A stretch of DNA of 64,000 nt from Candidatus Tectomicrobia bacterium (GTDB taxonomy: Bacteria > UBA8248): contig JACPUR010000040.1 of NCBI GenBank assembly GCA_016192135.1, positions 53,590 to 117,589 on the forward strand. Direction: 5' to 3'. Shown here in pieces: positions 1 to 64,000 of the stretch (position 1 is its first letter; every line of letters starts with the position of its first letter). The notes beneath the pieces are model-generated. The model saw only the letters and a program-made list of their open reading frames with translations. It was not told the DNA's origin and did no database searches. The position numbers were made by a program, and so were the translations under genes.

Positions 1-84
1 GTGCCCCTGGCCGCGGCCATCAAGGTGGGCCTCGAGGCCGTCTACGACTACTACATCGCGGACACGAAGCAGGCCGCCCCCTGA
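1..84 (+). CDS. C-terminal fragment of an unidentified protein, cut by the window edge
   Basis: An open frame runs from base 1 to a TGA at 82-84 and encodes the last 27 residues of a protein, ending in DTKQAAP. Codon choice is the GC-rich pattern of the neighbouring genes, and the HAD gene follows 22 bp later on the same strand, so this is probably the preceding gene of the same operon. The fragment is too short and featureless to assign to a family. Confidence 0.5.
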   Translation: MPLAAAIKVGLEAVYDYYIADTKQAAP

Positions 85-106
85 CCCGGCGGCCGCGGAG
101 AAGCGC

Positions 107-820
107 ATGGGCCTCCTCGGCGTGAAAGCCATCGCCTTCGACGTCTTCGGCACCGTGGTGGACTGGCGCTCGAGCCTCATCCGCGAGGGGGAGGCGATGG
201 GCCGGGCGAAGGGCATCTCCGCCGACTGGGCGGCCTTCGCCGGCGCCTGGCAGGCCGGCAAGGATCCCGCCATCGAGCGCATCCGGCTGGGGGCGGCCCC
301 CTGGTCCACGCTGGACGCCATCCACCGCGCGAGGCTCGACCTCCTCCTCGGCCAGTTCGGGATCTCCGGGCTCGAAGAGGAGGAGAAGGACCAGTTCAAC
401 CGCGCCTGGCACCGCCTCGCGCCCTGGCCGGACTCGGTGCCCGGCCTCCAGCGCCTCAAGCGGCACTACGCGGTCACGACCCTCTCGAACGGGAACTTCT
501 CGGCGCTGGTGAACATGGCCAGGCACGCGGGCCTGCCCTGGGACTGCGTCATCGCGGTCGACCTCTTCGGCTGCTACAAGCCCGCCCCGGAGGTGTACCT
601 GGGGGCGGCGGACCTCCTGGGGCTCGCCCCCGGCGAGGTGATGCTGGCGGCGGCCCACAACTACGACCTGCGCGCCGCGCACGCCAACGGCCTCCGGACG
701 GGCTACATCCGGCGGCCCCTCGAGTTCGGCCCCGGCCAGAAGACGGACCTCGAGCCCGATCAGACGTGGGACGTCATGGCGGAGAGCATCGAGGAACTGG
801 CGGAGAAAATGGGAGCGTAG
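107..820 (+). CDS. Haloacid dehalogenase, type II (HAD superfamily)
   Basis: A 237-residue soluble HAD hydrolase. Motif I is FDVFGTVVDW near residue 12, where the first Asp is the expected nucleophile. Motif II is the TLSNGN stretch near residue 125. The conserved Lys is in CYKPAPEVY, and the late AAHNYDL motif is typical of type II 2-haloacid dehalogenases, including the AAH lead-in. The family hydrolyses the carbon-halogen bond of short 2-haloacids, but many members act on other small substrates, so the substrate is inferred. The gene lies just downstream of a truncated CDS and converges on the cNMP-binding gene, with 3 bp between their stops. Confidence 0.88.
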   Translation: MGLLGVKAIAFDVFGTVVDWRSSLIREGEAMGRAKGISADWAAFAGAWQAGKDPAIERIRLGAAPWSTLDAIHRARLDLLLGQFGISGLEEEEKDQFNRAWHRLAPWPDSVPGLQRLKRHYAVTTLSNGNFSALVNMARHAGLPWDCVIAVDLFGCYKPAPEVYLGAADLLGLAPGEVMLAAAHNYDLRAAHANGLRTGYIRRPLEFGPGQKTDLEPDQTWDVMAESIEELAEKMGA

Positions 821-823
821 CCC

Positions 824-1306
824 CTACGACGCCCCGAGGTGGGCGTTCGACTCGCGGAGCTTCTCGGACATTTCCTGCGCGACCCCCAGCAGCACCTTGT
901 AAGCGAGGTTGGGCGTCTTCTCGCTCATGACCGACGCGGAGATGGCGAACAGCCGCACCGGCTCCGCCGCGGCCGCCGAGGCCGTGCGGGGGATCCGCTC
1001 GAGCAGCGACATCTCGCCAAAAACGTGCCCGGGGCCCAGGCGGGCCACCTCGCGATCCTGGATGGTGATGGACACCTCCCCCGAGATCACCAGGTAGAAA
1101 TCCTTGGCGCTTTCTCCCTGCCGGAAGATGGACTGGCCCTTCTCGAACGCCACTTGCTTGCACAGCCGGAGGAAGGCGGCGATCTCCTCTCCGGTCATTT
1201 CGGAAAAAAAGTGATAGTTCATTTGGAGCTTCTGGACGAGGTGGCGCTGGACGTCCGTCAGTTCGTGGGGCTGCATGTCCCAATGCCCGGGAACGCCCAT
1301 GCCCAT
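824..1306 (-). CDS. Cyclic nucleotide-binding domain protein without a DNA-binding domain
   Basis: A 160-residue protein made almost entirely of one CRP-type cNMP-binding beta-barrel. It shows EKGQSIFRQGE, FYLVISGEVSI, and the phosphate-binding-cassette-like stretch FGEMSLLERIPRTASA, in which FGEMSLL and R-T-A-S match the family. No C-terminal helix-turn-helix follows, so this is a stand-alone sensor rather than a Crp/Fnr regulator. The last 40 residues look helical. Its ligand (cAMP, cGMP or none) cannot be told from sequence. The start is the first Met; a later Met at residue 11 is also possible. Confidence 0.8.
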   Translation of the reverse strand: MGMGVPGHWDMQPHELTDVQRHLVQKLQMNYHFFSEMTGEEIAAFLRLCKQVAFEKGQSIFRQGESAKDFYLVISGEVSITIQDREVARLGPGHVFGEMSLLERIPRTASAAAAEPVRLFAISASVMSEKTPNLAYKVLLGVAQEMSEKLRESNAHLGAS

Positions 1307-1325
1307 CCAACCCTCCGCCGAAACG

Positions 1326-1850
1326 CTAACTCGGCACCTCCACCCCCCGGTCCACCGCCCGCGCCATCAGGAACAGGAGGTCCGAGAGCCGGTTGAGGTA
1401 GATGAGGAGGTCCGGGTTCTCGAGGTAGCCCTCGTCCCGCAGGCGCACCGCCCAGCGCTCGGCGCGGCGGAGGATGGTGAGGCCCAGGTCCAGCGCGGCC
1501 CCGCCCGCGGATTCCCCCGAGATGTACCAGTCCGTGAGCTTGATCGCCTCCTCGTAGCGGGCGATCTCGGCCTCCGCCCAGGCCACGAGGGCGGGCCCCA
1601 CCCGCTCCTTCAGGCGGGGCGCCTTGCCCCGCTGGGTGGCGAGCTCGCTGCTGGCCACAAAAAGGTCCTTCTGGATCTTGAGGATGGCGGGCTTGAGCCA
1701 CTCGGGGGCGAGGGCGCGCCCGAGGCCGAGCGCCGCCTGGGCCTCGTAGACGGCGCCGTAGGCCTCGACCTGGGGGTGGTACTTGGGGACGCGGTCGGCG
1801 AACCAGAGGTCGGTGTTGCCGTCGTCGCCGCGCTTGGTGACGAGGGACAT
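1326..1850 (-). CDS. Cob(I)yrinic acid a,c-diamide adenosyltransferase (PduO type)
   Basis: A 174-residue helical-bundle enzyme that transfers the adenosyl group of ATP to cob(I)alamin to make coenzyme B12. The N-terminal ATP-binding signature TKRGDDGNTDLW sits at residues 5-16, near the TRxGDxGxT family pattern. The C-terminal LNRLSDLLFLMAR matches the conserved family helix with its Arg and Asp. Length is near the usual 180-190 residues. It lies head to tail with the downstream cNMP protein and the upstream dehydrogenase. No B12-dependent enzyme is visible in this window, so its client is elsewhere. Confidence 0.9.
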   Translation of the reverse strand: MSLVTKRGDDGNTDLWFADRVPKYHPQVEAYGAVYEAQAALGLGRALAPEWLKPAILKIQKDLFVASSELATQRGKAPRLKERVGPALVAWAEAEIARYEEAIKLTDWYISGESAGGAALDLGLTILRRAERWAVRLRDEGYLENPDLLIYLNRLSDLLFLMARAVDRGVEVPS

Positions 1851-1892
1851 GGGCGGGTTCCTCCTGGGCGGCCCCCGCGGGCGCCGGAGCGC

Positions 1893-2954
1893 CTACAGCC
1901 GCCGGATGATGTCGGCGGTGGCCTCCTTGGTGGTGGCCGTGCCGCCGAGGTCCCGGGTGCGGTTGCCCTGGGCCAGGTGGCCGCGCACGGCCCGCTCGAG
2001 GCGCCGGGCGGCGCGCTCCTCGCCGAGGTAGTCCAGCATCAGCCCGGCCGAGAGGACGGCCGCGACGGGGTTGGCGATGCCCTTCCCCATGATGTCGGGG
2101 GCGGAGCCGTGGACGGGCTCGAACATGCCGGGGGCGGTGCGGGCGGGGTTGGTGTTGGCGCTGGCGGCGACGCCCAGGCCCCCCACGATGGCCGCGCCCA
2201 GGTCGGTGAGGATGTCGGCGAAGAGGTTGGTCGAGACCACCACGTCGAAGCGGCCGGGGCGGCGGACGAACTCCAGCGCGGCGGCGTCCACGAGGTACTT
2301 GGCGGTCTTCACCTTCTTGTAGCGCGGGCGCGCGGCCACCTCGGCGAACACCTCGTCCCAGAGCACCAGGGTGTGGCCCTGGGCGTTGGACTTGGTGACG
2401 TTGGTGACGTGCTTCCCGCGCTTGAGGGAGGCCTCGAAGGCGGCGGCGATGATGCGCTCGCAGCCCCGCCGGGTGAACAGCGCCACCTGGGCGGCCACCT
2501 CCCCGGGGAAGCCCTGGTAGTGGCGGCCGCCGATGGGGCTGTACTCGCCCTCGGTGTTCTCGCGGAAGAAGAGCATGTCGATGTCGCCCGGGCCGCAGCC
2601 CTTGAGGGGGGACTCGAGCCCCTCGTAGAGGACGATGGGCCGGGCGTTGATGTAGAGGTCGAAACCCCGGCGGATGGGCAGGAGGAGCTGGTTCAGGGTG
2701 ATGTGGTCGGGGATGTCGGGCCGGCCCACGGCGCCGAGCAGGATGGCGTCGAAGGGGCGGAGGCGCTCGAGATAGTCCTCCGGGCACATGCGGCCCTTGG
2801 CGTGGTAGTAGTCGCTCCCCCACGGGAAGGACGCGAAGCCGAACGAGAGCCCCCGCTCGCTCCGGGCGAGCGAGCGCAGGACGCGCACCGCCTCGCCCAC
2901 GACCTCGGGCCCGATTCCGTCTCCGGGTACCAGCGCGATCCGATGCTTGGCCAT
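1893..2954 (-). CDS. Isocitrate/isopropylmalate-family dehydrogenase, tartrate/D-malate type
   Basis: A 353-residue NAD-dependent beta-decarboxylating dehydrogenase. The N-terminus has PGDGIGPEV. FFRENTEGEYS is the conserved phosphorylation-loop/substrate stretch. FTRRGCERI and NVTKSNAQG carry the substrate Lys, and GAAIVGGLGVAASANTNP plus FEPVHGSAPDIMGKGIANP form the C-terminal cofactor region. WGSDYYHAKGRMCPED, together with the D-x-L-x-G-A-V-G-R-P-DIPDH run, resembles tartrate/D-malate dehydrogenases more than LeuB. A strong GGAGG ribosome site precedes the ATG. The substrate is inferred; no leu genes are nearby. Confidence 0.83.
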   Translation of the reverse strand: MAKHRIALVPGDGIGPEVVGEAVRVLRSLARSERGLSFGFASFPWGSDYYHAKGRMCPEDYLERLRPFDAILLGAVGRPDIPDHITLNQLLLPIRRGFDLYINARPIVLYEGLESPLKGCGPGDIDMLFFRENTEGEYSPIGGRHYQGFPGEVAAQVALFTRRGCERIIAAAFEASLKRGKHVTNVTKSNAQGHTLVLWDEVFAEVAARPRYKKVKTAKYLVDAAALEFVRRPGRFDVVVSTNLFADILTDLGAAIVGGLGVAASANTNPARTAPGMFEPVHGSAPDIMGKGIANPVAAVLSAGLMLDYLGEERAARRLERAVRGHLAQGNRTRDLGGTATTKEATADIIRRL

Positions 2955-2988
2955 GCCACCTCCGAGGATGCCCGCCGGGGGGCGGGGA

Positions 2989-4560
2989 TCAGAAACCCTG
3001 CGACACCAGGTACTCCACCGGATTGTAGTCGTCGGTGAGGACGGGCCCGTAGGCGCCCGGCAGGGGAGGCGCCACCCGCGAGCCCGCGATGAAGGCGAGC
3101 TGCGGATCGGCCTCGAGCCGGCCCATGAGGGAGAGGAAGCGGCCTTCCTCCCGGTCGCGGAAGGCGAAGAAGAGCACGTTCTGCGCCGCGCCGGGCAGGG
3201 CCGGATCGGTGCTGAACACCCAGACGTCCGGGAAGACCGAGGCGAGGGTGCGGTAGACCGATGCGTAGAGCACCCCGCCGGGGCCGGAGCGGTGGGCGAT
3301 GAGATTCATCAGGAAGGCGCCGCCCGGCGCCAGCTTGCCCCGCACCTCCTCGAAGAACTCCCGGGTCACCAGATGGGGCGGGATGTTCCTGAGCCCCCGG
3401 TAGGCGTCTCCCACGATGAAGTCCCATTGGCCGCCGGTCTCGCGCAGCACGCGCCGGCCGTCCCCCGGGAGGACGCGGACCTTGGGATAACGGTCCAGGT
3501 GGAAGAACCTGCGCCCCGCCTGGATCACGTCGGGGTCGAGCTCGGCCACGGTGATGTCGACTGCGGGGCGCGAGAGATGGAGGGCCTTGGGCATGGTGAA
3601 CCCCCCGCCCCCCAGGAAGAAGGCGCTCCGCATCTCCGGCAGCGCGACCCTCCCCAGGGCGAGGAACCGGGAATAGCGGAAGTGCAGGGCGCGGTCGTCG
3701 CCCGCCACCATCGCGGCCTCCGGCTGGGAGTCGAGGTAGAGCTCGAACACCTGGCGCCCGCCGTCCTCCCAGTTCTGGATGCGGATGGTGTGGTACATGT
3801 TCTCCTGGAAGTGGATGGTCTGCGGCAGCCTGCCGGGCGGCCGCCCCGCCCAGGCGGCTCCGGCCGCGAGGCAGACGGCGGCCAGCAGGGCGGCTCCCTG
3901 CACCGCCTTGAGGCCCGGGCCGGCGCCGTGCCCGCGGGTCAGCCAGAGCCCGGCCCCTCCCGCCAGGGCCAGGGCCACCGAAGTCGCCAGAAAGATCGAG
4001 TTCAGCCCAAAGGCCGGGATGAAGAAGAAGCCGGTGGCGAAGGTGCCCGCGATGCTCCCCACCGTGGACCAGGTGAAGAGATCCCCCGTCACCGTGCCGA
4101 TGAGGCGCTCGTCGCTCGCCTTGAGCTTGACGGCGTAGGGGGTGAGGATGGCCAGGATGAAGCTCGGGGCCACGAAGAGGAGGATGCCCGCGAAGATGGG
4201 GCCCGAGCGCAGGCTCAGCCCCCGCTCGAGGACGGGCATGAGGACCGCCCGCAGGAAGGGCACCAGCGCCACCAGGGCCGCGCCGATGATCATGAGGAGG
4301 AAGAACATGCGGAACGAGGGGGCGCGGTCGGCCAGGCGCCCCCCGGCCGAGTAGCCCAGGCTCAGGGCGGCGAGGATGATGCCGATCATGCTCGTCCAGG
4401 TGAAGAGCGTGTTGCCGAAATGGGGGGCCAGCACCCGGCCCGCCGCGATCTCAAGAATGAGGATGGAGCCTCCCGAGAGGAACACGCAGATGTAGAGATA
4501 CCATGTTTCCCATCCGGCCGCCGCGTCCTCGCGGGCCGCGGCGGGCGCTCGCCTGGCCAT
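2989..4560 (-). CDS. Membrane-fused spermidine synthase-like protein
   Basis: A 523-residue protein with two parts. Residues 15-240 form about seven hydrophobic helices similar to the membrane half of fused MFS/spermidine-synthase proteins. Residues 260-520 are a class I methyltransferase-like fold with FFLGGGGFTMPKAL (SAM-type glycine loop), VAELDPDVI, GDGRRVL and the aminopropyltransferase-like IVGDAYRG. Family members are often called spermidine synthases, but most have no proven polyamine activity. The ribosome site GGGAGG lies just upstream of the ATG. The gene is divergent from the solute-binding protein at 4795. Confidence 0.82.
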   Translation of the reverse strand: MARRAPAAAREDAAAGWETWYLYICVFLSGGSILILEIAAGRVLAPHFGNTLFTWTSMIGIILAALSLGYSAGGRLADRAPSFRMFFLLMIIGAALVALVPFLRAVLMPVLERGLSLRSGPIFAGILLFVAPSFILAILTPYAVKLKASDERLIGTVTGDLFTWSTVGSIAGTFATGFFFIPAFGLNSIFLATSVALALAGGAGLWLTRGHGAGPGLKAVQGAALLAAVCLAAGAAWAGRPPGRLPQTIHFQENMYHTIRIQNWEDGGRQVFELYLDSQPEAAMVAGDDRALHFRYSRFLALGRVALPEMRSAFFLGGGGFTMPKALHLSRPAVDITVAELDPDVIQAGRRFFHLDRYPKVRVLPGDGRRVLRETGGQWDFIVGDAYRGLRNIPPHLVTREFFEEVRGKLAPGGAFLMNLIAHRSGPGGVLYASVYRTLASVFPDVWVFSTDPALPGAAQNVLFFAFRDREEGRFLSLMGRLEADPQLAFIAGSRVAPPLPGAYGPVLTDDYNPVEYLVSQGF

Positions 4561-4646
4561 TCGGACCTCCCCGGGTAAGAGACGCCCCTCACTCTAGGTC
4601 AGCGCAACCGGGGGGGCAACCGCCGCGGCGCGGCGGGCGGGTTTCG

Positions 4647-4675
4647 TTGACCCCCTCCCGGCCATCTCCTATACT
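4647..4675 (+). promoter_or_regulatory. Sigma-70-type promoter for the family-5 solute-binding protein
   Basis: TTGACC at 4647-4652 and TATACT at 4670-4675 are separated by 17 bp, the canonical layout. They lie about 120 bp upstream of the start codon of the solute-binding protein. It is one of the clearest -35/-10 pairs in the window. Confidence 0.65.
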
Positions 4676-4794
4676 CACCCCAATTCAAGACCCAAGAGAC
4701 GGGTCCGCGCCGGAATCGGTTCCGGGAGGACCCACGCCTTATGAGGGGCGGCCGCCACGCGGAGGCCCCGGGAAATCCTGTCATGGAGGGAATC

Positions 4795-6384
4795 ATGCGA
4801 CGGATCTTTTTCTCCATAGCCGTATGCGCCGTACTCGTGTCGGCCCTGGGCGCCCCGCCCCGCGCCGGAGCCGCCAAGAAGGGGGGGACGCTCCGCATCG
4901 CCATGGAGGGAAACATCCCCCACATGGACGGGACCGTGGTGCTCGGCCTGCCGATCAAGTTCTACCGCGAGATCTCAGGCTCGAGCCTCGTCATGGTCAA
5001 CGAGAAGTACGAGATCGTGGGCGACCTGGCCCACAAGTGGGAGTTCTCGGACGAAGGGCGGGTTATCACCTTCCATCTGAGGCCCGGGGCGAAGTTCCAC
5101 GACGGCACCCCGCTCGACGCCGAGGCCGTGAAGTGGAACTTCGACCTCATCAACGGCCGGCTCGAGACGGACTGGATGAAGGAGGAGAAGAAGAAGAACC
5201 CCAAGTTCAAGTTCAACTCGAGCTATAACCTCTATCTTTACCAGGTGAAGAAGGTGGAGGTGGTGGACAAGCACACCGTGCGGCTCCACCAGCAGGACCT
5301 GGGCAAGGGCATGACGCTCCCCGCCCTCGCCGGCTACTTCACCCGCATAACCTTCGTTTCGCCCACGGCCTACAACCGCGACTACGACAAGTTCAAGCGG
5401 CTGCCGGTCTACAGCGGGCCCTTCAAGATCACCGAGTACAAACACAACCAGCTCGTGGTGATGGAGCGGTTCAAGGACTATTACATCAAGGATCGCCCCC
5501 ATCTCGACCGCATCGAGATCTACTACATGCCGGACGCCAACCAGCGCCTGAACGCCCTGCGCGCCGGCCAGATCGACATGATCTTCAGCGTGCCCCTCTC
5601 CCTGGTGGCCACCCTCGAGAAGACCCCCGGCGTGAAGCTCCACACCGGCCGGACGGCGACCACCATGGGGATCCCCATCAACAACCAGCGCGGCCCCTTC
5701 AAGGACGTCCGCGTGCGCAAGGCGCTCGGCTGCCACGGCATCGACCGCGCCCTCATCGTGCGCACCGCCCTCCGCGGGCTGTCTGAGCCGTGGGCCTCCT
5801 TCTCCGGCCCGGGCGCCCGGGACGCCATCGACCTGACGGCGGAGTGCCGCTTCGACCCGGCGAAGGTCAAGTCCCTCCTCGCCGAGGCGGGCTACGGCCC
5901 CCAGAAACCCTTCAAGTTCCAGATGCCCATCATCAACTCCGACCCCACCTACGCCGAGATCGCCCAGATCATGAAGACCACCTACGGACAGATGGGGATC
6001 CAGATGGACATCCAGGTCCTCGATCGGGCCACGTGGGTGAACCTCTTCGTCCTGCGGCGGGTGGCCGACATGACCATCCAGGACACTTTGCCCACCTTCG
6101 ACTTCAACTCGGCCAGCCACACCTTCTACTCCAAGACCTTCCTCGACTACTACATGATGAAGGACCCGAAGGTGGACGCCATGGTCGAGGAATGGCGCTC
6201 CACCATCGATCCGAAGAAGCAGATCGAGATCAGCCACCGCCTCCAGCGCTACATCGTGGATCAGGGCTACTACCCCTCGGTGGCGGGCTCCCCCTTCATC
6301 CAGGCGACCCGGGACTACGTGAAGGACTTCGCCTTCCGCAACAAGATCATCTTCACCCTCAGGGACACCTGGCTGGACAAATAG
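4795..6384 (+). CDS. ABC transporter substrate-binding protein, family 5 (peptide/nickel/opine type)
   Basis: A periplasmic binding protein of about 530 residues. The chosen ATG at 4795 gives a clean signal peptide (MRRIFFSIAVCAVLVSALG, then AAKKGG) and has GGAGGG just upstream. In-frame ATGs at 4741 and 4783 would put charged residues before the signal. Family marks are GGTLRIAMEGN, the GAKFHDGTPLDAEAVKWNFD segment typical of DppA/OppA proteins, and a late NLFVLRRVAD segment. No permease or ATPase follows, so it is an orphan binding protein whose transporter is elsewhere. A GC-rich hairpin follows the stop. Confidence 0.88.
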   Translation: MRRIFFSIAVCAVLVSALGAPPRAGAAKKGGTLRIAMEGNIPHMDGTVVLGLPIKFYREISGSSLVMVNEKYEIVGDLAHKWEFSDEGRVITFHLRPGAKFHDGTPLDAEAVKWNFDLINGRLETDWMKEEKKKNPKFKFNSSYNLYLYQVKKVEVVDKHTVRLHQQDLGKGMTLPALAGYFTRITFVSPTAYNRDYDKFKRLPVYSGPFKITEYKHNQLVVMERFKDYYIKDRPHLDRIEIYYMPDANQRLNALRAGQIDMIFSVPLSLVATLEKTPGVKLHTGRTATTMGIPINNQRGPFKDVRVRKALGCHGIDRALIVRTALRGLSEPWASFSGPGARDAIDLTAECRFDPAKVKSLLAEAGYGPQKPFKFQMPIINSDPTYAEIAQIMKTTYGQMGIQMDIQVLDRATWVNLFVLRRVADMTIQDTLPTFDFNSASHTFYSKTFLDYYMMKDPKVDAMVEEWRSTIDPKKQIEISHRLQRYIVDQGYYPSVAGSPFIQATRDYVKDFAFRNKIIFTLRDTWLDK

Positions 6385-6400
6385 GAAGGCCTACGGCATC

Positions 6401-6436
6401 ACGCCCCCACCCCCTTGGCAAGGGGGGTGGGGGCGT
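6401..6436 (+). terminator. GC-rich hairpin after the solute-binding protein gene
   Basis: ACGCCCCCACCCCCTT (6401-6416) pairs with its near-perfect complement at 6420-6436, and a short T run (GAATTTTCC) follows. The position, 16 bp after the stop, suits a transcription terminator. It also resembles the dispersed C-rich hairpins listed elsewhere. Confidence 0.55.
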
Positions 6437-6541
6437 GAATTTTCCCCGCGATGGCCCCGCCGGCCGCGCCCCGCGCCCGCCTGGATTTTTCGGCTCCGAT
6501 CCCGCATAAATCCCGGAGGAGCCCCCTTCGAGGAGCCCGCC

Positions 6542-7234
6542 GTGCCCGCGCCCCCAAAGGTTTACTCCTCCTCCGCCGAGGCCGTGGCGGACATCCCCGA
6601 CGGCGCCGTCATCCTCCTCGGCGGCTTCGGCGGGGTGGGCGTGCCCGAGAACCTCCTCGCCGCCATGGCGGACCACCCGGCGCGTGAGCTGACCGTCGTC
6701 TCGAACCACGCCGGGTTCGGGGAGCGGGGCCTGGGCCGCCTCCTGCGCCAGGGCAAGGTGCGCAAGATGATCTGCACCTACGCCTTCCACAAGAGCGCCT
6801 TCATCTTCCGGGAGCTCTACATGGCCGGGAAAATCGAGCTCGAGCAAATCCCCCAAGGCACCCTGGCCGAGCGCCTCAGGGCCGCCGGGGCGGGCATCCC
6901 CGCCTTCTACACCCCCACGGGCGCGGGCACGCTCGCCGCCGAGGGGAAGGAAATCCGCTCCTTCAACGGCCGCGAGGCCCTGCTGGAGTACGCCCTGCCC
7001 GGGGACTTCGCCCTCATCAAGGCCCACACGGCCGACCGGCTGGGGAACCTCGTCTACCGGGGAACGGCCGGGAACTTCAACCCCGTCATGGCGGCGGCGG
7101 CGCGGGTGGCCATCGCCGAGGTGGAGCGCATCGTGGAGACGGGAGGCATCCCGCCCGAGCAGGTCCACACGCCCTCCGTGTACGTGGGCCGCGTCGTCCG
7201 GGGAGAGAACCTTGACTTTCGCTCGGAGGCTTGA
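6542..7234 (+). CDS. CoA transferase subunit A (3-oxoacid/acetate CoA-transferase type)
   Basis: A 230-residue alpha subunit of a class I CoA transferase. It shows the N-terminal DGAVILLGGFGGVGVPENLL glycine-rich segment, HKSAFIFRELYMAGKIELEQIPQG-like sequence, PAFYTPTGAGT, and GNLVYRGTAGNFNP near the end. It starts with GTG; the pyrimidine-rich leader has AGGAGC about 20 bp upstream. The next gene, subunit B, begins inside its last 23 bp, so the two are translationally coupled and form one heteromeric enzyme. The acceptor acid cannot be told from sequence. Confidence 0.9.
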   Translation: MPAPPKVYSSSAEAVADIPDGAVILLGGFGGVGVPENLLAAMADHPARELTVVSNHAGFGERGLGRLLRQGKVRKMICTYAFHKSAFIFRELYMAGKIELEQIPQGTLAERLRAAGAGIPAFYTPTGAGTLAAEGKEIRSFNGREALLEYALPGDFALIKAHTADRLGNLVYRGTAGNFNPVMAAAARVAIAEVERIVETGGIPPEQVHTPSVYVGRVVRGENLDFRSEA

Positions 7235-7907
7235 GGCGGCCGCGCTCGGCCCGGACGATATCGCCCGCCGCGTGGCGCGCGAGGTGCCGGACGGCGCGGT
7301 GGTGAACCTGGGGATCGGCATCCCCACCCGGGTGGCGAACTTCGTCCCCCCGGAGCGGGGCATCCTCTTCATGGCCGAGAACGGCATCCTGGGCGTGGGG
7401 CCCCGGCCGCCCAAGGGCCGGGAGGACCGCGACCTCGTGAACGCCTCACGAGAGCCCATCACCGCGCTGCCGGGCGCGGCCATCTTCGGCCACGCGGACT
7501 CCTTCGCCATGATCCGGGGCGGCCACGTGGACATCGCCGTGCTGGGCGCGCTCCAGGTTTCGGCCGGGGGCGACCTCGCCAACTGGACGGTGCCGGGCGC
7601 GGGCAAGGGCGGCATCGGCGGCGCGATGGACCTCGCCACCGGCGCGCGCGCCGTCTACGCCATCATGACCCACCTCACCAAGGAGGGGGAGCTGAAGCTC
7701 CTGGAGGAGTGCACCTATCCCCTCACCGCGCGCCGGGTGGTGACCAAGCTCTTCACCGACATCGCCTTCATCGAGTTCACGCCCGAGGGGCCCCTCCTCC
7801 GGGAAGTGGCGCAGGGCCTCACCGCCGAGGACGTGCAGCGGGCCAGCGCGCCCCGGCTGCGCGTCGCCGAGCCCCTCGGGGCGCTGGCGCGGGAGGAGGG
7901 GCCGTGA
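7212..7907 (+). CDS. CoA transferase subunit B
   Basis: A 231-residue beta subunit of a class I CoA transferase. MAENGILGVGP carries the catalytic Glu (residue 57) that forms the glutamyl-CoA thioester. GIGIPTRVANF, GADSF-like GHADSFAMIRGGHVDIAVLG and a GAGKGGIGGAMDL loop are family hallmarks. It begins with TTG at 7212, inside the end of subunit A, with GGGAGAG upstream. Its stop overlaps the GTG of the FIST gene, so all three genes form one tightly coupled unit. Confidence 0.9.
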   Translation: MTFARRLEAAALGPDDIARRVAREVPDGAVVNLGIGIPTRVANFVPPERGILFMAENGILGVGPRPPKGREDRDLVNASREPITALPGAAIFGHADSFAMIRGGHVDIAVLGALQVSAGGDLANWTVPGAGKGGIGGAMDLATGARAVYAIMTHLTKEGELKLLEECTYPLTARRVVTKLFTDIAFIEFTPEGPLLREVAQGLTAEDVQRASAPRLRVAEPLGALAREEGP

Positions 7908-9130
7908 TCCGCGCCGGCGCCGGGCTCTCGGACCTCGCCGCCTCGGGCGAGGCCGTCCGGCGGGCGGTGGCGGAGGCGGCCGGGGAGGCGCGGCTGGACC
8001 GGGCGGACCTGCTCTTCCTCTTCGTGACGTCGGATCACCTGCCCCAGTTCCCCGAGGTGGCGCGCGCGGCGGCCCAGGCCTCGGGCGGGGCTCGCATAGT
8101 GGGCTGCACCGGCTACGGCGTCCTCACCTCCGAGGGAGAGATCGAGGGCGGCCCCGGCGTCGCCGCCCTCGCCCTGGGCGGGGACGGCGTCGCGGCCGCG
8201 CCCTTCCTCTCGGAGGGGCTGAGCGCCGCCCCGCGCGAGTGCGGCCGGGCCATCGGCCGGCAGGCGCGCGGGACGCTGGGCGCGAAGCTGGAGGAGGGCT
8301 CGCCGCCCCTGGTCATCCTCCTCCCGGACACCTACAACCTCCGCCCGCGCGAGCTCTTCGAGGGCATCCACGAGGGGCTGGGCCGGCGCGCCGTCATCGT
8401 GGGAGGCGGGGCGTCGGAGAACGGCTCGCTCGGCCGCACCTTCCAGTTCCTGGACGGCCGGGTGCACAACAACGCCGTGGCGGGCGCCGTCCTGGCGGGC
8501 GGGCAGGCGCGCTTCATCGGCATCTCCCAGGCCTACCAGCCGGTGGGCGACCCCTGGCTGGTGACCCGGGCGAAGGACAACCTCATCTTCGAGATCTCGG
8601 GCCGGCCCGCCTTCGAGGTCTTCGCCGAGGCGGCCGGCCCCGAGCTGATGGAGAACCTGCGCGCCGCCGCCTCCCAGGTCTTCGTCGGGATCCCCGGGGA
8701 CCCGGACCAGGTCTCCCTCGACCACGGCAACTACATCGTGCGGCCCATCGTGGGGGTGGAGCCGGCCAAGGGCATCCTCGCCCTGGCCGAGCCCATCCCC
8801 GTGGGCCAGGCGATCACCTTCGCCCGGCGGGACGGCGGGCGCGCCCTGGACGACTTCGAGGCCATGCTCCAGAAAGGGGTGGACCGCTTCGGGCGGGGGA
8901 ACTTCGACGACGCGGCCGCCTTCGGCCTCTACTTCAACTGCGCCGGGCGGGGCAGCGCCCTCTACGGCTCGCGCGGGGTGGACGCCGCCGCCATCCGCCG
9001 GGCGATGTTCGGCCTGCCGGTGGCGGGCTTCTTCACCGGGGCCGAGATCGGCCCGATCGGGGGCCACGACCACCTGCACCAGTTCTCGGGCGTGCTGGTG
9101 CTCCTGGGCGAGAACCCGGGGGTGAGATAG
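7904..9130 (+). CDS. FIST-domain sensory protein
   Basis: A 408-residue protein with FIST_N (about residues 30-220; LLFLFVTSDHLPQFPEV, then IVGCTGYGVLTSEGEI) and FIST_C (about residues 230-390; FGLYFNCAGRGSALYG and GFFTGAEIGPIGG near the end). FIST domains are proposed small-molecule (amino acid) sensors. This one has no kinase, GGDEF or chemoreceptor part and is probably cytoplasmic. The GTG at 7904 overlaps the stop of CoA-transferase subunit B and has GGGAGGAGGG upstream. The coupling to a CoA transferase is unusual and hints at sensing a substrate of that enzyme; this is inference. Confidence 0.85.
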   Translation: MIRAGAGLSDLAASGEAVRRAVAEAAGEARLDRADLLFLFVTSDHLPQFPEVARAAAQASGGARIVGCTGYGVLTSEGEIEGGPGVAALALGGDGVAAAPFLSEGLSAAPRECGRAIGRQARGTLGAKLEEGSPPLVILLPDTYNLRPRELFEGIHEGLGRRAVIVGGGASENGSLGRTFQFLDGRVHNNAVAGAVLAGGQARFIGISQAYQPVGDPWLVTRAKDNLIFEISGRPAFEVFAEAAGPELMENLRAAASQVFVGIPGDPDQVSLDHGNYIVRPIVGVEPAKGILALAEPIPVGQAITFARRDGGRALDDFEAMLQKGVDRFGRGNFDDAAAFGLYFNCAGRGSALYGSRGVDAAAIRRAMFGLPVAGFFTGAEIGPIGGHDHLHQFSGVLVLLGENPGVR

Positions 9131-9159
9131 GGTAAAAGGAAGGGATGCGAGACGAAGAA

Positions 9160-9255
9160 TTTCCCTCTCCCCTTGGGAGAGGGGAGGGTGAGGGTGCCTT
9201 GCCCGTCCGCTTCCCTCACCCCAGCCCTCTCCCGGAGGGAGAGGGAGCGCCCCGC
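9160..9255. repeat. Intergenic C-rich palindromic repeat cluster
   Basis: CCCTCTCC-CCTT-GGGAGAGGG is followed by a second, opposed copy (CCCTCACCCC...CCCTCTCCCGGAGGGAGAGGG). The arms can also pair with each other across the unit. Related hairpins occur at 39935-39959 and in 41008-41225. It lies between the FIST gene and a membrane protein gene and may act as a bidirectional terminator or RNA-stabilising element. Confidence 0.7.
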
Positions 9256-9337
9256 AGGGGCGGCGGCGGAACGCCCCTGCTTATGCATCCGGCGCCGCAT
9301 CACATTATCCACGATGGGTCATTCACCGGGAGACCTC

Positions 9338-9766
9338 ATGGGCTACAGCACCGGCAACATCATCGTGACGACCGTGCACGTCCTCTCGGCCATCCTCGCG
9401 GTCGGGGGCGTGGCCTTCCTGCGCTTCGTGGCGCTGCCCTTCGCCGAGGGGCTGCCCGGGCAGGAGCGCGCCCGCTTCCAGGAGACCCTGCGCAGGCGCT
9501 TCACCCCGATCCTGCACGGCTCCTTCACCCTGCTTCTCCTGACCGGCATCCACCACATCACCCGCATCATCCGCTCGGGGCTGGCTTTTTCGCCGGAGCT
9601 CATCGCGAAAATTGTCCTCGCCCTCGCCATCATCTTCATCGGGGTGGCCCTCACCCTGCCCTCGGGCATGGAGGGGATGAAGGCCCGGCGCAAGCAGTGG
9701 CTCAGCGTGAACCTCGCCCTCGCGCTGATCGTGGTCTTCCTCGGAATCCTGGTGACGCACCGGTAG
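9338..9766 (+). CDS. Small four-helix membrane protein (CopD/DUF2269-like)
   Basis: A 142-residue integral membrane protein with four hydrophobic segments at roughly residues 8-30, 48-66, 78-98 and 118-138. The layout resembles CopD or DUF2269-type membrane proteins, but no diagnostic motif lets me name it; His residues in VHVLSAI and GIHHITRI could bind metal or haem. ATG 9338 is chosen because GGGAGA lies 6 bp upstream; an in-frame ATG at 9314 lacks a ribosome site. It ends 9 bp before the ECF sigma gene, so the two are probably co-transcribed. Confidence 0.75.
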   Translation: MGYSTGNIIVTTVHVLSAILAVGGVAFLRFVALPFAEGLPGQERARFQETLRRRFTPILHGSFTLLLLTGIHHITRIIRSGLAFSPELIAKIVLALAIIFIGVALTLPSGMEGMKARRKQWLSVNLALALIVVFLGILVTHR

Positions 9767-9775
9767 GGCGCGAAG

Positions 9776-10366
9776 ATGGAAGATGGGGAGCTCGGCGTGG
9801 CCATCCGCGAGAACGGCGGGAGAATCCGCGCCTACATCGCGCGGATGATCGGCGCGGACGATGAGGCGGACGACCTCCTCCAGGAAACCTTCGCCCGCGC
9901 CCTGGCGGCGAAGGATTCGTTCCAGGGCGAATCGAAGATCTCGACCTGGCTCTACTCCATCGCGACCCACGCCTGCCTGGATTACCTGAAGAGCGCGCGG
10001 CGCCGCCGGGTCGATCTCGTCCCCCCCGAGACGCTCATCCGGGTGACGGCGGACGAGGAGGAATCCCCCCACCTCTCCGCCGCCCTCCTCATCGACCAAG
10101 CCCGGATGGGCGAGTGCGTCCGGGGCCTCATCGGCGAGCTTCCCCCGGACCAGCGCATGGCGCTCCTCCTGCACGACATCGAGGGAATGAACCTCGCGGG
10201 CCTCGCGGATGCTCTCGGCTGTACCGCCGCAACGGCCAAGGTACGGATTCACCGGGCCCGGAAGAGGCTTCGCGCCGTCCTCGAAGAAAACTGCGCCTTC
10301 GGCTGCGACGGCCGGGGCGTCTTCGTCTGCGAGCCCAAATCTCCGGATAAAAAACCTCTCGCCTGA
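9776..10366 (+). CDS. ECF sigma-70 factor with a Cys-containing C-terminal tail
   Basis: A 196-residue extracytoplasmic-function sigma factor. Region 2 includes DDEADDLLQETFARALAA and STWLYSIATHACLDYLKS. Region 4 includes LPPDQRMALLLHDIEGMN, then GLADALGCTAATAKVRIHRARKRLR, the -35-binding helix-turn-helix. After region 4 the protein continues with NCAFGCDGRGVFVCEP, a three-cysteine tail that could be a redox or metal switch. No anti-sigma gene is adjacent. Instead an AhpD-like C-x-x-C protein follows 149 bp downstream, which I recall as a typical partner of this sigma type, so a thiol-redox signal is plausible. Confidence 0.9.
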   Translation: MEDGELGVAIRENGGRIRAYIARMIGADDEADDLLQETFARALAAKDSFQGESKISTWLYSIATHACLDYLKSARRRRVDLVPPETLIRVTADEEESPHLSAALLIDQARMGECVRGLIGELPPDQRMALLLHDIEGMNLAGLADALGCTAATAKVRIHRARKRLRAVLEENCAFGCDGRGVFVCEPKSPDKKPLA

Positions 10367-10515
10367 GCCGGCCCTCCGACTTTCTTACCCTCCGGTGTAA
10401 CCCATCCTCCCCCTGCCTCGTCTCAGGGAGCGAGGGGGAGCGTTCCCCCAACCGCCCTCCGGGCGGAAGCGAAACCGCCACCGGCAAGGTGGCTCAATTC
10501 AGCGGGAGGAAGACG

Positions 10516-10779
10516 ATGGATACTCGGACGGAGGAATTGGTCGCTATCGGCGCGGCGGTCACGGCGAACTGCGTGCCCTGCCTGCGGCACCACCTCGGGA
10601 AGGCCCGGGAAGCGGGAGCGGAGGAGCCGGAGATCCGCTCCGCCGTGCGCGTCGGGCGCTTGGTCCGAAAAGGCGCCGCGAGCGCCTGGGACAAGGAGGC
10701 GGCGGCGCTCCTGGGGCCGGCCGAGGCGGCCGCCCCCGCCAGCCAGGGAGAAAACGCCAAAGGCTGCGGCTGCTCCTGA
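10516..10779 (+). CDS. AhpD/carboxymuconolactone decarboxylase-like protein with CxxC
   Basis: An 87-residue helical protein of the carboxymuconolactone decarboxylase/AhpD fold. The active motif is NCVPCLRHHL (Cys-x-x-Cys followed by His), as in AhpD peroxidase-type proteins. A short tail ends in KGCGCS, adding two more cysteines. ATG 10516 has GGGAGGA 5 bp upstream; an in-frame GTG at 10489 has none. It sits just after the Cys-tailed ECF sigma gene. A second member of the family, at 14786, has the distal Cys replaced by a TGA codon. Confidence 0.85.
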   Translation: MDTRTEELVAIGAAVTANCVPCLRHHLGKAREAGAEEPEIRSAVRVGRLVRKGAASAWDKEAAALLGPAEAAAPASQGENAKGCGCS

Positions 10780-10785
10780 GCATCG

Positions 10786-10834
10786 GCAAAGGGACAGGCT
10801 CGGGACAGGCTCACGCCCGAGCCTGTCCCTTTGC
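10786..10834. terminator. Long perfect inverted repeat after the AhpD-like gene
   Basis: GCAAAGGGACAGGCTCGGG (10786-10804) is perfectly complementary to 10816-10834, with an 11-base loop that contains a further copy of ACAGGCTC. The 19-bp stem lies 6 bp after the stop codon. It probably terminates transcription, though no T tract follows and it may instead be a mobile repeat. Confidence 0.6.
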
Positions 10835-11036
10835 ATGAACCTGCGCGAAATTGGCGCGATTTGCGGTAAACGGCTTTCCTCCTCCCGGGCCTATATTGTC
10901 ACCCGGCGGCGCCGGGCCGCGAGGGGCGGCGCGCCCGGAGGAGGCGTCCCACGGACAAGGGAGGGGCGGAAATCACGGGGAGTTTGGCCGGATTTCCGGC
11001 GTTTTCCGGGAAATTACGGGGAATTCCGCCTTTTTT

Positions 11037-11420
11037 TTACGGCTTCGCGTCCTGCCACACCCCGAGCGGAGTGCCCTCGGGGTCGGCGATCATGGCGTAG
11101 AAGCCGACTTCCCCGACCGGGGTCTTTCCCATGAGCACCCGCCCGCCCCCCGCCTCGACCCGCCGGAGGGTCTCCTCCAGGGAACCCACGCTGATGGAGA
11201 TGTGGACGCCGCCCGGCCCCTGGGGGCTGGGGCGGTAGAAGCCGCCGTTGATGCCGCCCGGGACGGTGGGGAGGCCGCGCGCGTCGGTCGGGACGGTGGA
11301 AATGAGGTGGTAGTCCATCCCCGGCACTTCGTCGATTCGCCAGCCGAAGGCGCCCTCGTAGAAGGGCTTGAGGCGGGCCATGTCCCTCGCCGGGAGCTGG
11401 AAGTGGTGAACCGGGTCCAT
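11037..11420 (-). CDS. VOC-family protein (glyoxalase/bleomycin-resistance fold)
   Basis: A 127-residue vicinal-oxygen-chelate protein with two beta-alpha-beta-beta-beta units. It begins VHHFQLPARDMARLKPFYEGAFGW and ends with YAMIADPEGTPLGVW, both typical of the family. The metal ligands of true dioxygenases or glyoxalases cannot be read with certainty. The Met at 11420 is chosen because GGAGG lies upstream; the longer frame adds a low-complexity extension. It is downstream of, and on the same strand as, the BioF-like gene. The 3' flank is a T-rich stretch (11031-11038). Confidence 0.82.
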   Translation of the reverse strand: MDPVHHFQLPARDMARLKPFYEGAFGWRIDEVPGMDYHLISTVPTDARGLPTVPGGINGGFYRPSPQGPGGVHISISVGSLEETLRRVEAGGGRVLMGKTPVGEVGFYAMIADPEGTPLGVWQDAKP

Positions 11421-11480
11421 CGAAGGCCTCCAGGGCGGAAAAGAACGGCTGGACGGAAGGCGATTCTCCCATCCGGCCAT

Positions 11481-12722
11481 CTACAAACCGGTGGGAGCGA
11501 CCTGTAGTTTTTTCACCCCCTCCTCCAGGGCGTCCAGGGCTTGATCGATCTGCCTCTCGGTGTGGGTGGCCATGAGGGTGGCCCGCAGGCGGCTCGTGCC
11601 CTCGGGGACGGTGGGGGGCCGGATGGCGAGGAGGAAGACCCCCGCCCGGAGCATGTGCTCGGCCAGCTCGACCGCCTTCCGCGCCTCCCCCACCACGACG
11701 GGGAAGATGGGGACTTCCACCCCTTCGGACGGATCGGGCGCGGCGAAGCCGATGCGGCGAAGCCCCGCGCGGAAGCGGGCGCAGAGGGCCTTGAGGCGGG
11801 CGCGGCGGCGGGCGCCCTCCTCCCCGAGCGAGAGCTGGAGCGCGGCCCGGGCGGCGGCCACGGCGGGGGGCGGGAGCGCGGTCGAGTAGATGTAGGGCCG
11901 GGCGCGGTTCACGAGGTAGTCCACGGTCTCCCCGTCCGCCGCGGCGAAGGCGCCGTAGGAGGCGAGGGCCTTGCCGAGGGTGCCCATCGCGACGCCGACC
12001 CTGCGCTGGAGGCCGAAGTGGGCGGCGGCGCCCCGCCCCTCGGGGCCCAGGACGCCGGTGGCGTGAGCCTCGTCCACGATGAGGAGCGCCCCGTGGGCTT
12101 TGGCCAGCTCGGCGAGGGCAGGCAAGGGCGCGAGGTCGCCGTCCATGCTGAAGACCCCGTCCACGGCGATGATCTTCCGGCGCGCGCCGCGCGCCTCCCG
12201 GAGCGCCCTCTCCAGGGCGTCCATGTCGTTGTGGGGGAAGACCCGCGTCCCGGCCCGGCTGAGGCGGCAGCCGTCGATGATGCTCGCGTGGTTCAGGGCG
12301 TCGCTGAAAACGGCGTCCCCCGGCCCCGCCAGGGCGGAGAGGAGGCCCAGGTTCGCCAGGAAGCCCGAGCCGAAGAGCAGCGCCGCTTCCTTCTCCTTCA
12401 GGGCGGCGAGGGCGGCGGCGAGCGCGGCGTGGGGCTCCATGTGGCCCGAGATGAGTGGGCTCGCGGCGGCCGAGGCGCCCCAGCGCCGGGCGGCGTCGGC
12501 GGCCGCCTGGACGAGGGCCGGGTGGTCGGCCAGCCCGAGGTAGTTGTTGCTGGCGAGGAGGATGACCTCCCGCCCCTCGTGGCGCACGACGGGGCCCTGC
12601 CGGCCGTCCACCGCGCGGAGGCTGCGGCGGTGGCCCCGGGCGGAGAGGGCTTCCAGCTCCTCCCGGAGGGAGGCGCGCCAGCCGGGCTCGGGGGGGAACG
12701 GGAGGGAGCCGGTCTCGCTCAT
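11481..12722 (-). CDS. Alpha-oxoamine synthase (8-amino-7-oxononanoate synthase/KBL-like)
   Basis: A 413-residue PLP-dependent acyl-CoA:amino-acid transferase. It has LLASNNYLGLADHP, GFLANLGLLSAL, DALNHASIIDGCRLS, VDGVFSMDGDLAPLP, IVDEAHATGVLGPEG and the PLP-lysine motif GTLGKALASYG. Family reactions condense a small amino acid with an acyl-CoA; KAPA synthase (biotin) and 2-amino-3-ketobutyrate ligase cannot be separated by eye. No other biotin gene is near, so the biotin role is not assured. A Met three codons upstream (12731) is an alternative start. Confidence 0.85.
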   Translation of the reverse strand: MSETGSLPFPPEPGWRASLREELEALSARGHRRSLRAVDGRQGPVVRHEGREVILLASNNYLGLADHPALVQAAADAARRWGASAAASPLISGHMEPHAALAAALAALKEKEAALLFGSGFLANLGLLSALAGPGDAVFSDALNHASIIDGCRLSRAGTRVFPHNDMDALERALREARGARRKIIAVDGVFSMDGDLAPLPALAELAKAHGALLIVDEAHATGVLGPEGRGAAAHFGLQRRVGVAMGTLGKALASYGAFAAADGETVDYLVNRARPYIYSTALPPPAVAAARAALQLSLGEEGARRRARLKALCARFRAGLRRIGFAAPDPSEGVEVPIFPVVVGEARKAVELAEHMLRAGVFLLAIRPPTVPEGTSRLRATLMATHTERQIDQALDALEEGVKKLQVAPTGL

Positions 12723-12840
12723 GCCACCCATTGTAGAAGGGGGGCGAAGGGGCGGAAAGGGGGGCCCCTTGATCGGCCGGGGAAGCGGGATGGGTAGCGG
12801 CGGCGGCGCGGCATGGAAATCCGGAATTGGCGGAAAACGC

Positions 12841-12868
12841 TTGCAAATCAAAGGAACGTTGCTATGAT
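12841..12868 (+). promoter_or_regulatory. Promoter of the fluoride-riboswitch antiporter transcript
   Basis: TTGCAA at 12841-12846 and TATGAT at 12863-12868 are separated by 16 bp. Transcription would start near 12875, just before the riboswitch aptamer. The position fits exactly. Confidence 0.65.
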
Positions 12869-12880
12869 GCCGGACTCCAA

Positions 12881-12932
12881 AGGGGATGGAGTCCCCCTTA
12901 TAATCGCCCCGTCCGGGCTGATGACTCCTGTC
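12881..12932 (+). promoter_or_regulatory. Fluoride riboswitch (crcB motif)
   Basis: The aptamer contains GGGGATGGAGTCCCCC at 12882-12897 and GGGCTGATGACTCCT at 12915-12929, the two conserved blocks of the crcB RNA. Pairings expected of the fold are all present: GGAGT with ACTCC (P1), GGGG with CCCC, and GCCC with GGGC around a short loop (P3). It lies between a good promoter and a rho-independent terminator and precedes a cation/proton antiporter gene, a known class of fluoride-riboswitch target. Fluoride binding would be expected to prevent termination. Confidence 0.9.
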
Positions 12933-12978
12933 GCCAGAGAGAAGCTGCGGCAGGGGTCGAAAGTCAGGTGCCGGCTGC

Positions 12979-13000
12979 CCCGCCGCAAGGCGGGTTTTTT
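12979..13000 (+). terminator. Rho-independent terminator of the fluoride riboswitch
   Basis: CCCGCC-GCAA-GGCGGG (12979-12994) is a 6-bp GC stem with a GNRA tetraloop, followed by six T residues (12995-13000). It lies between the aptamer and the antiporter start at 13044, so it is the expression platform rather than an end-of-operon terminator. Confidence 0.85.
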
Positions 13001-13043
13001 GTTTCGGGCGCTCAGCCCCTTCGCGAAAAAAGGAAATCGCCCC

Positions 13044-14225
13044 ATGCAGGAAATGTTCACCATCTCGGCAATCTGGCTCGCCCTGGCCGTGATCTCCGCC
13101 ATCCTCGCCAGCCACGTGCGCATTTCGATGGCGCTGGTGGAAATCTGCGTCGGCGTCGCCGCGGCGGCGGTGGCCGAGCGGCTCTGGGGCGCCGGCGCCC
13201 TGGCGGCCGACCTCGATTGGCTGAAGTACATCGCGTCGGCCGGGGCGGTTCTGCTGACGTTCCTGGCGGGCGCGGAGCTCGATCCTTCCACGCTGAAGGT
13301 CAAATTGAAGGAAGTGTCCGTCGTCGGCCTGGTCGGTTTTCTCGCTCCTTTCCTGGGCTGCGCGGCCGTGGCCAAGTACGCCCTGGGATGGAGCACTCCG
13401 TCGAGCTGGCTCGCCGGGGTGGCCCTCTCGACGACCTCGATGGCTGTCGTCTACGCGGTGATGCTGGAAACCGGCTTCAACAAGACGGAGTTCGGCAAGG
13501 GAATCTTGGGGGCTTGCTTCATCAACGACCTGGGGACCGTCATCGCCCTTGGGCTCTTGTTCGCTCCGTTCACGCACCGCACTGTCATATTCATCGCGGC
13601 CAGCGTCGTTACCATCGCCCTTCTGCCTTTTCTCACATCGAAGCTCACCGAGCTGTACGGGAACAAGACCGCCGCCATCCGCACCAAATGGATACTTCTG
13701 GTTCTCTTCGGCCTGGGGGCTCTGGCGCTATGGGCGGGCAGCGAGGCGGTTCTTCCGGCCTACATCGCGGGCATGGTGCTGGCCGGAAGCGTCGGCCGCG
13801 ACGCCTTCTTCATCCGGCGCCTGCGCACCCTGACCATCGGCTTCCTCACGCCGTTCTACTTTATCCGGGCGGGCTCGCTGGTTTCCCTGACGGCGCTGTC
13901 CTCCGCGCCGTTCATCTTCGCGGCTCTCTTGACGGGCAAGGTCCTCTCCAAGATCTTCGGCCTCTACCCCATCATCGGGATTTTCCGCCGGGACGGAAAA
14001 GAGCGCTGGTACTACACCCTCTTGATGTCCACCGGCCTGACTTTCGGGACGATTTCCGCCCTCTTCGGCCTGGCGCATGGGATCGTTTCCCAGGAGCAGT
14101 ACTCGTATCTGGTGGCCGTGGTCATCGCGAGCGCCGTGATTCCCACGATGATCGCCAACTTCGCCTTCATGCCGCGCCATCTGCTCCCAGAAACGCCGGC
14201 CATGGCGGAAGAGACATCGCACTAG
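13044..14225 (+). CDS. Cation/proton antiporter (CPA2/KefB type) under fluoride riboswitch control
   Basis: A 393-residue membrane protein with about 11-12 hydrophobic helices, of the monovalent cation:proton antiporter-2 type. GAVLLTFLAGAELDP matches the conserved A-G-x-E-L segment of KefB/NapA relatives. STTSMAVVYAVMLETG and a FINDLGTVIALG motif with a membrane-embedded Asp fit the ion-binding core. ATG 13044 has an AAAGGAAA site; longer upstream frames run through the riboswitch and are ruled out. Given its control, the protein probably relieves the stress of HF entry (pH and ion balance) or exports fluoride directly. Codon use is slightly less GC-rich than the neighbours. Confidence 0.87.
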   Translation: MQEMFTISAIWLALAVISAILASHVRISMALVEICVGVAAAAVAERLWGAGALAADLDWLKYIASAGAVLLTFLAGAELDPSTLKVKLKEVSVVGLVGFLAPFLGCAAVAKYALGWSTPSSWLAGVALSTTSMAVVYAVMLETGFNKTEFGKGILGACFINDLGTVIALGLLFAPFTHRTVIFIAASVVTIALLPFLTSKLTELYGNKTAAIRTKWILLVLFGLGALALWAGSEAVLPAYIAGMVLAGSVGRDAFFIRRLRTLTIGFLTPFYFIRAGSLVSLTALSSAPFIFAALLTGKVLSKIFGLYPIIGIFRRDGKERWYYTLLMSTGLTFGTISALFGLAHGIVSQEQYSYLVAVVIASAVIPTMIANFAFMPRHLLPETPAMAEETSH

Positions 14226-14341
14226 GGGAGATGGTGCCCGAGGGCATGGCGACGCTGGAGCGGGTGCGCATCCTCTTCTACCGGACCCACCGGGGGGACG
14301 GGGACTAGCCTCTCTTCGGAGGCCATCGCCCGGGCGGCTCA

Positions 14342-14554
14342 TCAGGCGAGGTCGCGCTTCTCCGCGTCCTGCTCGAGCTCCCAGAGGGGCCGGGGCATCT
14401 CGTTCTCCCAGGGCGAGGGCATGGGGCGCTCGAGCTCCTCGGCCAGGTCGTCCTTCAGCTCGGGCTTCTTCCGGTAGGTCTCCGGCCCGATGCGCCGGAG
14501 CCAGCGGCGGGCGGCGTGGTTCTTGGGGTCGAAGTCCCTCGGGAAGTAGAACAT
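14342..14554 (-). CDS. Hypothetical small charged protein
   Basis: A 70-residue protein with many charged residues and tryptophans, starting MFYFPRDFDPKNHAARRWLRR. A strong ribosome site (GGGAGGA) sits 7 bp before the ATG, which supports expression. No signal peptide, membrane segment or known motif is visible. It lies downstream of the antiporter on the opposite strand and divergent from the selenocysteine-containing AhpD-like gene. Confidence 0.6.
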   Translation of the reverse strand: MFYFPRDFDPKNHAARRWLRRIGPETYRKKPELKDDLAEELERPMPSPWENEMPRPLWELEQDAEKRDLA

Positions 14555-14785
14555 GGCGCTTCCTCCCGGCCCGGATGCCCGCTAGGCGGAGGGGCTGCGC
14601 GTCCCGTCGAAGGACGCGGCGGGTCAGGCCGTCACTCTTTATGTACGGCAGGACGAGCGGGAGCTTCAGTGACGGGCGACACGGAACGCCTATTTCTCAG
14701 TTTGACGCGGTTCGCCGCGCTGGCCGGAAAGGGCCGCGCCTCCTATACTCTTCGGCCCACGCCCCGCTCACGAGGAGATCACCCG

Positions 14786-15052
14786 ATGGCCGACCGCGCC
14801 GACTTCCGCTCCTACTACCGCGCCGCGAACGCTGTGAGCCTGCTCACCGATCGGGAGAAAACCCTTATAGGGCTTTCCGTCGCCATCGTGCGCAACTGCC
14901 AGCCCTGAGTGGACCGCCGCCTGGCGGACGCCGGGAAGGCGGGCATCGGGGAGGACGTGCTGGATGCGGCGTTCGATCTGGTCGCCGCCGTCATGGGCGG
15001 CATCGCCCAGAGCATGAACCAGCGCTATAAGGAGGCCCGGAAAAAAGAGTAG
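14786..15052 (+). CDS. AhpD/carboxymuconolactone decarboxylase-like selenoprotein (CxxU)
   Basis: An 88-residue protein read through an in-frame TGA at 14906-14908. Upstream of it the frame encodes REKTLIGLSVAIVRNCQP; downstream it continues VDRRLADAGKAGIGEDVLDA and ends at TAG 15050-15052. Both halves match the AhpD-like fold, and the TGA falls on the second Cys of the C-x-x-C motif (compare NCVPC in the protein at 10516). Selenocysteine at residue 41 is therefore the natural reading. A hairpin CCGCC-GCCT-GGCGG (14914-14927) follows the TGA. GAGGAG lies before the ATG. The protein is probably a thiol/selenol peroxidase or reductase; a true stop or a pseudogene is less likely because the tail is intact. 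Confidence 0.85.
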
Positions 15053-15118
15053 CTCGAAGCAAAGAGAGAGGTGAGCCCGCCGCGGAGGGCTCGCAGGAGA
15101 ATTCGCCGTGAACTTACG

Positions 15119-15421
15119 CTATTGCCGCGCGGCTCGCCCGCGCCAGTATCCCGGGCGGCGGTGATGGTGGGCTGCCGCGACGAAGTATATGCGGTCGTCC
15201 CGGACGCGGCAAATGATGTTGCAGGGAAAAGCGGAAATGCGCCGTTTTCGAAACCCGCCCGCGAGCGGCGAACCTGCTTCGGGATCAGCGGAGATCCTCT
15301 CCGCCGCCCCTTCCACCGCCTCGAGGAACCGGAGGCCGAGCCCCTCGAGGTGCGCCTCATAGAAACCCCTCGCTTCCCTTATTTCCTCCCGGGCTTCCGG
15401 GTGGAAAATCGTTTCCTTCAC
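15119..15421 (-). CDS. ParE/RelE-family toxin
   Basis: A 100-residue toxin of the plasmid-stabilisation type. It starts HPEAREEIREARGFYEAHL, typical of ParE, and ends with a beta-strand core including IISRVRDDRIYF-like sequence (RVRDDRIYFVAAAHHHRRPGYW). The RRPGYW end is a common ParE signature. It begins with GTG overlapping the stop of the upstream antitoxin. The target is gyrase or the ribosome, depending on subfamily. Confidence 0.85.
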   Translation of the reverse strand: MKETIFHPEAREEIREARGFYEAHLEGLGLRFLEAVEGAAERISADPEAGSPLAGGFRKRRISAFPCNIICRVRDDRIYFVAAAHHHRRPGYWRGRAARQ

Positions 15422-15660
15422 GGCCGCTCGCGCTTGGCCCGCAACTCGGCGAAGACCTCCTGAGCGGGAATTCCCTGCGCGACGCCCTCCCGCAGTTCTT
15501 GAAAGCGCCGCTCCGCCTCGGCGAGCCAGAGCTTTTCAATCTCTTCCGGAGATTCCGCGGCCTCCTCCAAGCTGTCCAACAGGCGCACCGCCAGCCGGGC
15601 ACGGTCCCCGGCGGGCAAACCCATGGCCTCTTTCTCGATATCCGGAAAGGAATGCGCCAT
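15418..15660 (-). CDS. Addiction-module antitoxin (TIGR02574-like)
   Basis: An 80-residue acidic helical protein containing LPAGDRARLAVRLLDSLEE, followed by IEKLWLAEAERRFQELREG, the usual pattern of the short putative addiction-module antitoxins paired with ParE. The Met at 15660 has GAGGAGGGG upstream. The stop overlaps the toxin GTG, so antitoxin and toxin are translationally coupled. Confidence 0.85.
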   Translation of the reverse strand: MAHSFPDIEKEAMGLPAGDRARLAVRLLDSLEEAAESPEEIEKLWLAEAERRFQELREGVAQGIPAQEVFAELRAKRERP

Positions 15661-15779
15661 ATTGCCCCTCCTCTTGCATGAAAATAGCATGAGCGCCCGC
15701 ATTCGGCGAATGCTTGAAAATCAGGGGCGCTCATTCCCTTGCGCCTATCGCCAGGCCATCGGGATTTTCTGGCAGAAAC

Positions 15780-16433
15780 CTATCTGAGGTCCGCCCGGAC
15801 GACGAAGTCCTGCCGGGTGAGGGACTCAATCAGGCGGCCCGGGTCGAAGTCCCGGGGGACGGACATCTCGATCTGCAGGTGGACCACCCCGGTCTCGGGG
15901 TGCTTGCGGACCTCCATGCTGCGGGCGTTGCACCGCTGCTTGGAGAGAAGATCCTCGATCTGCTGCACCACCTCCTCGTTCTCCTGGCGGACCTGGATCT
16001 CCAGCCGCCGGAACCGCATGCGGACGATGAAGCGCCGCTCCACAGATTTCAGCACGGTCAGGGAGACGAGCAGGATGGCCGTCGCGGCGGCGGCCTCGAT
16101 GTGGAGCCGGGCGCCGACGGCGAGGCCGATGCCCGCGCTGGTCCAGATGCTGGCGGCCGTGGTGATCCCCCGGACGGAGGCCCCCATCCGCAGGATGGCC
16201 CCGGCTCCCAGGAAGCCGATGCCGCTCACCACCTGGGCGGCGATGCGCCCCGGGTCGTACCCCTCGCCCGCGACCCGGGCGGACACCACCATGATCAGGG
16301 CCGAGCCCAGGCAGAGGATGATGTGGGTGCGGAGGCCCGCCGGCTGGTTGTTGCGCTCGCGCTCGAGGCCGATCAGCGCCCCGAGGAAAGCCGCCTCCAG
16401 GAGGAGGAGAACGGTCTCGAGCTGCGGGCCCAA
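15780..16433 (-). CDS. MgtC/SapB-family membrane protein
   Basis: A protein of about 217 residues with four hydrophobic helices followed by a soluble ACT-like tail. GALIGLERERNNQPAGLRTH is the MgtC signature, with G-L-E-R-E and the R-T-H motif. VSGIGFLGAGAILR and VRGITTAASIWTSAGIGLAVG complete it. The long C-terminal tail is like that of B. subtilis YhiD-type members. Start assignment is weak: TTG at 16433, just after the stop of the PPC gene, is the best candidate. The role is likely in membrane or Mg-related stress. Confidence 0.82.
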   Translation of the reverse strand: MGPQLETVLLLLEAAFLGALIGLERERNNQPAGLRTHIILCLGSALIMVVSARVAGEGYDPGRIAAQVVSGIGFLGAGAILRMGASVRGITTAASIWTSAGIGLAVGARLHIEAAAATAILLVSLTVLKSVERRFIVRMRFRRLEIQVRQENEEVVQQIEDLLSKQRCNARSMEVRKHPETGVVHLQIEMSVPRDFDPGRLIESLTRQDFVVRADLR

Positions 16434-16435
16434 CG

Positions 16436-17041
16436 CTATTTCACGCCCGAGGGCTTCGGACGCGCCTTCCGCTTCTGGATCTCCTGCTTCACCTGCTCGG
16501 GCGACTTTCCGTTCAGCGGGATGCCGTACACCTCGCCCACGCGGGTGTGCTGATCCATCAGGCGCATGAAGGCCAAGCCGGTGACCTCGGCCAGGACCAT
16601 CTCGCAGGTGCTGAAGATGGTGCAGCCCTCGACGAGGTGCCCGCCGAAGCAGGTGGCCTCCGGGCGCCCGAGCGAGATGGTGACGTGGGCGTGGAGGTAG
16701 GGATCGCCGCTCTCCGTCTGGGTGATGTTGCCGCTCATCTGGAGGAGCTCGAGGGGGCCGTTCACGGGCGTGAAGATGCGGCAATCGTCCGTGATCGGGA
16801 AGGGGTCGGGGAACTTCCAGACGTTGCGCAGGACGGCCTTCTGGAGGCTCGCCGCGGCGCTCATGATCACGCCCGCCTTCACGCCCTTCTCCCGGCAGAT
16901 CTTGAGGGTCGTCCCGTAGAGATCGTCGCCGGGGGCCATCCGGATGCAGAGGACCCGCCCGACGCCGCCCTCGGCCACGTCGTAGCGGGGCTTGCGGGTC
17001 TTCCAGTCGGTGTTGTCGAAGATCGCCGCCTTCTTGGCCAT
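16436..17041 (-). CDS. PPC/DUF296-domain protein
   Basis: A 201-residue protein of the PPC (DUF296) fold. Key parts are RMAPGDDLYGTTLKICREKGVKAGVI, the glycine-rich GDPYLHAHVTISLG, and GGHLVEGCTIFSTCEMVLAEV. The H-x-H-x-x-x-S-L and G-G-H pattern gives a likely metal-binding or small-molecule site. Bacterial stand-alone members form trimers and have unknown function; plant relatives are fused to AT-hooks. GAGGAGA precedes the Met at 17041. MgtC follows at once on the same strand. Confidence 0.8.
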   Translation of the reverse strand: MAKKAAIFDNTDWKTRKPRYDVAEGGVGRVLCIRMAPGDDLYGTTLKICREKGVKAGVIMSAAASLQKAVLRNVWKFPDPFPITDDCRIFTPVNGPLELLQMSGNITQTESGDPYLHAHVTISLGRPEATCFGGHLVEGCTIFSTCEMVLAEVTGLAFMRLMDQHTRVGEVYGIPLNGKSPEQVKQEIQKRKARPKPSGVK

Positions 17042-17163
17042 TCCCGCTCTTCTCCTCTGGAGTCGGTTTTTTCTTCTCGGCCCCAGCGGCATGACAACCC
17101 CCGCAGGAGGCGTCTCAATCTGAGCATTGTAATGCCGAACGCCCGGCCTGCAAATCGCCCCGG

Positions 17164-18477
17164 CTATCCCGCCGCGAAGCGCGCCTCGCCCCCCGTCACT
17201 GTGCAGACAATCCGGATCTCCGGATGAAAGAGGGCCTCCGCCGAGAGCGCGACCCCTGGGGGGGGCTCCGCCACGGCGAAGTCGGCGGCCCCCCCCTCTC
17301 GGAGCTGCCCCGCCCCCTCCCCCGCCAGGCCCAGCGCCTCCGCCCCGGCCAGGGTGCAGAGCCGGAGGAGCTCCTCCGGCCCGAATCCCGCGTTCCGCAG
17401 GGCGGCCGCCTCCGCCAGCAGGGAGCCAGAAGGGTTGCTGGCCCGGCTGTCGGTGCCGAGGCAGAGCCCGAGGCCGGCCCGGCGCATCCCGGCGGCGTCG
17501 GCGAAGGGATGGCCGAAGAAGCGGGCCGAGCCGGGGCACAGGCACACCCTCACTCCCGCGCGCCGCAGCCGCTCCCACTCGGCGGGGCTGGTCTGGTTGC
17601 AGTGGACGGCCAGGCGGAGGCCATCGAGGGCGCCCGCCCGGTCCAGGTACTTCACCGGGGAGCATCCGGGCGGATGGAAGCGTTCGGCGGGGCTCCCCAA
17701 TTCACTGTGCATGCGGGCAAAATCCCCTCCTCCCTCCCGGAGGAAGCGCGCCTCCTCCGGGCTCTCGGCCAGGTGGGTGGCCGCCGGGCGGCCGCTCGCC
17801 CGGCAGGCCTCGAGGACCGCCCGGTAGAGCTCCGGCGAGGTGGTGTAGGGGGCATGGGGGCTCAGCCCCGCCGCCGGCTGGCCCGGCAGGCCCGGCAGCA
17901 CCCCCCGGTAGGCGTGGGCGCCCCCCAGGGATGCCAGCTTCCGCGCCAGGATCTCCTCCGCTTGGACGCCGTCCAGGCCGAGCACCTCGTGGAAGACGAC
18001 CCCCCGCAGGCCCGCGTCCGCGATGGCGGTGGGGCTCTCGCCCGAGGCGGTCACGTCCCCCACGCAGGTCACGCCCGCCGCGAGGGTGCCCGCCGCGCCC
18101 ATCTTCGCCGAGGCGAGGAAGAGAGAGGAGGACCAGGCGCGCGTCTCGCGGACCAGGGCCACGATCCAGTCCGCCATCGGGGCGGGGGAAAGCCGGAGCC
18201 CCGCCAGCTCGAGGTGGGTGTGGGCGTCCACGAGGCCAGGGATGAGGATGGCGCGCCCGAAGTCGTGCCGGAAAGGCTTGGGGACGCAGGGGAGGAGTTC
18301 CTCCGCCGGTCCCAGGGCGGCGACGCGTCCGGCGTCCGTCAGGAGCGCGCCCCGGCGGATGGGCGGGGCGCCCACGGGGAGCACCAGATCGGCCGCCCAG
18401 ACGGCGGCCGCGCCCGTCAGGGCGGGGAGGCTGGATCGGCCCTCCAAGGAGCCGTTCGCGCCGTTCGAGCCCTTCAT
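17164..18477 (-). CDS. Amidohydrolase, probable aminodeoxyfutalosine deaminase (MqnX-like)
   Basis: A 437-residue metal-dependent amidohydrolase of the TRZ/ATZ/SAH-deaminase group. PGLVDAHTHLELAGL carries the metal-binding H-x-H. SPHAPYTTSPELY, HLAESPEEARFL, LAVHCNQTSPAEW and LGTDSRASNPSGSLLAE supply the remaining ligands and catalytic residues. The gene lies 34 bp downstream of mqnC on the same strand, and mqnA and mqnE occur 11 kb away, so deamination of aminodeoxyfutalosine in menaquinone synthesis is the likely role. From sequence alone, guanine, chlorohydrolase-like or SAH substrates remain possible. Confidence 0.78.
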   Translation of the reverse strand: MKGSNGANGSLEGRSSLPALTGAAAVWAADLVLPVGAPPIRRGALLTDAGRVAALGPAEELLPCVPKPFRHDFGRAILIPGLVDAHTHLELAGLRLSPAPMADWIVALVRETRAWSSSLFLASAKMGAAGTLAAGVTCVGDVTASGESPTAIADAGLRGVVFHEVLGLDGVQAEEILARKLASLGGAHAYRGVLPGLPGQPAAGLSPHAPYTTSPELYRAVLEACRASGRPAATHLAESPEEARFLREGGGDFARMHSELGSPAERFHPPGCSPVKYLDRAGALDGLRLAVHCNQTSPAEWERLRRAGVRVCLCPGSARFFGHPFADAAGMRRAGLGLCLGTDSRASNPSGSLLAEAAALRNAGFGPEELLRLCTLAGAEALGLAGEGAGQLREGGAADFAVAEPPPGVALSAEALFHPEIRIVCTVTGGEARFAAG

Positions 18478-18511
18478 GCGGGCCCCCGGGGATCTCCGGC
18501 GGCTGGGGAGA

Positions 18512-19591
18512 TCAAATCAGCTCGTAGAAGAAGTTGCGGCGGCGGGGCTCGAACCCCGCGGCGCGGGCCATGCGGTGGAGGTCGGTCTCGTTCATGCAGT
18601 AGACCGTGCCGGCGGCGCTCACGACGTTCTCCTCGAGCATGGTGGAGCCCATGTCGTTCGCCCCGTAGTGGAGGGAGAGCTCCCCCACCTTCTTCCCCTG
18701 GGTTACCCAGGAGGACTGCACGTTGTCGAAGTTGTCCAGGTAGAGCCGGCTGATGGCCAGCATGCGGAGGTACTCGCTGCTGCCCACCGTCGGCGCCCGC
18801 AGGGTGGCCGAGCCGTCGTTCTGGAAGGTCCAGCAGATGAAGGCGGTGAAACCCCCCGTCTCGTCCTGGAGCCGGCGGAGGCGGTCGAGGTGCTCGATGC
18901 GCTCCTCGGGCGTCTCGACGTGGCCGAACATCATGGTGGCGGTGGAGCGCACCCCCAGCCGGTGCGCCGCGCGCATGACGGCGAGCCATCCATCGGCGTC
19001 CACCTTGAGGCGGGCGATCTTGCGCCGCACCCGGTCCACCAGGATCTCGCCCCCTCCGCCCGGGATGGAGTCGAGGCCCGCCTCCCGGAGGCGGGAGATG
19101 ACGATCTCGTAGGGCATGTCCTCGAGCTTCGAGATGTGGTGGATCTCGGGGGGGCTCAGGGCGTGCAGGTGGAGGCCGGAGAACTCGGACTTCATCCAGC
19201 GGAAGAGGTCCTCGTACCAGCCGATGCGCAGATCGGGGTGATGGCCGCCCTGGAGGAGGACCTGCCTTCCCCCGGCGGCGTAGAGGGCCCGGAGCTTCTC
19301 CCGGATCTGGTCCCGGGTGAGGACGTAGGACTCGGGGTGCTCCCCCGGCGGCCGGTAGAAGGCGCAGAAGGTGCAGTAGACGTCACAGACGTTGGTGTAG
19401 TTGATGTTGCGGTCGACGCAGTAGGTGACGAAGCCCTCGGGGTGCTTGCGGGCCCGCACCTCGTCGGCCCCCGCCCCCAGGGCCGTCAAATCATTTCCCT
19501 CGAGGAGGGCCAGCCCCTCCTCGTAGGAGAGGCGCTCCCCGGCGGCGGCTTTCTCGATGGCGCCGTAGAAGGCGGAGGTGGCGGTGGGCAT
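18512..19591 (-). CDS. mqnC: Cyclic dehypoxanthinyl futalosine synthase (radical SAM)
   Basis: A 359-residue radical-SAM enzyme of the futalosine menaquinone pathway. The cluster motif is CDVYCTFCAFYR (C-x3-C-x2-C) preceded by NINYTNVC. VLLQGGHHPDLRIGWYEDLF, DSIPGGGGEILVDRVR, ATMMFGHVETPEERI and the QNDGSATLRAPTVGSSEYLR region match MqnC closely. The Met at 19591 removes a 28-residue extension with no counterpart. It is co-oriented with the amidohydrolase immediately downstream. Confidence 0.92.
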   Translation of the reverse strand: MPTATSAFYGAIEKAAAGERLSYEEGLALLEGNDLTALGAGADEVRARKHPEGFVTYCVDRNINYTNVCDVYCTFCAFYRPPGEHPESYVLTRDQIREKLRALYAAGGRQVLLQGGHHPDLRIGWYEDLFRWMKSEFSGLHLHALSPPEIHHISKLEDMPYEIVISRLREAGLDSIPGGGGEILVDRVRRKIARLKVDADGWLAVMRAAHRLGVRSTATMMFGHVETPEERIEHLDRLRRLQDETGGFTAFICWTFQNDGSATLRAPTVGSSEYLRMLAISRLYLDNFDNVQSSWVTQGKKVGELSLHYGANDMGSTMLEENVVSAAGTVYCMNETDLHRMARAAGFEPRRRNFFYELI

Positions 19592-19688
19592 GGGACCAGT
19601 CCTCGGTGCGCAGGCCCGGCGATCCGAAGCCGGGGGGAAAATGAATTTTAAAGGATAAGAGCCGCGCCCCGCCACGACGCCCGGCGAA

Positions 19689-20468
19689 TCAAGGGGAGGC
19701 GGCTGGGACCCGGCCGGCCAGCGCCTCCTCCCGCTCCACGTCGAGCAGGCGGGTCTTCCGCTTCAGGAAGAGCACCGAGAGATAGAACGCCAGGGCCGAG
19801 AGGAACAAGGCGGCCCACATGGGCTCGAGAACAAGCCTCCCCTCCTCGATGAAGTCGCTGACGATCTCCAGGAGGGTCATGATGGCGGCGAGACCGAAAA
19901 TCCGCTTGTACTCCCGCCGCACCGCCTTGCGCCAGGAGAAGGGAACGTCCGGCTTCACCCATCCCGAGAGCCGGGGGACGATGAGGGGAGCGCGCTCCGT
20001 CCAGCGCAGGTACTCCTCCCCGAACTGGCCGGCCAGGAATTCCTCCTCGCCGAGGATGAGCCGCTCGTAGTAGAGCCAGAAGGCGAAGATGAAGATCGCC
20101 GCCACCGGCAACGACATGGGGAACAAGAACACCCCCAGCGCCAGCAGGAAATTGCCGAGGTAGAGGGGGTTGCGGCAGAGGGAATACATGCCAGTGGTCT
20201 TCAGGCTTCCCTCCCAGAGGCGGGCGGTGCTCTCGCCCACGTACGAGGACCCCTTGGGGGAGTAGCCCATGACCAGGAAGCGGATGAGCAGGCCCGTCCC
20301 AGAGACAACCAGGCACAAAATCTCCCAGAGCATGTCGTAAAACTCGGAACCGCCGGGGTAGTGGTAGTTCCAGAAGCCCATCACCATGACCGGGGTCATC
20401 AGCAGGGGCAGATAGCCCCTCCAGCGGTACATCCGGGCGCCCTGGCGGGCGAGCTCCGTCCGCAGCAT
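19689..20468 (-). CDS. Isoprenylcysteine carboxyl methyltransferase-like membrane methyltransferase
   Basis: A 259-residue membrane protein with about five hydrophobic helices. The conserved block TGMYSLCRNPLYLGNFLLALG, followed by EEEFLAGQFGEEYLRW, is the SAM-binding signature of the ICMT/PEMT-like family (R-N-P-x-Y and the late E-E-x-x-L). Such enzymes methylate lipids or proteins in the membrane; lipid A phosphate methylation (LmtA) is one known activity. A close paralogue lies at 23066, and both flank the molybdopterin oxidoreductase gene. Confidence 0.8.
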   Translation of the reverse strand: MLRTELARQGARMYRWRGYLPLLMTPVMVMGFWNYHYPGGSEFYDMLWEILCLVVSGTGLLIRFLVMGYSPKGSSYVGESTARLWEGSLKTTGMYSLCRNPLYLGNFLLALGVFLFPMSLPVAAIFIFAFWLYYERLILGEEEFLAGQFGEEYLRWTERAPLIVPRLSGWVKPDVPFSWRKAVRREYKRIFGLAAIMTLLEIVSDFIEEGRLVLEPMWAALFLSALAFYLSVLFLKRKTRLLDVEREEALAGRVPAASP

Positions 20469-20662
20469 GCCTTCAAACCTCCCCGCGGCCTCAGCCTTCC
20501 ACGACAGAAGTGCAAAACCAGCGCGGGATTATGACGCTTTCCCTTCCCTTCCGCCAGTTTCCGTCCCTCGGGCCCAGGCCGTTGACAGAAAACGCAAATA
20601 GAAGACATATTTGTCCTATTAGAGAGCGCATTCCCATCGGCCAGGACCGGAGGGGGCGGGAG

Positions 20663-23053
20663 ATGGAGGAGCCAGGCGGCGCTTACCGGATCGTGAAGTC
20701 GGGCTGCTTCCTCTGCCACGGCGGGTGCGGGATCATCGTCCACGTCCGGGGGGGCCGGGCCATCCGGGTGGAGGGGGACCCGGATCATCCCAACAGCCGG
20801 GGCTACTTGTGCGTGAAGGGCCAGGCCGGGATCGAGCTCCTCTACCACAAGGAGCGCCTCCTCCACCCCCTGAGGCGGGCCGGGGCGCGCGGCGAGGGAA
20901 AGTGGGAGCGCATCTCCTGGGACGAGGCCCTCGACACCTGCGCGGCGGAGCTCCAGAAGGTCATCGACCGGCACGGCCCGCTCGCCGTCACCGGCGGGGA
21001 CGGCACCAAGGCGGACGAGGTGGCCTGGATCGTCGATCTCTTCCTCCTCAACCTGGGCAGCACCAACCGCACCGGGCCGGGCCGCGCCCAGTGCATGCTC
21101 CCCCGCCGGGCCGCCTCGAACGCCACCTTCGGGAACTACTACTCCCCCGACTACGAGGGCGACCCCAAGCTCATCGTGCTCTGGGGCGACCAGCCCGAGA
21201 TCACGAATCACAACTCCATCCTCGGCTACAAGATGATCGAGAAAAGCCGGCAAGGGGCCAAGCTCATCGTCATCGACCCCCGCCGCACCGCCGCCGCCCG
21301 GCGGGCGGACATCTGGCTTCCCATCCGCCCCGGGACCGACGCGGCCCTCGCCCTCAGCATGATGCACGTCATGATCGAGGAGAACCTCTACGACCGCGAG
21401 TTCGTCGAGAAGTGGACGAACGCGCCCCTCCTGGTGGATGTGCAGAGCGGCGACCTCCTCCGCGGCGCGGGAGGCGGTTATCTGGCCTGGGACAAGGAGA
21501 AGCTCCTCGCCGTGCCGGGCGATTTGCCGGGCGCCCAGCCCGCCCTGTGCGGCGCCTTCGACGTCGGGGGCCGGGTCTGCAAGACCGTGTGGCAGCTCCT
21601 GAAGGAGCGCTGCGCCGAGTACACGCCCCCCAAGGCCGCCGCCATCACCTGGCTCGATCCCGGCGACATCGTCCGGGCTGCCCGGCTCTACGCGGCGACC
21701 AAGCCGGCCGCGCTCGCGTGGGGCGTCGGGCTCGACATGTGCGTCAACGCCCACCAGAACGGCCGGGCCTGCACCCTCCTCGAATGCCTCACCGGCAACG
21801 TGGACGTCCCGGGCGGCAACATGCACCCTGTTCCCTCGCACAAGGGCTGCCGCACCTTCACCGACGCCTTCGGCGAGACCCTCCCCCGGGAGGCCTACGT
21901 CAAACAGCTCGGCGCGGAGCGCTTCCGGCTCTGCGCGGGGCCCACCACCATGCGCTACGCGAACAACCCGGCCGTCCTCAAGGCCATCCTGACCGGGGAG
22001 CCCTACCCGGTCCGCGCCTGGGTGGCCGTCGGCGGCAACCCCCTCCTCACCTGGAGCAACGCCAAGGAGGTCTACCGCGCCCTGATGAAGCTCGACTTCT
22101 TCATGGGGGTGGACCTCTTCATGAACCCCTCGCTCCAGCTCGCGGACATCGTGCTCCCGGCGCCCACGCACTTCGAGAAGGAGCGCCTGATGGAGACGCA
22201 CGGGTACGGGCCCTTCGGCAACGTGCGCTGCGTGAGGGCGGTGGAGCCCCTGGGCGAGGTGCGGGACGAGTTCGAGGTGTGCGGGGACATCCTCCGGCGG
22301 ATGGGCATGGACCGGAACTGGCCCTGGCGCACCGTGGTGGACTTCTACGACGAGCGGCTGCGCGAGGCGGGGATGACCTGGCGCGAGGCGGTGGAGGCGG
22401 GCGGCGCCTTCGACCGCGTCGCCTACCGCAAGCACGAGACCGGGCACTACCGCCAGGGAGGGGGCTTCCCCACCGCGACCGGGAAGGCCGAGCTCTGGAG
22501 CACCGTCTGGCGCCGGAACGGCTACGACCCGCTCCCGGACTACACCGAGGTGCCCGAGAGCCCCTACAGCGACCCCGGGCTCATGGAAAAATATCCCTTC
22601 GTCGTCATCACGGGAGGCCGGCTGCCCGGCTACTTCCACTCCCAGCAGCGCCAGGTCGAGACGCTCCGCCGCCTCCACCCCGACCCCCAGACTCAGATTC
22701 ACCCGGAGGCGGCGGCCCGGCTCGGGATCCGGAACGGCGACTGGGTGTGCGTCGAGTCCCCGCGCGGCCGGTGCGTCCAGCGCGCCCGGCTCTTCGCCGG
22801 CATGGATCCGCGCCTCGTCCACGTCGAGCACGGCTGGTGGTTCCCCGAGGAGGAGGGGGCCGTGCCCCACCTCTACGGGGCCTTCCGCTCGAACGCGAAC
22901 ACCCTCACCCCGAACGCCGACCCCTTCCTCGACCCCGCCTTCGGGGGCTACACCCTGCGCGGCTTCGCGGGCCGGGTCTACAAGGTGAGCGAGGAGGAGG
23001 CCCAGCGCATCGGCTGGGAGGAGGCCCTCGAGGCGCGGATGGGGGTTTCCTGA
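20663..23053 (+). CDS. Molybdopterin-dependent oxidoreductase (DMSO-reductase family)
   Basis: A 796-residue catalytic subunit. The N-terminal Fe-S motif is CFLCHGGCG, followed by GYLCVKG. The cofactor fold includes SWDEALDTCAAEL, VLWGDQPEITNH, KLIVIDPRRTAAAR, PGTDAALALSMMHVMIEENLYD and GNPLLTWSNAKEV. The molybdopterin dinucleotide-binding domain is at the end (GNGDW-like RNGDWVCVESPRGR). No signal peptide or Tat motif and no electron-transfer subunits are adjacent, so it is probably cytoplasmic. The substrate is unknown; formate, thiosulfate or polysulfide-type activities are possible. ATG 20663 is chosen because AGGGGGCGGGAG precedes it. Confidence 0.88.
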   Translation: MEEPGGAYRIVKSGCFLCHGGCGIIVHVRGGRAIRVEGDPDHPNSRGYLCVKGQAGIELLYHKERLLHPLRRAGARGEGKWERISWDEALDTCAAELQKVIDRHGPLAVTGGDGTKADEVAWIVDLFLLNLGSTNRTGPGRAQCMLPRRAASNATFGNYYSPDYEGDPKLIVLWGDQPEITNHNSILGYKMIEKSRQGAKLIVIDPRRTAAARRADIWLPIRPGTDAALALSMMHVMIEENLYDREFVEKWTNAPLLVDVQSGDLLRGAGGGYLAWDKEKLLAVPGDLPGAQPALCGAFDVGGRVCKTVWQLLKERCAEYTPPKAAAITWLDPGDIVRAARLYAATKPAALAWGVGLDMCVNAHQNGRACTLLECLTGNVDVPGGNMHPVPSHKGCRTFTDAFGETLPREAYVKQLGAERFRLCAGPTTMRYANNPAVLKAILTGEPYPVRAWVAVGGNPLLTWSNAKEVYRALMKLDFFMGVDLFMNPSLQLADIVLPAPTHFEKERLMETHGYGPFGNVRCVRAVEPLGEVRDEFEVCGDILRRMGMDRNWPWRTVVDFYDERLREAGMTWREAVEAGGAFDRVAYRKHETGHYRQGGGFPTATGKAELWSTVWRRNGYDPLPDYTEVPESPYSDPGLMEKYPFVVITGGRLPGYFHSQQRQVETLRRLHPDPQTQIHPEAAARLGIRNGDWVCVESPRGRCVQRARLFAGMDPRLVHVEHGWWFPEEEGAVPHLYGAFRSNANTLTPNADPFLDPAFGGYTLRGFAGRVYKVSEEEAQRIGWEEALEARMGVS

Positions 23054-23065
23054 GCGGGAAGAGGC

Positions 23066-23818
23066 CTACCGGCCCGGCACGTGCAAGAGGCGGGTTCCTT
23101 TCTTTAGGAACATGCAGGCCAGATAGAAGGCCAGGCTGAACCCGAAGAACGCCCTCCATTCCGGCTCGAACGTGAAGCGCCCCTCCAGAATGGTGTCGCC
23201 GACAACCTCGAAGGCCGTCATGATGGCGGCTACGGCGAAGAAGCTCGTGTATTCGCGCCGCAGGATGGTGCGCCACGAGAAGGAAAGCGCCGGCCTCCGC
23301 CAAGCCCGGAAGCGCGGGACGATGGCCGGCGTGCGGTCCGCCCACCTAAGGTAGCTCTCGCCGAACTTCCCGTGGAGGAATTCCTCCTCCCGCATGATGA
23401 TCCGCTCGTAATAGAGAAAGAACGTGAGCACATAGAGGGTTTGGACCACGAAGGAGTGCAGGAACAGAAGCACCCCAAAACCCATCAGGAAGTTTCCGAG
23501 ATAGAGGGGATTGCGGCAAAGGGAGTACATGCCGGCCGTGTTAAGCTCCGCGGCTTTCTGCCCGCTGGTGATGCGGCCGGAGGTCCCCCGCGGGGCGTAC
23601 CCCGCCACGAGCCCCCGGACCGCCAATCCACAGAACGCGATGGCGAAACACATTCCCTCAAGGATTTCGTCCAGGAGGGGCGAATCCAGCGGAAAGCGAA
23701 ACGACAGGAGGTCCGCCGCGACGGGAGGCACCAGCAGGAGAGGAATGTAGCTCCTCCACCGGAATAGCCAGTCCCCCTGGCGCGCCAAGCTATCCCGGAG
23801 CAATCTCGGACTCCTCAT
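23066..23818 (-). CDS. Isoprenylcysteine carboxyl methyltransferase-like membrane methyltransferase, paralogue
   Basis: A 250-residue membrane protein that aligns along its whole length with the protein at 19689. It shares the ARQG...RWRSYIPLLL start, GMYSLCRNPLYLGNFLMG, EEEFLHGKFGESYLRW and RREYTSFFAVAAIMT. The SAM-binding R-N-P-L-Y-L-G-N block is intact. It converges on the oxidoreductase gene, with 12 bp between stops. Together with its paralogue it frames that gene, which suggests duplication or a functional link in envelope lipid modification. Confidence 0.8.
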   Translation of the reverse strand: MRSPRLLRDSLARQGDWLFRWRSYIPLLLVPPVAADLLSFRFPLDSPLLDEILEGMCFAIAFCGLAVRGLVAGYAPRGTSGRITSGQKAAELNTAGMYSLCRNPLYLGNFLMGFGVLLFLHSFVVQTLYVLTFFLYYERIIMREEEFLHGKFGESYLRWADRTPAIVPRFRAWRRPALSFSWRTILRREYTSFFAVAAIMTAFEVVGDTILEGRFTFEPEWRAFFGFSLAFYLACMFLKKGTRLLHVPGR

Positions 23819-23968
23819 GGCGGCATCTCTGCCCATCGCCCGGAAACGGATTATACGTCCGATCTCCTCATTCCCTGGATTTTTCGCGCTGGCGCTCAGA
23901 ACCAAAACGGAGCCATCCCCGGGCCGGGCCCGGAGAACCGCGTCCGGGGCGGCATTCGGGGCGGCCCC

Positions 23969-24802
23969 CTACTCCTTCAGGCCGCTCAGGGCGATGCCGC
24001 GCACGAAGGCGCGCTGGAAGAGCAGGAAGACGAGCGCGGTGGGGATCATGCCTATCACCGCCGCCGCCATGATCTCGTGGTAGGCGGCCGAGTCGATGCC
24101 CTCCATCTGGGCGAGGCCCAGGGGGAAGGTCTTGAGGGTGTCCCGGGCGGCCACGATGAAGGGCCACAGGAACTGGTCCCAGTTGTCGCGGAAGGTGAGC
24201 AGCGCCAGCGCGCCCAGCGCCGGCTTGCAGTTGGGCAGGATGATGCGCCAGAAGATGCCGAACTCGCCGCAGCCGTCGAGGCGGGCGGCCTCGATGAGGG
24301 ACTCCGGCAGGTCCTTGATGTACTGGCGCATGAGGAAGATGCCGAAGGCGTCCACCGCCAGGGGGACGATGAGCCCGCCGTAGTTGTTCACCAGGCCGAA
24401 CTGGCGCGCCACGAGGTAGGTGGGGACCAGGATGATCTCGAGCGGCAGCATCATGGTGCTCAGGATGAGGCGGAAGCTCGCCTCCCGGTAGGGGAAGCGG
24501 AACTTCGCCAGGCCGTAGCCCGCCATGCTGCAGAAGACGAGGTTGCCCGCCATCACCGCCAGGGCCACCACCGCGCTGTTGTAAAAGTAGGTGCCGAAGG
24601 CCCCGTGGGAGAGAGCGTTCGGGTAGTTCTGCCACTGGGGCACCTCCGGCAGCCATGCGACCGGGAGATTGAAGACCTCGCTCCCGGTCTTGAGGGAGGA
24701 GCTGAACATCCAGAAGTAGGGCAGGAGCATGAGCCCGACCCCCGCCACCGTCAGGAGGGTCAGGAGCTTTCCGCCCCAGCGCAGCGCCGCCTTCTTGCTC
24801 AT
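23969..24802 (-). CDS. Carbohydrate ABC transporter permease (MalG/UgpE type)
   Basis: A 277-residue inner-membrane permease with six helices. The cytoplasmic EAA loop reads EAARLDGCGEFGIFWRIILP, which contacts the ATPase. The GLAKFRFPYR stretch and the terminal GLKE are typical of the carbohydrate uptake CUT1 family. Its ATG overlaps the stop of the partner permease (ATGA), so they are coupled. With the partner permease, binding protein and ATPase nearby it forms a full importer, probably for a sugar or glycerol-phosphate-type solute. Confidence 0.9.
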   Translation of the reverse strand: MSKKAALRWGGKLLTLLTVAGVGLMLLPYFWMFSSSLKTGSEVFNLPVAWLPEVPQWQNYPNALSHGAFGTYFYNSAVVALAVMAGNLVFCSMAGYGLAKFRFPYREASFRLILSTMMLPLEIILVPTYLVARQFGLVNNYGGLIVPLAVDAFGIFLMRQYIKDLPESLIEAARLDGCGEFGIFWRIILPNCKPALGALALLTFRDNWDQFLWPFIVAARDTLKTFPLGLAQMEGIDSAAYHEIMAAAVIGMIPTALVFLLFQRAFVRGIALSGLKE

Positions 24803-25758
24803 TCCACTCCCCCCCGGCGCAGGAGCCTGAGCTGGATGAGCGTCAGGCCGAAGACGAAGGCGAAGAGCACCATCGAGGCGGCGGCGGCCTCCCCCATCCG
24901 GTAGTAGGCGAACCCGGTGTCGTAGATGAAGTAGGGCAGCACCCGGGTGGTGCCGTTGGGGCCGCCCTCGGTCATCACCAGGGGGTTCAGGAAGACCTTC
25001 ACCGCCGAGAGGAGGGACATCACCATCACGAAGAGGATGGTGGGCATGAGGAGCGGGAGGGTCACGTGGATGAAGCGCTGGAAGGGCCCCGCGCCGTCGA
25101 TGGAGGCGGCCTCGTAGTACTCCTTGGGGATGGACTGGAGCCCGGCGAGGTAGATGACCCCGAAGAGCGGGATGCCGCGCCAGACGCCGATGGCGATGAG
25201 GGCGGGCAGCGCCGTCTCCTCGGTGGAGAGCCAGTTGACGCGGCCGATCCCGATGTAGCCGAGCAGGGTGTTCACGAGGCCGAGCGGGTTGTACATAAAC
25301 TTCCACACCATGGCCACCACGATCTGGGACATCGCGATCGGGAAGAAATAGGCCAGGCGGATGAGGGAGCGGCCGGGCATCTGGCGGTTCAGCAGGAGGG
25401 CCAGGCCCAGCGCGAGGAACCACTCGGGGATGGAGACCCCGAACATGTACTTGGCCGAGACCCAGAAGGACTGGTGGAAGAGGGGGTTCTCCCAGATGGC
25501 CCGGTAGTTCTCCAGTCCCGCGAAGGTGGGCGGGCTCATGAGGTCGTACCGGAAAAAGCTCAGCCGGGCCGCCTCGAGCATCGGGTAAAGCTTGAAGGTG
25601 ACGAGGTGCAGCAGGGCGGGCAGCACGAACAGGAAACCCGCCCACCGGAGGCGGGTCCGGAGGGTGAGCCTGCCCTCCCAGACCCGCCCCCGACGGAGCC
25701 GATCGAGCCATTCGCCTCTCGGCCGGGCCGGTGCGGCCTGCGCCGGTGAATCCGCCAT
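24799..25758 (-). CDS. Carbohydrate ABC transporter permease (MalF/UgpA type)
   Basis: A 319-residue inner-membrane permease. It has a basic N-terminal tail, a first helix at about residues 38-58, the FAGLENYRAIWENPLF segment typical of CUT1 permeases, and an EAA loop at YYEAASIDGAGPFQRFIHVTLPLL. NPLVMTEGGPNGTTRV is the usual signature near the end. It is followed directly by its partner permease and preceded by the binding protein. Confidence 0.9.
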   Translation of the reverse strand: MADSPAQAAPARPRGEWLDRLRRGRVWEGRLTLRTRLRWAGFLFVLPALLHLVTFKLYPMLEAARLSFFRYDLMSPPTFAGLENYRAIWENPLFHQSFWVSAKYMFGVSIPEWFLALGLALLLNRQMPGRSLIRLAYFFPIAMSQIVVAMVWKFMYNPLGLVNTLLGYIGIGRVNWLSTEETALPALIAIGVWRGIPLFGVIYLAGLQSIPKEYYEAASIDGAGPFQRFIHVTLPLLMPTILFVMVMSLLSAVKVFLNPLVMTEGGPNGTTRVLPYFIYDTGFAYYRMGEAAAASMVLFAFVFGLTLIQLRLLRRGGVE

Positions 25759-25771
25759 CCGGAGGCTCCGC

Positions 25772-27052
25772 CTAGTTCCTGGCCAGCGCCCGGTCGATGT
25801 CCGTGCAGGCCTGGTCCAGGGACTTCTTCGGGTCCTCTTTCTTCAGCACCACGCGCTCCATCGCCCGGTGCATGGCGTCCGAGATCTCGATGAAGTGGGG
25901 CGAGCGCGTGACGAAGACGCCCGTCCTGATGTCGCCGACGAAGACGTCGAGGTAGCGGGTCTTCCGGGCCTCCTCCATCCCGGGCAGCTCGAGGAAGTTC
26001 GCGCTCGGGAAGGGATAGGAGGTCTTGTCGTACCACTGCTTGGGGTTGGTCATGACGTGCTTGATCAGGTCGTGCACCGCCTTCTGCTTCGCCTCGGAGA
26101 TGTGGGGATTGATGGCGAGGGCGAAGCCGTACACGATGCTGACGGGCTTCTGGGGGTTCACCTGAGGGAAGGGCACCACCTTGATGTGCTCCATCACCTT
26201 GGGGCCGAACTGCGCCACGCTGCCCGCGTGGGTGATGAACATCGAGACCCGGCCCTTGGGCACGTCGTCGGCCGGGAGCGCGTTCGTGCCGACGCTCACG
26301 GTGGGGTCGGAGATCTTGTACTTGTGCGCGTACATGGAGCGCACCTGCATGGCCTTGACGCCCGCCGCGCTGTTGGCCGTGCACTTCTTGCCGGCGGCGT
26401 CCAGGATGCTCCCGCCGTGCTGGCGGATGAGGGCCTCCATGTACCACATGGTCCAGGCCGAGGAGTGCATGGCGAAGTCGAAGGCCTCGCGGGTGATGGT
26501 GCTGCCCTGGCGCTTCACGAGCTTCGGGCCGACCTTGGCGATGTCCTCCCACGTCCTTGGGTAGTCCTTGTCGGCGTCGAGCCCCGCCTCCTTGAAGTGG
26601 TTCTTGTTGATGTAGAGGCTGAAGACGGAGGCGATGGGCGGCACGGCGTAGAGCTTGCCCTCGTGGATGTAGCCGTCGAGCGAGCCCGGCAGGAAGGCCT
26701 TCTTCATGTCCTCCAGGTCCTTGTAGCCCAGCCACTCCGGCCGGACGGGGGCGAGGACCTTCTTCGTCGTGAAGCTCGGGAGGAGCGTGTCGATGACCGT
26801 GAACATGTCGGCCGCGGACTTGGTGGAGAGCGCCGCGGAGAGCTTCTTGAAGTAGGGGGTCATCGCGAAGAACTCGTACTGCACTTGGCGGCCGGGGTTC
26901 TTCTTGTTCCACTCCGCCACCAGCTCCTTGGAGTAGTTGTTGTGGGGCGGGTTGCTGTGCTCCCACCAGGTGATGCTCTGCGCCTGGGCCGGGCCCGCGG
27001 CCAGCGCGAGCGCCGCCGCCGAGAACAGGCATGCCGTGAGGAACCGCCGCAT
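25772..27052 (-). CDS. Extracellular solute-binding protein, carbohydrate ABC transporter
   Basis: A 426-residue periplasmic binding protein of family 1. The signal peptide MRRFLTACLFSAAALALAAG is cleaved around AQAQS. Family marks include ITWWEHSNP, the YAVPPIASVFSLYINKNHFKEAGL segment and a late YPFPSANFLELPG. The Met at 27052 is chosen because GGAGGAGGAGG lies just upstream, and longer frames lack a signal peptide. It heads the binding protein-permease-permease operon; the ATPase is divergent at 27426. Confidence 0.9.
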   Translation of the reverse strand: MRRFLTACLFSAAALALAAGPAQAQSITWWEHSNPPHNNYSKELVAEWNKKNPGRQVQYEFFAMTPYFKKLSAALSTKSAADMFTVIDTLLPSFTTKKVLAPVRPEWLGYKDLEDMKKAFLPGSLDGYIHEGKLYAVPPIASVFSLYINKNHFKEAGLDADKDYPRTWEDIAKVGPKLVKRQGSTITREAFDFAMHSSAWTMWYMEALIRQHGGSILDAAGKKCTANSAAGVKAMQVRSMYAHKYKISDPTVSVGTNALPADDVPKGRVSMFITHAGSVAQFGPKVMEHIKVVPFPQVNPQKPVSIVYGFALAINPHISEAKQKAVHDLIKHVMTNPKQWYDKTSYPFPSANFLELPGMEEARKTRYLDVFVGDIRTGVFVTRSPHFIEISDAMHRAMERVVLKKEDPKKSLDQACTDIDRALARN

Positions 27053-27206
27053 GGACTTTCCTCCTCCTCCTGGACCAACCGGACCGAACGGCCCATCCCC
27101 CTGCTGCGGATGGGGCCGCGAAAGCACGTCGCCCGCGAAAGGGCCGCCGCCGGCGTGCGCCCCCGCACGCGGTTGATGACTGGGATGTGTGTGACGCGAC
27201 GGGCGC

Positions 27207-27234
27207 ATTATAGCGGTTCCGCGGCGCCCGGCAA
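27207..27234 (-). promoter_or_regulatory. Promoter of the carbohydrate ABC operon
   Basis: On the minus strand TTGCCG (27234-27229) and TATAAT (27212-27207) are separated by 16 bp. Transcription would start near 27200 and leave a leader of about 150 bases before the binding-protein ATG. The 27053-27425 region between the divergent genes holds no ORF that I can support. Confidence 0.6.
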
Positions 27235-27425
27235 GTTTCGGCCGCATTTCCGCGAGGCCTCATTTGCGCGATGCGCCGGTAATGTGGACGGCGGACCGGC
27301 ATGTGAGACAAAGGACGGCTTCCTCTTCTTTCTCCGGCGCCTCCCTCCTCCCTTGAACAACCGCGAAAAGTTGTCTAGGTTGTGCCGGTTCACGAATTTT
27401 TCGGGCGGAGGGCGAGGAGGCCCCG

Positions 27426-28523
27426 GTGGGCGAGCTGGTCCTGGAAAGCTTGGGCAAGAAGTACGGCGAGGTGACCGCCGTCAAGGACGTGAGCCTCAGC
27501 ATCCACGACGGCGAGTTCGTGGTGTTCCTGGGGCCCTCGGGCTGCGGGAAGACCACCACCCTGCGCATGATCGCCGGCCTCGAGGAGATCACGAGCGGCA
27601 GCATCCACCTCGACGGCCGCCGCCTGAACGACATCCTCCCCGGCGAGCGCGACATCGCCATGGTCTTCCAGAACTACGCCCTCTACCCCCACATGACCGT
27701 GTTCAAGAACATGGCCTTCGGCCTGAAGATGCGGAAGGTCCCCAAGGGGGAGATCGGCGAGCGCGTGGCGCGCGCGGCGGACATCCTCGGCATCCAGCAC
27801 TTGCTCCACCGCTACCCGCGCCAGCTCTCGGGCGGCCAGCGCCAGCGCGTGGCCGTGGGCCGGGCCATCGTGCGCGACCCCAGGGTCTTCCTCTTCGACG
27901 AGCCCCTCTCGAACCTCGACGCCAAGCTGCGCGTCCAGACCCGGGTCGAGCTCCTGAAGCTCCACCGCCAGCTCTCGGCCACCTCGGTCTACGTGACCCA
28001 CGACCAGGTGGAGGCCATGACGATGGGGGACCGCATCGTCGTCATGCTCGACGGCAGCGTCCAGCAGGTGGGCCCGCCGATGGAGGTCTACCAGAACCCG
28101 GCCAACGTCTTCGTCGCGGGCTTCATCGGGAGCCCCGCGATGAACTTCCTGCCGGTGCGGGTGGCGCCGGAGGGAGGGGGGGACGGCCTCTGGCTGGAGG
28201 GGAAGGGCTTCCGGCTCCCCGCGCCCCCGGGGCGGGAGGCCCGGCTCGCGGCCCTGCGCGGCAAGGACCTCACCCTGGGCGTGCGCCCCGAGGACCTGCT
28301 CCTGCGCCCGGCGGGCCCCGAGGGGAACGTCCTGCGCGCCACGATCGAGATCGTCGAGGCGGTGGGCTCGGACATCTTCCTCGACCTGAACCTCGCGGGC
28401 CAGACCTTCACCGCCCGCGTCGAGGCCACCGCCGACGTGAAGGCGGGCCAGGAGGTCATCCTCCACCCCAACCCCGGCCGGGTCCACCTGTTCGACCCGG
28501 AGAGCGGGAAGAACCTGGGCTGA
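27426..28523 (+). CDS. ABC transporter ATP-binding protein (UgpC/MalK type)
   Basis: A 365-residue ATPase. Walker A is GPSGCGKTTT, the signature is LSGGQRQRVAVGRA, Walker B is VFLFDEPLSNLDAKLR, and the switch His lies in VYVTHDQVEAMTMGD. The C-terminal 120 residues form the OB-type regulatory domain of MalK/UgpC proteins (LGVRPEDLLL). It starts with GTG at 27426. The gene is divergent from the binding protein/permease operon and is its likely energy source; UgpC-type ATPases can serve several importers. Confidence 0.92.
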   Translation: MGELVLESLGKKYGEVTAVKDVSLSIHDGEFVVFLGPSGCGKTTTLRMIAGLEEITSGSIHLDGRRLNDILPGERDIAMVFQNYALYPHMTVFKNMAFGLKMRKVPKGEIGERVARAADILGIQHLLHRYPRQLSGGQRQRVAVGRAIVRDPRVFLFDEPLSNLDAKLRVQTRVELLKLHRQLSATSVYVTHDQVEAMTMGDRIVVMLDGSVQQVGPPMEVYQNPANVFVAGFIGSPAMNFLPVRVAPEGGGDGLWLEGKGFRLPAPPGREARLAALRGKDLTLGVRPEDLLLRPAGPEGNVLRATIEIVEAVGSDIFLDLNLAGQTFTARVEATADVKAGQEVILHPNPGRVHLFDPESGKNLG

Positions 28524-28552
28524 TTCGTTTCATTGGCAGCGAACGCGTTGGC

Positions 28553-28656
28553 TTGTCATTCTGAGCGACCGCAGGGAGCGAAGAATCTCGGTTTTCATCC
28601 CACAAACAACAAAGCAACTGCCGAACCGAGATGCTTCGCTTCGCTCAGCATGACAA
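28553..28656. repeat. Dispersed CATTCTGAGCGA-type inverted repeat
   Basis: TTGTCATTCTGAGCG (28553-28567) and CGCTCAGCATGACAA (28642-28656) are imperfect complements. Inside them, GCGAAGAATCTCGG pairs with CCGAGATGCTTCGC. A second, decayed copy lies at 36079-36160. No ORF is enclosed. Elements of this kind are common in high-GC environmental genomes; their mobility is unproven. Confidence 0.75.
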
Positions 28657-28685
28657 CCATCGGATGTTCAGCAAATTCTCATCCC

Positions 28686-30104
28686 CTACTCGCACCCCGG
28701 CCACTTCGTCCGCAGCTCCGGCGTCGCCCCCTCGTAGGCGTGGGCGATGGAGAGGAGGCGCGCCTCGCTCCACTCCGGGCCCGCGATCTGCAGCGAGAGC
28801 GGGAGGCCCTCCCCGCTGAAGCCCATGGGCACGGCCAGGGCCGGGACGCCGGCCAGGTTGAAGCCGCTCTGGAAGGGCCGGTGGATCCAGGTGGCCTCCA
28901 CCTCCTTCCCGTTCAGGCGCGCCTTGAGGTTCGAGATGGGCGCGGCCGCCACGGGCATGGTCGGCAGGATGAGCGCGTCCACCCCCTTGAAGAAGGCGGC
29001 CACCTCGCGGCGCAGGAGCTCCCGCTCCCGCATGGCGCGCACGTACTCGTCCGTGGTGATCTTGAGGGACCACTCGATGCGCTCGCGCACGTCCCGGCCG
29101 TAGCCCTCCGGGTTCTTGGCGTAGAAGGGCCGGTGGAACTCGCCATACTCGGGGCCCGAGATGGGCCGGAAGGCGTCCTGCATGCGCTTGCCGTGGGCGA
29201 AGGGCACCGTCTCGACCCGGGCGCCCAGCCCCTCGAAGACCCGGACCGCCTCGTTGAAGGCGCGCTCCACCTCGGCGTCCAGCTCGGCCCCCGCGTAGAA
29301 GCCGGGGCTGAGCGCGATCCGAAGCCCCCGCACCCCGCGATCGAGGTCCGCCGCGTAGTCCGGCACGGGGGCGTCGCGCGAGGCCGGGTCGCGCGGGTCG
29401 TAGCCCGCCAGGGCCTGGAGCATGAGGGCGGCGTCGCGCGCCGAGCGCGCCATGGGGCCCACGTGGTCGAAGGTCATGGCGTTCGGGCATACCCCGGTGA
29501 GGCTCACCCGGCCGTGGGTGGGCTTCAAGCCCACCACCCCGCACAGGGCGGCCGGCTGGCGGATGGAGCCGCCCGTGTCCGATCCCAGCGCGAGGGGGAC
29601 GAGCCCCGCCGCGAGGGCGCCGGCCGAGCCCCCGCTCGATCCCCCGGTGATGCGGTCGAGCTTCCAGGGGTTGTGCGCGGGGCCGTAATGCGGGTTCACG
29701 GTGGTGGGCGCCGAGGCGAACTCGTGGGTGTGGGCCTTGCCGATCAGGACGGCGCCCGCGAGCCGCATGCGGACGATGCAGTCCGCGTCCGCCGCGGGCA
29801 CGTTGTCGCGGAAGAAGCTCGAGCCGTGGGTGGTGCGGACCCCGGCCGTGTCGATGATGTCCTTGGCCGCGTAGGGGAGGCCGTGAAGGGGCCCCCGCCA
29901 GCGCCCGGCCGCGATCTCGCGCTCGGCGCGCCGCGCCTCCTCCAGGGCGCTCTCCCCGGTGACGGTCAAGAAGGCGTTGAGCCTGGGATTCAGGGCCTCG
30001 ATGCGGCGCAGGTGCGCCTCCGCCACCTCGACGGGCGAGACCTCGCGCCTCCGGATGCGGAGGGAGAGCTCGTGGGCACTCAGCTGGCAGAGCGGTTCGT
30101 TCAT
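28686..30104 (-). CDS. Amidase (GatA/amidase signature family)
   Basis: A 472-residue amidase-signature hydrolase. The catalytic Ser-cisSer-Lys triad is readable: the Lys in LPYAAKDIIDT, and the two Ser in ITGGSSGGSAGALAAG and ALGSDTGGSIRQPAALCG. The glycine/serine-rich stretch lies near residue 150, as expected. ATG 30104 has a very strong ribosome site (AAGGAAGGAG, then 6-8 bases). The frame continues upstream without a stop into MqnA, so the amidase may be made both on its own and as the C-terminal half of a fusion. The substrate is unknown; tRNA-dependent amidotransferase use is unlikely without gatB/gatC nearby. Confidence 0.85.
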   Translation of the reverse strand: MNEPLCQLSAHELSLRIRRREVSPVEVAEAHLRRIEALNPRLNAFLTVTGESALEEARRAEREIAAGRWRGPLHGLPYAAKDIIDTAGVRTTHGSSFFRDNVPAADADCIVRMRLAGAVLIGKAHTHEFASAPTTVNPHYGPAHNPWKLDRITGGSSGGSAGALAAGLVPLALGSDTGGSIRQPAALCGVVGLKPTHGRVSLTGVCPNAMTFDHVGPMARSARDAALMLQALAGYDPRDPASRDAPVPDYAADLDRGVRGLRIALSPGFYAGAELDAEVERAFNEAVRVFEGLGARVETVPFAHGKRMQDAFRPISGPEYGEFHRPFYAKNPEGYGRDVRERIEWSLKITTDEYVRAMRERELLRREVAAFFKGVDALILPTMPVAAAPISNLKARLNGKEVEATWIHRPFQSGFNLAGVPALAVPMGFSGEGLPLSLQIAGPEWSEARLLSIAHAYEGATPELRTKWPGCE

Positions 30105-30965
30105 CGTCTTTTCTCCTTCCTTCCGCGCCGGGGGCGCAGGGACCGCCTGTACCCAATGGGGGCGGGAGGCCACGCTGTCCAGGAGCGTCCTCGGCTCCCA
30201 GCCCGGGGGCGCCAAGCCGTCCTCCACCAGGAACTGGTAGTAGAGCCGGAGGCCTTCCTCCTCCTCGGGCCCGATGTCGTAGCGGATGCTCTCGGTGAGG
30301 TAGCGCCGGGCCCGCTCCGGGGAGAGGAAGGGGTGCGTCCCCGCCGCCTGGGCGAGGATCTCCTCCATCCGGGCGAGGCCGTCCGCCTTGGCCTCCTGAA
30401 GGAGCCTGACCTCCTCCGGCCCGCCCGCCCCCGGCCGGAACATCCAGAGCGCGTAGACGAAGGGCTTGCGGGTGAAGGCCGTCCACTCGTCCCCGAGGTC
30501 GAGGACGTAGAGCTCCCCCGGCGGCTCGCGCAGGGCGTTGTCCCCGATCAAGAGGAAGGCGTCGACCGACGGGTCCTCGCGCGGGGGCCTGAGGGGGTCC
30601 ACCGGCACAAACTCGGGCTCCGCCCCCCAGCGGCGCTTGAGGAGGACGCGCGCCAGGTTCGAGCCCGCGAGGGACCACGAGTCCAGCCCCACCCGCCGGA
30701 GGGCGTCCGCGGGCTTGCGGCAGTAGAGCTGGATGCTCTCGACCGGCCCCCGGCTGGCGATGCCCACGCCTGGGACATAGCGGGAGCCGGGCGCGTGGAA
30801 GAGCGCGAAGGAGGAGACGAGGGCGCCCTCCAGGCTCCCCTCGCGGAGCATCTCGTTCAGCATCGAGGGCGGATGGACGGAGAGCGACACGTCCTCCCGG
30901 CCCTCGAGGGCGAGGGTCAAGGGCCTGGTGTTGAGGTAGGGAACGTCGCCGAGCCGGAGGGTCAT
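28686..30965 (-). CDS. mqnA: Chorismate dehydratase MqnA, in frame with the downstream amidase
   Basis: Residues 1-287 are a complete MqnA, the first enzyme of the futalosine pathway, which converts chorismate to 3-[(1-carboxyvinyl)oxy]benzoate. LGDVPYLNTRPL, ALVSSFALFHAPG, SIQLYCRKP, LLIGDNAL and DLGDEWTAFTRKPFVYALW are family marks. Family length is about 270-290 residues, but here no stop codon separates it from the amidase that starts at Met 288. Either the fusion is real, or the MqnA stop has been lost and the amidase is reinitiated from its own strong ribosome site. The gene follows mqnE by 25 bp on the same strand. Confidence 0.82.
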   Translation of the reverse strand: MTLRLGDVPYLNTRPLTLALEGREDVSLSVHPPSMLNEMLREGSLEGALVSSFALFHAPGSRYVPGVGIASRGPVESIQLYCRKPADALRRVGLDSWSLAGSNLARVLLKRRWGAEPEFVPVDPLRPPREDPSVDAFLLIGDNALREPPGELYVLDLGDEWTAFTRKPFVYALWMFRPGAGGPEEVRLLQEAKADGLARMEEILAQAAGTHPFLSPERARRYLTESIRYDIGPEEEEGLRLYYQFLVEDGLAPPGWEPRTLLDSVASRPHWVQAVPAPPARKEGEKTMNEPLCQLSAHELSLRIRRREVSPVEVAEAHLRRIEALNPRLNAFLTVTGESALEEARRAEREIAAGRWRGPLHGLPYAAKDIIDTAGVRTTHGSSFFRDNVPAADADCIVRMRLAGAVLIGKAHTHEFASAPTTVNPHYGPAHNPWKLDRITGGSSGGSAGALAAGLVPLALGSDTGGSIRQPAALCGVVGLKPTHGRVSLTGVCPNAMTFDHVGPMARSARDAALMLQALAGYDPRDPASRDAPVPDYAADLDRGVRGLRIALSPGFYAGAELDAEVERAFNEAVRVFEGLGARVETVPFAHGKRMQDAFRPISGPEYGEFHRPFYAKNPEGYGRDVRERIEWSLKITTDEYVRAMRERELLRREVAAFFKGVDALILPTMPVAAAPISNLKARLNGKEVEATWIHRPFQSGFNLAGVPALAVPMGFSGEGLPLSLQIAGPEWSEARLLSIAHAYEGATPELRTKWPGCE

Positions 30966-30990
30966 TTCCAGCGCCCCGGGGGCGGCCCCG

Positions 30991-32136
30991 TCAGGCGAGA
31001 ACCGCCCATCGGTCTCCTTCGCGGACCACCTCGCGGTAGAGCGTGTCCCGCTCCACGGGCTCGCGGCCCGCCTCTCGTATGAGGCGGCGGATGTCTTCCA
31101 CGCCCAGGCGCTGCGGCGTCTGGGCGCCGGCCATGTGGTAGATCTTCTCCTGCACCACCGTGCCGTCGATGTCGTCCACCCCGTAGCCCTGGCTGATCTG
31201 GGCGATGGCCACGCCGACCATGATCCAGTACGCCTTGATGTGCGGGATGTTGTCGAGGAGGAGACGCGCGGCGGCGTAGTTCCGGAGGTCCGCCAGGCCT
31301 CCCGCGGCGGGCACCTCGGCCATCTGGGTGTTGTCGGGGTGGAAGGAGAGCGGGATGAAGGCGGTGAAGCCGCCCGTCTCGTCCTGGAGGGCGCGCAGCC
31401 TCAGCATGTGATCCACCCGGTCGGCGTCCGTTTCCACATGGCCATAGAGCATGGTGCAGGTGCTCCTGAGGCCCATGCCGTGCGCGATGCGGTGGACCTC
31501 GAGCCAGTCCTCGGCCGGCTGCTTGCCCTTGCAGATCCTGGAGCGGGTGGGCTCGGCGAAGATCTCGGCCCCGCCCCCGGTGAGGGAGCCCAGGCCCGCC
31601 TCGACGAGGGCCCGGAGGGTCTCCTCGACGCTCAGCCCGGCGATGCGGTCGGCCAGCCAGCGGACCTCGGTGGCGGTGAAGCACTTGAGGTGGAGCTGGG
31701 GGTGGATGCGCTTGATGCCCCGGATCATCTCCAGGTAGTACTCGAACGGGAGGTCAGGGTGGAGCCCGCCGACCATGTGGAACTCGGTGCGGCCCCGGCC
31801 CAGCTCCTCGGCCATCCTGAAGATCTCGTCCAGGGAGTACTCGTAGGCGTCCTTCTGGCCCTCCTTCTTGCCGAACGCGCAGAACTTGCACGCCTTCCAG
31901 AGGACGCAGATGTTCGAGTAGTTGATGTGGCTGTTGACGTTGTAGTAGGTGCGGTCCCCGTGCAGGCGCTCGCGGGCGAGGTTGGCCATGAAGCCCACGG
32001 CGTTGATGTCGGGCGCGGCGTAGAGGCGCAGGCCGTCCTCGAAGGAGAGGCGCTCGCCCGCCTCCACCTTCCCGAAGATGTCCGCCAGCCCTCCCCGGCG
32101 CAGCCGCCGGACCATGAAAGTATCGGCCACCATCAT
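30991..32136 (-). CDS. mqnE: Aminodeoxyfutalosine synthase (radical SAM)
   Basis: A 381-residue radical-SAM enzyme of the futalosine pathway. The cluster motif is NICVLWKACKFCAFGKK, with C-x5-C-x2-C spacing rather than the C-x3-C-x2-C of MqnC at 18512. Further marks are EFHMVGGLHPDLPFEYYLEM, FTATEVRWLA, SLTGGGAEIFAEPTR and TMLYGHVETDADRVDHM. It is the first gene of the mqnE-mqnA unit. Met 1 and Met 2 are both possible starts; a later Met at residue 8 is also possible. Confidence 0.9.
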   Translation of the reverse strand: MMVADTFMVRRLRRGGLADIFGKVEAGERLSFEDGLRLYAAPDINAVGFMANLARERLHGDRTYYNVNSHINYSNICVLWKACKFCAFGKKEGQKDAYEYSLDEIFRMAEELGRGRTEFHMVGGLHPDLPFEYYLEMIRGIKRIHPQLHLKCFTATEVRWLADRIAGLSVEETLRALVEAGLGSLTGGGAEIFAEPTRSRICKGKQPAEDWLEVHRIAHGMGLRSTCTMLYGHVETDADRVDHMLRLRALQDETGGFTAFIPLSFHPDNTQMAEVPAAGGLADLRNYAAARLLLDNIPHIKAYWIMVGVAIAQISQGYGVDDIDGTVVQEKIYHMAGAQTPQRLGVEDIRRLIREAGREPVERDTLYREVVREGDRWAVLA

Positions 32137-32211
32137 TTCGCCCCGGATTGTCCGAATATCCGCCTCGTCCAGGCCCGAGTGTGATCCGGCCGGAGGCGGC
32201 GTGTCAACGGA

Positions 32212-32487
32212 TCACGGCCCCGGGAAGGCCTCGGGCGGCTTGCCGGGGCCCGGCCCCTTGCGGTCCTTGCGGCGGCGGCGCGGGCCCGGGCGCCAGAGGC
32301 CCTCGCGCTGGCCCAGGTCCTCCTCGTCCTTCTTGGGCTCGTCCCGGTAGGCGGGCCCTTTCTCGAAGGCCATCCGGCCGAAGATGTTGCGCAGCGCCCC
32401 GAGGCCCGGGGCCTCCTTGCGCTCCTTGCGTTCTTTCTCCCGGTCCTCGCCGGGAGGCGTCTTCTCGTCCTTGGGATTCCCGGTCAT
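32212..32487 (-). CDS. Hypothetical highly charged small protein
   Basis: A 91-residue protein rich in Lys, Arg, Glu and Pro, probably disordered, with a central segment LGALRNIFGRMAFEKGPAY. No known domain is visible. Its ATG overlaps the stop of the glutathione-peroxidase remnant (ATGA), so it was probably once coupled to an intact upstream gene. Confidence 0.5.
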   Translation of the reverse strand: MTGNPKDEKTPPGEDREKERKERKEAPGLGALRNIFGRMAFEKGPAYRDEPKKDEEDLGQREGLWRPGPRRRRKDRKGPGPGKPPEAFPGP

Positions 32488-32636
32488 GGGCTCTCCCCCG
32501 GCGGCGCGGCCTCGACGGCCCGGATGAGGGCGGGGTCCTCGGGCGTCACCCGGGTTGGGAACCACCCCCGCGGCTCGCCGTCCGGGCCGATCAGGTATTT
32601 GTGGAAGTTCCAGCGGGGCGCGGCCCGCCTCACTTC
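32484..32636 (-). pseudogene. C-terminal remnant of a glutathione peroxidase
   Basis: The frame ending at TGA 32484-32486 encodes PRWNFHKYLIGPDGE, followed by GWFPTRVTPEDP and a short tail. W-N-F-x-K-x-L-I and the F-x-x-x-x-x-P segment are the C-terminal hallmarks of glutathione peroxidases. The N-terminal 110-120 residues, including the active-site Cys/Sec, are missing; the lipoprotein gene at 32630 abuts and slightly overlaps the remnant. It has no start codon of its own. Confidence 0.75.
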
Positions 32637-33460
32637 TCCTCCCCGAGGAGCGGCTGGGAGGGGTCCTCGTACTCCGGGCCGAACACGTTGATCAGGGCGG
32701 GGGACATGAGCCGGAATTCGGGCGATACGGAGGCGACCTCGCTCAGGCGGCCGAAGACGTAGATGTCCTTGTCGGCGGAGAGCTCCAGCACGGTGGGCGA
32801 GATCCACTTCCCGGTGAACGAGGCCCCGGCCTTCCCGCTCCGGATGGAGATGTCCTTGTAGCGCCCCCTCAGCCGCTCGGCGTCGGCCGGGGCGTACTCC
32901 ATCGAGACGGCGAAGCCCGTCACCCGCACCCCGTTCGACTGGGCCATGATGGTCTCCCGGTCCAGGTCCTTCCGCAGGAGGCTGCCGGCGGGAACTTCCT
33001 TGAGCCTCCCGCCGAAGGCACCCTCCGCCAGGCGGTCCACCGCCCACCCCCGCACCCGCACGGTCACCCTGTCCGTCTTGTCGAGGGCGGCCTCGAACTC
33101 GGTATCCATCGGCTGGAGCGGGTTCATCAGGAGCTGGGTCGGGAAGAGCCGCACCAGGGTGAAGCGCCCCTCCTTGCAGGGCGCCGCCTGGGCCGCCTCG
33201 ACGGGCGCCGGACCCGAGCCCTTGGCCTCGGCCGAGGACCACCGCAGGCGGTAGGTGCCCACGTTGGTGCGGCGCCAGATGGAGCCCGGCCCGGCCTGAT
33301 CCGAGGGCCCGTAGAACACGCCGCCCTCCAGGACCTCGCCCGCCCCGCAGCGGATGAGCACCTCCTGCCAGGACGCCTTGGCCTGCTGGTACCGGCACCC
33401 CGAAACCGCGAGCAACAGCGCGAGAACCGCCACGGCCGAAACCGACCTGCCCTTTCGCAT
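32630..33460 (-). CDS. Hypothetical lipoprotein
   Basis: A 276-residue secreted protein. The N-terminus MRKGRSVSAVAVLALLLAV, followed by SGC, is a lipoprotein signal peptide with a lipid-modified Cys. The remainder contains a possible beta-rich domain and Lys/Asp-rich stretches but no motif that I can assign. The Met at 33460 is preferred because the signal peptide starts there; three upstream Met codons extend it to 33493. The 3' end overlaps the glutathione-peroxidase remnant. Confidence 0.65.
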   Translation of the reverse strand: MRKGRSVSAVAVLALLLAVSGCRYQQAKASWQEVLIRCGAGEVLEGGVFYGPSDQAGPGSIWRRTNVGTYRLRWSSAEAKGSGPAPVEAAQAAPCKEGRFTLVRLFPTQLLMNPLQPMDTEFEAALDKTDRVTVRVRGWAVDRLAEGAFGGRLKEVPAGSLLRKDLDRETIMAQSNGVRVTGFAVSMEYAPADAERLRGRYKDISIRSGKAGASFTGKWISPTVLELSADKDIYVFGRLSEVASVSPEFRLMSPALINVFGPEYEDPSQPLLGEEK

Positions 33461-33578
33461 GGAGACCATCCTCATCTGGGTTCGCATGGACAAAGGGCCG
33501 CCGCGCGCACGCGGCTTCAGCGGACGGCCACCGGAGAGCGCATCATAGCATCTTGGTCGCGGGGAATCCCCCCGTCCC

Positions 33579-34673
33579 CTACCCCACCTGCCACCGCTCC
33601 CCGATGGCCATGATCTTGATGTTGTCCATCGAGCCCCCGCGCTCTTGGACCGCGCGGGCGAGGGCCTGGGGGGGATCGCCGATGGGCTCGTCGGTCAGGT
33701 CGAAGACGCCCCAGTGCATGGGGATCATCCAGCGGGCCCTGAGGTCGAGGAAGGCCTCGTAGCCCTCGGCGGGGTTCATGTGGGGGTAGCGCATCATCCA
33801 GCGGGGCTCGTAGGCCCCGATGCTGAGCATGGCGGCGTCGATGGAGCCGAACCGGCGCGCGAACTCGGCGAAGCCCTGGAAGTAGCCGCTGTCCCCGGAG
33901 AAGAAGTAGCGCCGCTCGCCCGAGTCCAGCATCCAGGCGCACCAGAGGGTGGCGTCGCGGCCCTGGCCGATGCGGTTCGACCAGTGCTGGGCGGGGAGGC
34001 AGGTGAGGGTCCAGCGGCCGTGGCGGGCGCTCTGCCACCAGTCGAGCTCGGTCACCCGCCGGGGGCCGTGCGAGCGGACGTACTCCCCCAGCCCCATCGG
34101 GACGTACCAGGCCACGCTCCGCGGCAGCCGCTCCAGGGTGAAGGTGTCGAGGTGGTCGTAGTGGTTGTGGGAGAGGACGGCGAGGGCGCCGCCGGGGATC
34201 TTCCCGAGGGGCACGCCGGGGGCGTGGTGCCTCCCGTAGAGGAGGGAGCGGGGGCCGAAGTGGGGGTCGGTCAGGAGGGTGTCGGGGCCGTCCTTGATGA
34301 CGAAGGTACAGTGGCCCACCGAGGTGATGGAGGCGGAGGACTCGGGCCGGGCGAGGTAGTCTCCCGGGTTCTCCACCACGGGCACCGGCGGGGGCGTGCG
34401 GCGCGCCTCGGCGAACTCGTTGCGGTAGAGGAGCTTCCACTTGAGGAGGTTGACCCGGCTGTGGCGGGAGGGCCACCAGGGGTTGAACCACGCCCCCGGC
34501 CCCCCGTGGGGCCAGTAGAGCGCCTCGGGCTCCCGGGAGAGGAGCCCCACCGCCCGGGGGGCGTCCGGCTCGGGGGGCGTCAGCCCCAGGTTCAGGCGGG
34601 CGCAGCCGCTCCCGATGCCGGCCGCGGCGAGGGCGAAGAGTCCCGCTCGCATGAGAAAGTTCCGCCTCCTCAT
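33579..34673 (-). CDS. MBL-fold hydrolase, NAPE-PLD-like, exported or membrane-anchored
   Basis: A 364-residue metallo-beta-lactamase-fold protein. The metal motif is SHNHYDHLD (H-x-H-x-D-H). FFSGDSGYFQGFAEF supplies another ligand, and PMHWGVFDL a later His. PHGGPGAWFNPWWPSRHSR near the N-terminus is typical of the NAPE-PLD/UlaG-like group. The start MRRRNFLMRAGLFALAAAG resembles a twin-arginine or lipoprotein signal, ending in a Cys (SGC). AGGAGG lies 5 bp before this ATG. The gene is divergent from the DUF1207 gene. Confidence 0.82.
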   Translation of the reverse strand: MRRRNFLMRAGLFALAAAGIGSGCARLNLGLTPPEPDAPRAVGLLSREPEALYWPHGGPGAWFNPWWPSRHSRVNLLKWKLLYRNEFAEARRTPPPVPVVENPGDYLARPESSASITSVGHCTFVIKDGPDTLLTDPHFGPRSLLYGRHHAPGVPLGKIPGGALAVLSHNHYDHLDTFTLERLPRSVAWYVPMGLGEYVRSHGPRRVTELDWWQSARHGRWTLTCLPAQHWSNRIGQGRDATLWCAWMLDSGERRYFFSGDSGYFQGFAEFARRFGSIDAAMLSIGAYEPRWMMRYPHMNPAEGYEAFLDLRARWMIPMHWGVFDLTDEPIGDPPQALARAVQERGGSMDNIKIMAIGERWQVG

Positions 34674-34827
34674 CCGGTCCTCCTGATCCTCCAGCCTAGC
34701 CATTCCAATGGCGCCCCGCCACCGGGGGTTTCCCCACGCCTCCGCGCCCGGATCGGTGATAGAATTCCGCTTCGCCCCGGAGCCGCGGGCCCCGGGCTCC
34801 GCCTTCGCGCGCCGCCGGGAACCGCGC

Positions 34828-35979
34828 ATGTCCTCCGCCGCCTGGACTCTCCGGCCGCTCATCGCCGCGGCTCTCCTCTGCCTCTCCCTCGCGGCCTCCC
34901 CCGCCCGGGCGCAGATCCCCGGGACGGCGCCCTCGCCCGAGCGCCCCCCGGAGGACTACATCCGCGGCTACGCCGCCGCCGTGCTCGAGCGCGAGTTCGG
35001 CATCCGGGACGCCCGGATCGGCCTCAAGGAGGGCGCGATCACCATCCGGGTGCGTCCCCTCCCGCCCGAGGAGCGGAGCCGCCTCCTCCGGGCCCTGCGC
35101 TCCCTGCCGGGGGTCGAGCGGGCCGAGGTGGTGGAGGAGCACGCCGCCCCGCTCCCGCCCCTGGACGCCCCCGAGACGGCCCGGCACGAGTTCCTCCCGC
35201 GGAGCGACCTCTTCGCCCCCCTCATCGCCGACCCGCGCTGGCCGCACTTCTCGCTGGGCTACCAGTTCTACTTCAACGACCAGGCCTTCCAGAACGTCTT
35301 CGCCCCGAGCTTCGGCGAGACCATCCCCTTCTACCGCCTGCCCACCCCGGCCGGGCCGGTGCAGTTCGGGGTGCACGCGGCCGTCTTCCCCATCTTCGAC
35401 CTGGACGCGGACTCCTTCGATCTGATCAACGCGGACTACTGGGTGGCCGGGGCGGCGGAGTACAAGCGGGGGCCATACTCGGCCCTCTTCCGGATTTTCC
35501 ACCAGAGCTCCCACCTGGGGGACGAGTTCCTGCTGCGGACGCGCCGGGACGAGATCAACCGCGTCAACCTGAGCTACGAGGCGGCGGGCCTGCTGCTCTC
35601 GCGGGAGTTCTTCGAGAGGGCGCTGCGGCTCTACGCCGGGGCGGAGTACATCTTCCACCGCGATCCCCGGCGCCTGAAGCCCTGGACGCTCCAGTACGGC
35701 GCCGAGCTCTACAGCCCCGTCACCTACTTCGGCGGCTGGCTCCGCCCCGTGGCCGGGCTGGACATCAAGAACGCCCAGGAGGCCGGCTGGGACGCCAACC
35801 TCTCCCTCCGCGCCGGGGTGCAGGTCGAGCCGCCCCGCGAGCCGTCCGAGGTGCTGTCCGGCCTGCGGGAGCGGCGCATCCAGTTCATGCTCGAGTTCTT
35901 CACCGGCCGCTCCCCGAACGGCCAGTTCTACGACGAGACCTTCAAGTATCTGGGCGTGGGGATGCATTTGTATTTCTAG
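34828..35979 (+). CDS. DUF1207-family exported protein
   Basis: A 383-residue protein with a signal peptide (ALLCLSLAASPARAQ). Residues 60-115 form a small BON-like segment (IGLKEGAITIRVRPLP, then SLPGVERAEV). The rest matches DUF1207, an outer-membrane beta-barrel-like family: FSLGYQFYFND, RIFHQSSHLGDEF, and a C-terminal strand ending in GVGMHLYF with a terminal Phe, as in outer-membrane proteins. Function is unknown. ATG 34828 gives the signal peptide directly. Confidence 0.78.
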   Translation: MSSAAWTLRPLIAAALLCLSLAASPARAQIPGTAPSPERPPEDYIRGYAAAVLEREFGIRDARIGLKEGAITIRVRPLPPEERSRLLRALRSLPGVERAEVVEEHAAPLPPLDAPETARHEFLPRSDLFAPLIADPRWPHFSLGYQFYFNDQAFQNVFAPSFGETIPFYRLPTPAGPVQFGVHAAVFPIFDLDADSFDLINADYWVAGAAEYKRGPYSALFRIFHQSSHLGDEFLLRTRRDEINRVNLSYEAAGLLLSREFFERALRLYAGAEYIFHRDPRRLKPWTLQYGAELYSPVTYFGGWLRPVAGLDIKNAQEAGWDANLSLRAGVQVEPPREPSEVLSGLRERRIQFMLEFFTGRSPNGQFYDETFKYLGVGMHLYF

Positions 35980-36025
35980 GCGAGGAAATCGACGCGGCCC
36001 GACATGCGGGCAATGAATGGAAAAT

Positions 36026-36057
36026 CCGTAGGGGCGGGTTTGAAACCCGCCCCGGCG
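36026..36057. repeat. GGGGCGGGTTT palindrome
   Basis: GGGGCGGGTTT (36031-36041) and AAACCCGCCCC (36043-36053) form a hairpin like those at 52472-52506. It is the only copy of this family outside 52-53.4 kb and lies just before the second CATTCTGAGCGA element. Confidence 0.75.
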
Positions 36058-36078
36058 GAAAAAGCATAAGAAAAAGAG

Positions 36079-36160
36079 GTCATTCTGAGCGACCGAAGGG
36101 AGCGAAGAATCTACGTGTGCGGCCGCTGACGAAGATTCCTCGCGGGGCTCGGAAAGACAA
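36079..36160. repeat. Second CATTCTGAGCGA-type element, decayed
   Basis: GTCATTCTGAGCGACCG (36079-36095) repeats the left end of the element at 28553 almost exactly, followed by AGCGAAGAATCT. The right half (AAGATTCCTCGCGG...AAAGACAAG) is only a partial complement. It lies between the DUF1207 gene and the stop of the dehydrogenase gene. Confidence 0.7.
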
Positions 36161-36168
36161 GCTCCCCC

Positions 36169-37212
36169 TCACCCCACCGGCAGGACGAGCTTCCCCTGGA
36201 CGTGGCCCTCCTCGAGCATGAGGTGCGCGCGCCCGATGTTCCGGGCGTTGAGCGGCCCCACCTCGGTGACCATCGGGGGCTTGAGGGCGCCCGTCTCCAG
36301 CCACTCGCGGATGTGGGCCAGGCTCTTCTGGTACTGGCCGAAGTAAGCGCGGCCGCCCCCGCGCACCGGGGTGCGCAGGAAGACGGCGTGGAAGGAGCAC
36401 GACTTCCAGAAGATCCCCTCGGGCTGGGTGGTGAAGAACTGGGGGATGGGGTTGTCCGGGTCCGAGGCGATGGAGCAGACGTGGCCCCAGTAGTCCACCA
36501 CCCGCATGCACACCCGCTTCATGTCCCGCCCCACGAGGTCCACCGCCACCTTGACGCGCCGGCCCCCGTTCGCCGCCTGCACCTTGGCGGCGGCCTCCTC
36601 GACCGACAAGCCGCTGTAGCGGACGATGTGCCGGTCCTCGAGGCCCAACTTCTCGCGCAGGTAGGCCGCGCTCTTCTCGCCGCCCGCAGTGGCGAGGACG
36701 GGCGCGGCCCCCAGGATGCGGAGCATCTGCACCGCCATGGTGCCCACCCCGCCCGAGGCCCCGGCCACGAAGGCGGATTCCCCCCGCTCGAAGCGCGCCT
36801 TCATCACCACCGCCTCGTAGGCCGTGAGGGCGGTCAGGGGCACCGCCGCCGCCTCGGCGAAGGAGAGCCTCCGGGGCTTGGGCGCCACGAACTCCTGGGG
36901 GACGCAGGCCAGCTCGGCGTAGCCGTTCCCCCCGTCGTCCCCGAAGCGGGGGAGGTAGGCCATCACCTCGTCCCCGGCCTTGAAGGCGCCCGCGCCCTTG
37001 CCGGCGCCGTCCACCACCCCCGCCACGTCCCGCCCGAGGATGAGAGGGGTCTTCCCCTCGTTCCCGCCCCGGCGGGCCTTGAAGTCGGTCGGGTTCACCG
37101 AGGCCGCCTTGACCCGGATGCGCACCTCCCCCTCCCCGGGCGAGGGATCGGGCCACTCCATGTCCGCCAGGTTCTCCACCCCGCCGAATTCCTTCAGCAC
37201 CACCGCGCGCAT
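36169..37212 (-). CDS. Zinc-type alcohol dehydrogenase/quinone oxidoreductase-like MDR protein
   Basis: A 347-residue medium-chain dehydrogenase/reductase. The N-terminal VLKEFGGVENLADMEWPDP, the SVNPTDFKARRGG region, GRDVAGVV and the nucleotide-binding FVAGASGGVGTMAVQML are typical of the quinone oxidoreductase subgroup, which lacks catalytic zinc. The substrate is unknown. GAGGGA lies before the Met at 37212. It begins just inside the 3' flank of the PIN-toxin gene but has the normal GC-rich codon use. Confidence 0.85.
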   Translation of the reverse strand: MRAVVLKEFGGVENLADMEWPDPSPGEGEVRIRVKAASVNPTDFKARRGGNEGKTPLILGRDVAGVVDGAGKGAGAFKAGDEVMAYLPRFGDDGGNGYAELACVPQEFVAPKPRRLSFAEAAAVPLTALTAYEAVVMKARFERGESAFVAGASGGVGTMAVQMLRILGAAPVLATAGGEKSAAYLREKLGLEDRHIVRYSGLSVEEAAAKVQAANGGRRVKVAVDLVGRDMKRVCMRVVDYWGHVCSIASDPDNPIPQFFTTQPEGIFWKSCSFHAVFLRTPVRGGGRAYFGQYQKSLAHIREWLETGALKPPMVTEVGPLNARNIGRAHLMLEEGHVQGKLVLPVG

Positions 37213-37223
37213 GGGACTATCCC

Positions 37224-37652
37224 TCACCACGCATTCCAAGGCTGCACAGGTACTCCGATGGCTTCGAAATGCCTGATGTTTTGCGTCACCACCGTTGCTT
37301 CAAGGCTAATCGCAAGAGCACCTAGCAAAACGTCAAAGTCAATCCTGTCTTCCTTGGACAAGGGATGACCACGCCTCCGCAAGTCCGCCCAAATTTCCGC
37401 ACCCCGCCGCCAGTCTGCCCAGGATAGTTCTTGCACTCCCAAGACTTGAGCGAAATCCTCCAGGAATTGCACTTCTTCTGTCGCGTCTATGTGTAACAGA
37501 CCTCGGAGGGTTTCATACAGAGCAGGGGCAGAAACATAAACGTCCTCGCCTCTCTCAAGTGCAGCTTGGAGACGCTCCTTCGCTTGACGAACAACTTGAT
37601 CCTTCTTTTCGACTAGTTCACTAAGCGCCGAGGTATCAAGCAGAAACGGCAT
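37224..37652 (-). CDS. PIN-domain protein (VapC-like)
   Basis: A 142-residue PIN-domain nuclease. FLLDTSALSEL gives the first Asp, ETLRGLL the conserved Glu, and DFDVLLGALAISLEATVVTQNIRHFEAI the late D-x-x-x-A and T-x-N-x-x-x-F motif. All four acidic positions of the PIN site appear intact. Base composition is visibly more AT-rich than the flanking genes. It follows a small protein gene by 15 bp on the same strand, which may encode its antitoxin. Confidence 0.85.
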   Translation of the reverse strand: MPFLLDTSALSELVEKKDQVVRQAKERLQAALERGEDVYVSAPALYETLRGLLHIDATEEVQFLEDFAQVLGVQELSWADWRRGAEIWADLRRRGHPLSKEDRIDFDVLLGALAISLEATVVTQNIRHFEAIGVPVQPWNAW

Positions 37653-37667
37653 AAGGCGGCTCTACAC

Positions 37668-38039
37668 CTATTCCCGAAAAGACAATGAACGACCTTCCGC
37701 GATAACCTGTCTGAACTTTTCCCATTTTTCTTCCGGAACCCGGCTGGGTTTCGAGAACCATTGTTCCAAGAGTTCGATGGCCTTTAGATTTTTCGGAGGA
37801 ATGGCACGGGCCGTTACACTGATCTCCTCTTCCTCCCGTCCGTGTTTTGGAAAAAAAGGCTCATACCCTGCCGCATACGCGCTTGGTACCCGAGGCGGAA
37901 GAACAAATGCCTCCACGACGGCACTCTCACCGACGCTCACCGCGCTTGCGGAGCATGTGTTAAACTCTGGCGCGTCATATGGAAGATCGGACAAATGACG
38001 GCGGGGTATTTGCCCAGGCAACTCAAGAACCACAGGCAT
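37668..38039 (-). CDS. Hypothetical protein between TIGR04255 and PIN genes
   Basis: A 123-residue acidic protein starting MPVVLELPGQIPRRHLSDL. It has a helical C-terminus with LEQWFSKPSRVPEEKWEKF and no recognisable domain. Its ATG overlaps the stop of the TIGR04255 gene by one base (TAATG), so translation is coupled. Its position before the PIN gene would suit an antitoxin, but no DNA-binding motif is visible. Confidence 0.65.
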   Translation of the reverse strand: MPVVLELPGQIPRRHLSDLPYDAPEFNTCSASAVSVGESAVVEAFVLPPRVPSAYAAGYEPFFPKHGREEEEISVTARAIPPKNLKAIELLEQWFSKPSRVPEEKWEKFRQVIAEGRSLSFRE

Positions 38040-38794
38040 TACGATTCCTCCACGCCGAAACGCTCACGCAATTTATTGCCAATGATTGACTCATAAACCT
38101 CGATAATTCTCGAGTGCGCTTCTTCAAGAACTATCCCAACGTTTTTCTCTGCGGGTGATTCCATCCGATTGAAGGCAATGTGATCCAAATCTACGATATT
38201 GGCAATCTGTCCTTTTTCCGCAGGCTCTGTATGCGTTGCAACGGTCAGATGAAGCCGCGTCTCCATATAGGGAGACAGTTCTACTCGAACTAGAAATGGA
38301 CCTGGCTCCTGATATACCCCGCCGGGCAAGTAAGACGACTTCGCGAAAAACCGGTCAAATTTAAATTCCGCTTCGGGCAAGACAATGCGGTTAATATATC
38401 GTAGCCCGGTGCGCACAATCGCTTTCGGTTGAATCACCGAAATGTAGTCTTTGAGTCTTGCCAAAATGAGCGGCTTGAATTTTTTCCACCCTGGATATTT
38501 GGGAAGAAGGTTGACGGCTAATAGGTTCTTGGAGATTTGTACTAATGCGGTTTTATCCTTGCGATGGAATCGCATTCGGATTCCGACCTCTCGGAACTGC
38601 TGGTCAATCCTCCCAGGTTTAGTCTGGAAACCCATTTCCAACCCGTGAAGCTCTTTCGCCTCCGGAAATTCGTCTTTGATCCTCTCGTGGAAAAGCCCAA
38701 AAAAAGTGGCATTCCATTTAAGGCCCTCCTCGAAGTGAATTTCGCAGAGGGCCTCGGCGATGGGAGGATTCTTATAGCGCTTCTCTGTGCTCAT
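38039..38794 (-). CDS. TIGR04255-family protein
   Basis: A 251-residue protein whose N-terminus KRYKNPPIAEALCEIHFEE matches the N-P-P-I-x-E-A-x-x-E-I pattern of the TIGR04255 family. RTGLRYINRIVLPE (R-x-x-L-R-Y-I-N) in the middle is another family mark. Function is unknown; relatives often sit in accessory or defence-like neighbourhoods. The Met at 38794 has GAGGAC upstream. Composition is AT-richer than the genome, as in the next two genes, which indicates a transferred three-gene module. Confidence 0.8.
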   Translation of the reverse strand: MSTEKRYKNPPIAEALCEIHFEEGLKWNATFFGLFHERIKDEFPEAKELHGLEMGFQTKPGRIDQQFREVGIRMRFHRKDKTALVQISKNLLAVNLLPKYPGWKKFKPLILARLKDYISVIQPKAIVRTGLRYINRIVLPEAEFKFDRFFAKSSYLPGGVYQEPGPFLVRVELSPYMETRLHLTVATHTEPAEKGQIANIVDLDHIAFNRMESPAEKNVGIVLEEAHSRIIEVYESIIGNKLRERFGVEES

Positions 38795-38892
38795 GAGTCC
38801 TCGCTTAAGAGCCAAGCTAGTTCTCGCCTTATCTTCTCACTCCCTGAATAGAATACTGGCCAAAACAAACAAGAGCAACAACTGCTCCCCCC

Positions 38893-39675
38893 TCACACCA
38901 TCCACGCCCCGCCGGCGAGCATGAGGCCCTGGCCGGTGACGTTGCGGCTCTCGTCGCTGGCGAGGTAGACCGCCATGTGGCCCACGTCGTCGGGGGTCTG
39001 CTCCCGGCCGAGGGGGACGGCCGACTTCACGAAGGCGTCGAACACCTCGCGGGGCGCCTTGTCGCTGTCCAGCCCCATGATCACCCCGTGGCCCTTCTCC
39101 CAGAGGTCGGTCCACAGCAGGCCCGGGTTGATGGCGTTCACGTTCACGCCGTGCTTCGCCATCTCCTTGGCGAGGCTCATGGTGAAGCTCATGCAGGCGG
39201 CCTTCGAAGCGCAGTAGTGGGGCACGTTCTCGTTCGCCCGGCGCGCCGCCATGGAGGCGATGTTGATGATCTTGCCGTAGCGCCGCTCCCGCATGTGGGG
39301 GGCGACGGCCCGGCACATCAAGAAGACGCCCACCGTGTTCACGGCGAAGACCTCGTTCCACTCTTCCAGCGTGAGCCGGTCGATGGGGTTCCCCATCAGC
39401 CTCGAGGCCCGCCCGTGGCAGTTCACCAGGATGTCCACGCGGCCCAGGCGGCCGAGGGCGGTTTTCACGGCGCGCGCGACGTCCGCCTCCTTCGTGACGT
39501 CCACCCCGATGGCGAAGGCGTCCTTCCCCCCGTCGGCCACCCCGCGCTTGGCCACCTCCTCGGTCACGTCCATGACGCAGACCCGGGCGCCCTCCCGGGC
39601 GAACGCCCGGATGATTCCCCGCCCGATGCCCCCTCCGCCCCCCGTCACGATGGCCGTCTTGTCCTTCAAGCGCAT
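38893..39675 (-). CDS. Short-chain dehydrogenase/reductase
   Basis: A 260-residue classical SDR. The cofactor motif is TGGGGGIGRG, the structural motif is VDILVNCHGRAS (N-x-x-G-like), the catalytic Ser lies in NIASMAARRANENVPHYCASK, and Tyr and Lys in YCASK. VNAINPGLLWTDLW and the tail NVTGQGLMLAGGAWMV are typical. Asp in VCVMDVTEE suggests NAD preference. The substrate is unknown. Confidence 0.88.
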   Translation of the reverse strand: MRLKDKTAIVTGGGGGIGRGIIRAFAREGARVCVMDVTEEVAKRGVADGGKDAFAIGVDVTKEADVARAVKTALGRLGRVDILVNCHGRASRLMGNPIDRLTLEEWNEVFAVNTVGVFLMCRAVAPHMRERRYGKIINIASMAARRANENVPHYCASKAACMSFTMSLAKEMAKHGVNVNAINPGLLWTDLWEKGHGVIMGLDSDKAPREVFDAFVKSAVPLGREQTPDDVGHMAVYLASDESRNVTGQGLMLAGGAWMV

Positions 39676-40163
39676 GGATGAGCCCCCCGGGAAGACATGG
39701 ATGATCGCTTCGAGGGGCGAATCTTAAGCCCCGGGGGCGGGGGCGTCCACGGCGGGGCGGGCATAGCGGCGGGATGAATGTAGAGGCGAACCTCGCGTTC
39801 GCCCCCGCGGACCAGTTCCCCCGCCCGTCATTTCCGCGCCTGAGCATGAAGGTGCGCGAAATTGCGCGAAATTGCGGTAGCGGGCGGCGCGGCCGGAGGG
39901 GGTATGTTGGATTGGGGGCGCGGGTCCGGTTTTCCCCCCTCTCCCTTTGGGAGAGGGGGAATTCCAAACCGGGCACATGGGTGGCAGGCGATTCTGGATG
40001 GCCGGTAAGGCCCGTCGCGGATAGTCGCGGATATTGAGGGGTATTGAGGGATAAAGCCCATGTTTTCACCCGGGAGGAGAAAGCGGGGGCGGGACGTGAG
40101 TAACGGCTAGTAACGCTTATTGAGGGATAAAGAGGGGATAAAGCCCCGTTTTTCCCGCTGGTC
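39676..40163. other. Intergenic region with several repeats
   Basis: This 488-bp gap has no ORF that I can support. It contains a GCGCGAAATTGCGCGAAATT block (39844-39883) that resembles 10833-10874, an 11-bp-arm hairpin CCCCCTCTCCC-TTT-GGGAGAGGGGG (39935-39959), and repeated TTGAGGGATAAAG segments near 40035 and 40120-40145. The last of these runs into AAAGCCCCGTTTTT, which may terminate the znuB transcript. Confidence 0.6.
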
Positions 40164-40958
40164 TTACCGCGCCCGGAGGGGGGCGAGGGCGCTCAGGGCG
40201 AAGAGGAGGGCGGCGGCGAGCACCACCGAGGGCCCGGCCGGGGTGTCCCACCGCAGGGAGGCGGCCAGGCCCCCCGCCACCGCCAAGAGCCCGAGCAGGC
40301 TGGCGAGCAGGGCCATCTGCTCGGGGGTGCGGGCCAGCCGCCTCGCCGCCGCCGCGGGGATGATGAGGAGGGAGGTGATGAGGAGCACCCCCACGATCTT
40401 CATGGCGATGGCCACCGCGAGGGCGATGAGCCCCATGAAGAGGAACCGCACGCGCAGGGCGGGCACCCCCTCGGCCTGGGCCAGCTCCTCGTGGACGGTC
40501 AGGGCCAGGAGATCCCGCCAGAGCCAGGCGAGGCCGGCGAGCACCACCGCCCCGCCTCCCCAGATCCAGGCGAGGTCTCCGGGGGTCACGGCGAGGATGT
40601 CGCCGAAGAGGTAGCCCATGAGATCGGCCCGAAGGCGCTCCATCAGGCTCACCGCCACCAGGCCCGCCGCGAGGGCGGTGTGGGCGAGGATGCCCAGCGC
40701 CGTGTCCGAGGCCAGGCCGTCCGGGCGCTGGAGGAGGACCAGGAGGAGCGCGAGGACGAGGCACACCGCCAGGCTCCCCACCCTGAGGTCCAGCCCCAGC
40801 AGGAAGCCCAGCGCCACCCCCAGCAGCGCGCTGTGGGCGAGGGCGTCGCCGAAGTAGGCCATCCGCCGCCACACCACGAAGCAGCCGAGCGGCCCCGCCA
40901 CCAGGGCCGCCGCCGCCCCGCCCAGGAGCCCGCGCAGGAGGAAGTCCTCGGTCCACAT
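40164..40958 (-). CDS. znuB: Zinc/manganese ABC transporter permease
   Basis: A 264-residue permease of the ABC-3 family with about eight hydrophobic helices. The first segments RRMAYFGDALAHSALLGVALG and GILAHTALA, then VGVLLITSLLIIPAAAARRLARTP, are the family hallmarks; the last is the pattern near the ATPase contact. It lies downstream of znuC but is separated from it by 334 bp of repeat-bearing sequence, with no clear ribosome site before the ATG. Zinc specificity is inferred from zur and znuA nearby. Confidence 0.88.
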   Translation of the reverse strand: MWTEDFLLRGLLGGAAAALVAGPLGCFVVWRRMAYFGDALAHSALLGVALGFLLGLDLRVGSLAVCLVLALLLVLLQRPDGLASDTALGILAHTALAAGLVAVSLMERLRADLMGYLFGDILAVTPGDLAWIWGGGAVVLAGLAWLWRDLLALTVHEELAQAEGVPALRVRFLFMGLIALAVAIAMKIVGVLLITSLLIIPAAAARRLARTPEQMALLASLLGLLAVAGGLAASLRWDTPAGPSVVLAAALLFALSALAPLRAR

Positions 40959-41292
40959 GCTAATGGGAAGCCCTCCCCGCGCCCGCCGCCCGGGAAAGAA
41001 ACGTGATTTTCCCCTCTCCCCCCGGGAGAGGGGCGGAGAGCCCCCAGCGGCGCAACGCTGGGGGCGAGCCGGGGTGAGGGGCATCCCAAGCGGCTCGCCG
41101 CTCGGGGACCCCGGGGTGAGGGAAGATTCCGGCGGGCACAGCATTTTCCCTCACCCCCGTCCCCTCTCCCTCCTCCCGAGCCGGCGGGCCGGTTCGGGGA
41201 CCCGGAACGACGGAGAGAGGGGTGACGCGGAACACGCCGGAGCCGGTTTTCTGAATTACTTGGACCCCCTTCATCGCTGGCGGTTCCACATG
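40959..41292. repeat. Repeat cluster inserted between znuC and znuB
   Basis: The 334-bp gap contains CCCCTCTCC-CCCC-GGGAGAGGGG (near 41013-41034), an AGCCCCCAGCG...CGCTGGGGGC hairpin (near 41039-41065), and a further TCACCCC...GGGGTGA pair with GAGAGGGG near 41215. It has no supported ORF. The arrangement looks like successive insertion of C-rich palindromic repeats inside an operon. Confidence 0.65.
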
Positions 41293-42159
41293 CTAGTGCC
41301 CGCCCCCCCCGTGATGGTGCCCGTGGAGCCCGTGATGGCCGCGGGGCGGCTGCGGCCGATCCTCCACGCCGGTGGGCTCCCGGGCGGGGCCGTTCGGGCG
41401 CAGGGGGACCACCTCCCCCTCGGGGCCGTGCCGGTGGTCGTGGGCGTGGGTGTAGACGGCGAGGTTCCGCGCCGCCTGGGGGCCGAAGAGGGCGAGGTAC
41501 TCCGGGTGGGCGCTCACGTCCTCGGGCCGGCCGTGGCAGCAGATGTGGCGGTTGAGGCACACCACGCGATCCGTCGAGGCCATCACCACGTGGAGGTCGT
41601 GGGAGACCATGAGGATGCCGCACCCCCGCTCGCCGCGGATGCGGGAGATGAGGCCGTACATCTCGAGCTGGCCCGTCACGTCCACGTTCTGGACGGGCTC
41701 GTCGAGCACGAGGAGGTGGGGGCCGCGCAGGAGCGCCCGGGCGAGCAGCACGCGCTGCATCTCGCCCCCCGAGAGGGCGTGGACGGAGCGGTCCATGAGG
41801 TACGCGGCGCCCGTCTCATCGAGGGCGCGGGAGGCCTCTCTCTCCGGGACGGGGCGGGGGAGGCTCAGAAGGCGCCGCACGGTGAGGGGAAGGATGGGGT
41901 CCACCGCGACGCGCTGGGGGAGGTAGCCGACCACCAGCCCCGGCTTGCGGCGCACCGAGCCCTCCGCCGGGGGGAGGAGGCCCAGCAGGGCGCGGATGAG
42001 GGTGGTCTTCCCCGCTCCGTTGGGGCCGATGAGGGAGACGACCTCCCCCGGGTGCACGGCCAGATCGATGCGATGGAGGATGGACTGCCCGCCGAGGCGG
42101 ACCCCCACCCCCCGGGCCTCGACCAGGGGCTCATCGCGGGGCCGGGCCTCAGCGCGCAT
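41293..42159 (-). CDS. znuC: Zinc ABC transporter ATP-binding protein
   Basis: A 288-residue ATPase. Walker A is GPNGAGKTTL, the signature is LSGGEMQRVLLARALL, Walker B is HLLVLDEPVQNVDVTG, and the switch His lies in LMVSHDLHVVM. HICCHGRPEDVS and a His-rich tail (GHHGLHGHHH) are typical of ZnuC and may buffer zinc. The start overlaps the end of zur by 11 bp, so zur and znuC are one unit. Confidence 0.92.
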   Translation of the reverse strand: MRAEARPRDEPLVEARGVGVRLGGQSILHRIDLAVHPGEVVSLIGPNGAGKTTLIRALLGLLPPAEGSVRRKPGLVVGYLPQRVAVDPILPLTVRRLLSLPRPVPEREASRALDETGAAYLMDRSVHALSGGEMQRVLLARALLRGPHLLVLDEPVQNVDVTGQLEMYGLISRIRGERGCGILMVSHDLHVVMASTDRVVCLNRHICCHGRPEDVSAHPEYLALFGPQAARNLAVYTHAHDHRHGPEGEVVPLRPNGPAREPTGVEDRPQPPRGHHGLHGHHHGGGGH

Positions 42160-42658
42160 CGGCTTGCGCCTTCTCGCGGCAGGCGGGGCAGCGTCCCTGC
42201 ACCTCGATGACCGGGGTCTCCACCTCGAAGCCCGCCCGGGCCGCCGCCTCCCCGATGGCCCCCTCGATGCGCGGCTCGTCCATCTCGGCGACGGCGCCGC
42301 ATCCCCGGCAGATGAGGAACTGGGCCATGTGGGGGTTGTCCGGGACGCCGCAGCCCACGAAGGCGTTCACGCTGCTCAGGCGGTGGACGAAGCCCTGCGC
42401 GATCAGGAAGTCGAGGGCGCGGTACACCGTGGCCGGGGCACCGCCGCGCCGGCCCCCGGGATCCATCCGGGCGAGGATGTCGTACGCCCCGACGGGGGCG
42501 TGGCTCCCCCAGACGAGCTCCAGGACGCGCCGGCGGATGGCGGTGAGCCGGGCCCCCCGCCGGGCGCAGAGCTCCGAGGCGCGCTCCAGGGCGTCGGCCA
42601 CGCAGGCGGCGTGGTCGTGCCCGCTTTCGGGAAACTGCACCTGGGATTCGCCAGCCAT
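42149..42658 (-). CDS. zur: Zinc uptake regulator, Fur family
   Basis: A 169-residue Fur-family repressor. The N-terminal winged helix includes RLTAIRRRVLELVWGSHAPVGAYDIL and APATVYRALDFLIAQGFVHRL (recognition helix). CRGCGAVAEMDE and CPACREK are the two C-x-x-C pairs that hold the structural zinc. Regulatory-site residues lie in VGCGVPDNPHMAQFLIC. Assignment as Zur rather than Fur or PerR rests on the neighbouring znuA and znuCB. A long palindrome lies in the divergent promoter region. Confidence 0.9.
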   Translation of the reverse strand: MAGESQVQFPESGHDHAACVADALERASELCARRGARLTAIRRRVLELVWGSHAPVGAYDILARMDPGGRRGGAPATVYRALDFLIAQGFVHRLSSVNAFVGCGVPDNPHMAQFLICRGCGAVAEMDEPRIEGAIGEAAARAGFEVETPVIEVQGRCPACREKAQADAR

Positions 42659-42668
42659 TTCTCCCCTC

Positions 42669-42696
42669 TTGCTAATCCAAAATGATATGTTATATC
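42669..42696 (+). promoter_or_regulatory. Probable znuA promoter overlapped by the Zur operator
   Basis: TTGCTA (42669-42674) and TATATC (42691-42696) lie 16 bp apart. The -10 sits within the right arm of the 8-bp palindrome, so Zur binding would block polymerase directly. Confidence 0.5.
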
Positions 42697-42699
42697 ATT
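42681..42699. promoter_or_regulatory. Zur operator candidate
   Basis: AATGATAT-GTT-ATATCATT is a perfect palindrome with 8-bp arms and a 3-base centre, in the only AT-rich patch between divergent zur-znuC and znuA. Size and base composition resemble known Zur boxes. A related half-site (TACGTTATCTTATCA) follows at 42714. Confidence 0.72.
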
Positions 42700-42746
42700 A
42701 GTGACTGAACTGCTACGTTATCTTATCACCATTTGGAGGACTTTCC

Positions 42747-43751
42747 ATGCGCATCCGCCCGCCCGCCTGGCTCGGGGCCGCCTGCCTGAGCCTTTTTTTC
42801 CATCCGGCCGCCGCCCCGGCGGCGCCCCGGGTGGTCGTCACCATCAGCCCCATCCACTCCCTCGCCGCCTCGGTGATGGAGGGGGCGGCCTCCCCCCGCC
42901 TCCTGATCCCGGGGACGGCCTCGCCGCACAACTACACCCTCAAGCCCTCGGACGCCCAGGCGCTCGCCCAGGCCCAGCTCATCATCTGGGTGGGGGAAGA
43001 GATCGAGCCCATCCTGGAGAAGCCCCTCAAGGCCCTGGGGAAGAAGGCGCGCGTGCTGGAACTCTCCAAGGCTCCGGGGATCACCCTCCTGGACGCGCGC
43101 GAGGGCGGGGTCTGGGAGGGGCACGGGCACGAGGAAAAGGAAAAGGGCCACGCCCAGGACGAAACGAAGCGCGGCCACGACGAGCAGGAGAAGAAAGAAG
43201 CCGGAAAGAAGGAGGAGCGACACGAGGAAAAAGACATGCACATCTGGCTGAGCCCGGCCAACGCCAAGCGGATCGCCCGCGCCATGGCCCAAGCCCTCGG
43301 TGAGATCGATCCCGGCAACGCCCCCGCCTACCGCGCCAACGCGGAGAGGCTCGCGGCGGGGATCGACGCCCTCGACGCCGAGCTGCGGGAACAGTTGAAG
43401 CCCGTCCGGGGCAAGCCCTACATCGTCTTCCACGACGCCTACCAGTACTTCGAGCGGCACTACGGCCTCTCCCCCGCGGGCTCGATCTCGGCCTCCTCGG
43501 CCCACGCGCCGGGGGCCAAGCGGCTCTACGAGATCCGCAAGAAGATCGTCGAGTCGAAGGCCGGCTGCGTCTTCCGGGAGCCCCAGTTCCCCTCCCGGCT
43601 GGTGGAGACGGTGGTGAGCGGCACCCCGGCCAAGATCGGGGTGCTCGACCCGGACGGCGGGGCCACGATTCCTCCGGGGCCGGGGGCTTACTTCCGGCTC
43701 ATGCGCAACCTGGCCGGCTCCCTGCGCGCCTGCCTTCTTTCGGAGAACTAG
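42747..43751 (+). CDS. znuA: High-affinity zinc-binding periplasmic protein
   Basis: A 334-residue metal-binding lipoprotein-like or periplasmic protein. The signal peptide ends around APAAP. Ligands are the His in GTASPHNYTLKPS, the His in DMHIWLSPANAK and FHDAYQYFERHYGL, and the last acidic residue in VLDPDGG. A His/Glu/Lys-rich loop at about residues 125-165 (HGHEEKEKGHAQDE onward) is the ZnuA-type zinc-collecting loop and is unusually long here. It is divergent from zur-znuC, with the Zur operator between. Confidence 0.92.
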   Translation: MRIRPPAWLGAACLSLFFHPAAAPAAPRVVVTISPIHSLAASVMEGAASPRLLIPGTASPHNYTLKPSDAQALAQAQLIIWVGEEIEPILEKPLKALGKKARVLELSKAPGITLLDAREGGVWEGHGHEEKEKGHAQDETKRGHDEQEKKEAGKKEERHEEKDMHIWLSPANAKRIARAMAQALGEIDPGNAPAYRANAERLAAGIDALDAELREQLKPVRGKPYIVFHDAYQYFERHYGLSPAGSISASSAHAPGAKRLYEIRKKIVESKAGCVFREPQFPSRLVETVVSGTPAKIGVLDPDGGATIPPGPGAYFRLMRNLAGSLRACLLSEN

Positions 43752-43764
43752 GAGCTGAAAGGGA

Positions 43765-43793
43765 TTTCCGGCCCGGCGGAGGCGCGCTATAAT
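43765..43793 (+). promoter_or_regulatory. Promoter upstream of the DUF1007 gene
   Basis: A perfect TATAAT at 43788-43793 lies 17 bp after a weak TTTCCG at 43765-43770. Transcription would start near 43800, leaving a leader of 20-57 bases before either candidate ATG. Confidence 0.45.
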
Positions 43794-43820
43794 CGGGGCG
43801 GTTCCACCTGTCCGTGTTCA

Positions 43821-44465
43821 ATGGGACGCCGCGCCGCCGCAGGGTTCGACCCGCTCATGACGCTCCGCTGCTTGCGCCTTCTGCTGCTCGCCGCCGCCCT
43901 CGTGGCGTGGCCGCCCTCGCCCGCCCTGCCCCATCCCCACGTCTGGATCACGAACGGCACCACCTTCCTCTTCCAGGACGGGAAGCTCGCCGGGGTGCGG
44001 CTTGAGTGGGCCTTCGACGAGCTCTTCAGCGACACCCTGGTGCGCGAGTTCGACGAGAACAAGAACGGCAAGCTCGACCCGGCCGAGGTCCAGCAGATCC
44101 AGAAGGAAACCTTCCCCTACCTCCAGAAGTTCCACTTCTTCGCCCACATCATGCTTGGCCAGAAGAAGGCGCCCGTGACCGAGGTGCACGAGTTCTCGGC
44201 CGAGGCCCGCAAGGACGGCGTGCGCTACCGCCTGACGGTGCGGCTCCCGGAGCCGGTGGACCCCCGGAAGACCCCCGTGACGGTCAACGTCTTCGACGAG
44301 ACCTACTACGTGGACTTCATCCACGAGAAGAAGGACCCGGTGCGCATCGAGGGGGCCCCGGCCGGGACGTGCACCTACCGGATGGGGAGGAGCATCCTCT
44401 CCGTCGTCTCGGGCTGGAACATGATGGTCCCCACCCCGATCCATCTGGAATGCCCCGCGCGATGA
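43821..44465 (+). CDS. DUF1007-family periplasmic protein
   Basis: A 214-residue exported protein (202 residues if it starts at ATG 43857, where the signal peptide MTLRCLRLLLLAAALVAW begins; neither start has a clear ribosome site). After cleavage the N-terminus reads HPHVWI, the DUF1007 hallmark and a probable metal ligand set. DENKNGKLDPAEVQQ resembles an EF-hand loop. FSYYLDP-like FDETYYVDFI and a lone Cys pair are present. DUF1007 proteins usually precede NicO nickel/cobalt exporters, as here, where the next ATG overlaps this stop. Confidence 0.85.
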   Translation: MGRRAAAGFDPLMTLRCLRLLLLAAALVAWPPSPALPHPHVWITNGTTFLFQDGKLAGVRLEWAFDELFSDTLVREFDENKNGKLDPAEVQQIQKETFPYLQKFHFFAHIMLGQKKAPVTEVHEFSAEARKDGVRYRLTVRLPEPVDPRKTPVTVNVFDETYYVDFIHEKKDPVRIEGAPAGTCTYRMGRSILSVVSGWNMMVPTPIHLECPAR

Positions 44466-45427
44466 CGCGGCTCCGGCGGGGGGCAATCCTCGCCCTCCTC
44501 GCCCTTCTCCTCGCCCTGCCGGGCGCGGCCGGGGCGGCCAACCCCTTCGGCCGCCCGGCGCAGCCTCCCCCGGCGGGGGCTCCCGCGCCCGGGGGCCAAG
44601 CTCCCGCGCCCGAGCGGAGCATGGCTCCCTCGGGCTTCTTCGCGCCGGTGACCTACTTCATGCTGAGCCTCCAGCGCGAGATGACGCGGAGCATCTCCCG
44701 CCAGCTTCGGGCCATCCGCGACGGGGAGCCGGGCGGGGCGCTCTTCTTCGCGGCCGTCATGGGTCTCCTCTACGGCTCGCTCCACACCCTGGGGCCCGGG
44801 CACGGGAAGTTCGTCGTGATGACCTACTTCCTCTCGCGCGACGCCAAGCCCTGGCGCGGCTTCCTGATGGGGGGCCAGATCGCGCTCTTCCACGTGCTCT
44901 CGGCCATCGCGCTCCTCTGGATGGTGGACCTCGTCGCCCGGAAGGCCTTCGGCATGCCCGCCGGGGAGATACGGGCCGTCCAGCAGGCGAGCTACGCCTC
45001 CATCGCCCTGATCGGACTCTACATGGCGGGCCGCGCCCTCCGCTCCCTCATGCGGAACGGGGAGGGACATCGCCACGATGGGCACGATCACGGCCACGAG
45101 CATGGGCACTCCCACAGCCTGGGGCAGGAGGGCCTCCTCTCCCTCTTCGTGGGCCTCGTCCCCTGCACGGGGGCGATCCTGGTGATGCTCTACGCGCTCG
45201 CGAACAACATCGTGCTGGCCGGCATCGTGGTGGTCGCGGCCATCGGAGCCGGGATGGCCCTCACCATGGCGGGGATCGGCCTCCTCGGGATGGTGGCGAG
45301 GAGCCTCGTCCTCTCGCGCCTGGAGGGAAGCCCCGGGCGCGGCCGCTGGGCGGCGGGGGCCGTCCAGCTCGCGGGCGGCGCGGCCATCACCGCCATCGGC
45401 GCGGCCTATTTCCTCTCCTCCCTCTGA
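44462..45427 (+). CDS. NicO/RcnA-type nickel-cobalt transporter
   Basis: A 321-residue membrane protein with about six to seven helices. GSLHTLGPGHGKFVVMTYFL holds the H-x4-G-H motif of NiCoT/RcnA proteins. A His-rich cytoplasmic loop (HRHDGHDHGHEHGHSHS) lies near residue 205. FVGLVPCTGAILVMLYALANN is the second signature. The ATG overlaps the stop of the DUF1007 gene. The direction of transport (export is likelier) is inferred from RcnA similarity. Confidence 0.88.
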   Translation: MTRLRRGAILALLALLLALPGAAGAANPFGRPAQPPPAGAPAPGGQAPAPERSMAPSGFFAPVTYFMLSLQREMTRSISRQLRAIRDGEPGGALFFAAVMGLLYGSLHTLGPGHGKFVVMTYFLSRDAKPWRGFLMGGQIALFHVLSAIALLWMVDLVARKAFGMPAGEIRAVQQASYASIALIGLYMAGRALRSLMRNGEGHRHDGHDHGHEHGHSHSLGQEGLLSLFVGLVPCTGAILVMLYALANNIVLAGIVVVAAIGAGMALTMAGIGLLGMVARSLVLSRLEGSPGRGRWAAGAVQLAGGAAITAIGAAYFLSSL

Positions 45428-45444
45428 GATACCCCCCCGATTTC

Positions 45445-45474
45445 TTGTCCCCGGCGGAGAGCCGGTGGTATTCT
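45445..45474 (+). promoter_or_regulatory. Promoter upstream of the VOC gene
   Basis: TTGTCC (45445-45450) and TATTCT (45469-45474) are 18 bp apart and lie about 60 bp before the VOC start. They separate this gene from the metal cluster. Confidence 0.5.
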
Positions 45475-45534
45475 CTGTCTCGCGCCGGCGCGGCCCGGAG
45501 GCGGGCTGCCGGGACTCCCTGAATGGAGAGACAC

Positions 45535-45969
45535 ATGCCCCTCATCAAGATGACGAAAGGCTCCATCGACATCGGCATCGTCGTGAAGGACCTGGACCGG
45601 GCGGCCAAGTTCTACGGGGAGGTCCTGGGCTTCCCCCAGGTGCGGGAGCTGGAAGTCTCCAAGGAGAAGGCGGCTCAGGCGGGCTGCGCCTCGGGCCGCT
45701 TCCGCTTCAAGGCCTTCCAGGCCGGCGAGGTGCAGCTCAAGCTGGCCCAGGCGGACGCGAACCCCGCCCCGGGCGGCGGGAAGGTGGACGGCGCCACGGG
45801 CTACCGCTACATCACCTTCATGGTGGAGAGCGTCGGGGAAACCCTCAAGAGCCTCCAGGCCGCGGGGGTCAAGCCCGCGGGCGAGATCACCGAGGTCGTG
45901 CCGGGGCGCTTCATCCTCTTCTTCCAGGACCCGGACGGCAACATGCTGGAGTGCGTGGGGCCGAAGTAG
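45535..45969 (+). CDS. VOC-family protein (glyoxalase-like)
   Basis: A 144-residue vicinal-oxygen-chelate protein: IDIGIVVKDLDRAAKFYGEVLGFP at the N-terminus, TGYRYITFMVESVGETLKSL at the second module, and RFILFFQDPDGNMLECVGP at the end. The D-P-D-G-N-x-x-E tail supplies the late Glu ligand. GGAGAGAC lies before ATG 45535. The substrate is unknown. Confidence 0.84.
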   Translation: MPLIKMTKGSIDIGIVVKDLDRAAKFYGEVLGFPQVRELEVSKEKAAQAGCASGRFRFKAFQAGEVQLKLAQADANPAPGGGKVDGATGYRYITFMVESVGETLKSLQAAGVKPAGEITEVVPGRFILFFQDPDGNMLECVGPK

Positions 45970-46092
45970 GCCCTTCCTCCATGGCGAAGCCCAGAACGCA
46001 GCCGCCGCCCGCCGCCGAACCGGCCGCACCTCCCCGGCCCCGCGCCCATGCCGCCCGGGAGGCCCTCACCGCCGCCCGCCCGGGTACTTGGC

Positions 46093-46707
46093 ATGTTTGA
46101 GATCGTTCAAGGCTATTTGGCCGAGTTCACCTACGCGGGGATATTCCTCGTCCTCTTCCTGTGCGGCCTGGGCCTGCCCGTCCCCGAGGATGTCCCGATC
46201 ATCGTCTCGGGCTACCTCTCTTACCTGGGAACCATCCAGCCCTTGCCCGCGCTGGGGGTGAACCTGGCCGGAATCCTCCTCGGCGACATGATGATCTACT
46301 CCTTCGGCTACTGGATGGGCCCCCGCGCCCTGCGGCTCCGGCTGATCCGGCACGTGATGACGCCCGAGCGCGCGGGCAAGGTGAACCGCTTCTTCCAGAA
46401 GCACGGGAAGAAGGCCGTCTTCTTCGGCCGCTTCGTCGCCGGGCTCCGGGCGCCGCTCTTCCTCGCGGCGGGCGTCGCCCGGGTCCCCCCCCGTACCTTC
46501 GTCCTCATGGACGGCGCGGCCGCCATGATCAGCGTGCCGGTGCTCTTCTTCCTCGCCTTCTACTTCGGGGAGAAGCTGGACGCCCTGCGGGAGTTCCTGG
46601 GCAGCACGAAGCGGCTGGTCGCGGTCCTGCTGACGGTGGGGTTCGCGGTCTGGCTCGCGCGCGGCTACCTGATACGGCGCCGGCGCGCGAAGGATCTTCC
46701 GGCCTAG
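46093..46707 (+). CDS. DedA-family membrane protein
   Basis: A 204-residue membrane protein with four to five helices. FLCGLGLPVPEDVPIIVSGYL holds the conserved P-E-D segment, and FFGRFVAGLRAPLFLAAGVARV is the F-x-R-x-x-P-x-x-x-x-x-x-G motif of the VTT/DedA family of lipid scramblase-like proteins. Its stop overlaps the stop of the convergent thrB gene by 4 bases. A longer upstream frame is Pro-rich and has no ribosome site. Confidence 0.87.
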   Translation: MFEIVQGYLAEFTYAGIFLVLFLCGLGLPVPEDVPIIVSGYLSYLGTIQPLPALGVNLAGILLGDMMIYSFGYWMGPRALRLRLIRHVMTPERAGKVNRFFQKHGKKAVFFGRFVAGLRAPLFLAAGVARVPPRTFVLMDGAAAMISVPVLFFLAFYFGEKLDALREFLGSTKRLVAVLLTVGFAVWLARGYLIRRRRAKDLPA

Positions 46708-47651
46708 CCCTTCCGCAGGAGCCGCGGAGCCCCTTCGGCCATGGCGATGTCCGCGGCGTGGGCGCCGCGGGGGTCCATGCGGAGGACGTGCATCCGGCAC
46801 CCGATCCCGCGGGCCAGGTAGACCTCCCGCATGGCGTTCCCGACGCGGCCGGGGTTGTGCGCGCAGATGGCGAGCACGCACGGGCCCGCCCCGCTGATGC
46901 AGACCCCCAGCGCCCCCGCCTTGCGCGCCGCGGCGAAGACCTCCTCCAGCGGGCCCATGAGCCCGGCGCGGTAGGGCTGGTGGAGGCGGTCCTCCATGGC
47001 GTCTCGGAAGAGATCGTCCCGCCCGGTGGCGAAGGCGGCGAGGAGCATGCTCACCCGCTGCACGTTGAAGATGGCGTCGGCCAGGGGGATCTGGCGGGGG
47101 AGCTTCTGGCGGGCGGCCTTCGTGCTCACCTCGAACGAGGGCACCACGATCACCCACAGGTAGCGGTCCACCACGGGGGCCCGGGTGTAGACGGCGCGGC
47201 CCGCGGTGTCGATGGCCGAGATGCAGAATCCTCCCAGCAGGGCGGGCACCACGTTATCCGGGTGGCCCTCCATCTCGACGGCGAGCTGGACCAGGCCGTC
47301 CATGGTGAGCGGCCCGCCGAGCATGAGGTTCGCGCCCACCAGCCCCCCGACCAGGGCGGCGGAGCTGCTCCCCAGCCCGCGCGCCAGGGGGATGTGGTTG
47401 CGCTGCTTCATCCAGAGGCCGCGGAAGGGGCGCCCGGCCCGCTCGTAGACCCGCTTCACCGCCTCGACGCAGATGTTGGACTCATCCCGGGGGATGGTGT
47501 TCTTCCCCTCGCCCTCCACCTGGATCGAGATGCCCCAGGGCAGCTCGTCCAGCTCGACCCGGTTGTAGAGCCGCAGCGCCACGCCCAGGGCGTCGAAGCC
47601 GGGGCCGAGGTTCGTGGTGCTCGCGGGGACCTGGACTCGGACCAGCGCCAA
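46704..47651 (-). CDS. thrB: Homoserine kinase
   Basis: A 315-residue GHMP-family kinase of threonine synthesis. VPASTTNLGPGFDALGVAL is the N-terminal homoserine kinase signature, IPLARGLGSSSAALVGGL the ATP-binding glycine/serine loop, and GVCISGAGPCVLAI the third GHMP motif. It is the first-listed gene of a minus-strand run whose members otherwise have no link to threonine. Confidence 0.9.
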   Translation of the reverse strand: MALVRVQVPASTTNLGPGFDALGVALRLYNRVELDELPWGISIQVEGEGKNTIPRDESNICVEAVKRVYERAGRPFRGLWMKQRNHIPLARGLGSSSAALVGGLVGANLMLGGPLTMDGLVQLAVEMEGHPDNVVPALLGGFCISAIDTAGRAVYTRAPVVDRYLWVIVVPSFEVSTKAARQKLPRQIPLADAIFNVQRVSMLLAAFATGRDDLFRDAMEDRLHQPYRAGLMGPLEEVFAAARKAGALGVCISGAGPCVLAICAHNPGRVGNAMREVYLARGIGCRMHVLRMDPRGAHAADIAMAEGAPRLLRKG

Positions 47652-47676
47652 AGGGGTCTCTCCTCGCCCGGGACGA

Positions 47677-48255
47677 TCAGGCCGCGACGCCGGCCGAGCG
47701 GGCCACGGCGCAGCCCGCCTCGCGCATCTCGTCCAGGGCGCGAGCGCCGTCGCCCGGCTGGACGTCCACCGCGCGGACGGCGTCCTCCAGGACGATCACC
47801 TCGAAGCCCGCCTTGCGGCCGTCCAGGGCGGTGTTGAGGACACAGTAGTCCGTCGCCAGCCCGCACACGAAGAGGCGCCGAACCCCTCGCCGCCGCAGCT
47901 CATCGCGGAGGGCGGTGCCCTGGAAGCCGGAGTAGGCCTCCTCGCCGGAGCGGTCCCCCTTCGACACCACGAGGTCCGCCTTCGCGGCGTCCATCCCGGG
48001 GTGGAACTCCGCGCCGGGCGTCCCCTGCACGCAGTGCGGGGGCCAGATGCCCCCCCGCGCCCGGAACGACACGTGATCCGGGGGGTGCCAGTCCCGGGTG
48101 GCCACCCGGAACCACCCCGGCGCGGCCAGGAGGCGGTTCACGGGCTCCACCACGCGGTCCCCCTCGGGCACGGCCAGCGCCCCGCCGGGGCAGAAGTCCA
48201 CCTGCAGATCCACGACGATCAGGGCGTCCGAGGGACTCACGGGGATACGGGGCAC
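47677..48255 (-). CDS. pncA: Nicotinamidase (isochorismatase family)
   Basis: A 192-residue cysteine hydrolase that converts nicotinamide to nicotinate in NAD salvage. Asp in VVDLQVDFCPGGALAV is the catalytic acid, TRDWHPPDHVSF gives the metal His, KGD the Lys, and GLATDYCVLNTALDG the catalytic Cys. It starts with GTG. The order PncA-ThrB is head to tail with 25 bp between. Confidence 0.88.
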   Translation of the reverse strand: MPRIPVSPSDALIVVDLQVDFCPGGALAVPEGDRVVEPVNRLLAAPGWFRVATRDWHPPDHVSFRARGGIWPPHCVQGTPGAEFHPGMDAAKADLVVSKGDRSGEEAYSGFQGTALRDELRRRGVRRLFVCGLATDYCVLNTALDGRKAGFEVIVLEDAVRAVDVQPGDGARALDEMREAGCAVARSAGVAA

Positions 48256-48274
48256 CGCGCGCCCTCCCCTTGGA

Positions 48275-48736
48275 TCAGCGGCCGTTGCGAAGCGAGGCGA
48301 GGAAGCCCTGGATCGCCTGGGTCAGCTCGCCGAAATACTGGCGGTAGAAGAAGGCCGACTGCCCCTGGGGGTCCTTCAGGGAGTCCCCGGGCTTGCCGCC
48401 GGGGCGGAAGGCGGCCAGCTCGGCCACCTTGGGGAGAGCGTCCGGGAAGTTCATCTCGATGAAGTCCCGGTGCTCGGGCCCCATGATGACGATGCGGTCC
48501 GCCCACGCCACGAGGTCGGGGGTGAGGGGGCGGGAGCGGTGCCGGCTCAGGTCCACACCGGCGATCTCGGCCACCTTGATGGCCTCCGCCGGGCAGCCGC
48601 TACCCGCCATGGCGTGGGTGCCCGCGGACTGGAGCTGCACGTCCTTGCGCCCCTCCCGCGAGAGGAACTTCCGCAGGAGAGCCTCGGCCATCGGGGAGCG
48701 GTTGAGGTTCCCCGTGCACACGAACAGGATCTTCAT
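48275..48736 (-). CDS. Low-molecular-weight protein tyrosine phosphatase
   Basis: A 153-residue phosphatase. The P-loop FVCTGNLNRSPMAEALLR gives C-x5-R-S at residues 7-14. DRIVIMGPEHRDF and the late SLKDPQG give the D-P acid motif. HRSRPLTPDLVAWAD is typical. An arsenate reductase role is possible, but the C-terminal features favour LMW-PTP. It overlaps the bifunctional-nuclease gene start by 4 bases. Confidence 0.87.
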   Translation of the reverse strand: MKILFVCTGNLNRSPMAEALLRKFLSREGRKDVQLQSAGTHAMAGSGCPAEAIKVAEIAGVDLSRHRSRPLTPDLVAWADRIVIMGPEHRDFIEMNFPDALPKVAELAAFRPGGKPGDSLKDPQGQSAFFYRQYFGELTQAIQGFLASLRNGR

Positions 48737-49566
48737 TGCGGCGAGGCTCCCCCGGAAGGATCGAACTCGATCCGGATGTTCACGTCCTCTCCGCGCTCCG
48801 CCCCGCGGCGCACGGCCAGGATGAGCGAGCCATTGCTCTCCCGGAATATCTCCTCGAACCTTTCCGGAGTGGTCACTGGCTTGCCGGCCGCCTGGAGGAT
48901 GACGTCCCCGCGCCGCAGGCCGGCCCGGGCCGCGGGCGCGTCCTCCCGCACCTGAGCGACCAGCAGCCCCTCCGGCTTTCCCCCGCCGAAGAACTTGGCC
49001 AGGGCCGGGGTCATTGGCTGGAGCACCAGCCCGAGCCGCTCCTGGTGGCTCTCCCGGCGCCCCTCTCCCAGGGGGACCGCCGACTCGAGCACCTCGCGCT
49101 TGGCGAAGATGGGCGCCTTCATCCGCAGCGCCAGCGCGATGGCATCCGAGGGGCGGCTATCCATCGAGAAGCTGCGCCCGGGCCCCTTGATATCGACCAG
49201 GGCGAAGTAGGTGCCGCCCTTCAGCTCGGTGATCACCACGCGGGCCACCTCGCCCTTGAGCGCCCCGAGGAGGGTCCGCATCAGGTCGTGCGTCAGCGGC
49301 CGGGGCGGGGCCACCTTGTTCAGCTCAAGCAGGATGGCGTGGGCCTCGGCGGGCCCAACCCAGATGGGCAGCACCTTGCCGGCCTTCTTGTCCTCCAGGA
49401 GGACGACGGGCTGCTGGGTGCGCGGGTCCATCACCACGGCCCGCACCTGGAGCTCCTGGAGCGGCGCCGCCTCCTCGGCCGCCCGCGACCGCGCGGCGTG
49501 CACCGCGAAGGCGAGGAAGGGCACCAGGGCGGCGGCGGCCAACCGGCTCACGCGAGGCGAGGCCAT
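48733..49566 (-). CDS. Exported bifunctional-nuclease-domain protein with a PDZ domain
   Basis: A 277-residue protein: signal peptide or anchor at residues 1-28, a BFN/DUF151 domain at about 35-165 (VVLLEDKKAGKVLPIWVGPAEAHAI, SRPSDAIALALRMKAPIFAKREVL), then a PDZ domain at about 185-265 (GLLVAQVREDAPAARAGLRRGDVILQAAGKPV). BFN domains are usually cytoplasmic, so the exported BFN-PDZ fusion is noteworthy. It ends inside the phosphatase gene start (ATGA). Confidence 0.85.
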   Translation of the reverse strand: MASPRVSRLAAAALVPFLAFAVHAARSRAAEEAAPLQELQVRAVVMDPRTQQPVVLLEDKKAGKVLPIWVGPAEAHAILLELNKVAPPRPLTHDLMRTLLGALKGEVARVVITELKGGTYFALVDIKGPGRSFSMDSRPSDAIALALRMKAPIFAKREVLESAVPLGEGRRESHQERLGLVLQPMTPALAKFFGGGKPEGLLVAQVREDAPAARAGLRRGDVILQAAGKPVTTPERFEEIFRESNGSLILAVRRGAERGEDVNIRIEFDPSGGASPQ

Positions 49567-49603
49567 CGTTCTTCCCCCGAGGCGGCCTGCAAGGTGTTCT
49601 TGC

Positions 49604-50059
49604 CTAGCGCTTTTCGGCTGTCGCCGGACGGAACACGCACTCCGGGATCTGGAGATCGACCCGCTGCCCCGGCTTTTCCTCCACCTTCATGTCGAAAACG
49701 CCGTCGCAATCGCTGTCCATCAGGGTGATGTCGAAGGGGTACTTCCCGTCCACGTCCATGTTGATCGCGAAGACGACGCCGTTGATGGAGATCGTCTCGA
49801 ACTGGAACCCCCACTCGTCCACGTACTGCTTGAAGAGGGTCTCCTCGCCGGGGACGTGCCTCGTGATGTCGCGCCTCACCCAGCCCAGGAACTTGGAGCG
49901 GGCGATGACGGGGGCGTCGAAGCCCTCGGCCCGGCGCTCGATGGCCTCCCCGCCCGCGTTCGGCCCGCCTGGCGCCGACTGGCCGCGGGCGGCAGGCGAG
50001 GCCGGCGCGAGGAGCGCCAGCCCGCCCAGCAGCAGTGACAAGAACCGGAGCTTGCGCAT
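49604..50059 (-). CDS. Hypothetical exported protein
   Basis: A 151-residue protein with a signal peptide (MRKLRFLSLLLGGLALLAP) followed by a Gly/Pro/Ala-rich linker. The mature part contains WVRRDITRHVPGEETLFKQY and a calcium-loop-like MDSDCDGVFD stretch. No known family is evident. The Met at 50059 starts the signal peptide. Confidence 0.65.
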   Translation of the reverse strand: MRKLRFLSLLLGGLALLAPASPAARGQSAPGGPNAGGEAIERRAEGFDAPVIARSKFLGWVRRDITRHVPGEETLFKQYVDEWGFQFETISINGVVFAINMDVDGKYPFDITLMDSDCDGVFDMKVEEKPGQRVDLQIPECVFRPATAEKR

Positions 50060-50300
50060 GCGGGAAACCCCCGACGGTTCGGCGGCGGCCACGGAGCCTC
50101 ATTGTGCGGCCCCAAAGGTAGCACCGGGAAAAGGGCCAATCAAGACGCCGCTCTCCCGGCCCCGGCCCGCGCCGCGCCTCCTTGACAGGCCACGCGCCCT
50201 GAGCCACTTTTCCCTTCCCGGGCCCCCGCGCGCAGGACCCCCCCCGGAGACGGCCCTTCGGCGGGGGCCGCGGCCCGCCATCCCAGGAGATGCGCCCCCC

Positions 50301-50672
50301 ATGCAGCGGATCAAGCTCACCCAGGCGGCGCCGGGGATGGTGGCGGCCCGGCCCATCGAGGCGCCGAACGGGCAGGTGCTGTGCGCCAAGGGGACGGTGC
50401 TGTCCGAGGCCATCATCGCCCGGCTGCAGAAGATGGACCTCACGCATGTCGCCGTCGAGGGCCATCCCGTCGACGATGGCCAGGCGCCCCAGACGCTCGA
50501 GGCGGAGCTGGCCGAGCTCGACCGCCGCTTCGAGCGCGCGATGGACAACCGGCTGATGGCGGCGCTCAAGGCGGCGGTCCAGAAGCACATCCGCAGGCGC
50601 TACGCGCGCATGGCGGGCGAGGCCCCCGCCCCTGGAGGCGGCGGGGCCGGAAGCCCCCCCGCCGGCGCCTAG
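50301..50672 (+). CDS. Hypothetical protein upstream of the HDOD gene
   Basis: A 123-residue protein with a beta-rich start (IKLTQAAPGMVAARPIEAP, GQVLCAKGTVLSEAIIARL), resembling the small domain often placed before HD-GYP or HDOD proteins, then a helical segment ending in a low-complexity Gly/Pro tail. AGGAGAT lies upstream. It ends 9 bp before the HDOD gene, so both are probably one signalling unit. Confidence 0.65.
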   Translation: MQRIKLTQAAPGMVAARPIEAPNGQVLCAKGTVLSEAIIARLQKMDLTHVAVEGHPVDDGQAPQTLEAELAELDRRFERAMDNRLMAALKAAVQKHIRRRYARMAGEAPAPGGGGAGSPPAGA

Positions 50673-50681
50673 GAGCCTCCC

Positions 50682-51521
50682 GTGCCCGTCGACCTCGCTT
50701 CCTTCCGGCGCAAGATCGAGAACCTCGACAACCTGCCCACCCTGCCCGGCGTGGTGGAGAAGCTCTCGGCCATGGTGGAGAGCTCCACCATCAGCACGGC
50801 CCAGGTGGGGGGCATGATCCAGGCCGACCAGGTGCTCTCGGCCAAGGTCCTTCGCCTGGTCAATTCCGCCTTCTTCGGCTTCCCCGGGAAGATCGGCACC
50901 GTCACCCACGCCCTCGTGCTCCTCGGCTTCAACGCGGTGAAGGGCCTGGTGCTGACCGCGTCGGTCTTCGACATCATGGCGGGGGAGATGCTGGGCCTAT
51001 GGAAGCACTCGCTGGGCGTCTCGGTCGCCTCGGGCCTCATCGCCCGGCGGCTGGGGCTCAAGGACCCGGAGGAGGTGCAGGTGGCCGGGCTGGTGCACGA
51101 CATCGGCAAGGTCGTCCTCAAGGTGGAGAGCCCCGAATACTTCGAGGAGATCAACCAGAAGGTGGCGGAGGGGGGCCTCTCCTTCATCGAGGCGGAGCGC
51201 GAGGTGCTGGGCTTCGACCACACAAAGATCGCCGAGTGGCTCTGCGATAAGTGGAACCTCCCGGCCTCGCTCCGGGCGCCCATCGTCTTCCACCACCGGC
51301 CGATGGTGGCGCACGAGGCCATCGACGCGACCGCCGCCGTCCACATGGCGGACGTGCTGGTGCGCGCCGTGGGCTTCGGGAGCGGAGGGGATCAGACCGT
51401 CGCCATCCTCGACCGCGAGGCGGTGAAGAAGCTCGGCCTCTCCCTCACCGCCGTGGAGGAGATTCTCGACGAGATGGACGAGGAACTGGTGAAGGCCGAG
51501 GATCTCATCCCCACCGACTGA
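50682..51521 (+). CDS. HDOD-domain signalling protein
   Basis: A 279-residue HDOD protein. LPTLPGVVEKLSAMVES, IQADQVLSAKVLRLVNSAFFG and THALVLLGFNAVKGLVLTASV are the family marks. The later GLVHDIGKVVLKVE and EVLGFDHTKIAEWL hold the remnant HD motif. HDOD proteins act as regulatory scaffolds in chemotaxis, c-di-GMP and stress circuits. It starts with GTG 50682. Confidence 0.87.
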   Translation: MPVDLASFRRKIENLDNLPTLPGVVEKLSAMVESSTISTAQVGGMIQADQVLSAKVLRLVNSAFFGFPGKIGTVTHALVLLGFNAVKGLVLTASVFDIMAGEMLGLWKHSLGVSVASGLIARRLGLKDPEEVQVAGLVHDIGKVVLKVESPEYFEEINQKVAEGGLSFIEAEREVLGFDHTKIAEWLCDKWNLPASLRAPIVFHHRPMVAHEAIDATAAVHMADVLVRAVGFGSGGDQTVAILDREAVKKLGLSLTAVEEILDEMDEELVKAEDLIPTD

Positions 51522-51587
51522 GGCGCCCTCCGCCCTCTTCCGAAAGGACGCCATGAACGGCCCCGCGGGTTCCGGCAGGAGAGCGGC

Positions 51588-52358
51588 ATGAGCGGCCTCG
51601 CCCTCACCGTCCTGGGCTCGGGGGACGCCTTCTCGACCGCGGGGCGCCCCTACAGCAGCTATCTCCTGGAACCCCTGGAGGAGCGGGAGGGCGAGGCGCG
51701 GGCCGTCCTCCTCGACTGCGGGCCGACCACCGTCCCCATGCTCATGGGCATGGGCTTCGACATGTCGCGGCTCGGCCTCGTCCTCCTGAGCCACTTGCAC
51801 GGAGACCACGCCCTCGGGATGCCCATGGTGTTCCTGGACGCCCAGTTCCGCACCAAGCGGCGCAGCCCCCTCGTGGTCGCCGGCCCCCCCGGGACCGAGG
51901 CCAAGTGCGAGGCCCTCTTCCGCCTCGCCTACACCGAGACGGCCACGCTCATGGAGCGCCGCTTCGAGGTGGAGTACCGGGAGCTCCCCGAAGGCCGGGA
52001 GAGCGAGGCGCTGGGGCTCCGGATCACCCCCCGGAAGGTGGTGCACCAGGTCCGCGAGATTCCATATGGCTACCGCATCTCCTGGCGGGATAGCACCCTC
52101 GCCTGGACGGGGGACACCCAGTGGTGCGAGGCCATCCCCGATCTCGCGCGGGGGGCGGACCTCCTCGTCGCCGAGTGCTTCACGGCGGGCTTCCAGCTCA
52201 AGTTCCACACCTCGATCGAGGACCTGGAGCGGAACCGGGACCGCCTCGGGGCGCGCCGCGTCCTCCTCACCCACCTGGGGGAGAGCGTGCTGCGCCGCAT
52301 GGCCGGGGGGAAGCTCCCCTTCGAGGCGGCGATGGAGGGGCAAAGGATCGAGATTTGA
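51588..52358 (+). CDS. MBL-fold metallo-hydrolase (RNase Z-like)
   Basis: A 256-residue metallo-beta-lactamase-fold protein. LTVLGSGDAFSTAGRPYSS is the N-terminal RNase Z-like signature, LLSHLHGDHALGMP the metal motif, AWTGDTQWCEAIPDLARGADLLVAEC the second site, and LLTHLGESVL the last His. Family members include RNase Z and arylsulfatase-like enzymes; the missing exosite argues against tRNase Z. Confidence 0.84.
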   Translation: MSGLALTVLGSGDAFSTAGRPYSSYLLEPLEEREGEARAVLLDCGPTTVPMLMGMGFDMSRLGLVLLSHLHGDHALGMPMVFLDAQFRTKRRSPLVVAGPPGTEAKCEALFRLAYTETATLMERRFEVEYRELPEGRESEALGLRITPRKVVHQVREIPYGYRISWRDSTLAWTGDTQWCEAIPDLARGADLLVAECFTAGFQLKFHTSIEDLERNRDRLGARRVLLTHLGESVLRRMAGGKLPFEAAMEGQRIEI

Positions 52359-52366
52359 GGGGATGT

Positions 52367-52394
52367 GTAGGGGCGTATCGCAATACGCCCCTAC
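52367..52394. repeat. Palindromic hairpin GTAGGGGCGTAT family
   Basis: GTAGGGGCGTAT (52367-52378), CGCA loop, ATACGCCCCTAC (52383-52394): 12-bp perfect arms. The first of three consecutive palindromes in the gap after the MBL gene. Confidence 0.85.
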
Positions 52395-52420
52395 GGAAGA
52401 AAGAGAAGATGGGTTTGAAT

Positions 52421-52452
52421 CTGTAGGGGCGCACGGCCGTGCGCCCCTACAG
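52421..52452. repeat. Perfect 32-bp palindrome (CTGTAGGGGCGCACGG family)
   Basis: CTGTAGGGGCGCACGG is directly followed by its exact complement. The same core is repeated at 53351-53384. Confidence 0.88.
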
Positions 52453-52471
52453 CCCACGGATGCGGTGTTCA

Positions 52472-52506
52472 TCCGCAGGGGCGGGTTTGAAACCCGCCCC
52501 TGCGGA
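52472..52506. repeat. Palindrome TCCGCAGGGGCGGGTTT
   Basis: Arms of 17 bp (52472-52488 and 52490-52506) flank a single G. A shorter copy with the same GGGGCGGGTTT core occurs at 36026-36057. Confidence 0.85.
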
Positions 52507-52514
52507 CATGACGG

Positions 52515-52832
52515 TCAGCGATTCCGCTCCCTCCCCTGCGAGAGCACCACCTCGTAGAAGGAGAGCTTCGAGGGGCCGTCGAAGAGGTCCTTGGGCGTCT
52601 GGCCCGCCCGGGCGTGGACCTTGTGGAAGGCCTCGCTGCCGACCCACGCCTCGAAGGCTTCCTTGCTCTCCCAGAGGGTGTGGCTGATGTACTCCCCGTC
52701 GGGGCCCCGGAGGAAGTGGAAGGCCACGAAGCCCGGCACCTCGCCGAGGTAGGATTCCCGGGTGCGCCAGATCTCCTCGAACTCGGCCTCCCGGCCCTTT
52801 TTGATCTGAAAGCGGTTCATCGTAATGTACAT
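52515..52832 (-). CDS. Antibiotic biosynthesis monooxygenase-like (ABM) protein
   Basis: A 105-residue dimeric alpha-beta barrel protein: [57 protein letters not shown]. These match ABM-domain proteins including haem-degrading types. Start 52832 is set by homology; upstream codons lie in the divergent leader. It is divergent from YjbQ. Confidence 0.82.
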
Positions 52833-52914
52833 GGCGAGCCTCCGCGGAGTGAGGTTCCGCCGCATTATGGTCCGCCGCGGGGGGCGCCGGTCAATCCTGC
52901 CGGGGAGAAAGCGG

Positions 52915-53328
52915 ATGAAGGCCCACACCGGCTACCTCGCCTTCGAGACGAAGCGCCGCATCGAGTTCATCAACATCACCCGGGAGGTCGAGGCCGTCGT
53001 GCGCGAGTCCGGGGTGCGGGAGGGGCTCGTGCTGGTCAACCCCATGCACATCACCGCCTCGGTCTACGTCAACGACGCCGAGCCCGGCCTGATCGAGGAC
53101 TACCAGGAGTGGCTCAAGACGCTCGTGGACACGGCCAAGGACTACCGCCACAACCGGACCGGGGAGGACAACGCCTACGCCCACCTCATGCGCACCGTCA
53201 TGGGCCGCGAGGCCGTGGTGGCGATCACCGGGGGTAAGCTCGACTTCGGCCCCTGGGAGCAGATCTACTACGCCGAGTTCGACGGCCGGCGCAAGAAAAG
53301 GGTGCTCGTGAAGGTGCTGGGGGAATGA
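52915..53328 (+). CDS. Secondary thiamine-phosphate synthase-like enzyme (YjbQ/UPF0047)
   Basis: A 137-residue protein: [64 protein letters not shown] and [22 protein letters not shown] match YjbQ from end to end. The His/Asp residues that form the presumed active site (H-x-T-A, D-N-A-x-A-H-L) are intact. GGGGAGAAA precedes ATG 52915. Confidence 0.9.
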
Positions 53329-53350
53329 TGACCCGGCATCGGTGCGTGGA

Positions 53351-53384
53351 CTTGTAGGGGCGCACGGCCGTGCGCCCCTACAAG
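53351..53384. repeat. Perfect 34-bp palindrome (CTTGTAGGGGCGCACGG family)
   Basis: CTTGTAGGGGCGCACGG (53351-53367) is followed directly by its exact complement. It shares the GTAGGGGCGCACGG core of 52421-52452 and separates yjbQ and cupin genes. Confidence 0.88.
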
Positions 53385-53420
53385 GCAGGTTGTAAACCCA
53401 TTCCCGAAAGGAGGCCCCTC

Positions 53421-53774
53421 ATGCCCGCGACCAGCCGCCGCGCCCGCCTCATCCGCCCCGACGAGCTCGCCTCCGAGGGCATGGCCGGGGGCGCCAGCCA
53501 CAAGCCCATCGTCACCAAGGGGAAGGACGGCACCGACATCTCCGTCTACTACTCCCTCATCAAGCCCGGCCAGACCCACGACTGGCACCACCACGAGGAG
53601 GACGAGGTCATCTTCGTCGTCCAGGGCGAGGGCCGCTACGACCTCGAGGACGGCGCCATCCCCTACAAGCCGGGCCAGTTCATCTTCATGCCCAAGGGCA
53701 CCCGCCACTGCAACGTCTGCACCGGAAAGGAGGACGTGCGCCTCGTCGCCATCTTCCAGCCCGGGAGGGAGTAG
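53421..53774 (+). CDS. Cupin-domain protein
   Basis: A 117-residue single-domain cupin. Motif 1 is the H-x-H-H-E-E-D-E-V pattern in THDWHHHEEDEVIFVVQGEG. Motif 2 is KPGQFIFMPKGTRHCNV, whose His completes the metal site. The substrate is unknown. AAAGGAGG precedes ATG 53421. Confidence 0.85.
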   Translation: MPATSRRARLIRPDELASEGMAGGASHKPIVTKGKDGTDISVYYSLIKPGQTHDWHHHEEDEVIFVVQGEGRYDLEDGAIPYKPGQFIFMPKGTRHCNVCTGKEDVRLVAIFQPGRE

Positions 53775-53784
53775 GGGAGGTTCC

Positions 53785-54996
53785 GTGCCGCCGTCCGCCG
53801 GGGAGGGGACCGAGGGGGCGACCCTCCGGGAGGGCTGGCTCCAGATCGCCTGCTGCTTCCTCGCCGTCTTCAGTGCCTACATCGTCGCCTTCATGCTCGG
53901 CCCCATCATCGTCCCGATGGGGCGCGACCTGGGCGCCTCCGTCCCGGCGATGGGCCAGGCGGCGGCCCTCATGTTCGTGAGCTGGGGGATCGGGGCCCCC
54001 CTCATCGGGCCCCTCTCCGACCGCTTCGGGCGCAAGCCCGTCATCCTCGCCGGCCTGGCCGGGCTCGCCCTCACCTGCGCCGCCACCGCCTCGATCCAGA
54101 GCTACGCCGGGCTCCTCCTCTGCCGCCTCGCGACGGGGGTCTTCGGGGGCTGCGTCCCCCCCACCTGCGTCGCCTCGATCGGGGACCGCTTCTCCGCCAA
54201 GGCGCGGGGGAACGCCATGGCCCTCTCGGGGGCGGGCATCTCGGCGGGCCTCCTGGCCGGCATCCCCTTCCTCGCCTGGGTGGCGGACCGGGCCGGCTGG
54301 CGCCTCTCCTTCCTACTCGCGGGAGGGGCCGCCCTCGCCGCCCTGGCCCTCGCGGCCTGGGCCTTCCCCTCCCCCCGGCGCCCGGCCCGCGCCGAAACCT
54401 ACCTCGGCAGCTTCGGCTGGGCGCGCGAGCCCGCCGCCTGGCACCTCATCGCCGGGAACGTCCTGGAGCGCGTGATCGTCACCCTCTTCCTCACCTACGT
54501 CTCGGTCCTCTTCCTGAGGCGCTACGGCCTCTCCCTCGCCTCGGTGGCCGGGCTCATCTCAATTATGTCCGTGGGGAACGCCATCGGGGGCCTGGCGGGA
54601 GGCCCCCTCGCCGCCTGGAGATACCGAATCCAGGCCGTGCGCGCCCTGGCGCTCTTGCAGGGAGGCCTCATCGCCCTCCAGTTCTCGCTCCTCCCGCCGC
54701 TCGCCCTCTCCGCCGCGGCGGGCTTCCTCTACAGCTTCGCGGGCCAGATGAGCCGGCCCGCCGTGATGGATGGCCTGCTCGCCCTCGCCCCCCGCTCGAA
54801 GGGCTCCGTCATCGGGGGCTACGCCATGAGCAACCAGCTCGGCCACATGCTGGGCGCCGCCCTGGGCGGGGCCGTCATCGCCTGGGCGGACGTCGAGGGC
54901 CTCGGCTGGCTCGGCCTCGCCTCGGGCATCGCCAGCGCGCACATGTACGGGAAGCTGCTCCGGCCAAGGGCGGAGAGGATGGGGGAGGTGGATTGA
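53785..54996 (+). CDS. MFS transporter
   Basis: A 403-residue major-facilitator protein with 12 hydrophobic helices. The loop 2-3 motif GPLSDRFGRKPVIL and the TM4 region RLATGVFGGCVPPTCVASIGDRF are canonical. It starts with GTG 53785. The last 47 codons are echoed, in diverged form, by the remnant at 62088-62229 on the far side of the selenoprotein island. The substrate is unknown; drug or organic-anion export is plausible. Confidence 0.88.
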   Translation: MPPSAGEGTEGATLREGWLQIACCFLAVFSAYIVAFMLGPIIVPMGRDLGASVPAMGQAAALMFVSWGIGAPLIGPLSDRFGRKPVILAGLAGLALTCAATASIQSYAGLLLCRLATGVFGGCVPPTCVASIGDRFSAKARGNAMALSGAGISAGLLAGIPFLAWVADRAGWRLSFLLAGGAALAALALAAWAFPSPRRPARAETYLGSFGWAREPAAWHLIAGNVLERVIVTLFLTYVSVLFLRRYGLSLASVAGLISIMSVGNAIGGLAGGPLAAWRYRIQAVRALALLQGGLIALQFSLLPPLALSAAAGFLYSFAGQMSRPAVMDGLLALAPRSKGSVIGGYAMSNQLGHMLGAALGGAVIAWADVEGLGWLGLASGIASAHMYGKLLRPRAERMGEVD

Positions 54997-55111
54997 GGGG
55001 GGATGTTCCGGCGGATCAACCATGCAGGCATGGTGAGCCGTTCCACCGTCCCGCGCCCATCCGCCATCCATACCGCTTCCAAGTTGACTTACACCGCCCA
55101 AAATGGCCTAG

Positions 55112-55121
55112 TTAGTGTGCG
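55112..55121. repeat. Left inverted-repeat border of the selenoprotein island
   Basis: TTAGTGTGCG at 55112-55121 is the exact complement of CGCACACTAA at 62071-62080. The two lie just outside the outermost island genes and just inside the two MFS 3'-end copies. Confidence 0.5.
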
Positions 55122-55141
55122 GATGGAGGAGGAGCAAGCAG

Positions 55142-55621
55142 ATGAAGATCAAGCGGTCCTGGAAAGCGATTGTGCTGAGCGGAGCCGGGCTGGCGCTGCT
55201 GGCCGGGGTCATCGTCCTGTCCGGAAAGCCCACCCAGGGAGCGCCGGTGATGACGGTCTACAAGACCCCGGCGTGAGGGTGCTGCGGCGCGTGGGTGGTT
55301 CACCTGCGCTCGGCCGGCTTCAAGGTTGATGCGAGAAACGTATCGAGCATCTCCCTTGAGACAGCCAAGGACGAGAACGGCGTGCCGCCCGGCCTGCGGA
55401 CGTGCCATACCGCCCGGGTGGGAGACTACGTGATCGAGGGCCACGTCCCGGCGGAGGTCATCCACCGGCTGCTGAGAGAGAAACCAGACGTGAAAGGCAT
55501 CGGGGTGCCCGGGATGCCCGTCGGCTCCCCGGGGATGGAAGGTCCTGGCGCCCGGCTTTATACCGTCTACTCATATGATCGGGACGGCCGCACCCGGGTA
55601 TACCAGCAGGTGAATCCCTAG
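55142..55621 (+). CDS. DUF411/CopG-like metal-binding selenoprotein
   Basis: A 159-residue exported protein read through TGA 55274-55276. The signal peptide/anchor is at residues 5-30 (AIVLSGAGLALLAGVIVLSG). The frame then gives MTVYKTPA-U-GCCGAWVVHLR. DUF411 proteins have Cys-Gly-Cys-Cys here, so selenocysteine at residue 45 replaces the first Cys. The remainder is continuous and family-like (LRTCHTARVGDYVIEGHVPAEVIHRLL). A SECIS-like stem follows the TGA. GGAGGAGG precedes ATG 55142. As I recall, CopG (DUF411) has a thioredoxin fold and binds a copper cluster through these cysteines, so a copper or soft-metal role is likely. Confidence 0.87.
55287..55309 (+). promoter_or_regulatory. SECIS-like hairpin for the DUF411 selenoprotein
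   Basis: GCGCG (55287-55291), GGTG-GTT-CACC and GCGC (55306-55309) form a two-part stem with a GTT apical loop, 22-24 nt after the TGA. Distance and the G-T in the loop fit bacterial SECIS elements. Confidence 0.6.
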
Positions 55622-55643
55622 AGCGTTGCGGGCTCCTAAAGCT

Positions 55644-56090
55644 TCAATCTGGAAGTCCTTTCGGCCGCGCCCACCAAAGACTCAATCCTGGAACCAGCAC
55701 CCATTGGAGCAAGGGCGACACCCCTACATTCAAGAAGGGAACAATGGGCATGGGGCTGGAGTAGTTCCAAGTGCCCAGGAGATACACGTTCAGCCATTCG
55801 GCAAATATCGCCAGGACGACGCCCACGGCAATCGCCCGCCCTCCCGCGGCCCAATAGCCGGCGTCCGGCCAGCCGCTGTTCCCAGTGAGCCAAACGGCGA
55901 GCGACAAGGCGGCCAAGGCAAGTAAAGTGTCGATAATGACGCAGCGCGCGAGAAGCAGGGGAGTCTCCGAGATCAGACCCGGCATCCATCCCCGGTAAAG
56001 GGGCGCATGCAGGATTTCCCAGGCCGAGTGGCCGAACGCCGAGCTCGTGATATAGCGCCGGAGGGCGAAGCGCCGCTTCTCGGAAATCAT
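55644..56090 (-). CDS. Hypothetical membrane protein at the end of the selenoprotein operon
   Basis: A 148-residue integral membrane protein with about four helices and the motif FGHSAWEILHAPLYRGW near residue 19. AEWLNVYLLGTWNYSSPMPIVP recurs in membrane proteins of unknown function. No metal- or redox-active motif is clear. It is the last gene of the minus-strand cluster and converges on the DUF411 gene, with 22 bp between stops. Confidence 0.72.
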   Translation of the reverse strand: MISEKRRFALRRYITSSAFGHSAWEILHAPLYRGWMPGLISETPLLLARCVIIDTLLALAALSLAVWLTGNSGWPDAGYWAAGGRAIAVGVVLAIFAEWLNVYLLGTWNYSSPMPIVPFLNVGVSPLLQWVLVPGLSLWWARPKGLPD

Positions 56091-56121
56091 GGTTTTCAGC
56101 CTCAGCCGCCGTTGGGGCCGG

Positions 56122-56886
56122 CTACAGAAAGTTGTAAACCGCCGTGTCGTGAACCCCCGCCAGCAGGAAGATCACGCCCGCCAGCCGGCGGAACGCCGCG
56201 TTCCACCGGGGCAAGCCTCGCGTCCATCCCGCCGCGAGCCCGCTTCCGAGCGTGAGGGCACCCACGGCGAGCAGGAGCGGCACCGCGGTCCCGAAGCCGA
56301 AGATGAGCGGGAAGGCGAACCCTCCCCCGCTCTTCAGGCTGAGCGGCAGCACCCAGCCGAAGAAAAGCAGGAAGAGCGTGGGACAGAAGGAGAAAGAAAC
56401 CGCGAACCCCAGGAAGCCCGCGCCCCAGGCTCCATCTCCCCGGTGCATCCCTTGAAGCTTCTGGGAGAGCCTCCCGCCCACGCTGAAGCGCAGCCGGAAC
56501 GCCCCCAGGAAATACAACCCCGCCAGGATGAACGCGGGGCCGAGCAGCCTCCGGTAGAAGATGACGAAGGGGACCGACCTGGCTTCGAGGGTGGAACCCA
56601 GCGCAAACGCGAGCGCGCCGAAGATCCCGTACGCCAGCATCTTCCCCCCGGTAAACAGCGCCCCCGCACGCAGGGCGAAGGCGGACTCCCCCGGCCGCTG
56701 GGCGGCGTAGGAGGCCGCGGTCAGGTTGCCCGTCATCTGGCAGGGCGAGAGCGATCCCAGCACGCCGAAGAGGAAGGCACTCAGGACGGGAACCTGGAGC
56801 GTATCGATCCACCCGTTGATCGGACCGTACAGGGAATACGCCGCCTGCGAGAGCAGGATGTACCATTGGCCGATGAGGTCCCTCAT
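56122..56886 (-). CDS. CcdA/DsbD-like thiol-transport membrane protein
   Basis: A 254-residue protein with about six helices of the DsbD/CcdA/SafE group. The two membrane motifs GSLSPCQMTGNL and SFSFCPTLFLLF each hold a Pro-Cys or Cys-Pro pair like the CcdA redox cysteines. Its role is to pass electrons from cytoplasmic thioredoxin to periplasmic partners. It lies directly downstream of the U-x-x-U TlpA-like gene, its obvious acceptor. The Met at 56886 begins the folded part; the longer frame adds a basic extension. Confidence 0.82.
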   Translation of the reverse strand: MRDLIGQWYILLSQAAYSLYGPINGWIDTLQVPVLSAFLFGVLGSLSPCQMTGNLTAASYAAQRPGESAFALRAGALFTGGKMLAYGIFGALAFALGSTLEARSVPFVIFYRRLLGPAFILAGLYFLGAFRLRFSVGGRLSQKLQGMHRGDGAWGAGFLGFAVSFSFCPTLFLLFFGWVLPLSLKSGGGFAFPLIFGFGTAVPLLLAVGALTLGSGLAAGWTRGLPRWNAAFRRLAGVIFLLAGVHDTAVYNFL

Positions 56887-56961
56887 GGAACTCTTCCTTT
56901 TCCAGCTTCCCTCACGACGACAACCAAACCATCCCCGAACCCGAAGCCGTTCGGGCAAACG

Positions 56962-57477
56962 TCAGCGAAGGAAACGTCCGGGGTCCTTCCCGGCCTCATC
57001 CCAGAGCTTCAAGGCGTCGTCGAACGAGTAGCTCACCCAGCGCTTCCTGCCCTCGGCGTCGATGAGGACAACGGCCGGATGTCCCCGGAGGCCGTACTTC
57101 CGGAAAGCGTCCGCCGTAGGGTCCATCAGGATGACCGCCTCAATCTTTTCCGCTTTCACGAACTCCGCGACCTGGCTCCTGGCCTCCCCCACGCTGATCG
57201 CCAGGACCTGGATTCCCTTCCCGCTGGCCTCCCGGGCCAGCCGCCCGAGGGACGGCAACTGCCGTCCTCAGACGGGTCAGGTGGTCTGCCAGAAAGCGAG
57301 AAGAACAGGACTCCCGCGGAGGCCCTTGAGCGACACGGACTTGCCGCTCAGGTCCGGGAGCTGGAACCCCGGCGCCTGAGGATGATCCGGAAACAGGATG
57401 ACGCTCTGGGCAAAAGCGGCACCCGGCAGCATGAGCGCCCCAAAGACCAGCCCCAAAAGGATGCGTCTCGCGAGCAT
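56962..57477 (-). CDS. TlpA-like thioredoxin-fold protein with two selenocysteines (UxxU)
   Basis: A 171-residue periplasmic redoxin read through two in-frame TGA codons, 57277-57279 and 57268-57270. The signal peptide is at residues 1-23 (LLGLVFGALMLPGAAFAQ). The frame gives GSPVLLAFWQTT-U-PV-U-GRQLPSLGRLA, which overlays the W-x-x-W-C-x-x-C-x-x-E-M-P-x-L of TlpA/ResA proteins with both Cys replaced. The C-terminal half includes the cis-Pro loop LRGHPAVVLIDAEGR. A 7-bp perfect hairpin follows the second TGA. GAAGGGAG precedes the ATG. The neighbouring CcdA protein would reduce it. Confidence 0.87.
57250..57267 (-). promoter_or_regulatory. SECIS-like hairpin for the UxxU redoxin
   Basis: On the minus strand GGACGGC-AGTT-GCCGTCC is a perfect 7-bp stem with a G-T-containing tetraloop, starting right after the second TGA. 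Its loop is 17-20 nt from the first TGA. Confidence 0.65.
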
Positions 57478-57517
57478 GGAAAATCTCCCTTCTTCGGCGG
57501 TGAAAACGTCTTTCCCC

Positions 57518-58006
57518 CTACCGGCGCGGGTTGGGGTTGTTGGGCGCGTACTTGGCGTCGATCCGCCGCTTGATCTCGGGGATGGGCATCCCCCGCCTGT
57601 ACATGTCCCTCGCGTCCAGCGAGATGTTCTGGCAGATCGCTCACCCGAAGGCGTGCTGGTCCGTGTAGCAGTCGAGGTTGTTCTGGTGGCCGGCGCTCTG
57701 GTAGCAGCCGCAGTAGCAGGGCATCCGCTCCAGGAGCTCCGGGTGATCCCGGGCGGCCTGGTAGGCCTCCCGCGTCCTTCCGAGGAACTGGGCGGGGTCC
57801 AGGGTCTTGGGCCGGGGGACGCGCGGCGTCCCCGTGAGGACGTACCGCGGATCGGCGTCGGCGACGGTGGGATCGGCGGGGGAAGGAGCCCCCAGGTACC
57901 AGGCCCCCGCGCCCAGGGCCGCCAGCAGCGCCGCCGCGAGGAAGGCCCATCCTATCTTGCCGGAGCCGGACCTCTTTCGTTTCATGGGGGACCTCTTTTG
58001 CTTCAT
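57518..58006 (-). CDS. PCYCGC-type exported selenoprotein (UxxC)
   Basis: A 162-residue exported protein read through TGA 57641-57643. An N-terminal anchor (WAFLAAALLAALGAGAWYLG) is followed by a linker and the signature MPCYCGCYQSAGHQNN, the PCYCGC motif. Then come LDCYTDQHAFG-U-AICQNISLDA and a helical tail ending at TAG 57518-57520. In relatives I recall a Cys at the U position (Cys-x-x-Cys). The motif's many Cys and His residues suggest metal or haem binding. An alternative start is 57985. A 5-bp hairpin (57609-57623) follows the TGA at SECIS distance. Confidence 0.82.
57609..57623 (-). promoter_or_regulatory. SECIS-like hairpin for the PCYCGC selenoprotein
   Basis: CTCGC-TGGAC-GCGAG on the minus strand, with its loop 23-27 nt downstream of the TGA. 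It is shorter and less canonical than the other hairpins. Confidence 0.45.
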
Positions 58007-58040
58007 GCTGCCCTCATCGCATTACCCGCTATCCGCCGTC

Positions 58041-58802
58041 CTAATCCCCGTGCAGAAGGCTCCGGATGTCCTCCCGCAGCCGCCGCAGGGTTTCCTCCTC
58101 AAAGAGGGGGAGGAACTCCCCCTCCGTTTGCGAGGCGGGGGATACGATGCCCATGTAAGCGCCCCGCACCCGGGCCTGCCTGTCCACCAGCACGAAGCGG
58201 GAGCTGTGGATGTAGGGCTGGGTGGGGCCGGGATGGTGGGCGTGGGCGGAACGCGGTGTCAGCCATTTCAAGAGCGAAGAAGATCCGGCCTTGCCCGCCC
58301 CCGCCTTCGGCTCCACCGCGTTCAGGCGGAATCCTTTCTGGGCGAGGCGGTAGATGGCCTCCTTCTCCCCCGTCAGGAAGAGCCACCTCTCGGGGTCGGC
58401 GCGGAATTTCCTCGCGTACCCCGCCAGGACCTCGGGTGTGTCCCGCTCCGGGTCCACCGTGAGGGAGACCAGCCGGAAGTCTTTCTCGCCCGCGAATTCC
58501 TTCTGGAGCTTCGCCATCTCCGCCGTCTGCAAGGGGCAGGTGTCGGTGCAGTGCGTGAAGATGAGATTGGCGACCCAGACCTTCCCCTTGAGGCCGGCGA
58601 GGGCGACCGCGCGGCCGCTCCGCTCGGTGAGGGAGAAATCGGGCACCTCCCAATAGACGGGCAGCTCCTCCCGGCCCAGGAGCACCCACCCGGCGCTTGC
58701 TCCCGCCAGCGCGGCGAGCAGCCACAGAACGAGACCCGCATAGAACGCCGTACGTTTCCCGCGGCCAGCCGCTTCCGCTTGCCCAGCTTGTGCTTGCTCC
58801 AT
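58041..58802 (-). CDS. Sco1/SenC-family copper chaperone
   Basis: A 253-residue membrane-anchored thioredoxin-fold protein. The anchor is AFYAGLVLWLLAALAGASAGWVL. LIFTHCTDTCPLQTAEMAKL gives the Sco C-x3-C copper site. LVSLTVDPERDTPEVLAGYARKF is typical, and the late His lies in YIHSSRFVLVD. Sco proteins deliver copper to cytochrome oxidase or act as thiol reductases. It has the insert KAGAGKAGSSSLLKWL, common in bacterial Sco. ATG 58802 is chosen over a TTG at 58808; AGGGG lies upstream. Confidence 0.88.
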   Translation of the reverse strand: MEQAQAGQAEAAGRGKRTAFYAGLVLWLLAALAGASAGWVLLGREELPVYWEVPDFSLTERSGRAVALAGLKGKVWVANLIFTHCTDTCPLQTAEMAKLQKEFAGEKDFRLVSLTVDPERDTPEVLAGYARKFRADPERWLFLTGEKEAIYRLAQKGFRLNAVEPKAGAGKAGSSSLLKWLTPRSAHAHHPGPTQPYIHSSRFVLVDRQARVRGAYMGIVSPASQTEGEFLPLFEEETLRRLREDIRSLLHGD

Positions 58803-58838
58803 AAACAACCCCTATCGAGACCGGGAGACCCCCCTCTG

Positions 58839-59384
58839 CTACAACCGCAGATACGCCTCCGTATTCCCCCATTCCCCCCTTTCCTGGCGGAAGCTCCTCG
58901 ACTTGTCGACGAGAACCTGCCCGTCCTCGGCCAGGACGATCTTCAGGCGCTCCAGGGGCCGGGGCGCGGGGCCCTCGAAATTCACCCCGCTCCGGTAGAA
59001 GCCGCTCCCATGGCAGGGGCACTTGAACTTGTTCTCCTGGGGGAGCCAGTTCGGGGTGCAGCCCAGGTGGGTGCAGACGGCCAGGAGGGCATAAAAGCCC
59101 CCCTCCTCCCGGACGATCCACACCCGCTGGCTCTGCTTGTAGCGCTCGTCCACCGCCCCCGCGATGTATTCCTCGGGCTGGCCCGCCTTGAACACTGGAG
59201 CAGGCTCGAAGAGGACCCGGGGGAAGAGAAAGCGGAGGAAACCCAGCAAGGCCACCCCCAGCGAGCCCAGGACGCCCAGCCACCCCACCCAGTTCATGAA
59301 GCGCCGCCGGTCCATGCCCCGGGGAGGAGGCTTCACCATCTCCCGGGGCATCTGAATCCGAGGCTTCTCCTTCACGGCTGCCAT
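58839..59384 (-). CDS. Rieske 2Fe-2S protein with membrane anchor
   Basis: A 181-residue protein. The N-terminal RRRFMNWVGWLGVLGSLGVALLGFL is a twin-arginine-like membrane anchor. The cluster motifs are CTHLGCTPNW and CPCHGSGFYRSG (C-x-H...C-x-x-H with the disulfide Cys). It resembles the Rieske subunit of bc/b6f complexes, but no cytochrome b gene is adjacent. GGAGGAGG precedes the ATG. It lies between the Sco and Asp-box genes in the same transcription unit. Confidence 0.88.
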   Translation of the reverse strand: MAAVKEKPRIQMPREMVKPPPRGMDRRRFMNWVGWLGVLGSLGVALLGFLRFLFPRVLFEPAPVFKAGQPEEYIAGAVDERYKQSQRVWIVREEGGFYALLAVCTHLGCTPNWLPQENKFKCPCHGSGFYRSGVNFEGPAPRPLERLKIVLAEDGQVLVDKSRSFRQERGEWGNTEAYLRL

Positions 59385-59439
59385 CTCGAAAGCCTCCTCC
59401 TCCGGGGAGGGGGAAGATGCCCCCCTCCCCGGAGACCGT

Positions 59440-60372
59440 TCAGTTCCGCGCCTGGTTCTGCTTCTTCCAGGACTTCCCGCCGTCCCCGCTCCGGTAGATC
59501 GTTCCTTCCGTCGTCGAGACGAAGATCTCCTCGGGACGCTTGGGGTTCACCGCCACGGCGGCAAGTTCCTTCAACTCGGGCGACATGGAAACCCACGCGC
59601 GGCCCCCGTCCGCGCTCCGGAAGAGCCCCTGGAGCATGGCCGCGTACATGACCTGCGCGTTCCCCGGGTCCGTCGTGAACCCATGCACCGTCCGTCTCGC
59701 GGGCAGACCGCCCACGTTGAGGAAGCCTCAGAATCAGTCCGGGCTCTTGAACAGGCCCTCCGTGGTGCCCGCGTAGAGGTAGATGCCCCCCATGCCGGTC
59801 GAGAGGTTCACCGAGGCGAGGGACTTCACCTCCCCCTTCGGGCCGTCCGCCACGCGCTCCCAGCTCTTCCCGCCGTCCCGGGTGCGGTAGATGCCCTCGG
59901 CCCCGTCCCGGACGGCCGCGTGGAGCTTCTCCGTGGAGTTGGGGTCGAAGGCGAGGCCGTGGATGTCCTGGCCGCCCAAGCCCTCGCTCATCCGCGCCCA
60001 GGTGGCGCCACCATCCACCGTCTTGAAGACCCCCGCCTCGTGCGTCCCGAGGTAGATGACCTTCGGGTTCCTCATGTCCGGGGCGATGGACATGACCTCC
60101 AGCTGGGGATGCCGGGGCGAGACCTTGGCCTCCTTCCACGTCTTCCCGCCGTCCTCGCTCCGCAGGAGGGCGTGATGCGTCCCCATCCAGAGGGTTTTGC
60201 CCCCGGCGTCCGTCACGAGCGCATGGACGTGCCCGTACCGGAAGCCGTCTTTCTCTCCCTGGGATGGCGAGGCCGCCAAGCCCGGGGAAGCCGCGCCGGC
60301 GCCCGCGAGCGAGAGAAGCGCCCCAAGGGCGCACGCGCCTCGCAGATTTCTTAGGCCCAATATCCGTCTCAC
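59440..60372 (-). CDS. Asp-box (BNR-like) propeller selenoprotein with a UxU motif
   Basis: A 310-residue exported repeat protein read through TGA 59734-59736 and TGA 59728-59730. The signal peptide contains ACALGALLSLAGAGAASPG. Asp-box turns recur: SEDGGKTW, TVDGGATW, TRDGGKSW, SADGGRAW and SGDGGKSW. At the place of one such turn the frame reads LFKSPD-U-F-U-GFLNVGG, so two selenocysteines (residues 213 and 215) replace an apparent Cys-Phe-Cys. The next repeats continue in frame to TGA 59440. A GGTCT-loop hairpin follows the second TGA. GTG 60372 has a perfect AAAGGAGGT site and overlaps the upstream stop. It may be a metal- or selenol-active propeller. Confidence 0.87.
59699..59715 (-). promoter_or_regulatory. 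SECIS-like hairpin with GGTCT loop
   Basis: On the minus strand GTGGGC-GGTCT-GCCCGC is a 6-bp stem (one G-T pair) whose loop is 19-23 nt after the second TGA. I recall GGUCU as the SelB-binding loop of the E. coli fdhF SECIS; the distance also matches. Confidence 0.75.
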
Positions 60373-60755
60373 GAGCGGACCTCCTTTATGGGTTCCTCCA
60401 AAACATTCTCCGCCAGGGGGACCGGCGGGGCGGCCGCTCCGCCCGCGCCCGGCTGCTGGCGCGACATCCGCCACATCATGAAGCCCATCGCGGCGGGACA
60501 CGCGAGAAAGGCGAGTGTGGAGAGGAGCGAGGCCCCGGTGATGCCGAGGACGCCCCCGAAGAGAGGCAGCGCCGCCAGCAGGAGAATCGGCGCGGCGCAG
60601 CAAGCGGCCATCTTCAGGTATCCCATGTGCCCGCCGCCCGGGTGGCAGCCGGCCCCGGCCCCTTCCGGCGCGGCTCCGCTGAATGGCTCAGCTCCCTTTG
60701 ACGGCTCCGGCTTACGAACCTCGGCGGGAGCGCTTTGCCGATCTTCTTTCGTCAT
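60369..60755 (-). CDS. Small membrane protein with Cys/His/Met motifs
   Basis: A 128-residue protein. A charged N-terminal tail is followed by GCHPGGGHMGYLKMAACCAAPILLLAALPLFGGV and a second helix TLAFLACPAAMGFMMWRM. The Cys-Cys pair at the head of helix 1 resembles MerT/DUF2933-type metal-related proteins. The stop overlaps the GTG of the propeller gene. GGAGG precedes ATG 60755. Confidence 0.7.
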   Translation of the reverse strand: MTKEDRQSAPAEVRKPEPSKGAEPFSGAAPEGAGAGCHPGGGHMGYLKMAACCAAPILLLAALPLFGGVLGITGASLLSTLAFLACPAAMGFMMWRMSRQQPGAGGAAAPPVPLAENVLEEPIKEVRS

Positions 60756-60837
60756 GGATCCATACCTCCGAATGATCCCTCCATTTCCGGAAGCCCTCCC
60801 CCTCCCGAAGCGAAGAGGGAGGGCTCCCGATGTGAAA

Positions 60838-61296
60838 TTAATAAATGGAGCGGGCGTGCCCCGTGCGCTTGTCCACGATGACCTTGTCCACGAGGGCGCC
60901 GTCCTTCGTCGTGATCTCCACGACAAAGCTGGCCGTTTCCTCCGTCACCTTCCCCGCCTTGAGGTTCGGGTTGCGGAGGTTCGTCAGGTATTGCTTGACG
61001 ATGGCTTCGGCCCTCTCCTTGGTGACGGGCTCGGCGGAGGCGGGCGAGGCCTCCATCATGCGGCCGCACTCGTTCATCATCCGCATCATGCCCATCATCC
61101 CGCCCATCCCGCCTTGACCACCCATCATCCCGCCGCCCTGGCCCATCATGCCGCCTTGACCCATTCCGCCTTGCCCCATCATGCCGGGGCCCATCATGCC
61201 CCCGCCTTGCCCGCCCATCATGCCCCCCTGGGCGAAGGCGTAGCCGGCGGCGGCGAGAGTCAGCAGTGCGGCGAGCGCGATGATTTTTCTGTTCAT
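60838..61296 (-). CDS. Methionine-rich exported protein
   Basis: A 152-residue secreted protein. The signal peptide IIALAALLTLAAAGYAFAQ is followed by a Gly-Met repeat region (GGMMGGQGGGMMGPGMM and onward) of about 45 residues, then a PepSY-like C-terminal domain (ERAEAIVKQYLTNLRNPNLKAGKVTE, FVVEITTKDGALVDKVIVDKRTG). Met-rich runs bind Cu(I) in several copper-resistance proteins, so a copper-buffering role is plausible. Confidence 0.75.
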   Translation of the reverse strand: MNRKIIALAALLTLAAAGYAFAQGGMMGGQGGGMMGPGMMGQGGMGQGGMMGQGGGMMGGQGGMGGMMGMMRMMNECGRMMEASPASAEPVTKERAEAIVKQYLTNLRNPNLKAGKVTEETASFVVEITTKDGALVDKVIVDKRTGHARSIY

Positions 61297-61502
61297 GGGA
61301 AACCTCCATTCCGCGAAAGGCTCCGCGCCCGAAAGGCCCGGGCGCCACGGGCCCCTCTTCGGGTACGTGCCGTTTTGAAACCAGACATTCCAAGTGAGCG
61401 CAGCGGAAACACCCCGCCCGGACCCCCGGTGCCTTCGGCCGCCCGGACAGCCGGGAGCCCGAAGGAGCGGCCCTCGGAACCCAGGGAGAACGGCGAGCGA
61501 GG

Positions 61503-61772
61503 CTAGGCGCGGGGTCTAGGAGGCGGCGTCTCGGGAAGGTGAGTCGTCTGGTCGAGGAAAGCGTAGGGGTGAGCCGCGAAACGGGCCTGCGGCTCCGGGG
61601 GGAGAGCCGGGTGGGCCTCTCCCTTGACGGTGGTCCCGCAGGGCCGGTTCTGGGAAGGGCACGGCGAGTTGGTGCCGCACACCGCCATCATGCCGGGCGA
61701 ACACGCCATGGCCGGGAAAGATACGGCCGCCAGGAACGCGAGCGCCAGGGCCGTCATCGCCAGCTTTCTCAT
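61503..61772 (-). CDS. Hypothetical exported Cys-rich protein
   Basis: An 89-residue protein with a signal peptide (TALALAFLAAVSFPAMA) and then CSPGMMAVCGTNSPCPSQNRPCG, with four Cys in 20 residues, and a Pro-rich tail. It has no known family. It is the most upstream minus-strand gene of the island. ATG 61781 is an alternative start. Confidence 0.55.
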   Translation of the reverse strand: MRKLAMTALALAFLAAVSFPAMACSPGMMAVCGTNSPCPSQNRPCGTTVKGEAHPALPPEPQARFAAHPYAFLDQTTHLPETPPPRPRA

Positions 61773-61938
61773 GGGGTCCATCCCGAAGCGGCGCGGGGGG
61801 AAAAGCGGGTTCCCTCCATCCAGAACCATGTTCTTTCCAAAAGATTCCCTTGTCAACGGCCCCCCTTGGCGCGGTCTGCCCCCCGGGCCTACATTCAGAG
61901 GGAGAACGCCGCCTCGGCCGCCTCCGGAGGGCGCGCAC

Positions 61939-62058
61939 ATGATGGACGGAATGGGCGGCATGGGCGGCATGATGTGGGCCGGCGGCCTGGCCTGGCTGCT
62001 CCTCCTCGTCGTCCTGGTCCTCGCCGCCGCCGCGCTGGTCAAGTATTTGAGGGCGTAG
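61939..62058 (+). CDS. Met-rich single-helix small membrane protein
   Basis: A 39-residue protein, MMDGMGGMGGMMWAGG then a single hydrophobic helix and a basic end (KYLRA). GGAGG lies 9 bp before the ATG. Short Met/Gly-rich one-helix proteins of this form often accompany copper-resistance genes. It is divergent from the minus-strand operon, on the same strand as the DUF411 gene. Confidence 0.6.
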   Translation: MMDGMGGMGGMMWAGGLAWLLLLVVLVLAAAALVKYLRA

Positions 62059-62070
62059 CGAGGAGACAAG

Positions 62071-62080
62071 CGCACACTAA
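62071..62080. repeat. Right inverted-repeat border of the selenoprotein island
   Basis: CGCACACTAA, exact complement of 55112-55121, directly precedes the MFS 3'-end remnant. Confidence 0.5.
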
Positions 62081-62087
62081 TCTCCTC

Positions 62088-62229
62088 CGCCGCCCTGGGC
62101 GGGGCCGTCATCGCTTGGGCAGACGTGGAAGGGCTCGGCTGGCTCGGGCTGGCGGCGGGAACAGGCGGTGCGTACTTCTGCGGAAGACCACTCAAACCGA
62201 GAACGGGGAGGGCGGTAGAGGGGGATTGA
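62088..62229 (+). pseudogene. Displaced 3' end of an MFS transporter gene
   Basis: The frame reads AALGGAVIAWADVEGLGWLG, then LAAGTGGAYFCGRPLKPRTGRAVEGD and a stop at 62227-62229. It aligns with the last 47 codons of the MFS gene at 54856-54996 (identical first 20 residues, diverging later). It has no start codon or upstream part. Its third-position changes show it is not a recent copy. Confidence 0.85.
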
Positions 62230-62287
62230 GGGAGGCTGTTTTTTTTCAGCGAGTCACATGCATCTTACCAAAAAGCGGAGCGACACT

Positions 62288-63055
62288 TCAGGAAAGTGAT
62301 TTACCTTTCTCTTGGGTGTCGGTTCGCGGAATAAGCTCATCCTTCAGGGCGAGGACCGCTTTGCGCCGGTCATTTCTCAAGGCGGGAACTACGTAAATTT
62401 CATGCAGTACCTCGGCCAGCGCTGCCAAGATGATCCTTAAATGCTTTGCCTCCCAACCATCGTAAGAATTCTCGTGCACCTTTGAACTAGTCACCTGTTG
62501 GATCGTAAGCAGGGTATCGAAAAATTCAGGCGAAACATCACGATATATCTGCTTCAACGACTTGATTCGACTCTCATAGTCGTCACCATCAGCTTTGCTT
62601 AATACGCCTAGTTCATATACGATTTTTCGAGCGCATGCCGATGCTCCAGTCAAAAAATTGCTTTTGAGGCATCCTTCAGCTTCGGTTAGCAACTCTCGAA
62701 GGATGCGAGGAACCCGCTCGTCAAGAACAAAGAATGAAGTTGGAACCGAGTAGAAAAAAGCTCGATCCAACACATCACCAGCATCTATGTCATCCTTAAA
62801 CGAAAATCTCCACCTGTCGTCGCCGCTGATCTTTCCGAGCCACTTATAATCAAGTTCCTCGAAAGTAAGGTGCATTGATTGCTTGCTACACGAATGGCAC
62901 ACAACGAAGAAACAGTGGCACCGCCTTTTGTCTGTCCAGTCAAAACTTACAATATCATAGATGGTGTAAGACACATGACGCCTGTTGCAGAAAGGACAGT
63001 TGTAGATCGATCCATCTACAAAGTAGCGATTATCTAAATAAGATTGGTCCGGCAT
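62288..63055 (-). CDS. Zinc-ribbon and DUF4145-like hypothetical protein
   Basis: A 255-residue protein. The N-terminal half has CPFCNRRHVSYTIYD and CHCFFVVCHSC, giving C-x-x-C pairs of a likely zinc ribbon. The C-terminal half has LLTEAEGCLKSNFLTGASACARKIVYELGV, the A-x-x-x-x-R-K-x-x-E pattern of DUF4145, often found in restriction or defence proteins. The gene is visibly AT-richer than its neighbours, which suggests transfer. Function is unknown. Confidence 0.75.
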   Translation of the reverse strand: MPDQSYLDNRYFVDGSIYNCPFCNRRHVSYTIYDIVSFDWTDKRRCHCFFVVCHSCSKQSMHLTFEELDYKWLGKISGDDRWRFSFKDDIDAGDVLDRAFFYSVPTSFFVLDERVPRILRELLTEAEGCLKSNFLTGASACARKIVYELGVLSKADGDDYESRIKSLKQIYRDVSPEFFDTLLTIQQVTSSKVHENSYDGWEAKHLRIILAALAEVLHEIYVVPALRNDRRKAVLALKDELIPRTDTQEKGKSLS

Positions 63056-63082
63056 AGCTACTCCCCAGATGCCTCCCTCCCC

Positions 63083-64000
63083 CTACCCCTGCCCCTTGAC
63101 GGCCTCTTTCCTTCTCGGCTCGGGGAAGACGTCCGGGTCGCAGATGACGTCGACGAGGACGGGCTTGTCCTGTTTGAGGGCCTCGGCGAAGACGGATTCC
63201 AAGTCCGCGGGGTCCTCGACGCGGTAGCCCACGGCGCCGAAGGCGCGGGCGTAGTCGTCGAAGCGGGGGTTGCCGATGCGGTCCCCGATGTAGCGGCCCC
63301 CGTAGAAGTGGCGCTGGTAGGCGCGCTCGGAGCCGAGGTTGAAGTTGTTCAGGATGACGCAGACGGTGTTGAGCCGCTCGCGCACGGCGGTCTCGAGCTC
63401 GGCCCCGTTGCAGAGAAACGCGCCGTCCCCGCTGATGGTGACTACGGGGCGGTCCGGGCAGGCGAGCTTGGCGCCGAGGCCGACGGGGTAGCCGATGCCG
63501 ATGGCGGCGAGGTCCTGGGGGGCGAGGAAGCTCCGGGGGCGGAGGAACCTCTGGTATTCGTAGGTGTAGCCGGCGGCGCTCCCGGCGTCGATGGTGAGGA
63601 TGGCGTCCCGGGGCAGCACCCGGGCGAGGGCGGCCTGGGCGCGGCGCGGGTCGATGGGCCTGCCGGGGAGCCTGAGGGCCGCCTCGCGGTGCCTCTCCTG
63701 GGCGGCGCACACCTGGGCGGCCTTCTCGCGCCAGGCGGGGCGGCTTCTCTTTTCCACGGCGCGCAAGAGGCCCTGGAGGACGAGGCCGGCGTCGGCGGCG
63801 ATGCCCACGTCGGCCCGGTAGGCGCGGCCGATTGAGCGGGGGTCCAGGGCGGCGTGGATGAGCTTGGCCCCCCCCGGGAGGAAGCCGGGCTTCAAGAAGC
63901 TCGTGGTGTGGGCGAGGCGGGTGCCCACGGCGAGCACCACGTCGGCCGCCTCGAAGAGGGCGCGCGCCTCGGGGAGGGTGCCCCGCCCGATGGAGCCGAG
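63083..64000 (-). CDS. Thiamine-diphosphate-dependent enzyme (acetolactate synthase-like), partial
   Basis: The C-terminal 305 or so residues of a ThDP enzyme; the start lies beyond the window. VVLAVGTRLAHTTSFLKPG and KLIHAALDPRSIGRAYRADVGI belong to the middle domain. ISGDGAFLCNGAELETAVRERLNTVCVILNN is the ThDP/Mg motif (GDG...NN). ALKQDKPVLVDVICDPDVFP is the usual C-terminal run. Acetolactate synthase, benzoylformate decarboxylase or oxalyl-CoA decarboxylase cannot be separated here. Confidence 0.87.
   Translation of the reverse strand, partial: LGSIGRGTLPEARALFEAADVVLAVGTRLAHTTSFLKPGFLPGGAKLIHAALDPRSIGRAYRADVGIAADAGLVLQGLLRAVEKRSRPAWREKAAQVCAAQERHREAALRLPGRPIDPRRAQAALARVLPRDAILTIDAGSAAGYTYEYQRFLRPRSFLAPQDLAAIGIGYPVGLGAKLACPDRPVVTISGDGAFLCNGAELETAVRERLNTVCVILNNFNLGSERAYQRHFYGGRYIGDRIGNPRFDDYARAFGAVGYRVEDPADLESVFAEALKQDKPVLVDVICDPDVFPEPRRKEAVKGQG

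Follow-up and report, generated by a model that had tools for sequence, protein, structure and literature searches.

A predicted cluster of four selenoproteins with six selenocysteines, probably a selenocysteine version of a periplasmic copper operon

A block of envelope genes on contig JACPUR010000040.1 of an uncultured Candidatus Tectomicrobia bacterium, lying in the 64,000-nucleotide stretch of DNA analysed here (the window), raises the question of whether the TGA codons inside four of its reading frames are read as selenocysteine (Sec) and, if so, what function would unite the products. The island comprises the following genes, with predicted products:

55142..55621, + strand: Sec-CopG, a DUF411 protein (PF04214), with Sec 45 as the first residue of CxCC (U-G-C-C)
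55644..56090, - strand: small membrane protein following CcdA, with no Pfam match and no counterpart found in the island of genome G002
56122..56886, - strand: CcdA/DsbD-like membrane electron carrier (PF13386, 60 bits)
56962..57477, - strand: TlpA/ResA-like protein (PF00578) with U-P-V-U (Sec 67, Sec 70)
57518..58006, - strand: PCYCGC (CYCXC family) selenoprotein (NF041379), Sec 122
58041..58808, - strand: Sco/SenC copper chaperone-like thioredoxin-fold protein with CTDTC (PF02630, 96 bits)
58839..59384, - strand: Rieske iron-sulphur protein (PF00355, 40.9 bits)
59440..60372, - strand: Asp-box beta-propeller selenoprotein with D-U-F-U-G (Sec 213, Sec 215)
60369..60755, - strand: small membrane protein with a vicinal CC inside a hydrophobic segment, no Pfam match
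60838..61296, - strand: Met/Gly-rich exported protein, the first gene of the block, 82% identical to its G002 counterpart

The CcdA-like protein shows 85% identity with G002 and 45% with G115. The membrane protein at 60369..60755 is MerT-like by appearance only, and its homologues adjoin the propeller gene in both of these genomes. It is doubtful that the other small membrane protein (55644..56090) belongs to the system.

The original prediction had placed six in-frame TGAs in four of these genes, and all of them are present where first described:

55274-55276, + strand: Sec 45 of the DUF411 gene
57641-57643, - strand: Sec 122 of the PCYCGC gene
57277-57279 and 57268-57270, - strand: Sec 67 and Sec 70 of the TlpA gene
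59734-59736 and 59728-59730, - strand: Sec 213 and Sec 215 of the propeller gene

Each of the six aligns with a conserved redox or metal-binding Cys column of homologues, and, with the exception of Sec 70 in the TlpA-like protein, they are maintained across independent assemblies. The DUF411/CopG gene has a TGA in six genomes and a Cys codon at the same place in others, the PCYCGC gene retains its TGA in about 12 genomes, the propeller in six genomes with identity as low as 36-39%, and the codon for Sec 67 recurs in five other loci; at Sec 70 (57268) every relative seen has Cys and TGA occurs in this genome only. The separate TGA genes recur in other genomes; the complete set of four Sec genes is, among the genomes seen, found only here. 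Comparison with same-genus orthologues 3' of the TGA yielded dN/dS values of 0.30 for the propeller and 0.27 for the DUF411 gene, and of 0.58 for PCYCGC, where only 40 codons are available. A strict two-sided codon-usage test was passed by four of the 626 window TGAs that have an open frame on each side, three of these four being island TGAs; those of the DUF411 and TlpA genes failed this composition test. A third in-frame TGA terminates both the TlpA (56962) and propeller (59440) genes, and as homology ends at both these positions they are read as genuine stops.

A hairpin had also been predicted after every TGA, and one is indeed seen 3' of each, its loop beginning with G, which is the bacterial SECIS criterion:

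55289..55309, + strand: SECIS-like hairpin of the DUF411 gene, loop about 21 nt past the TGA, missing from Cys homologues
57250..57267, - strand: SECIS-like hairpin for TlpA Sec 67, placed identically in TGA relatives
57223..57241, - strand: second TlpA hairpin, at a distance that fits Sec 70, found in this genome only
57608..57624, - strand: SECIS-like hairpin of the PCYCGC gene
59698..59716, - strand: SECIS-like hairpin CGUGGGC-GGUCU-GCCCGCG, shared by Sec 213 and Sec 215 of the propeller and showing covariation

The mere presence of a hairpin is weak evidence, because hairpins are common after TGAs in a window of 69% GC: at a threshold of -7 kcal/mol 27% of all window TGAs have one downstream, and 4-6% still do at about -12 kcal/mol. 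Given this background frequency, hairpin energy was rejected as sole proof of a SECIS. The evidential weight lies in the recurrence of the SECIS-like hairpins at the matching place in orthologues, in the covariation of the propeller hairpin among these, and in the absence of such a hairpin from the Cys homologues that serve as control. An Rfam scan of the window recovered only a fluoride riboswitch.

The sel genes anticipated for the host were recovered in part. The genome contains selA (identified by inspection), selB (389 bits above the cut-off) and selC (74.8 bits, anticodon TCA), and selD was not found in this genome bin; a TIGR00476 match on contig 13 was rejected as ThiL-like. Both same-genus genomes carry selD, which itself contains an in-frame TGA. 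A selB search at E 1e-60 found no match in four genomes that hold some of these TGA genes. That the source is a metagenome bin, that this bin lacks selD and that Sec 70 of the TlpA-like protein is unseen elsewhere could suggest that the TGAs reflect misassembly, true stops in decayed genes or codon reassignment. This is exceedingly improbable in light of the identical TGAs in independent assemblies, the purifying selection 3' of them, the presence of selA, selB and selC, the SECIS covariation and the use of TGA as a normal stop by the same genes. None of the outcomes named beforehand as refuting the prediction was seen, and no close relative was found that genuinely terminates at an island TGA. 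The Sec/Cys homologue pairs, together with the sel genes and the joint conservation of TGA and SECIS, bear out the original prediction, and it is nearly certain from this comparative evidence that the genes encode four selenoproteins with six Sec; within this set the second Sec of the TlpA-like protein (57268) has its support from one genome and is not corroborated.

Two of the four represent families newly added to the selenoproteins. The first, Sec-CopG, is absent from the 2026 selenoprotein catalogue. It matches PF04214 with 89.6 bits (cut-off 27) and aligns with CopG (6WIS) over the whole domain (E 2e-38). It shares with CopG/CutG (DUF411, PF04214; PDB 6WIS, 6WJE) the CxCC position, which is conserved, and both invariant Met residues (Met 125 and Met 132), which in CopG bind the copper cluster together with CxCC, and differs from them in that Sec replaces the first Cys of CxCC, itself a copper-cluster cysteine. 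Two papers (PMC7558416, PMC8456105) equate DUF411 with the CopG copper-resistance family, in which a tetranuclear copper cluster and copper resistance are known from P. aeruginosa CopG only. The second, the propeller, is likewise missing from that catalogue. Its fourth Asp-box is converted to D-U-F-U-G, with two Sec two residues apart. By sequence and model it shares the Asp-box beta-propeller with Ycf48 and related propellers (PF14870, NF010237) and with the F510_1955 family (NF045728), but lies far under both NCBIfam cut-offs; assignment as Ycf48 (63.6 bits against 326) or as an F510_1955 family glycosylhydrolase (100.9 bits against 175) was accordingly rejected. A scan of genome contigs recovered one close relative, the remainder being ordinary Asp-box propellers of about 25-30% identity, and no relatives were found in viral contigs; the phylum searches covered one genome for the surroundings of G074 and four for those of G115. 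A search of the open-access literature yielded nothing relevant that links either DUF411 or the propeller with selenoproteins.

The other two belong to families already catalogued. The PCYCGC protein (121.6 bits against NF041379, cut-off 90) is an ordinary member of the CYCXC family (seleno)proteins (OS_HP4; NF041379/PF13798), with U-x-x-C at the catalogued place and no difference from other members save its location inside a larger island. The TlpA-like protein (86.4 bits against PF00578, cut-off 26) carries UxxU and shares fold family and motif with the Prx-like thiol:disulfide oxidoreductase selenoproteins (PF00578, UxxC/UxxU).

Clues to function come from the Cys counterparts. On plasmids, propeller and DUF411 genes of the Cys type share operons with genes for multicopper oxidase, cytochrome c, DsbE/TlpA, Sco and CcdA, and in some cases CueR; the gene order is multicopper oxidase, propeller, DUF411, cytochrome c, DsbE, TlpA, Sco, and three of these operons include CueR. 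Related Cys operons were also found, PCu(A)C and CtaG-like proteins are among the plasmid operon members, and several of the plasmids are predicted to be conjugative. The Sec-propeller clusters of G115 and G146 terminate in a multicopper oxidase. As the Cys versions form copper-linked plasmid operons, a single pathway appears to combine the chemistries of selenium and copper, and the island is probably a selenocysteine version of a copper-resistance or periplasmic copper-redox operon. Of the roles first proposed, one in copper or soft-metal handling gains support from the identity of DUF411 with CopG and from the multicopper oxidase, Sco, PCu(A)C and CueR of the Cys operons; oxidant repair received no specific support. 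The copper reading rests on neighbours and one family.

Given the classical role of Sco, TlpA and CcdA in assembly, the island might alternatively assemble the copper centres of a respiratory enzyme (a CuA-type oxidase or similar) rather than confer resistance, with Sco, TlpA, CcdA and CopG as a metallation and thiol-reduction line and the Rieske protein as part of the respiratory chain. The CtaG-like proteins, PCu(A)C and cytochrome c of the plasmid operons would fit such a role, but we consider it unlikely, since CueR and multicopper oxidase indicate copper stress and an oxidase core subunit was seen neither beside the island nor in the plasmid stretches read. It is a good deal less probable still that the system handles mercury or some other soft metal instead, with the vicinal-CC membrane protein (60369-60755) as a MerT-like importer and the selenols binding Hg(II) or organometals. 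The CC motif, the merB and MerT genes that adjoin the Cys operon on a Jiella plasmid and the precedent of SAO for Sec-assisted organometal handling would agree with this; against it, the island proteins match no Mer family, neither MerA nor MerR is found there, and CopG, Sco and multicopper oxidase favour copper.

The sequences themselves show the genes, the Sec codons with their conservation, the SECIS-like hairpins, the sel genes and the copper setting of the Cys versions. If the island does represent a copper operon, its mechanism may be envisaged as follows, with copper as the metal, the export of the proteins, the electron flow and the role of each Sec all being inferred. Four exported-looking proteins would carry the six Sec. 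CcdA might pass reducing equivalents through the membrane to the TlpA-like UPVU protein, which would in turn keep its partners, Sec-CopG, the propeller, PCYCGC and Sco, reduced at their selenol and thiol sites. The Sec of Sec-CopG could be one ligand of a CopG-type copper cluster, aiding Cu(I) oxidation or its hand-on, and the D-U-F-U-G turn of the propeller could act as a diselenol at the protein surface, either binding Cu(I) or cycling to and from a diselenide. We tentatively entertain, while leaning slightly against it, the more far-reaching view of a selenium-dependent copper pathway, in which Sec directly coordinates copper in a polynuclear cluster of the CopG type, the U-F-U turn of the propeller provides a novel site for copper or redox chemistry, and most of the periplasmic copper line has shifted from thiols to selenols.

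Beyond extending the selenoproteins by Sec-CopG and by a double-Sec Asp-box propeller, these observations tie selenium to copper homeostasis by way of a defined set of genes with Cys counterparts on plasmids, and indicate an uncharacterised copper operon with adjacent propeller and CopG genes. The availability of Cys and Sec versions of one system would permit a direct test of what Sec contributes to copper chemistry.

It had been claimed that no described operon of this composition is known. The open-access search indeed found no published match to the island's composition, nor any account of the copper-linked plasmid operons; the claim is tempered by the existence of a Cys counterpart of the gene set, by the prior cataloguing of two of the four families and by SAO and Tso, other large selenoprotein operons already described. 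The SAO and Tso operons, of which SAO is the published precedent for organometal handling assisted by Sec, share with the island several selenoprotein genes per block and a suggested soft-metal or redox role, but have a different gene set; membership was rejected, as none of the ten island proteins matched a Sao or Tso NCBIfam model. The copper-linked plasmid operons of Roseobacters and rhizobia (cueR, multicopper oxidase, propeller, DUF411, cytochrome c, dsbE, tlpA, sco, ccdA) differ in being all Cys and in possessing cytochrome c and DsbE/DsbA, in many cases together with multicopper oxidase and CueR, none of these being recognised in the window and the last two in particular not next to the island; PCYCGC is present in the island and was not seen in the plasmid operons. 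Their propeller (with D-C-F-C), DUF411, TlpA, Sco and CcdA are shared with the island and, on plasmid pSinB, so is the Rieske protein.

The block of predicted selenoprotein genes comprises minus-strand genes that overlap or are separated by short gaps, and a convergent gene at one end:

Genes of the selenoprotein island (window coordinates, strand, product)
61296-60838, minus, Met-rich protein
60755-60369, minus, CC membrane protein
60372-59440, minus, Asp-box propeller
59384-58839, minus, Rieske protein
58808-58041, minus, Sco
58006-57518, minus, PCYCGC protein
57477-56962, minus, TlpA-like protein
56886-56122, minus, CcdA
55142-55621, plus, DUF411 protein, convergent to the minus-strand genes

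All six TGA codons that the original prediction read as selenocysteine (Sec) were recovered where it had placed them, each within an otherwise open, family-like frame; an additional in-frame TGA at the end of both the TlpA and the propeller genes is read as the true stop. Just outside the island, the region 61503-62058 encodes two short proteins: a Cys-rich, exported-looking one on the minus strand and, at the end of a plus-strand frame, a Met-rich membrane protein. Elsewhere in the window, a codon-usage scan pointed to a TGA at 14906 (+) flanked on both sides by coding-like composition, which may mark the normal end of one gene ahead of the next, and a fluoride riboswitch is present at 12873-12937 (+; 49.4 bits).

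The genome bin containing the window (3.92 Mb, 41 contigs, 96.8% complete) encodes selA (L009:6673-8112, by inspection), selB (389 bits against a cut-off of 242) and selC (74.8 bits against a cut-off of 47; anticodon TCA). No selD match exceeded the cut-off in this bin, an 83-bit match being rejected as ThiL-like; as the two same-genus genomes and most family members do have selD, its absence is likely to be a gap in the bin. In the relatives G001 and G002 and most family genomes, selD has its own in-frame TGA (L225-L232). At E 1e-60 no selB was recovered from G001, G002 (the same-genus Candidatus Tectomicrobia bacterium RIFCSPLOWO2_12_FULL_69_37, MGDP01000052), G074 and G090, which may reflect incompleteness or divergence. 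G090, though 97% complete and lacking selB at this threshold, keeps the TGA in its PCYCGC gene (L194, G090:C46).

Relatives of the propeller with a TGA at the same place were found in G002 (78% identity), G048 (56%), G074 (53%) and G115/G146 (36-39%), and its dN/dS relative to G002 is 0.30 on both sides of the TGA. Tectomicrobia and G115/G146 have the motif D-U-F-U-G, G048 and G074 have D-C-F-U-G, and the Cys homologues of alphaproteobacterial plasmids have D-C-F-C. Since propellers without it (L220 and the second copy in L219) have an ordinary Asp-box, D-G-G-x-x-W, in those columns, the alignment identifies the predicted D-U-F-U-G as a remodelled Asp-box turn in the fourth blade. A structural model with Cys replacing Sec (mean pLDDT 79) displays a six-bladed propeller strand pattern, with Asp-box propellers, such as GH74 enzymes, DAIP and Ycf48, as the best solved matches.

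Each TGA is followed by a hairpin with G in the first two positions of its loop; as comparable hairpin energies are not rare in this GC-rich window, the evidential weight rests on other features. Every orthologue, including the more AT-rich G115, has the propeller hairpin (loop GGUCU) at an unchanged distance; this one hairpin can serve both Sec codons, which lie 24 and 18 nt away. Of its seven base pairs, two show substitutions in both partners (CG to GC and CG to UA), and pairing holds in 97% of cells, versus 34-54% with the partner slid; coming from five distinct sequences in a coding region, this covariation is support rather than proof. A comparable hairpin is missing at that place from the propeller and DUF411 homologues that have Cys. 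In TlpA two tandem hairpins lie 16 nt from Sec 67 and 33 nt from Sec 70.

A profile of the DUF411 protein and its relatives matched one solved structure, CopG (6WIS/6WJE; E 2e-38). Sec 45 takes the first Cys position of the CxCC motif, and both CopG Met positions are invariant in the alignment. The TGA is kept in six family genomes (the window's own, G002, G003, G007, G008 and G012), whose proteins are 45-75% identical to that of the window, while other lineages have Cys at this position. According to published summaries (PMC7558416, PMC8456105), CopG uses CxCC and two Met to bind a tetranuclear copper cluster, contributes to anaerobic copper resistance and may oxidize Cu(I). DUF411 has a TVP38/TMEM64-like neighbour both in G008 (L203 7064-7828, by inspection) and in the Jiella operon (L217 16570-17325).

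The PCYCGC protein exceeds the cut-off of NF041379, 'CYCXC family (seleno)protein'; about 12 genomes have the TGA, and three homologues have Cys instead. The window's own genome contains a further PCYCGC selenoprotein gene, again with the TGA at this place (G000:C30:35703-36131; L190, L201). TlpA belongs to PF00578, a family with catalogued UxxC and UxxU selenoproteins (PMC13188914). Five other loci have a TGA at Sec 67, one of them directly 3' of the G074 Sec-propeller gene; Sec 70 is Cys in every relative seen, its reading as Sec being supported by the window's genome only. With relatives searched in one genome per species, all four Sec genes were seen together in this genome only: G002 has no PCYCGC and no TlpA between Sco and CcdA, and G001 retains Sco and the Sec-containing PCYCGC.

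The Cys operons provide the copper context. Plasmids of Tritonibacter, Salipiger and Marinovum combine CueR (or a Cu(I)-responsive regulator), multicopper oxidase, propeller, DUF411 (in Marinovum annotated 'putative metal-binding protein' and assigned by alignment), cytochrome c, DsbE, TlpA, DsbA and Sco, with PCu(A)C also in the first two. The Pseudosulfitobacter plasmid operon has multicopper oxidase, propeller, DUF411 and cytochrome c, and similar Cys-propeller sets occur on Acuticoccus, Limimaricola, Rhodopseudomonas and Jiella plasmids, the last also encoding a GDCCVxC (seleno)protein next to mercury genes (L217 4374-4598). pSinB has DsbE, TlpA, propeller, Sco, CcdA and Rieske, with copper pumps and a chaperone alongside. 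DUF411 lies within the propeller operon in 8 of the 11 plasmids examined, and not in those of Nitratireductor (where IS6 elements follow), pSinB and Rubrobacter. The last gene of the G115 and G146 Sec-propeller clusters is multicopper oxidase-like (by inspection). Common to window and plasmids are propeller, DUF411, Sco, TlpA and CcdA.

Beyond the island genes, their Sec codons and the conservation of these, which are established, the families involved suggest a scheme in which CcdA would pass electrons to TlpA, which would reduce periplasmic partners, while CopG and Sco would handle copper and the propeller diselenol might bind Cu(I) or cycle as a diselenide. Selenols are softer and more acidic than thiols, which would suit them to Cu(I). 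The main alternative is assembly of copper centres for respiration, from which the gene set does not cleanly distinguish this scheme.

Among the 119 prokaryotic selenoprotein families and subfamilies catalogued in 2026 (PMC13188914) are the CYCXC and UxxU PF00578 proteins, but neither DUF411 nor an Asp-box propeller; NCBIfam likewise has no model naming either. As the known large selenoprotein operons, SAO and Tso, also differ from the island in gene content, DUF411 and the Asp-box propeller are, allowing for possible prior description in the subscription literature, two new selenoprotein families.
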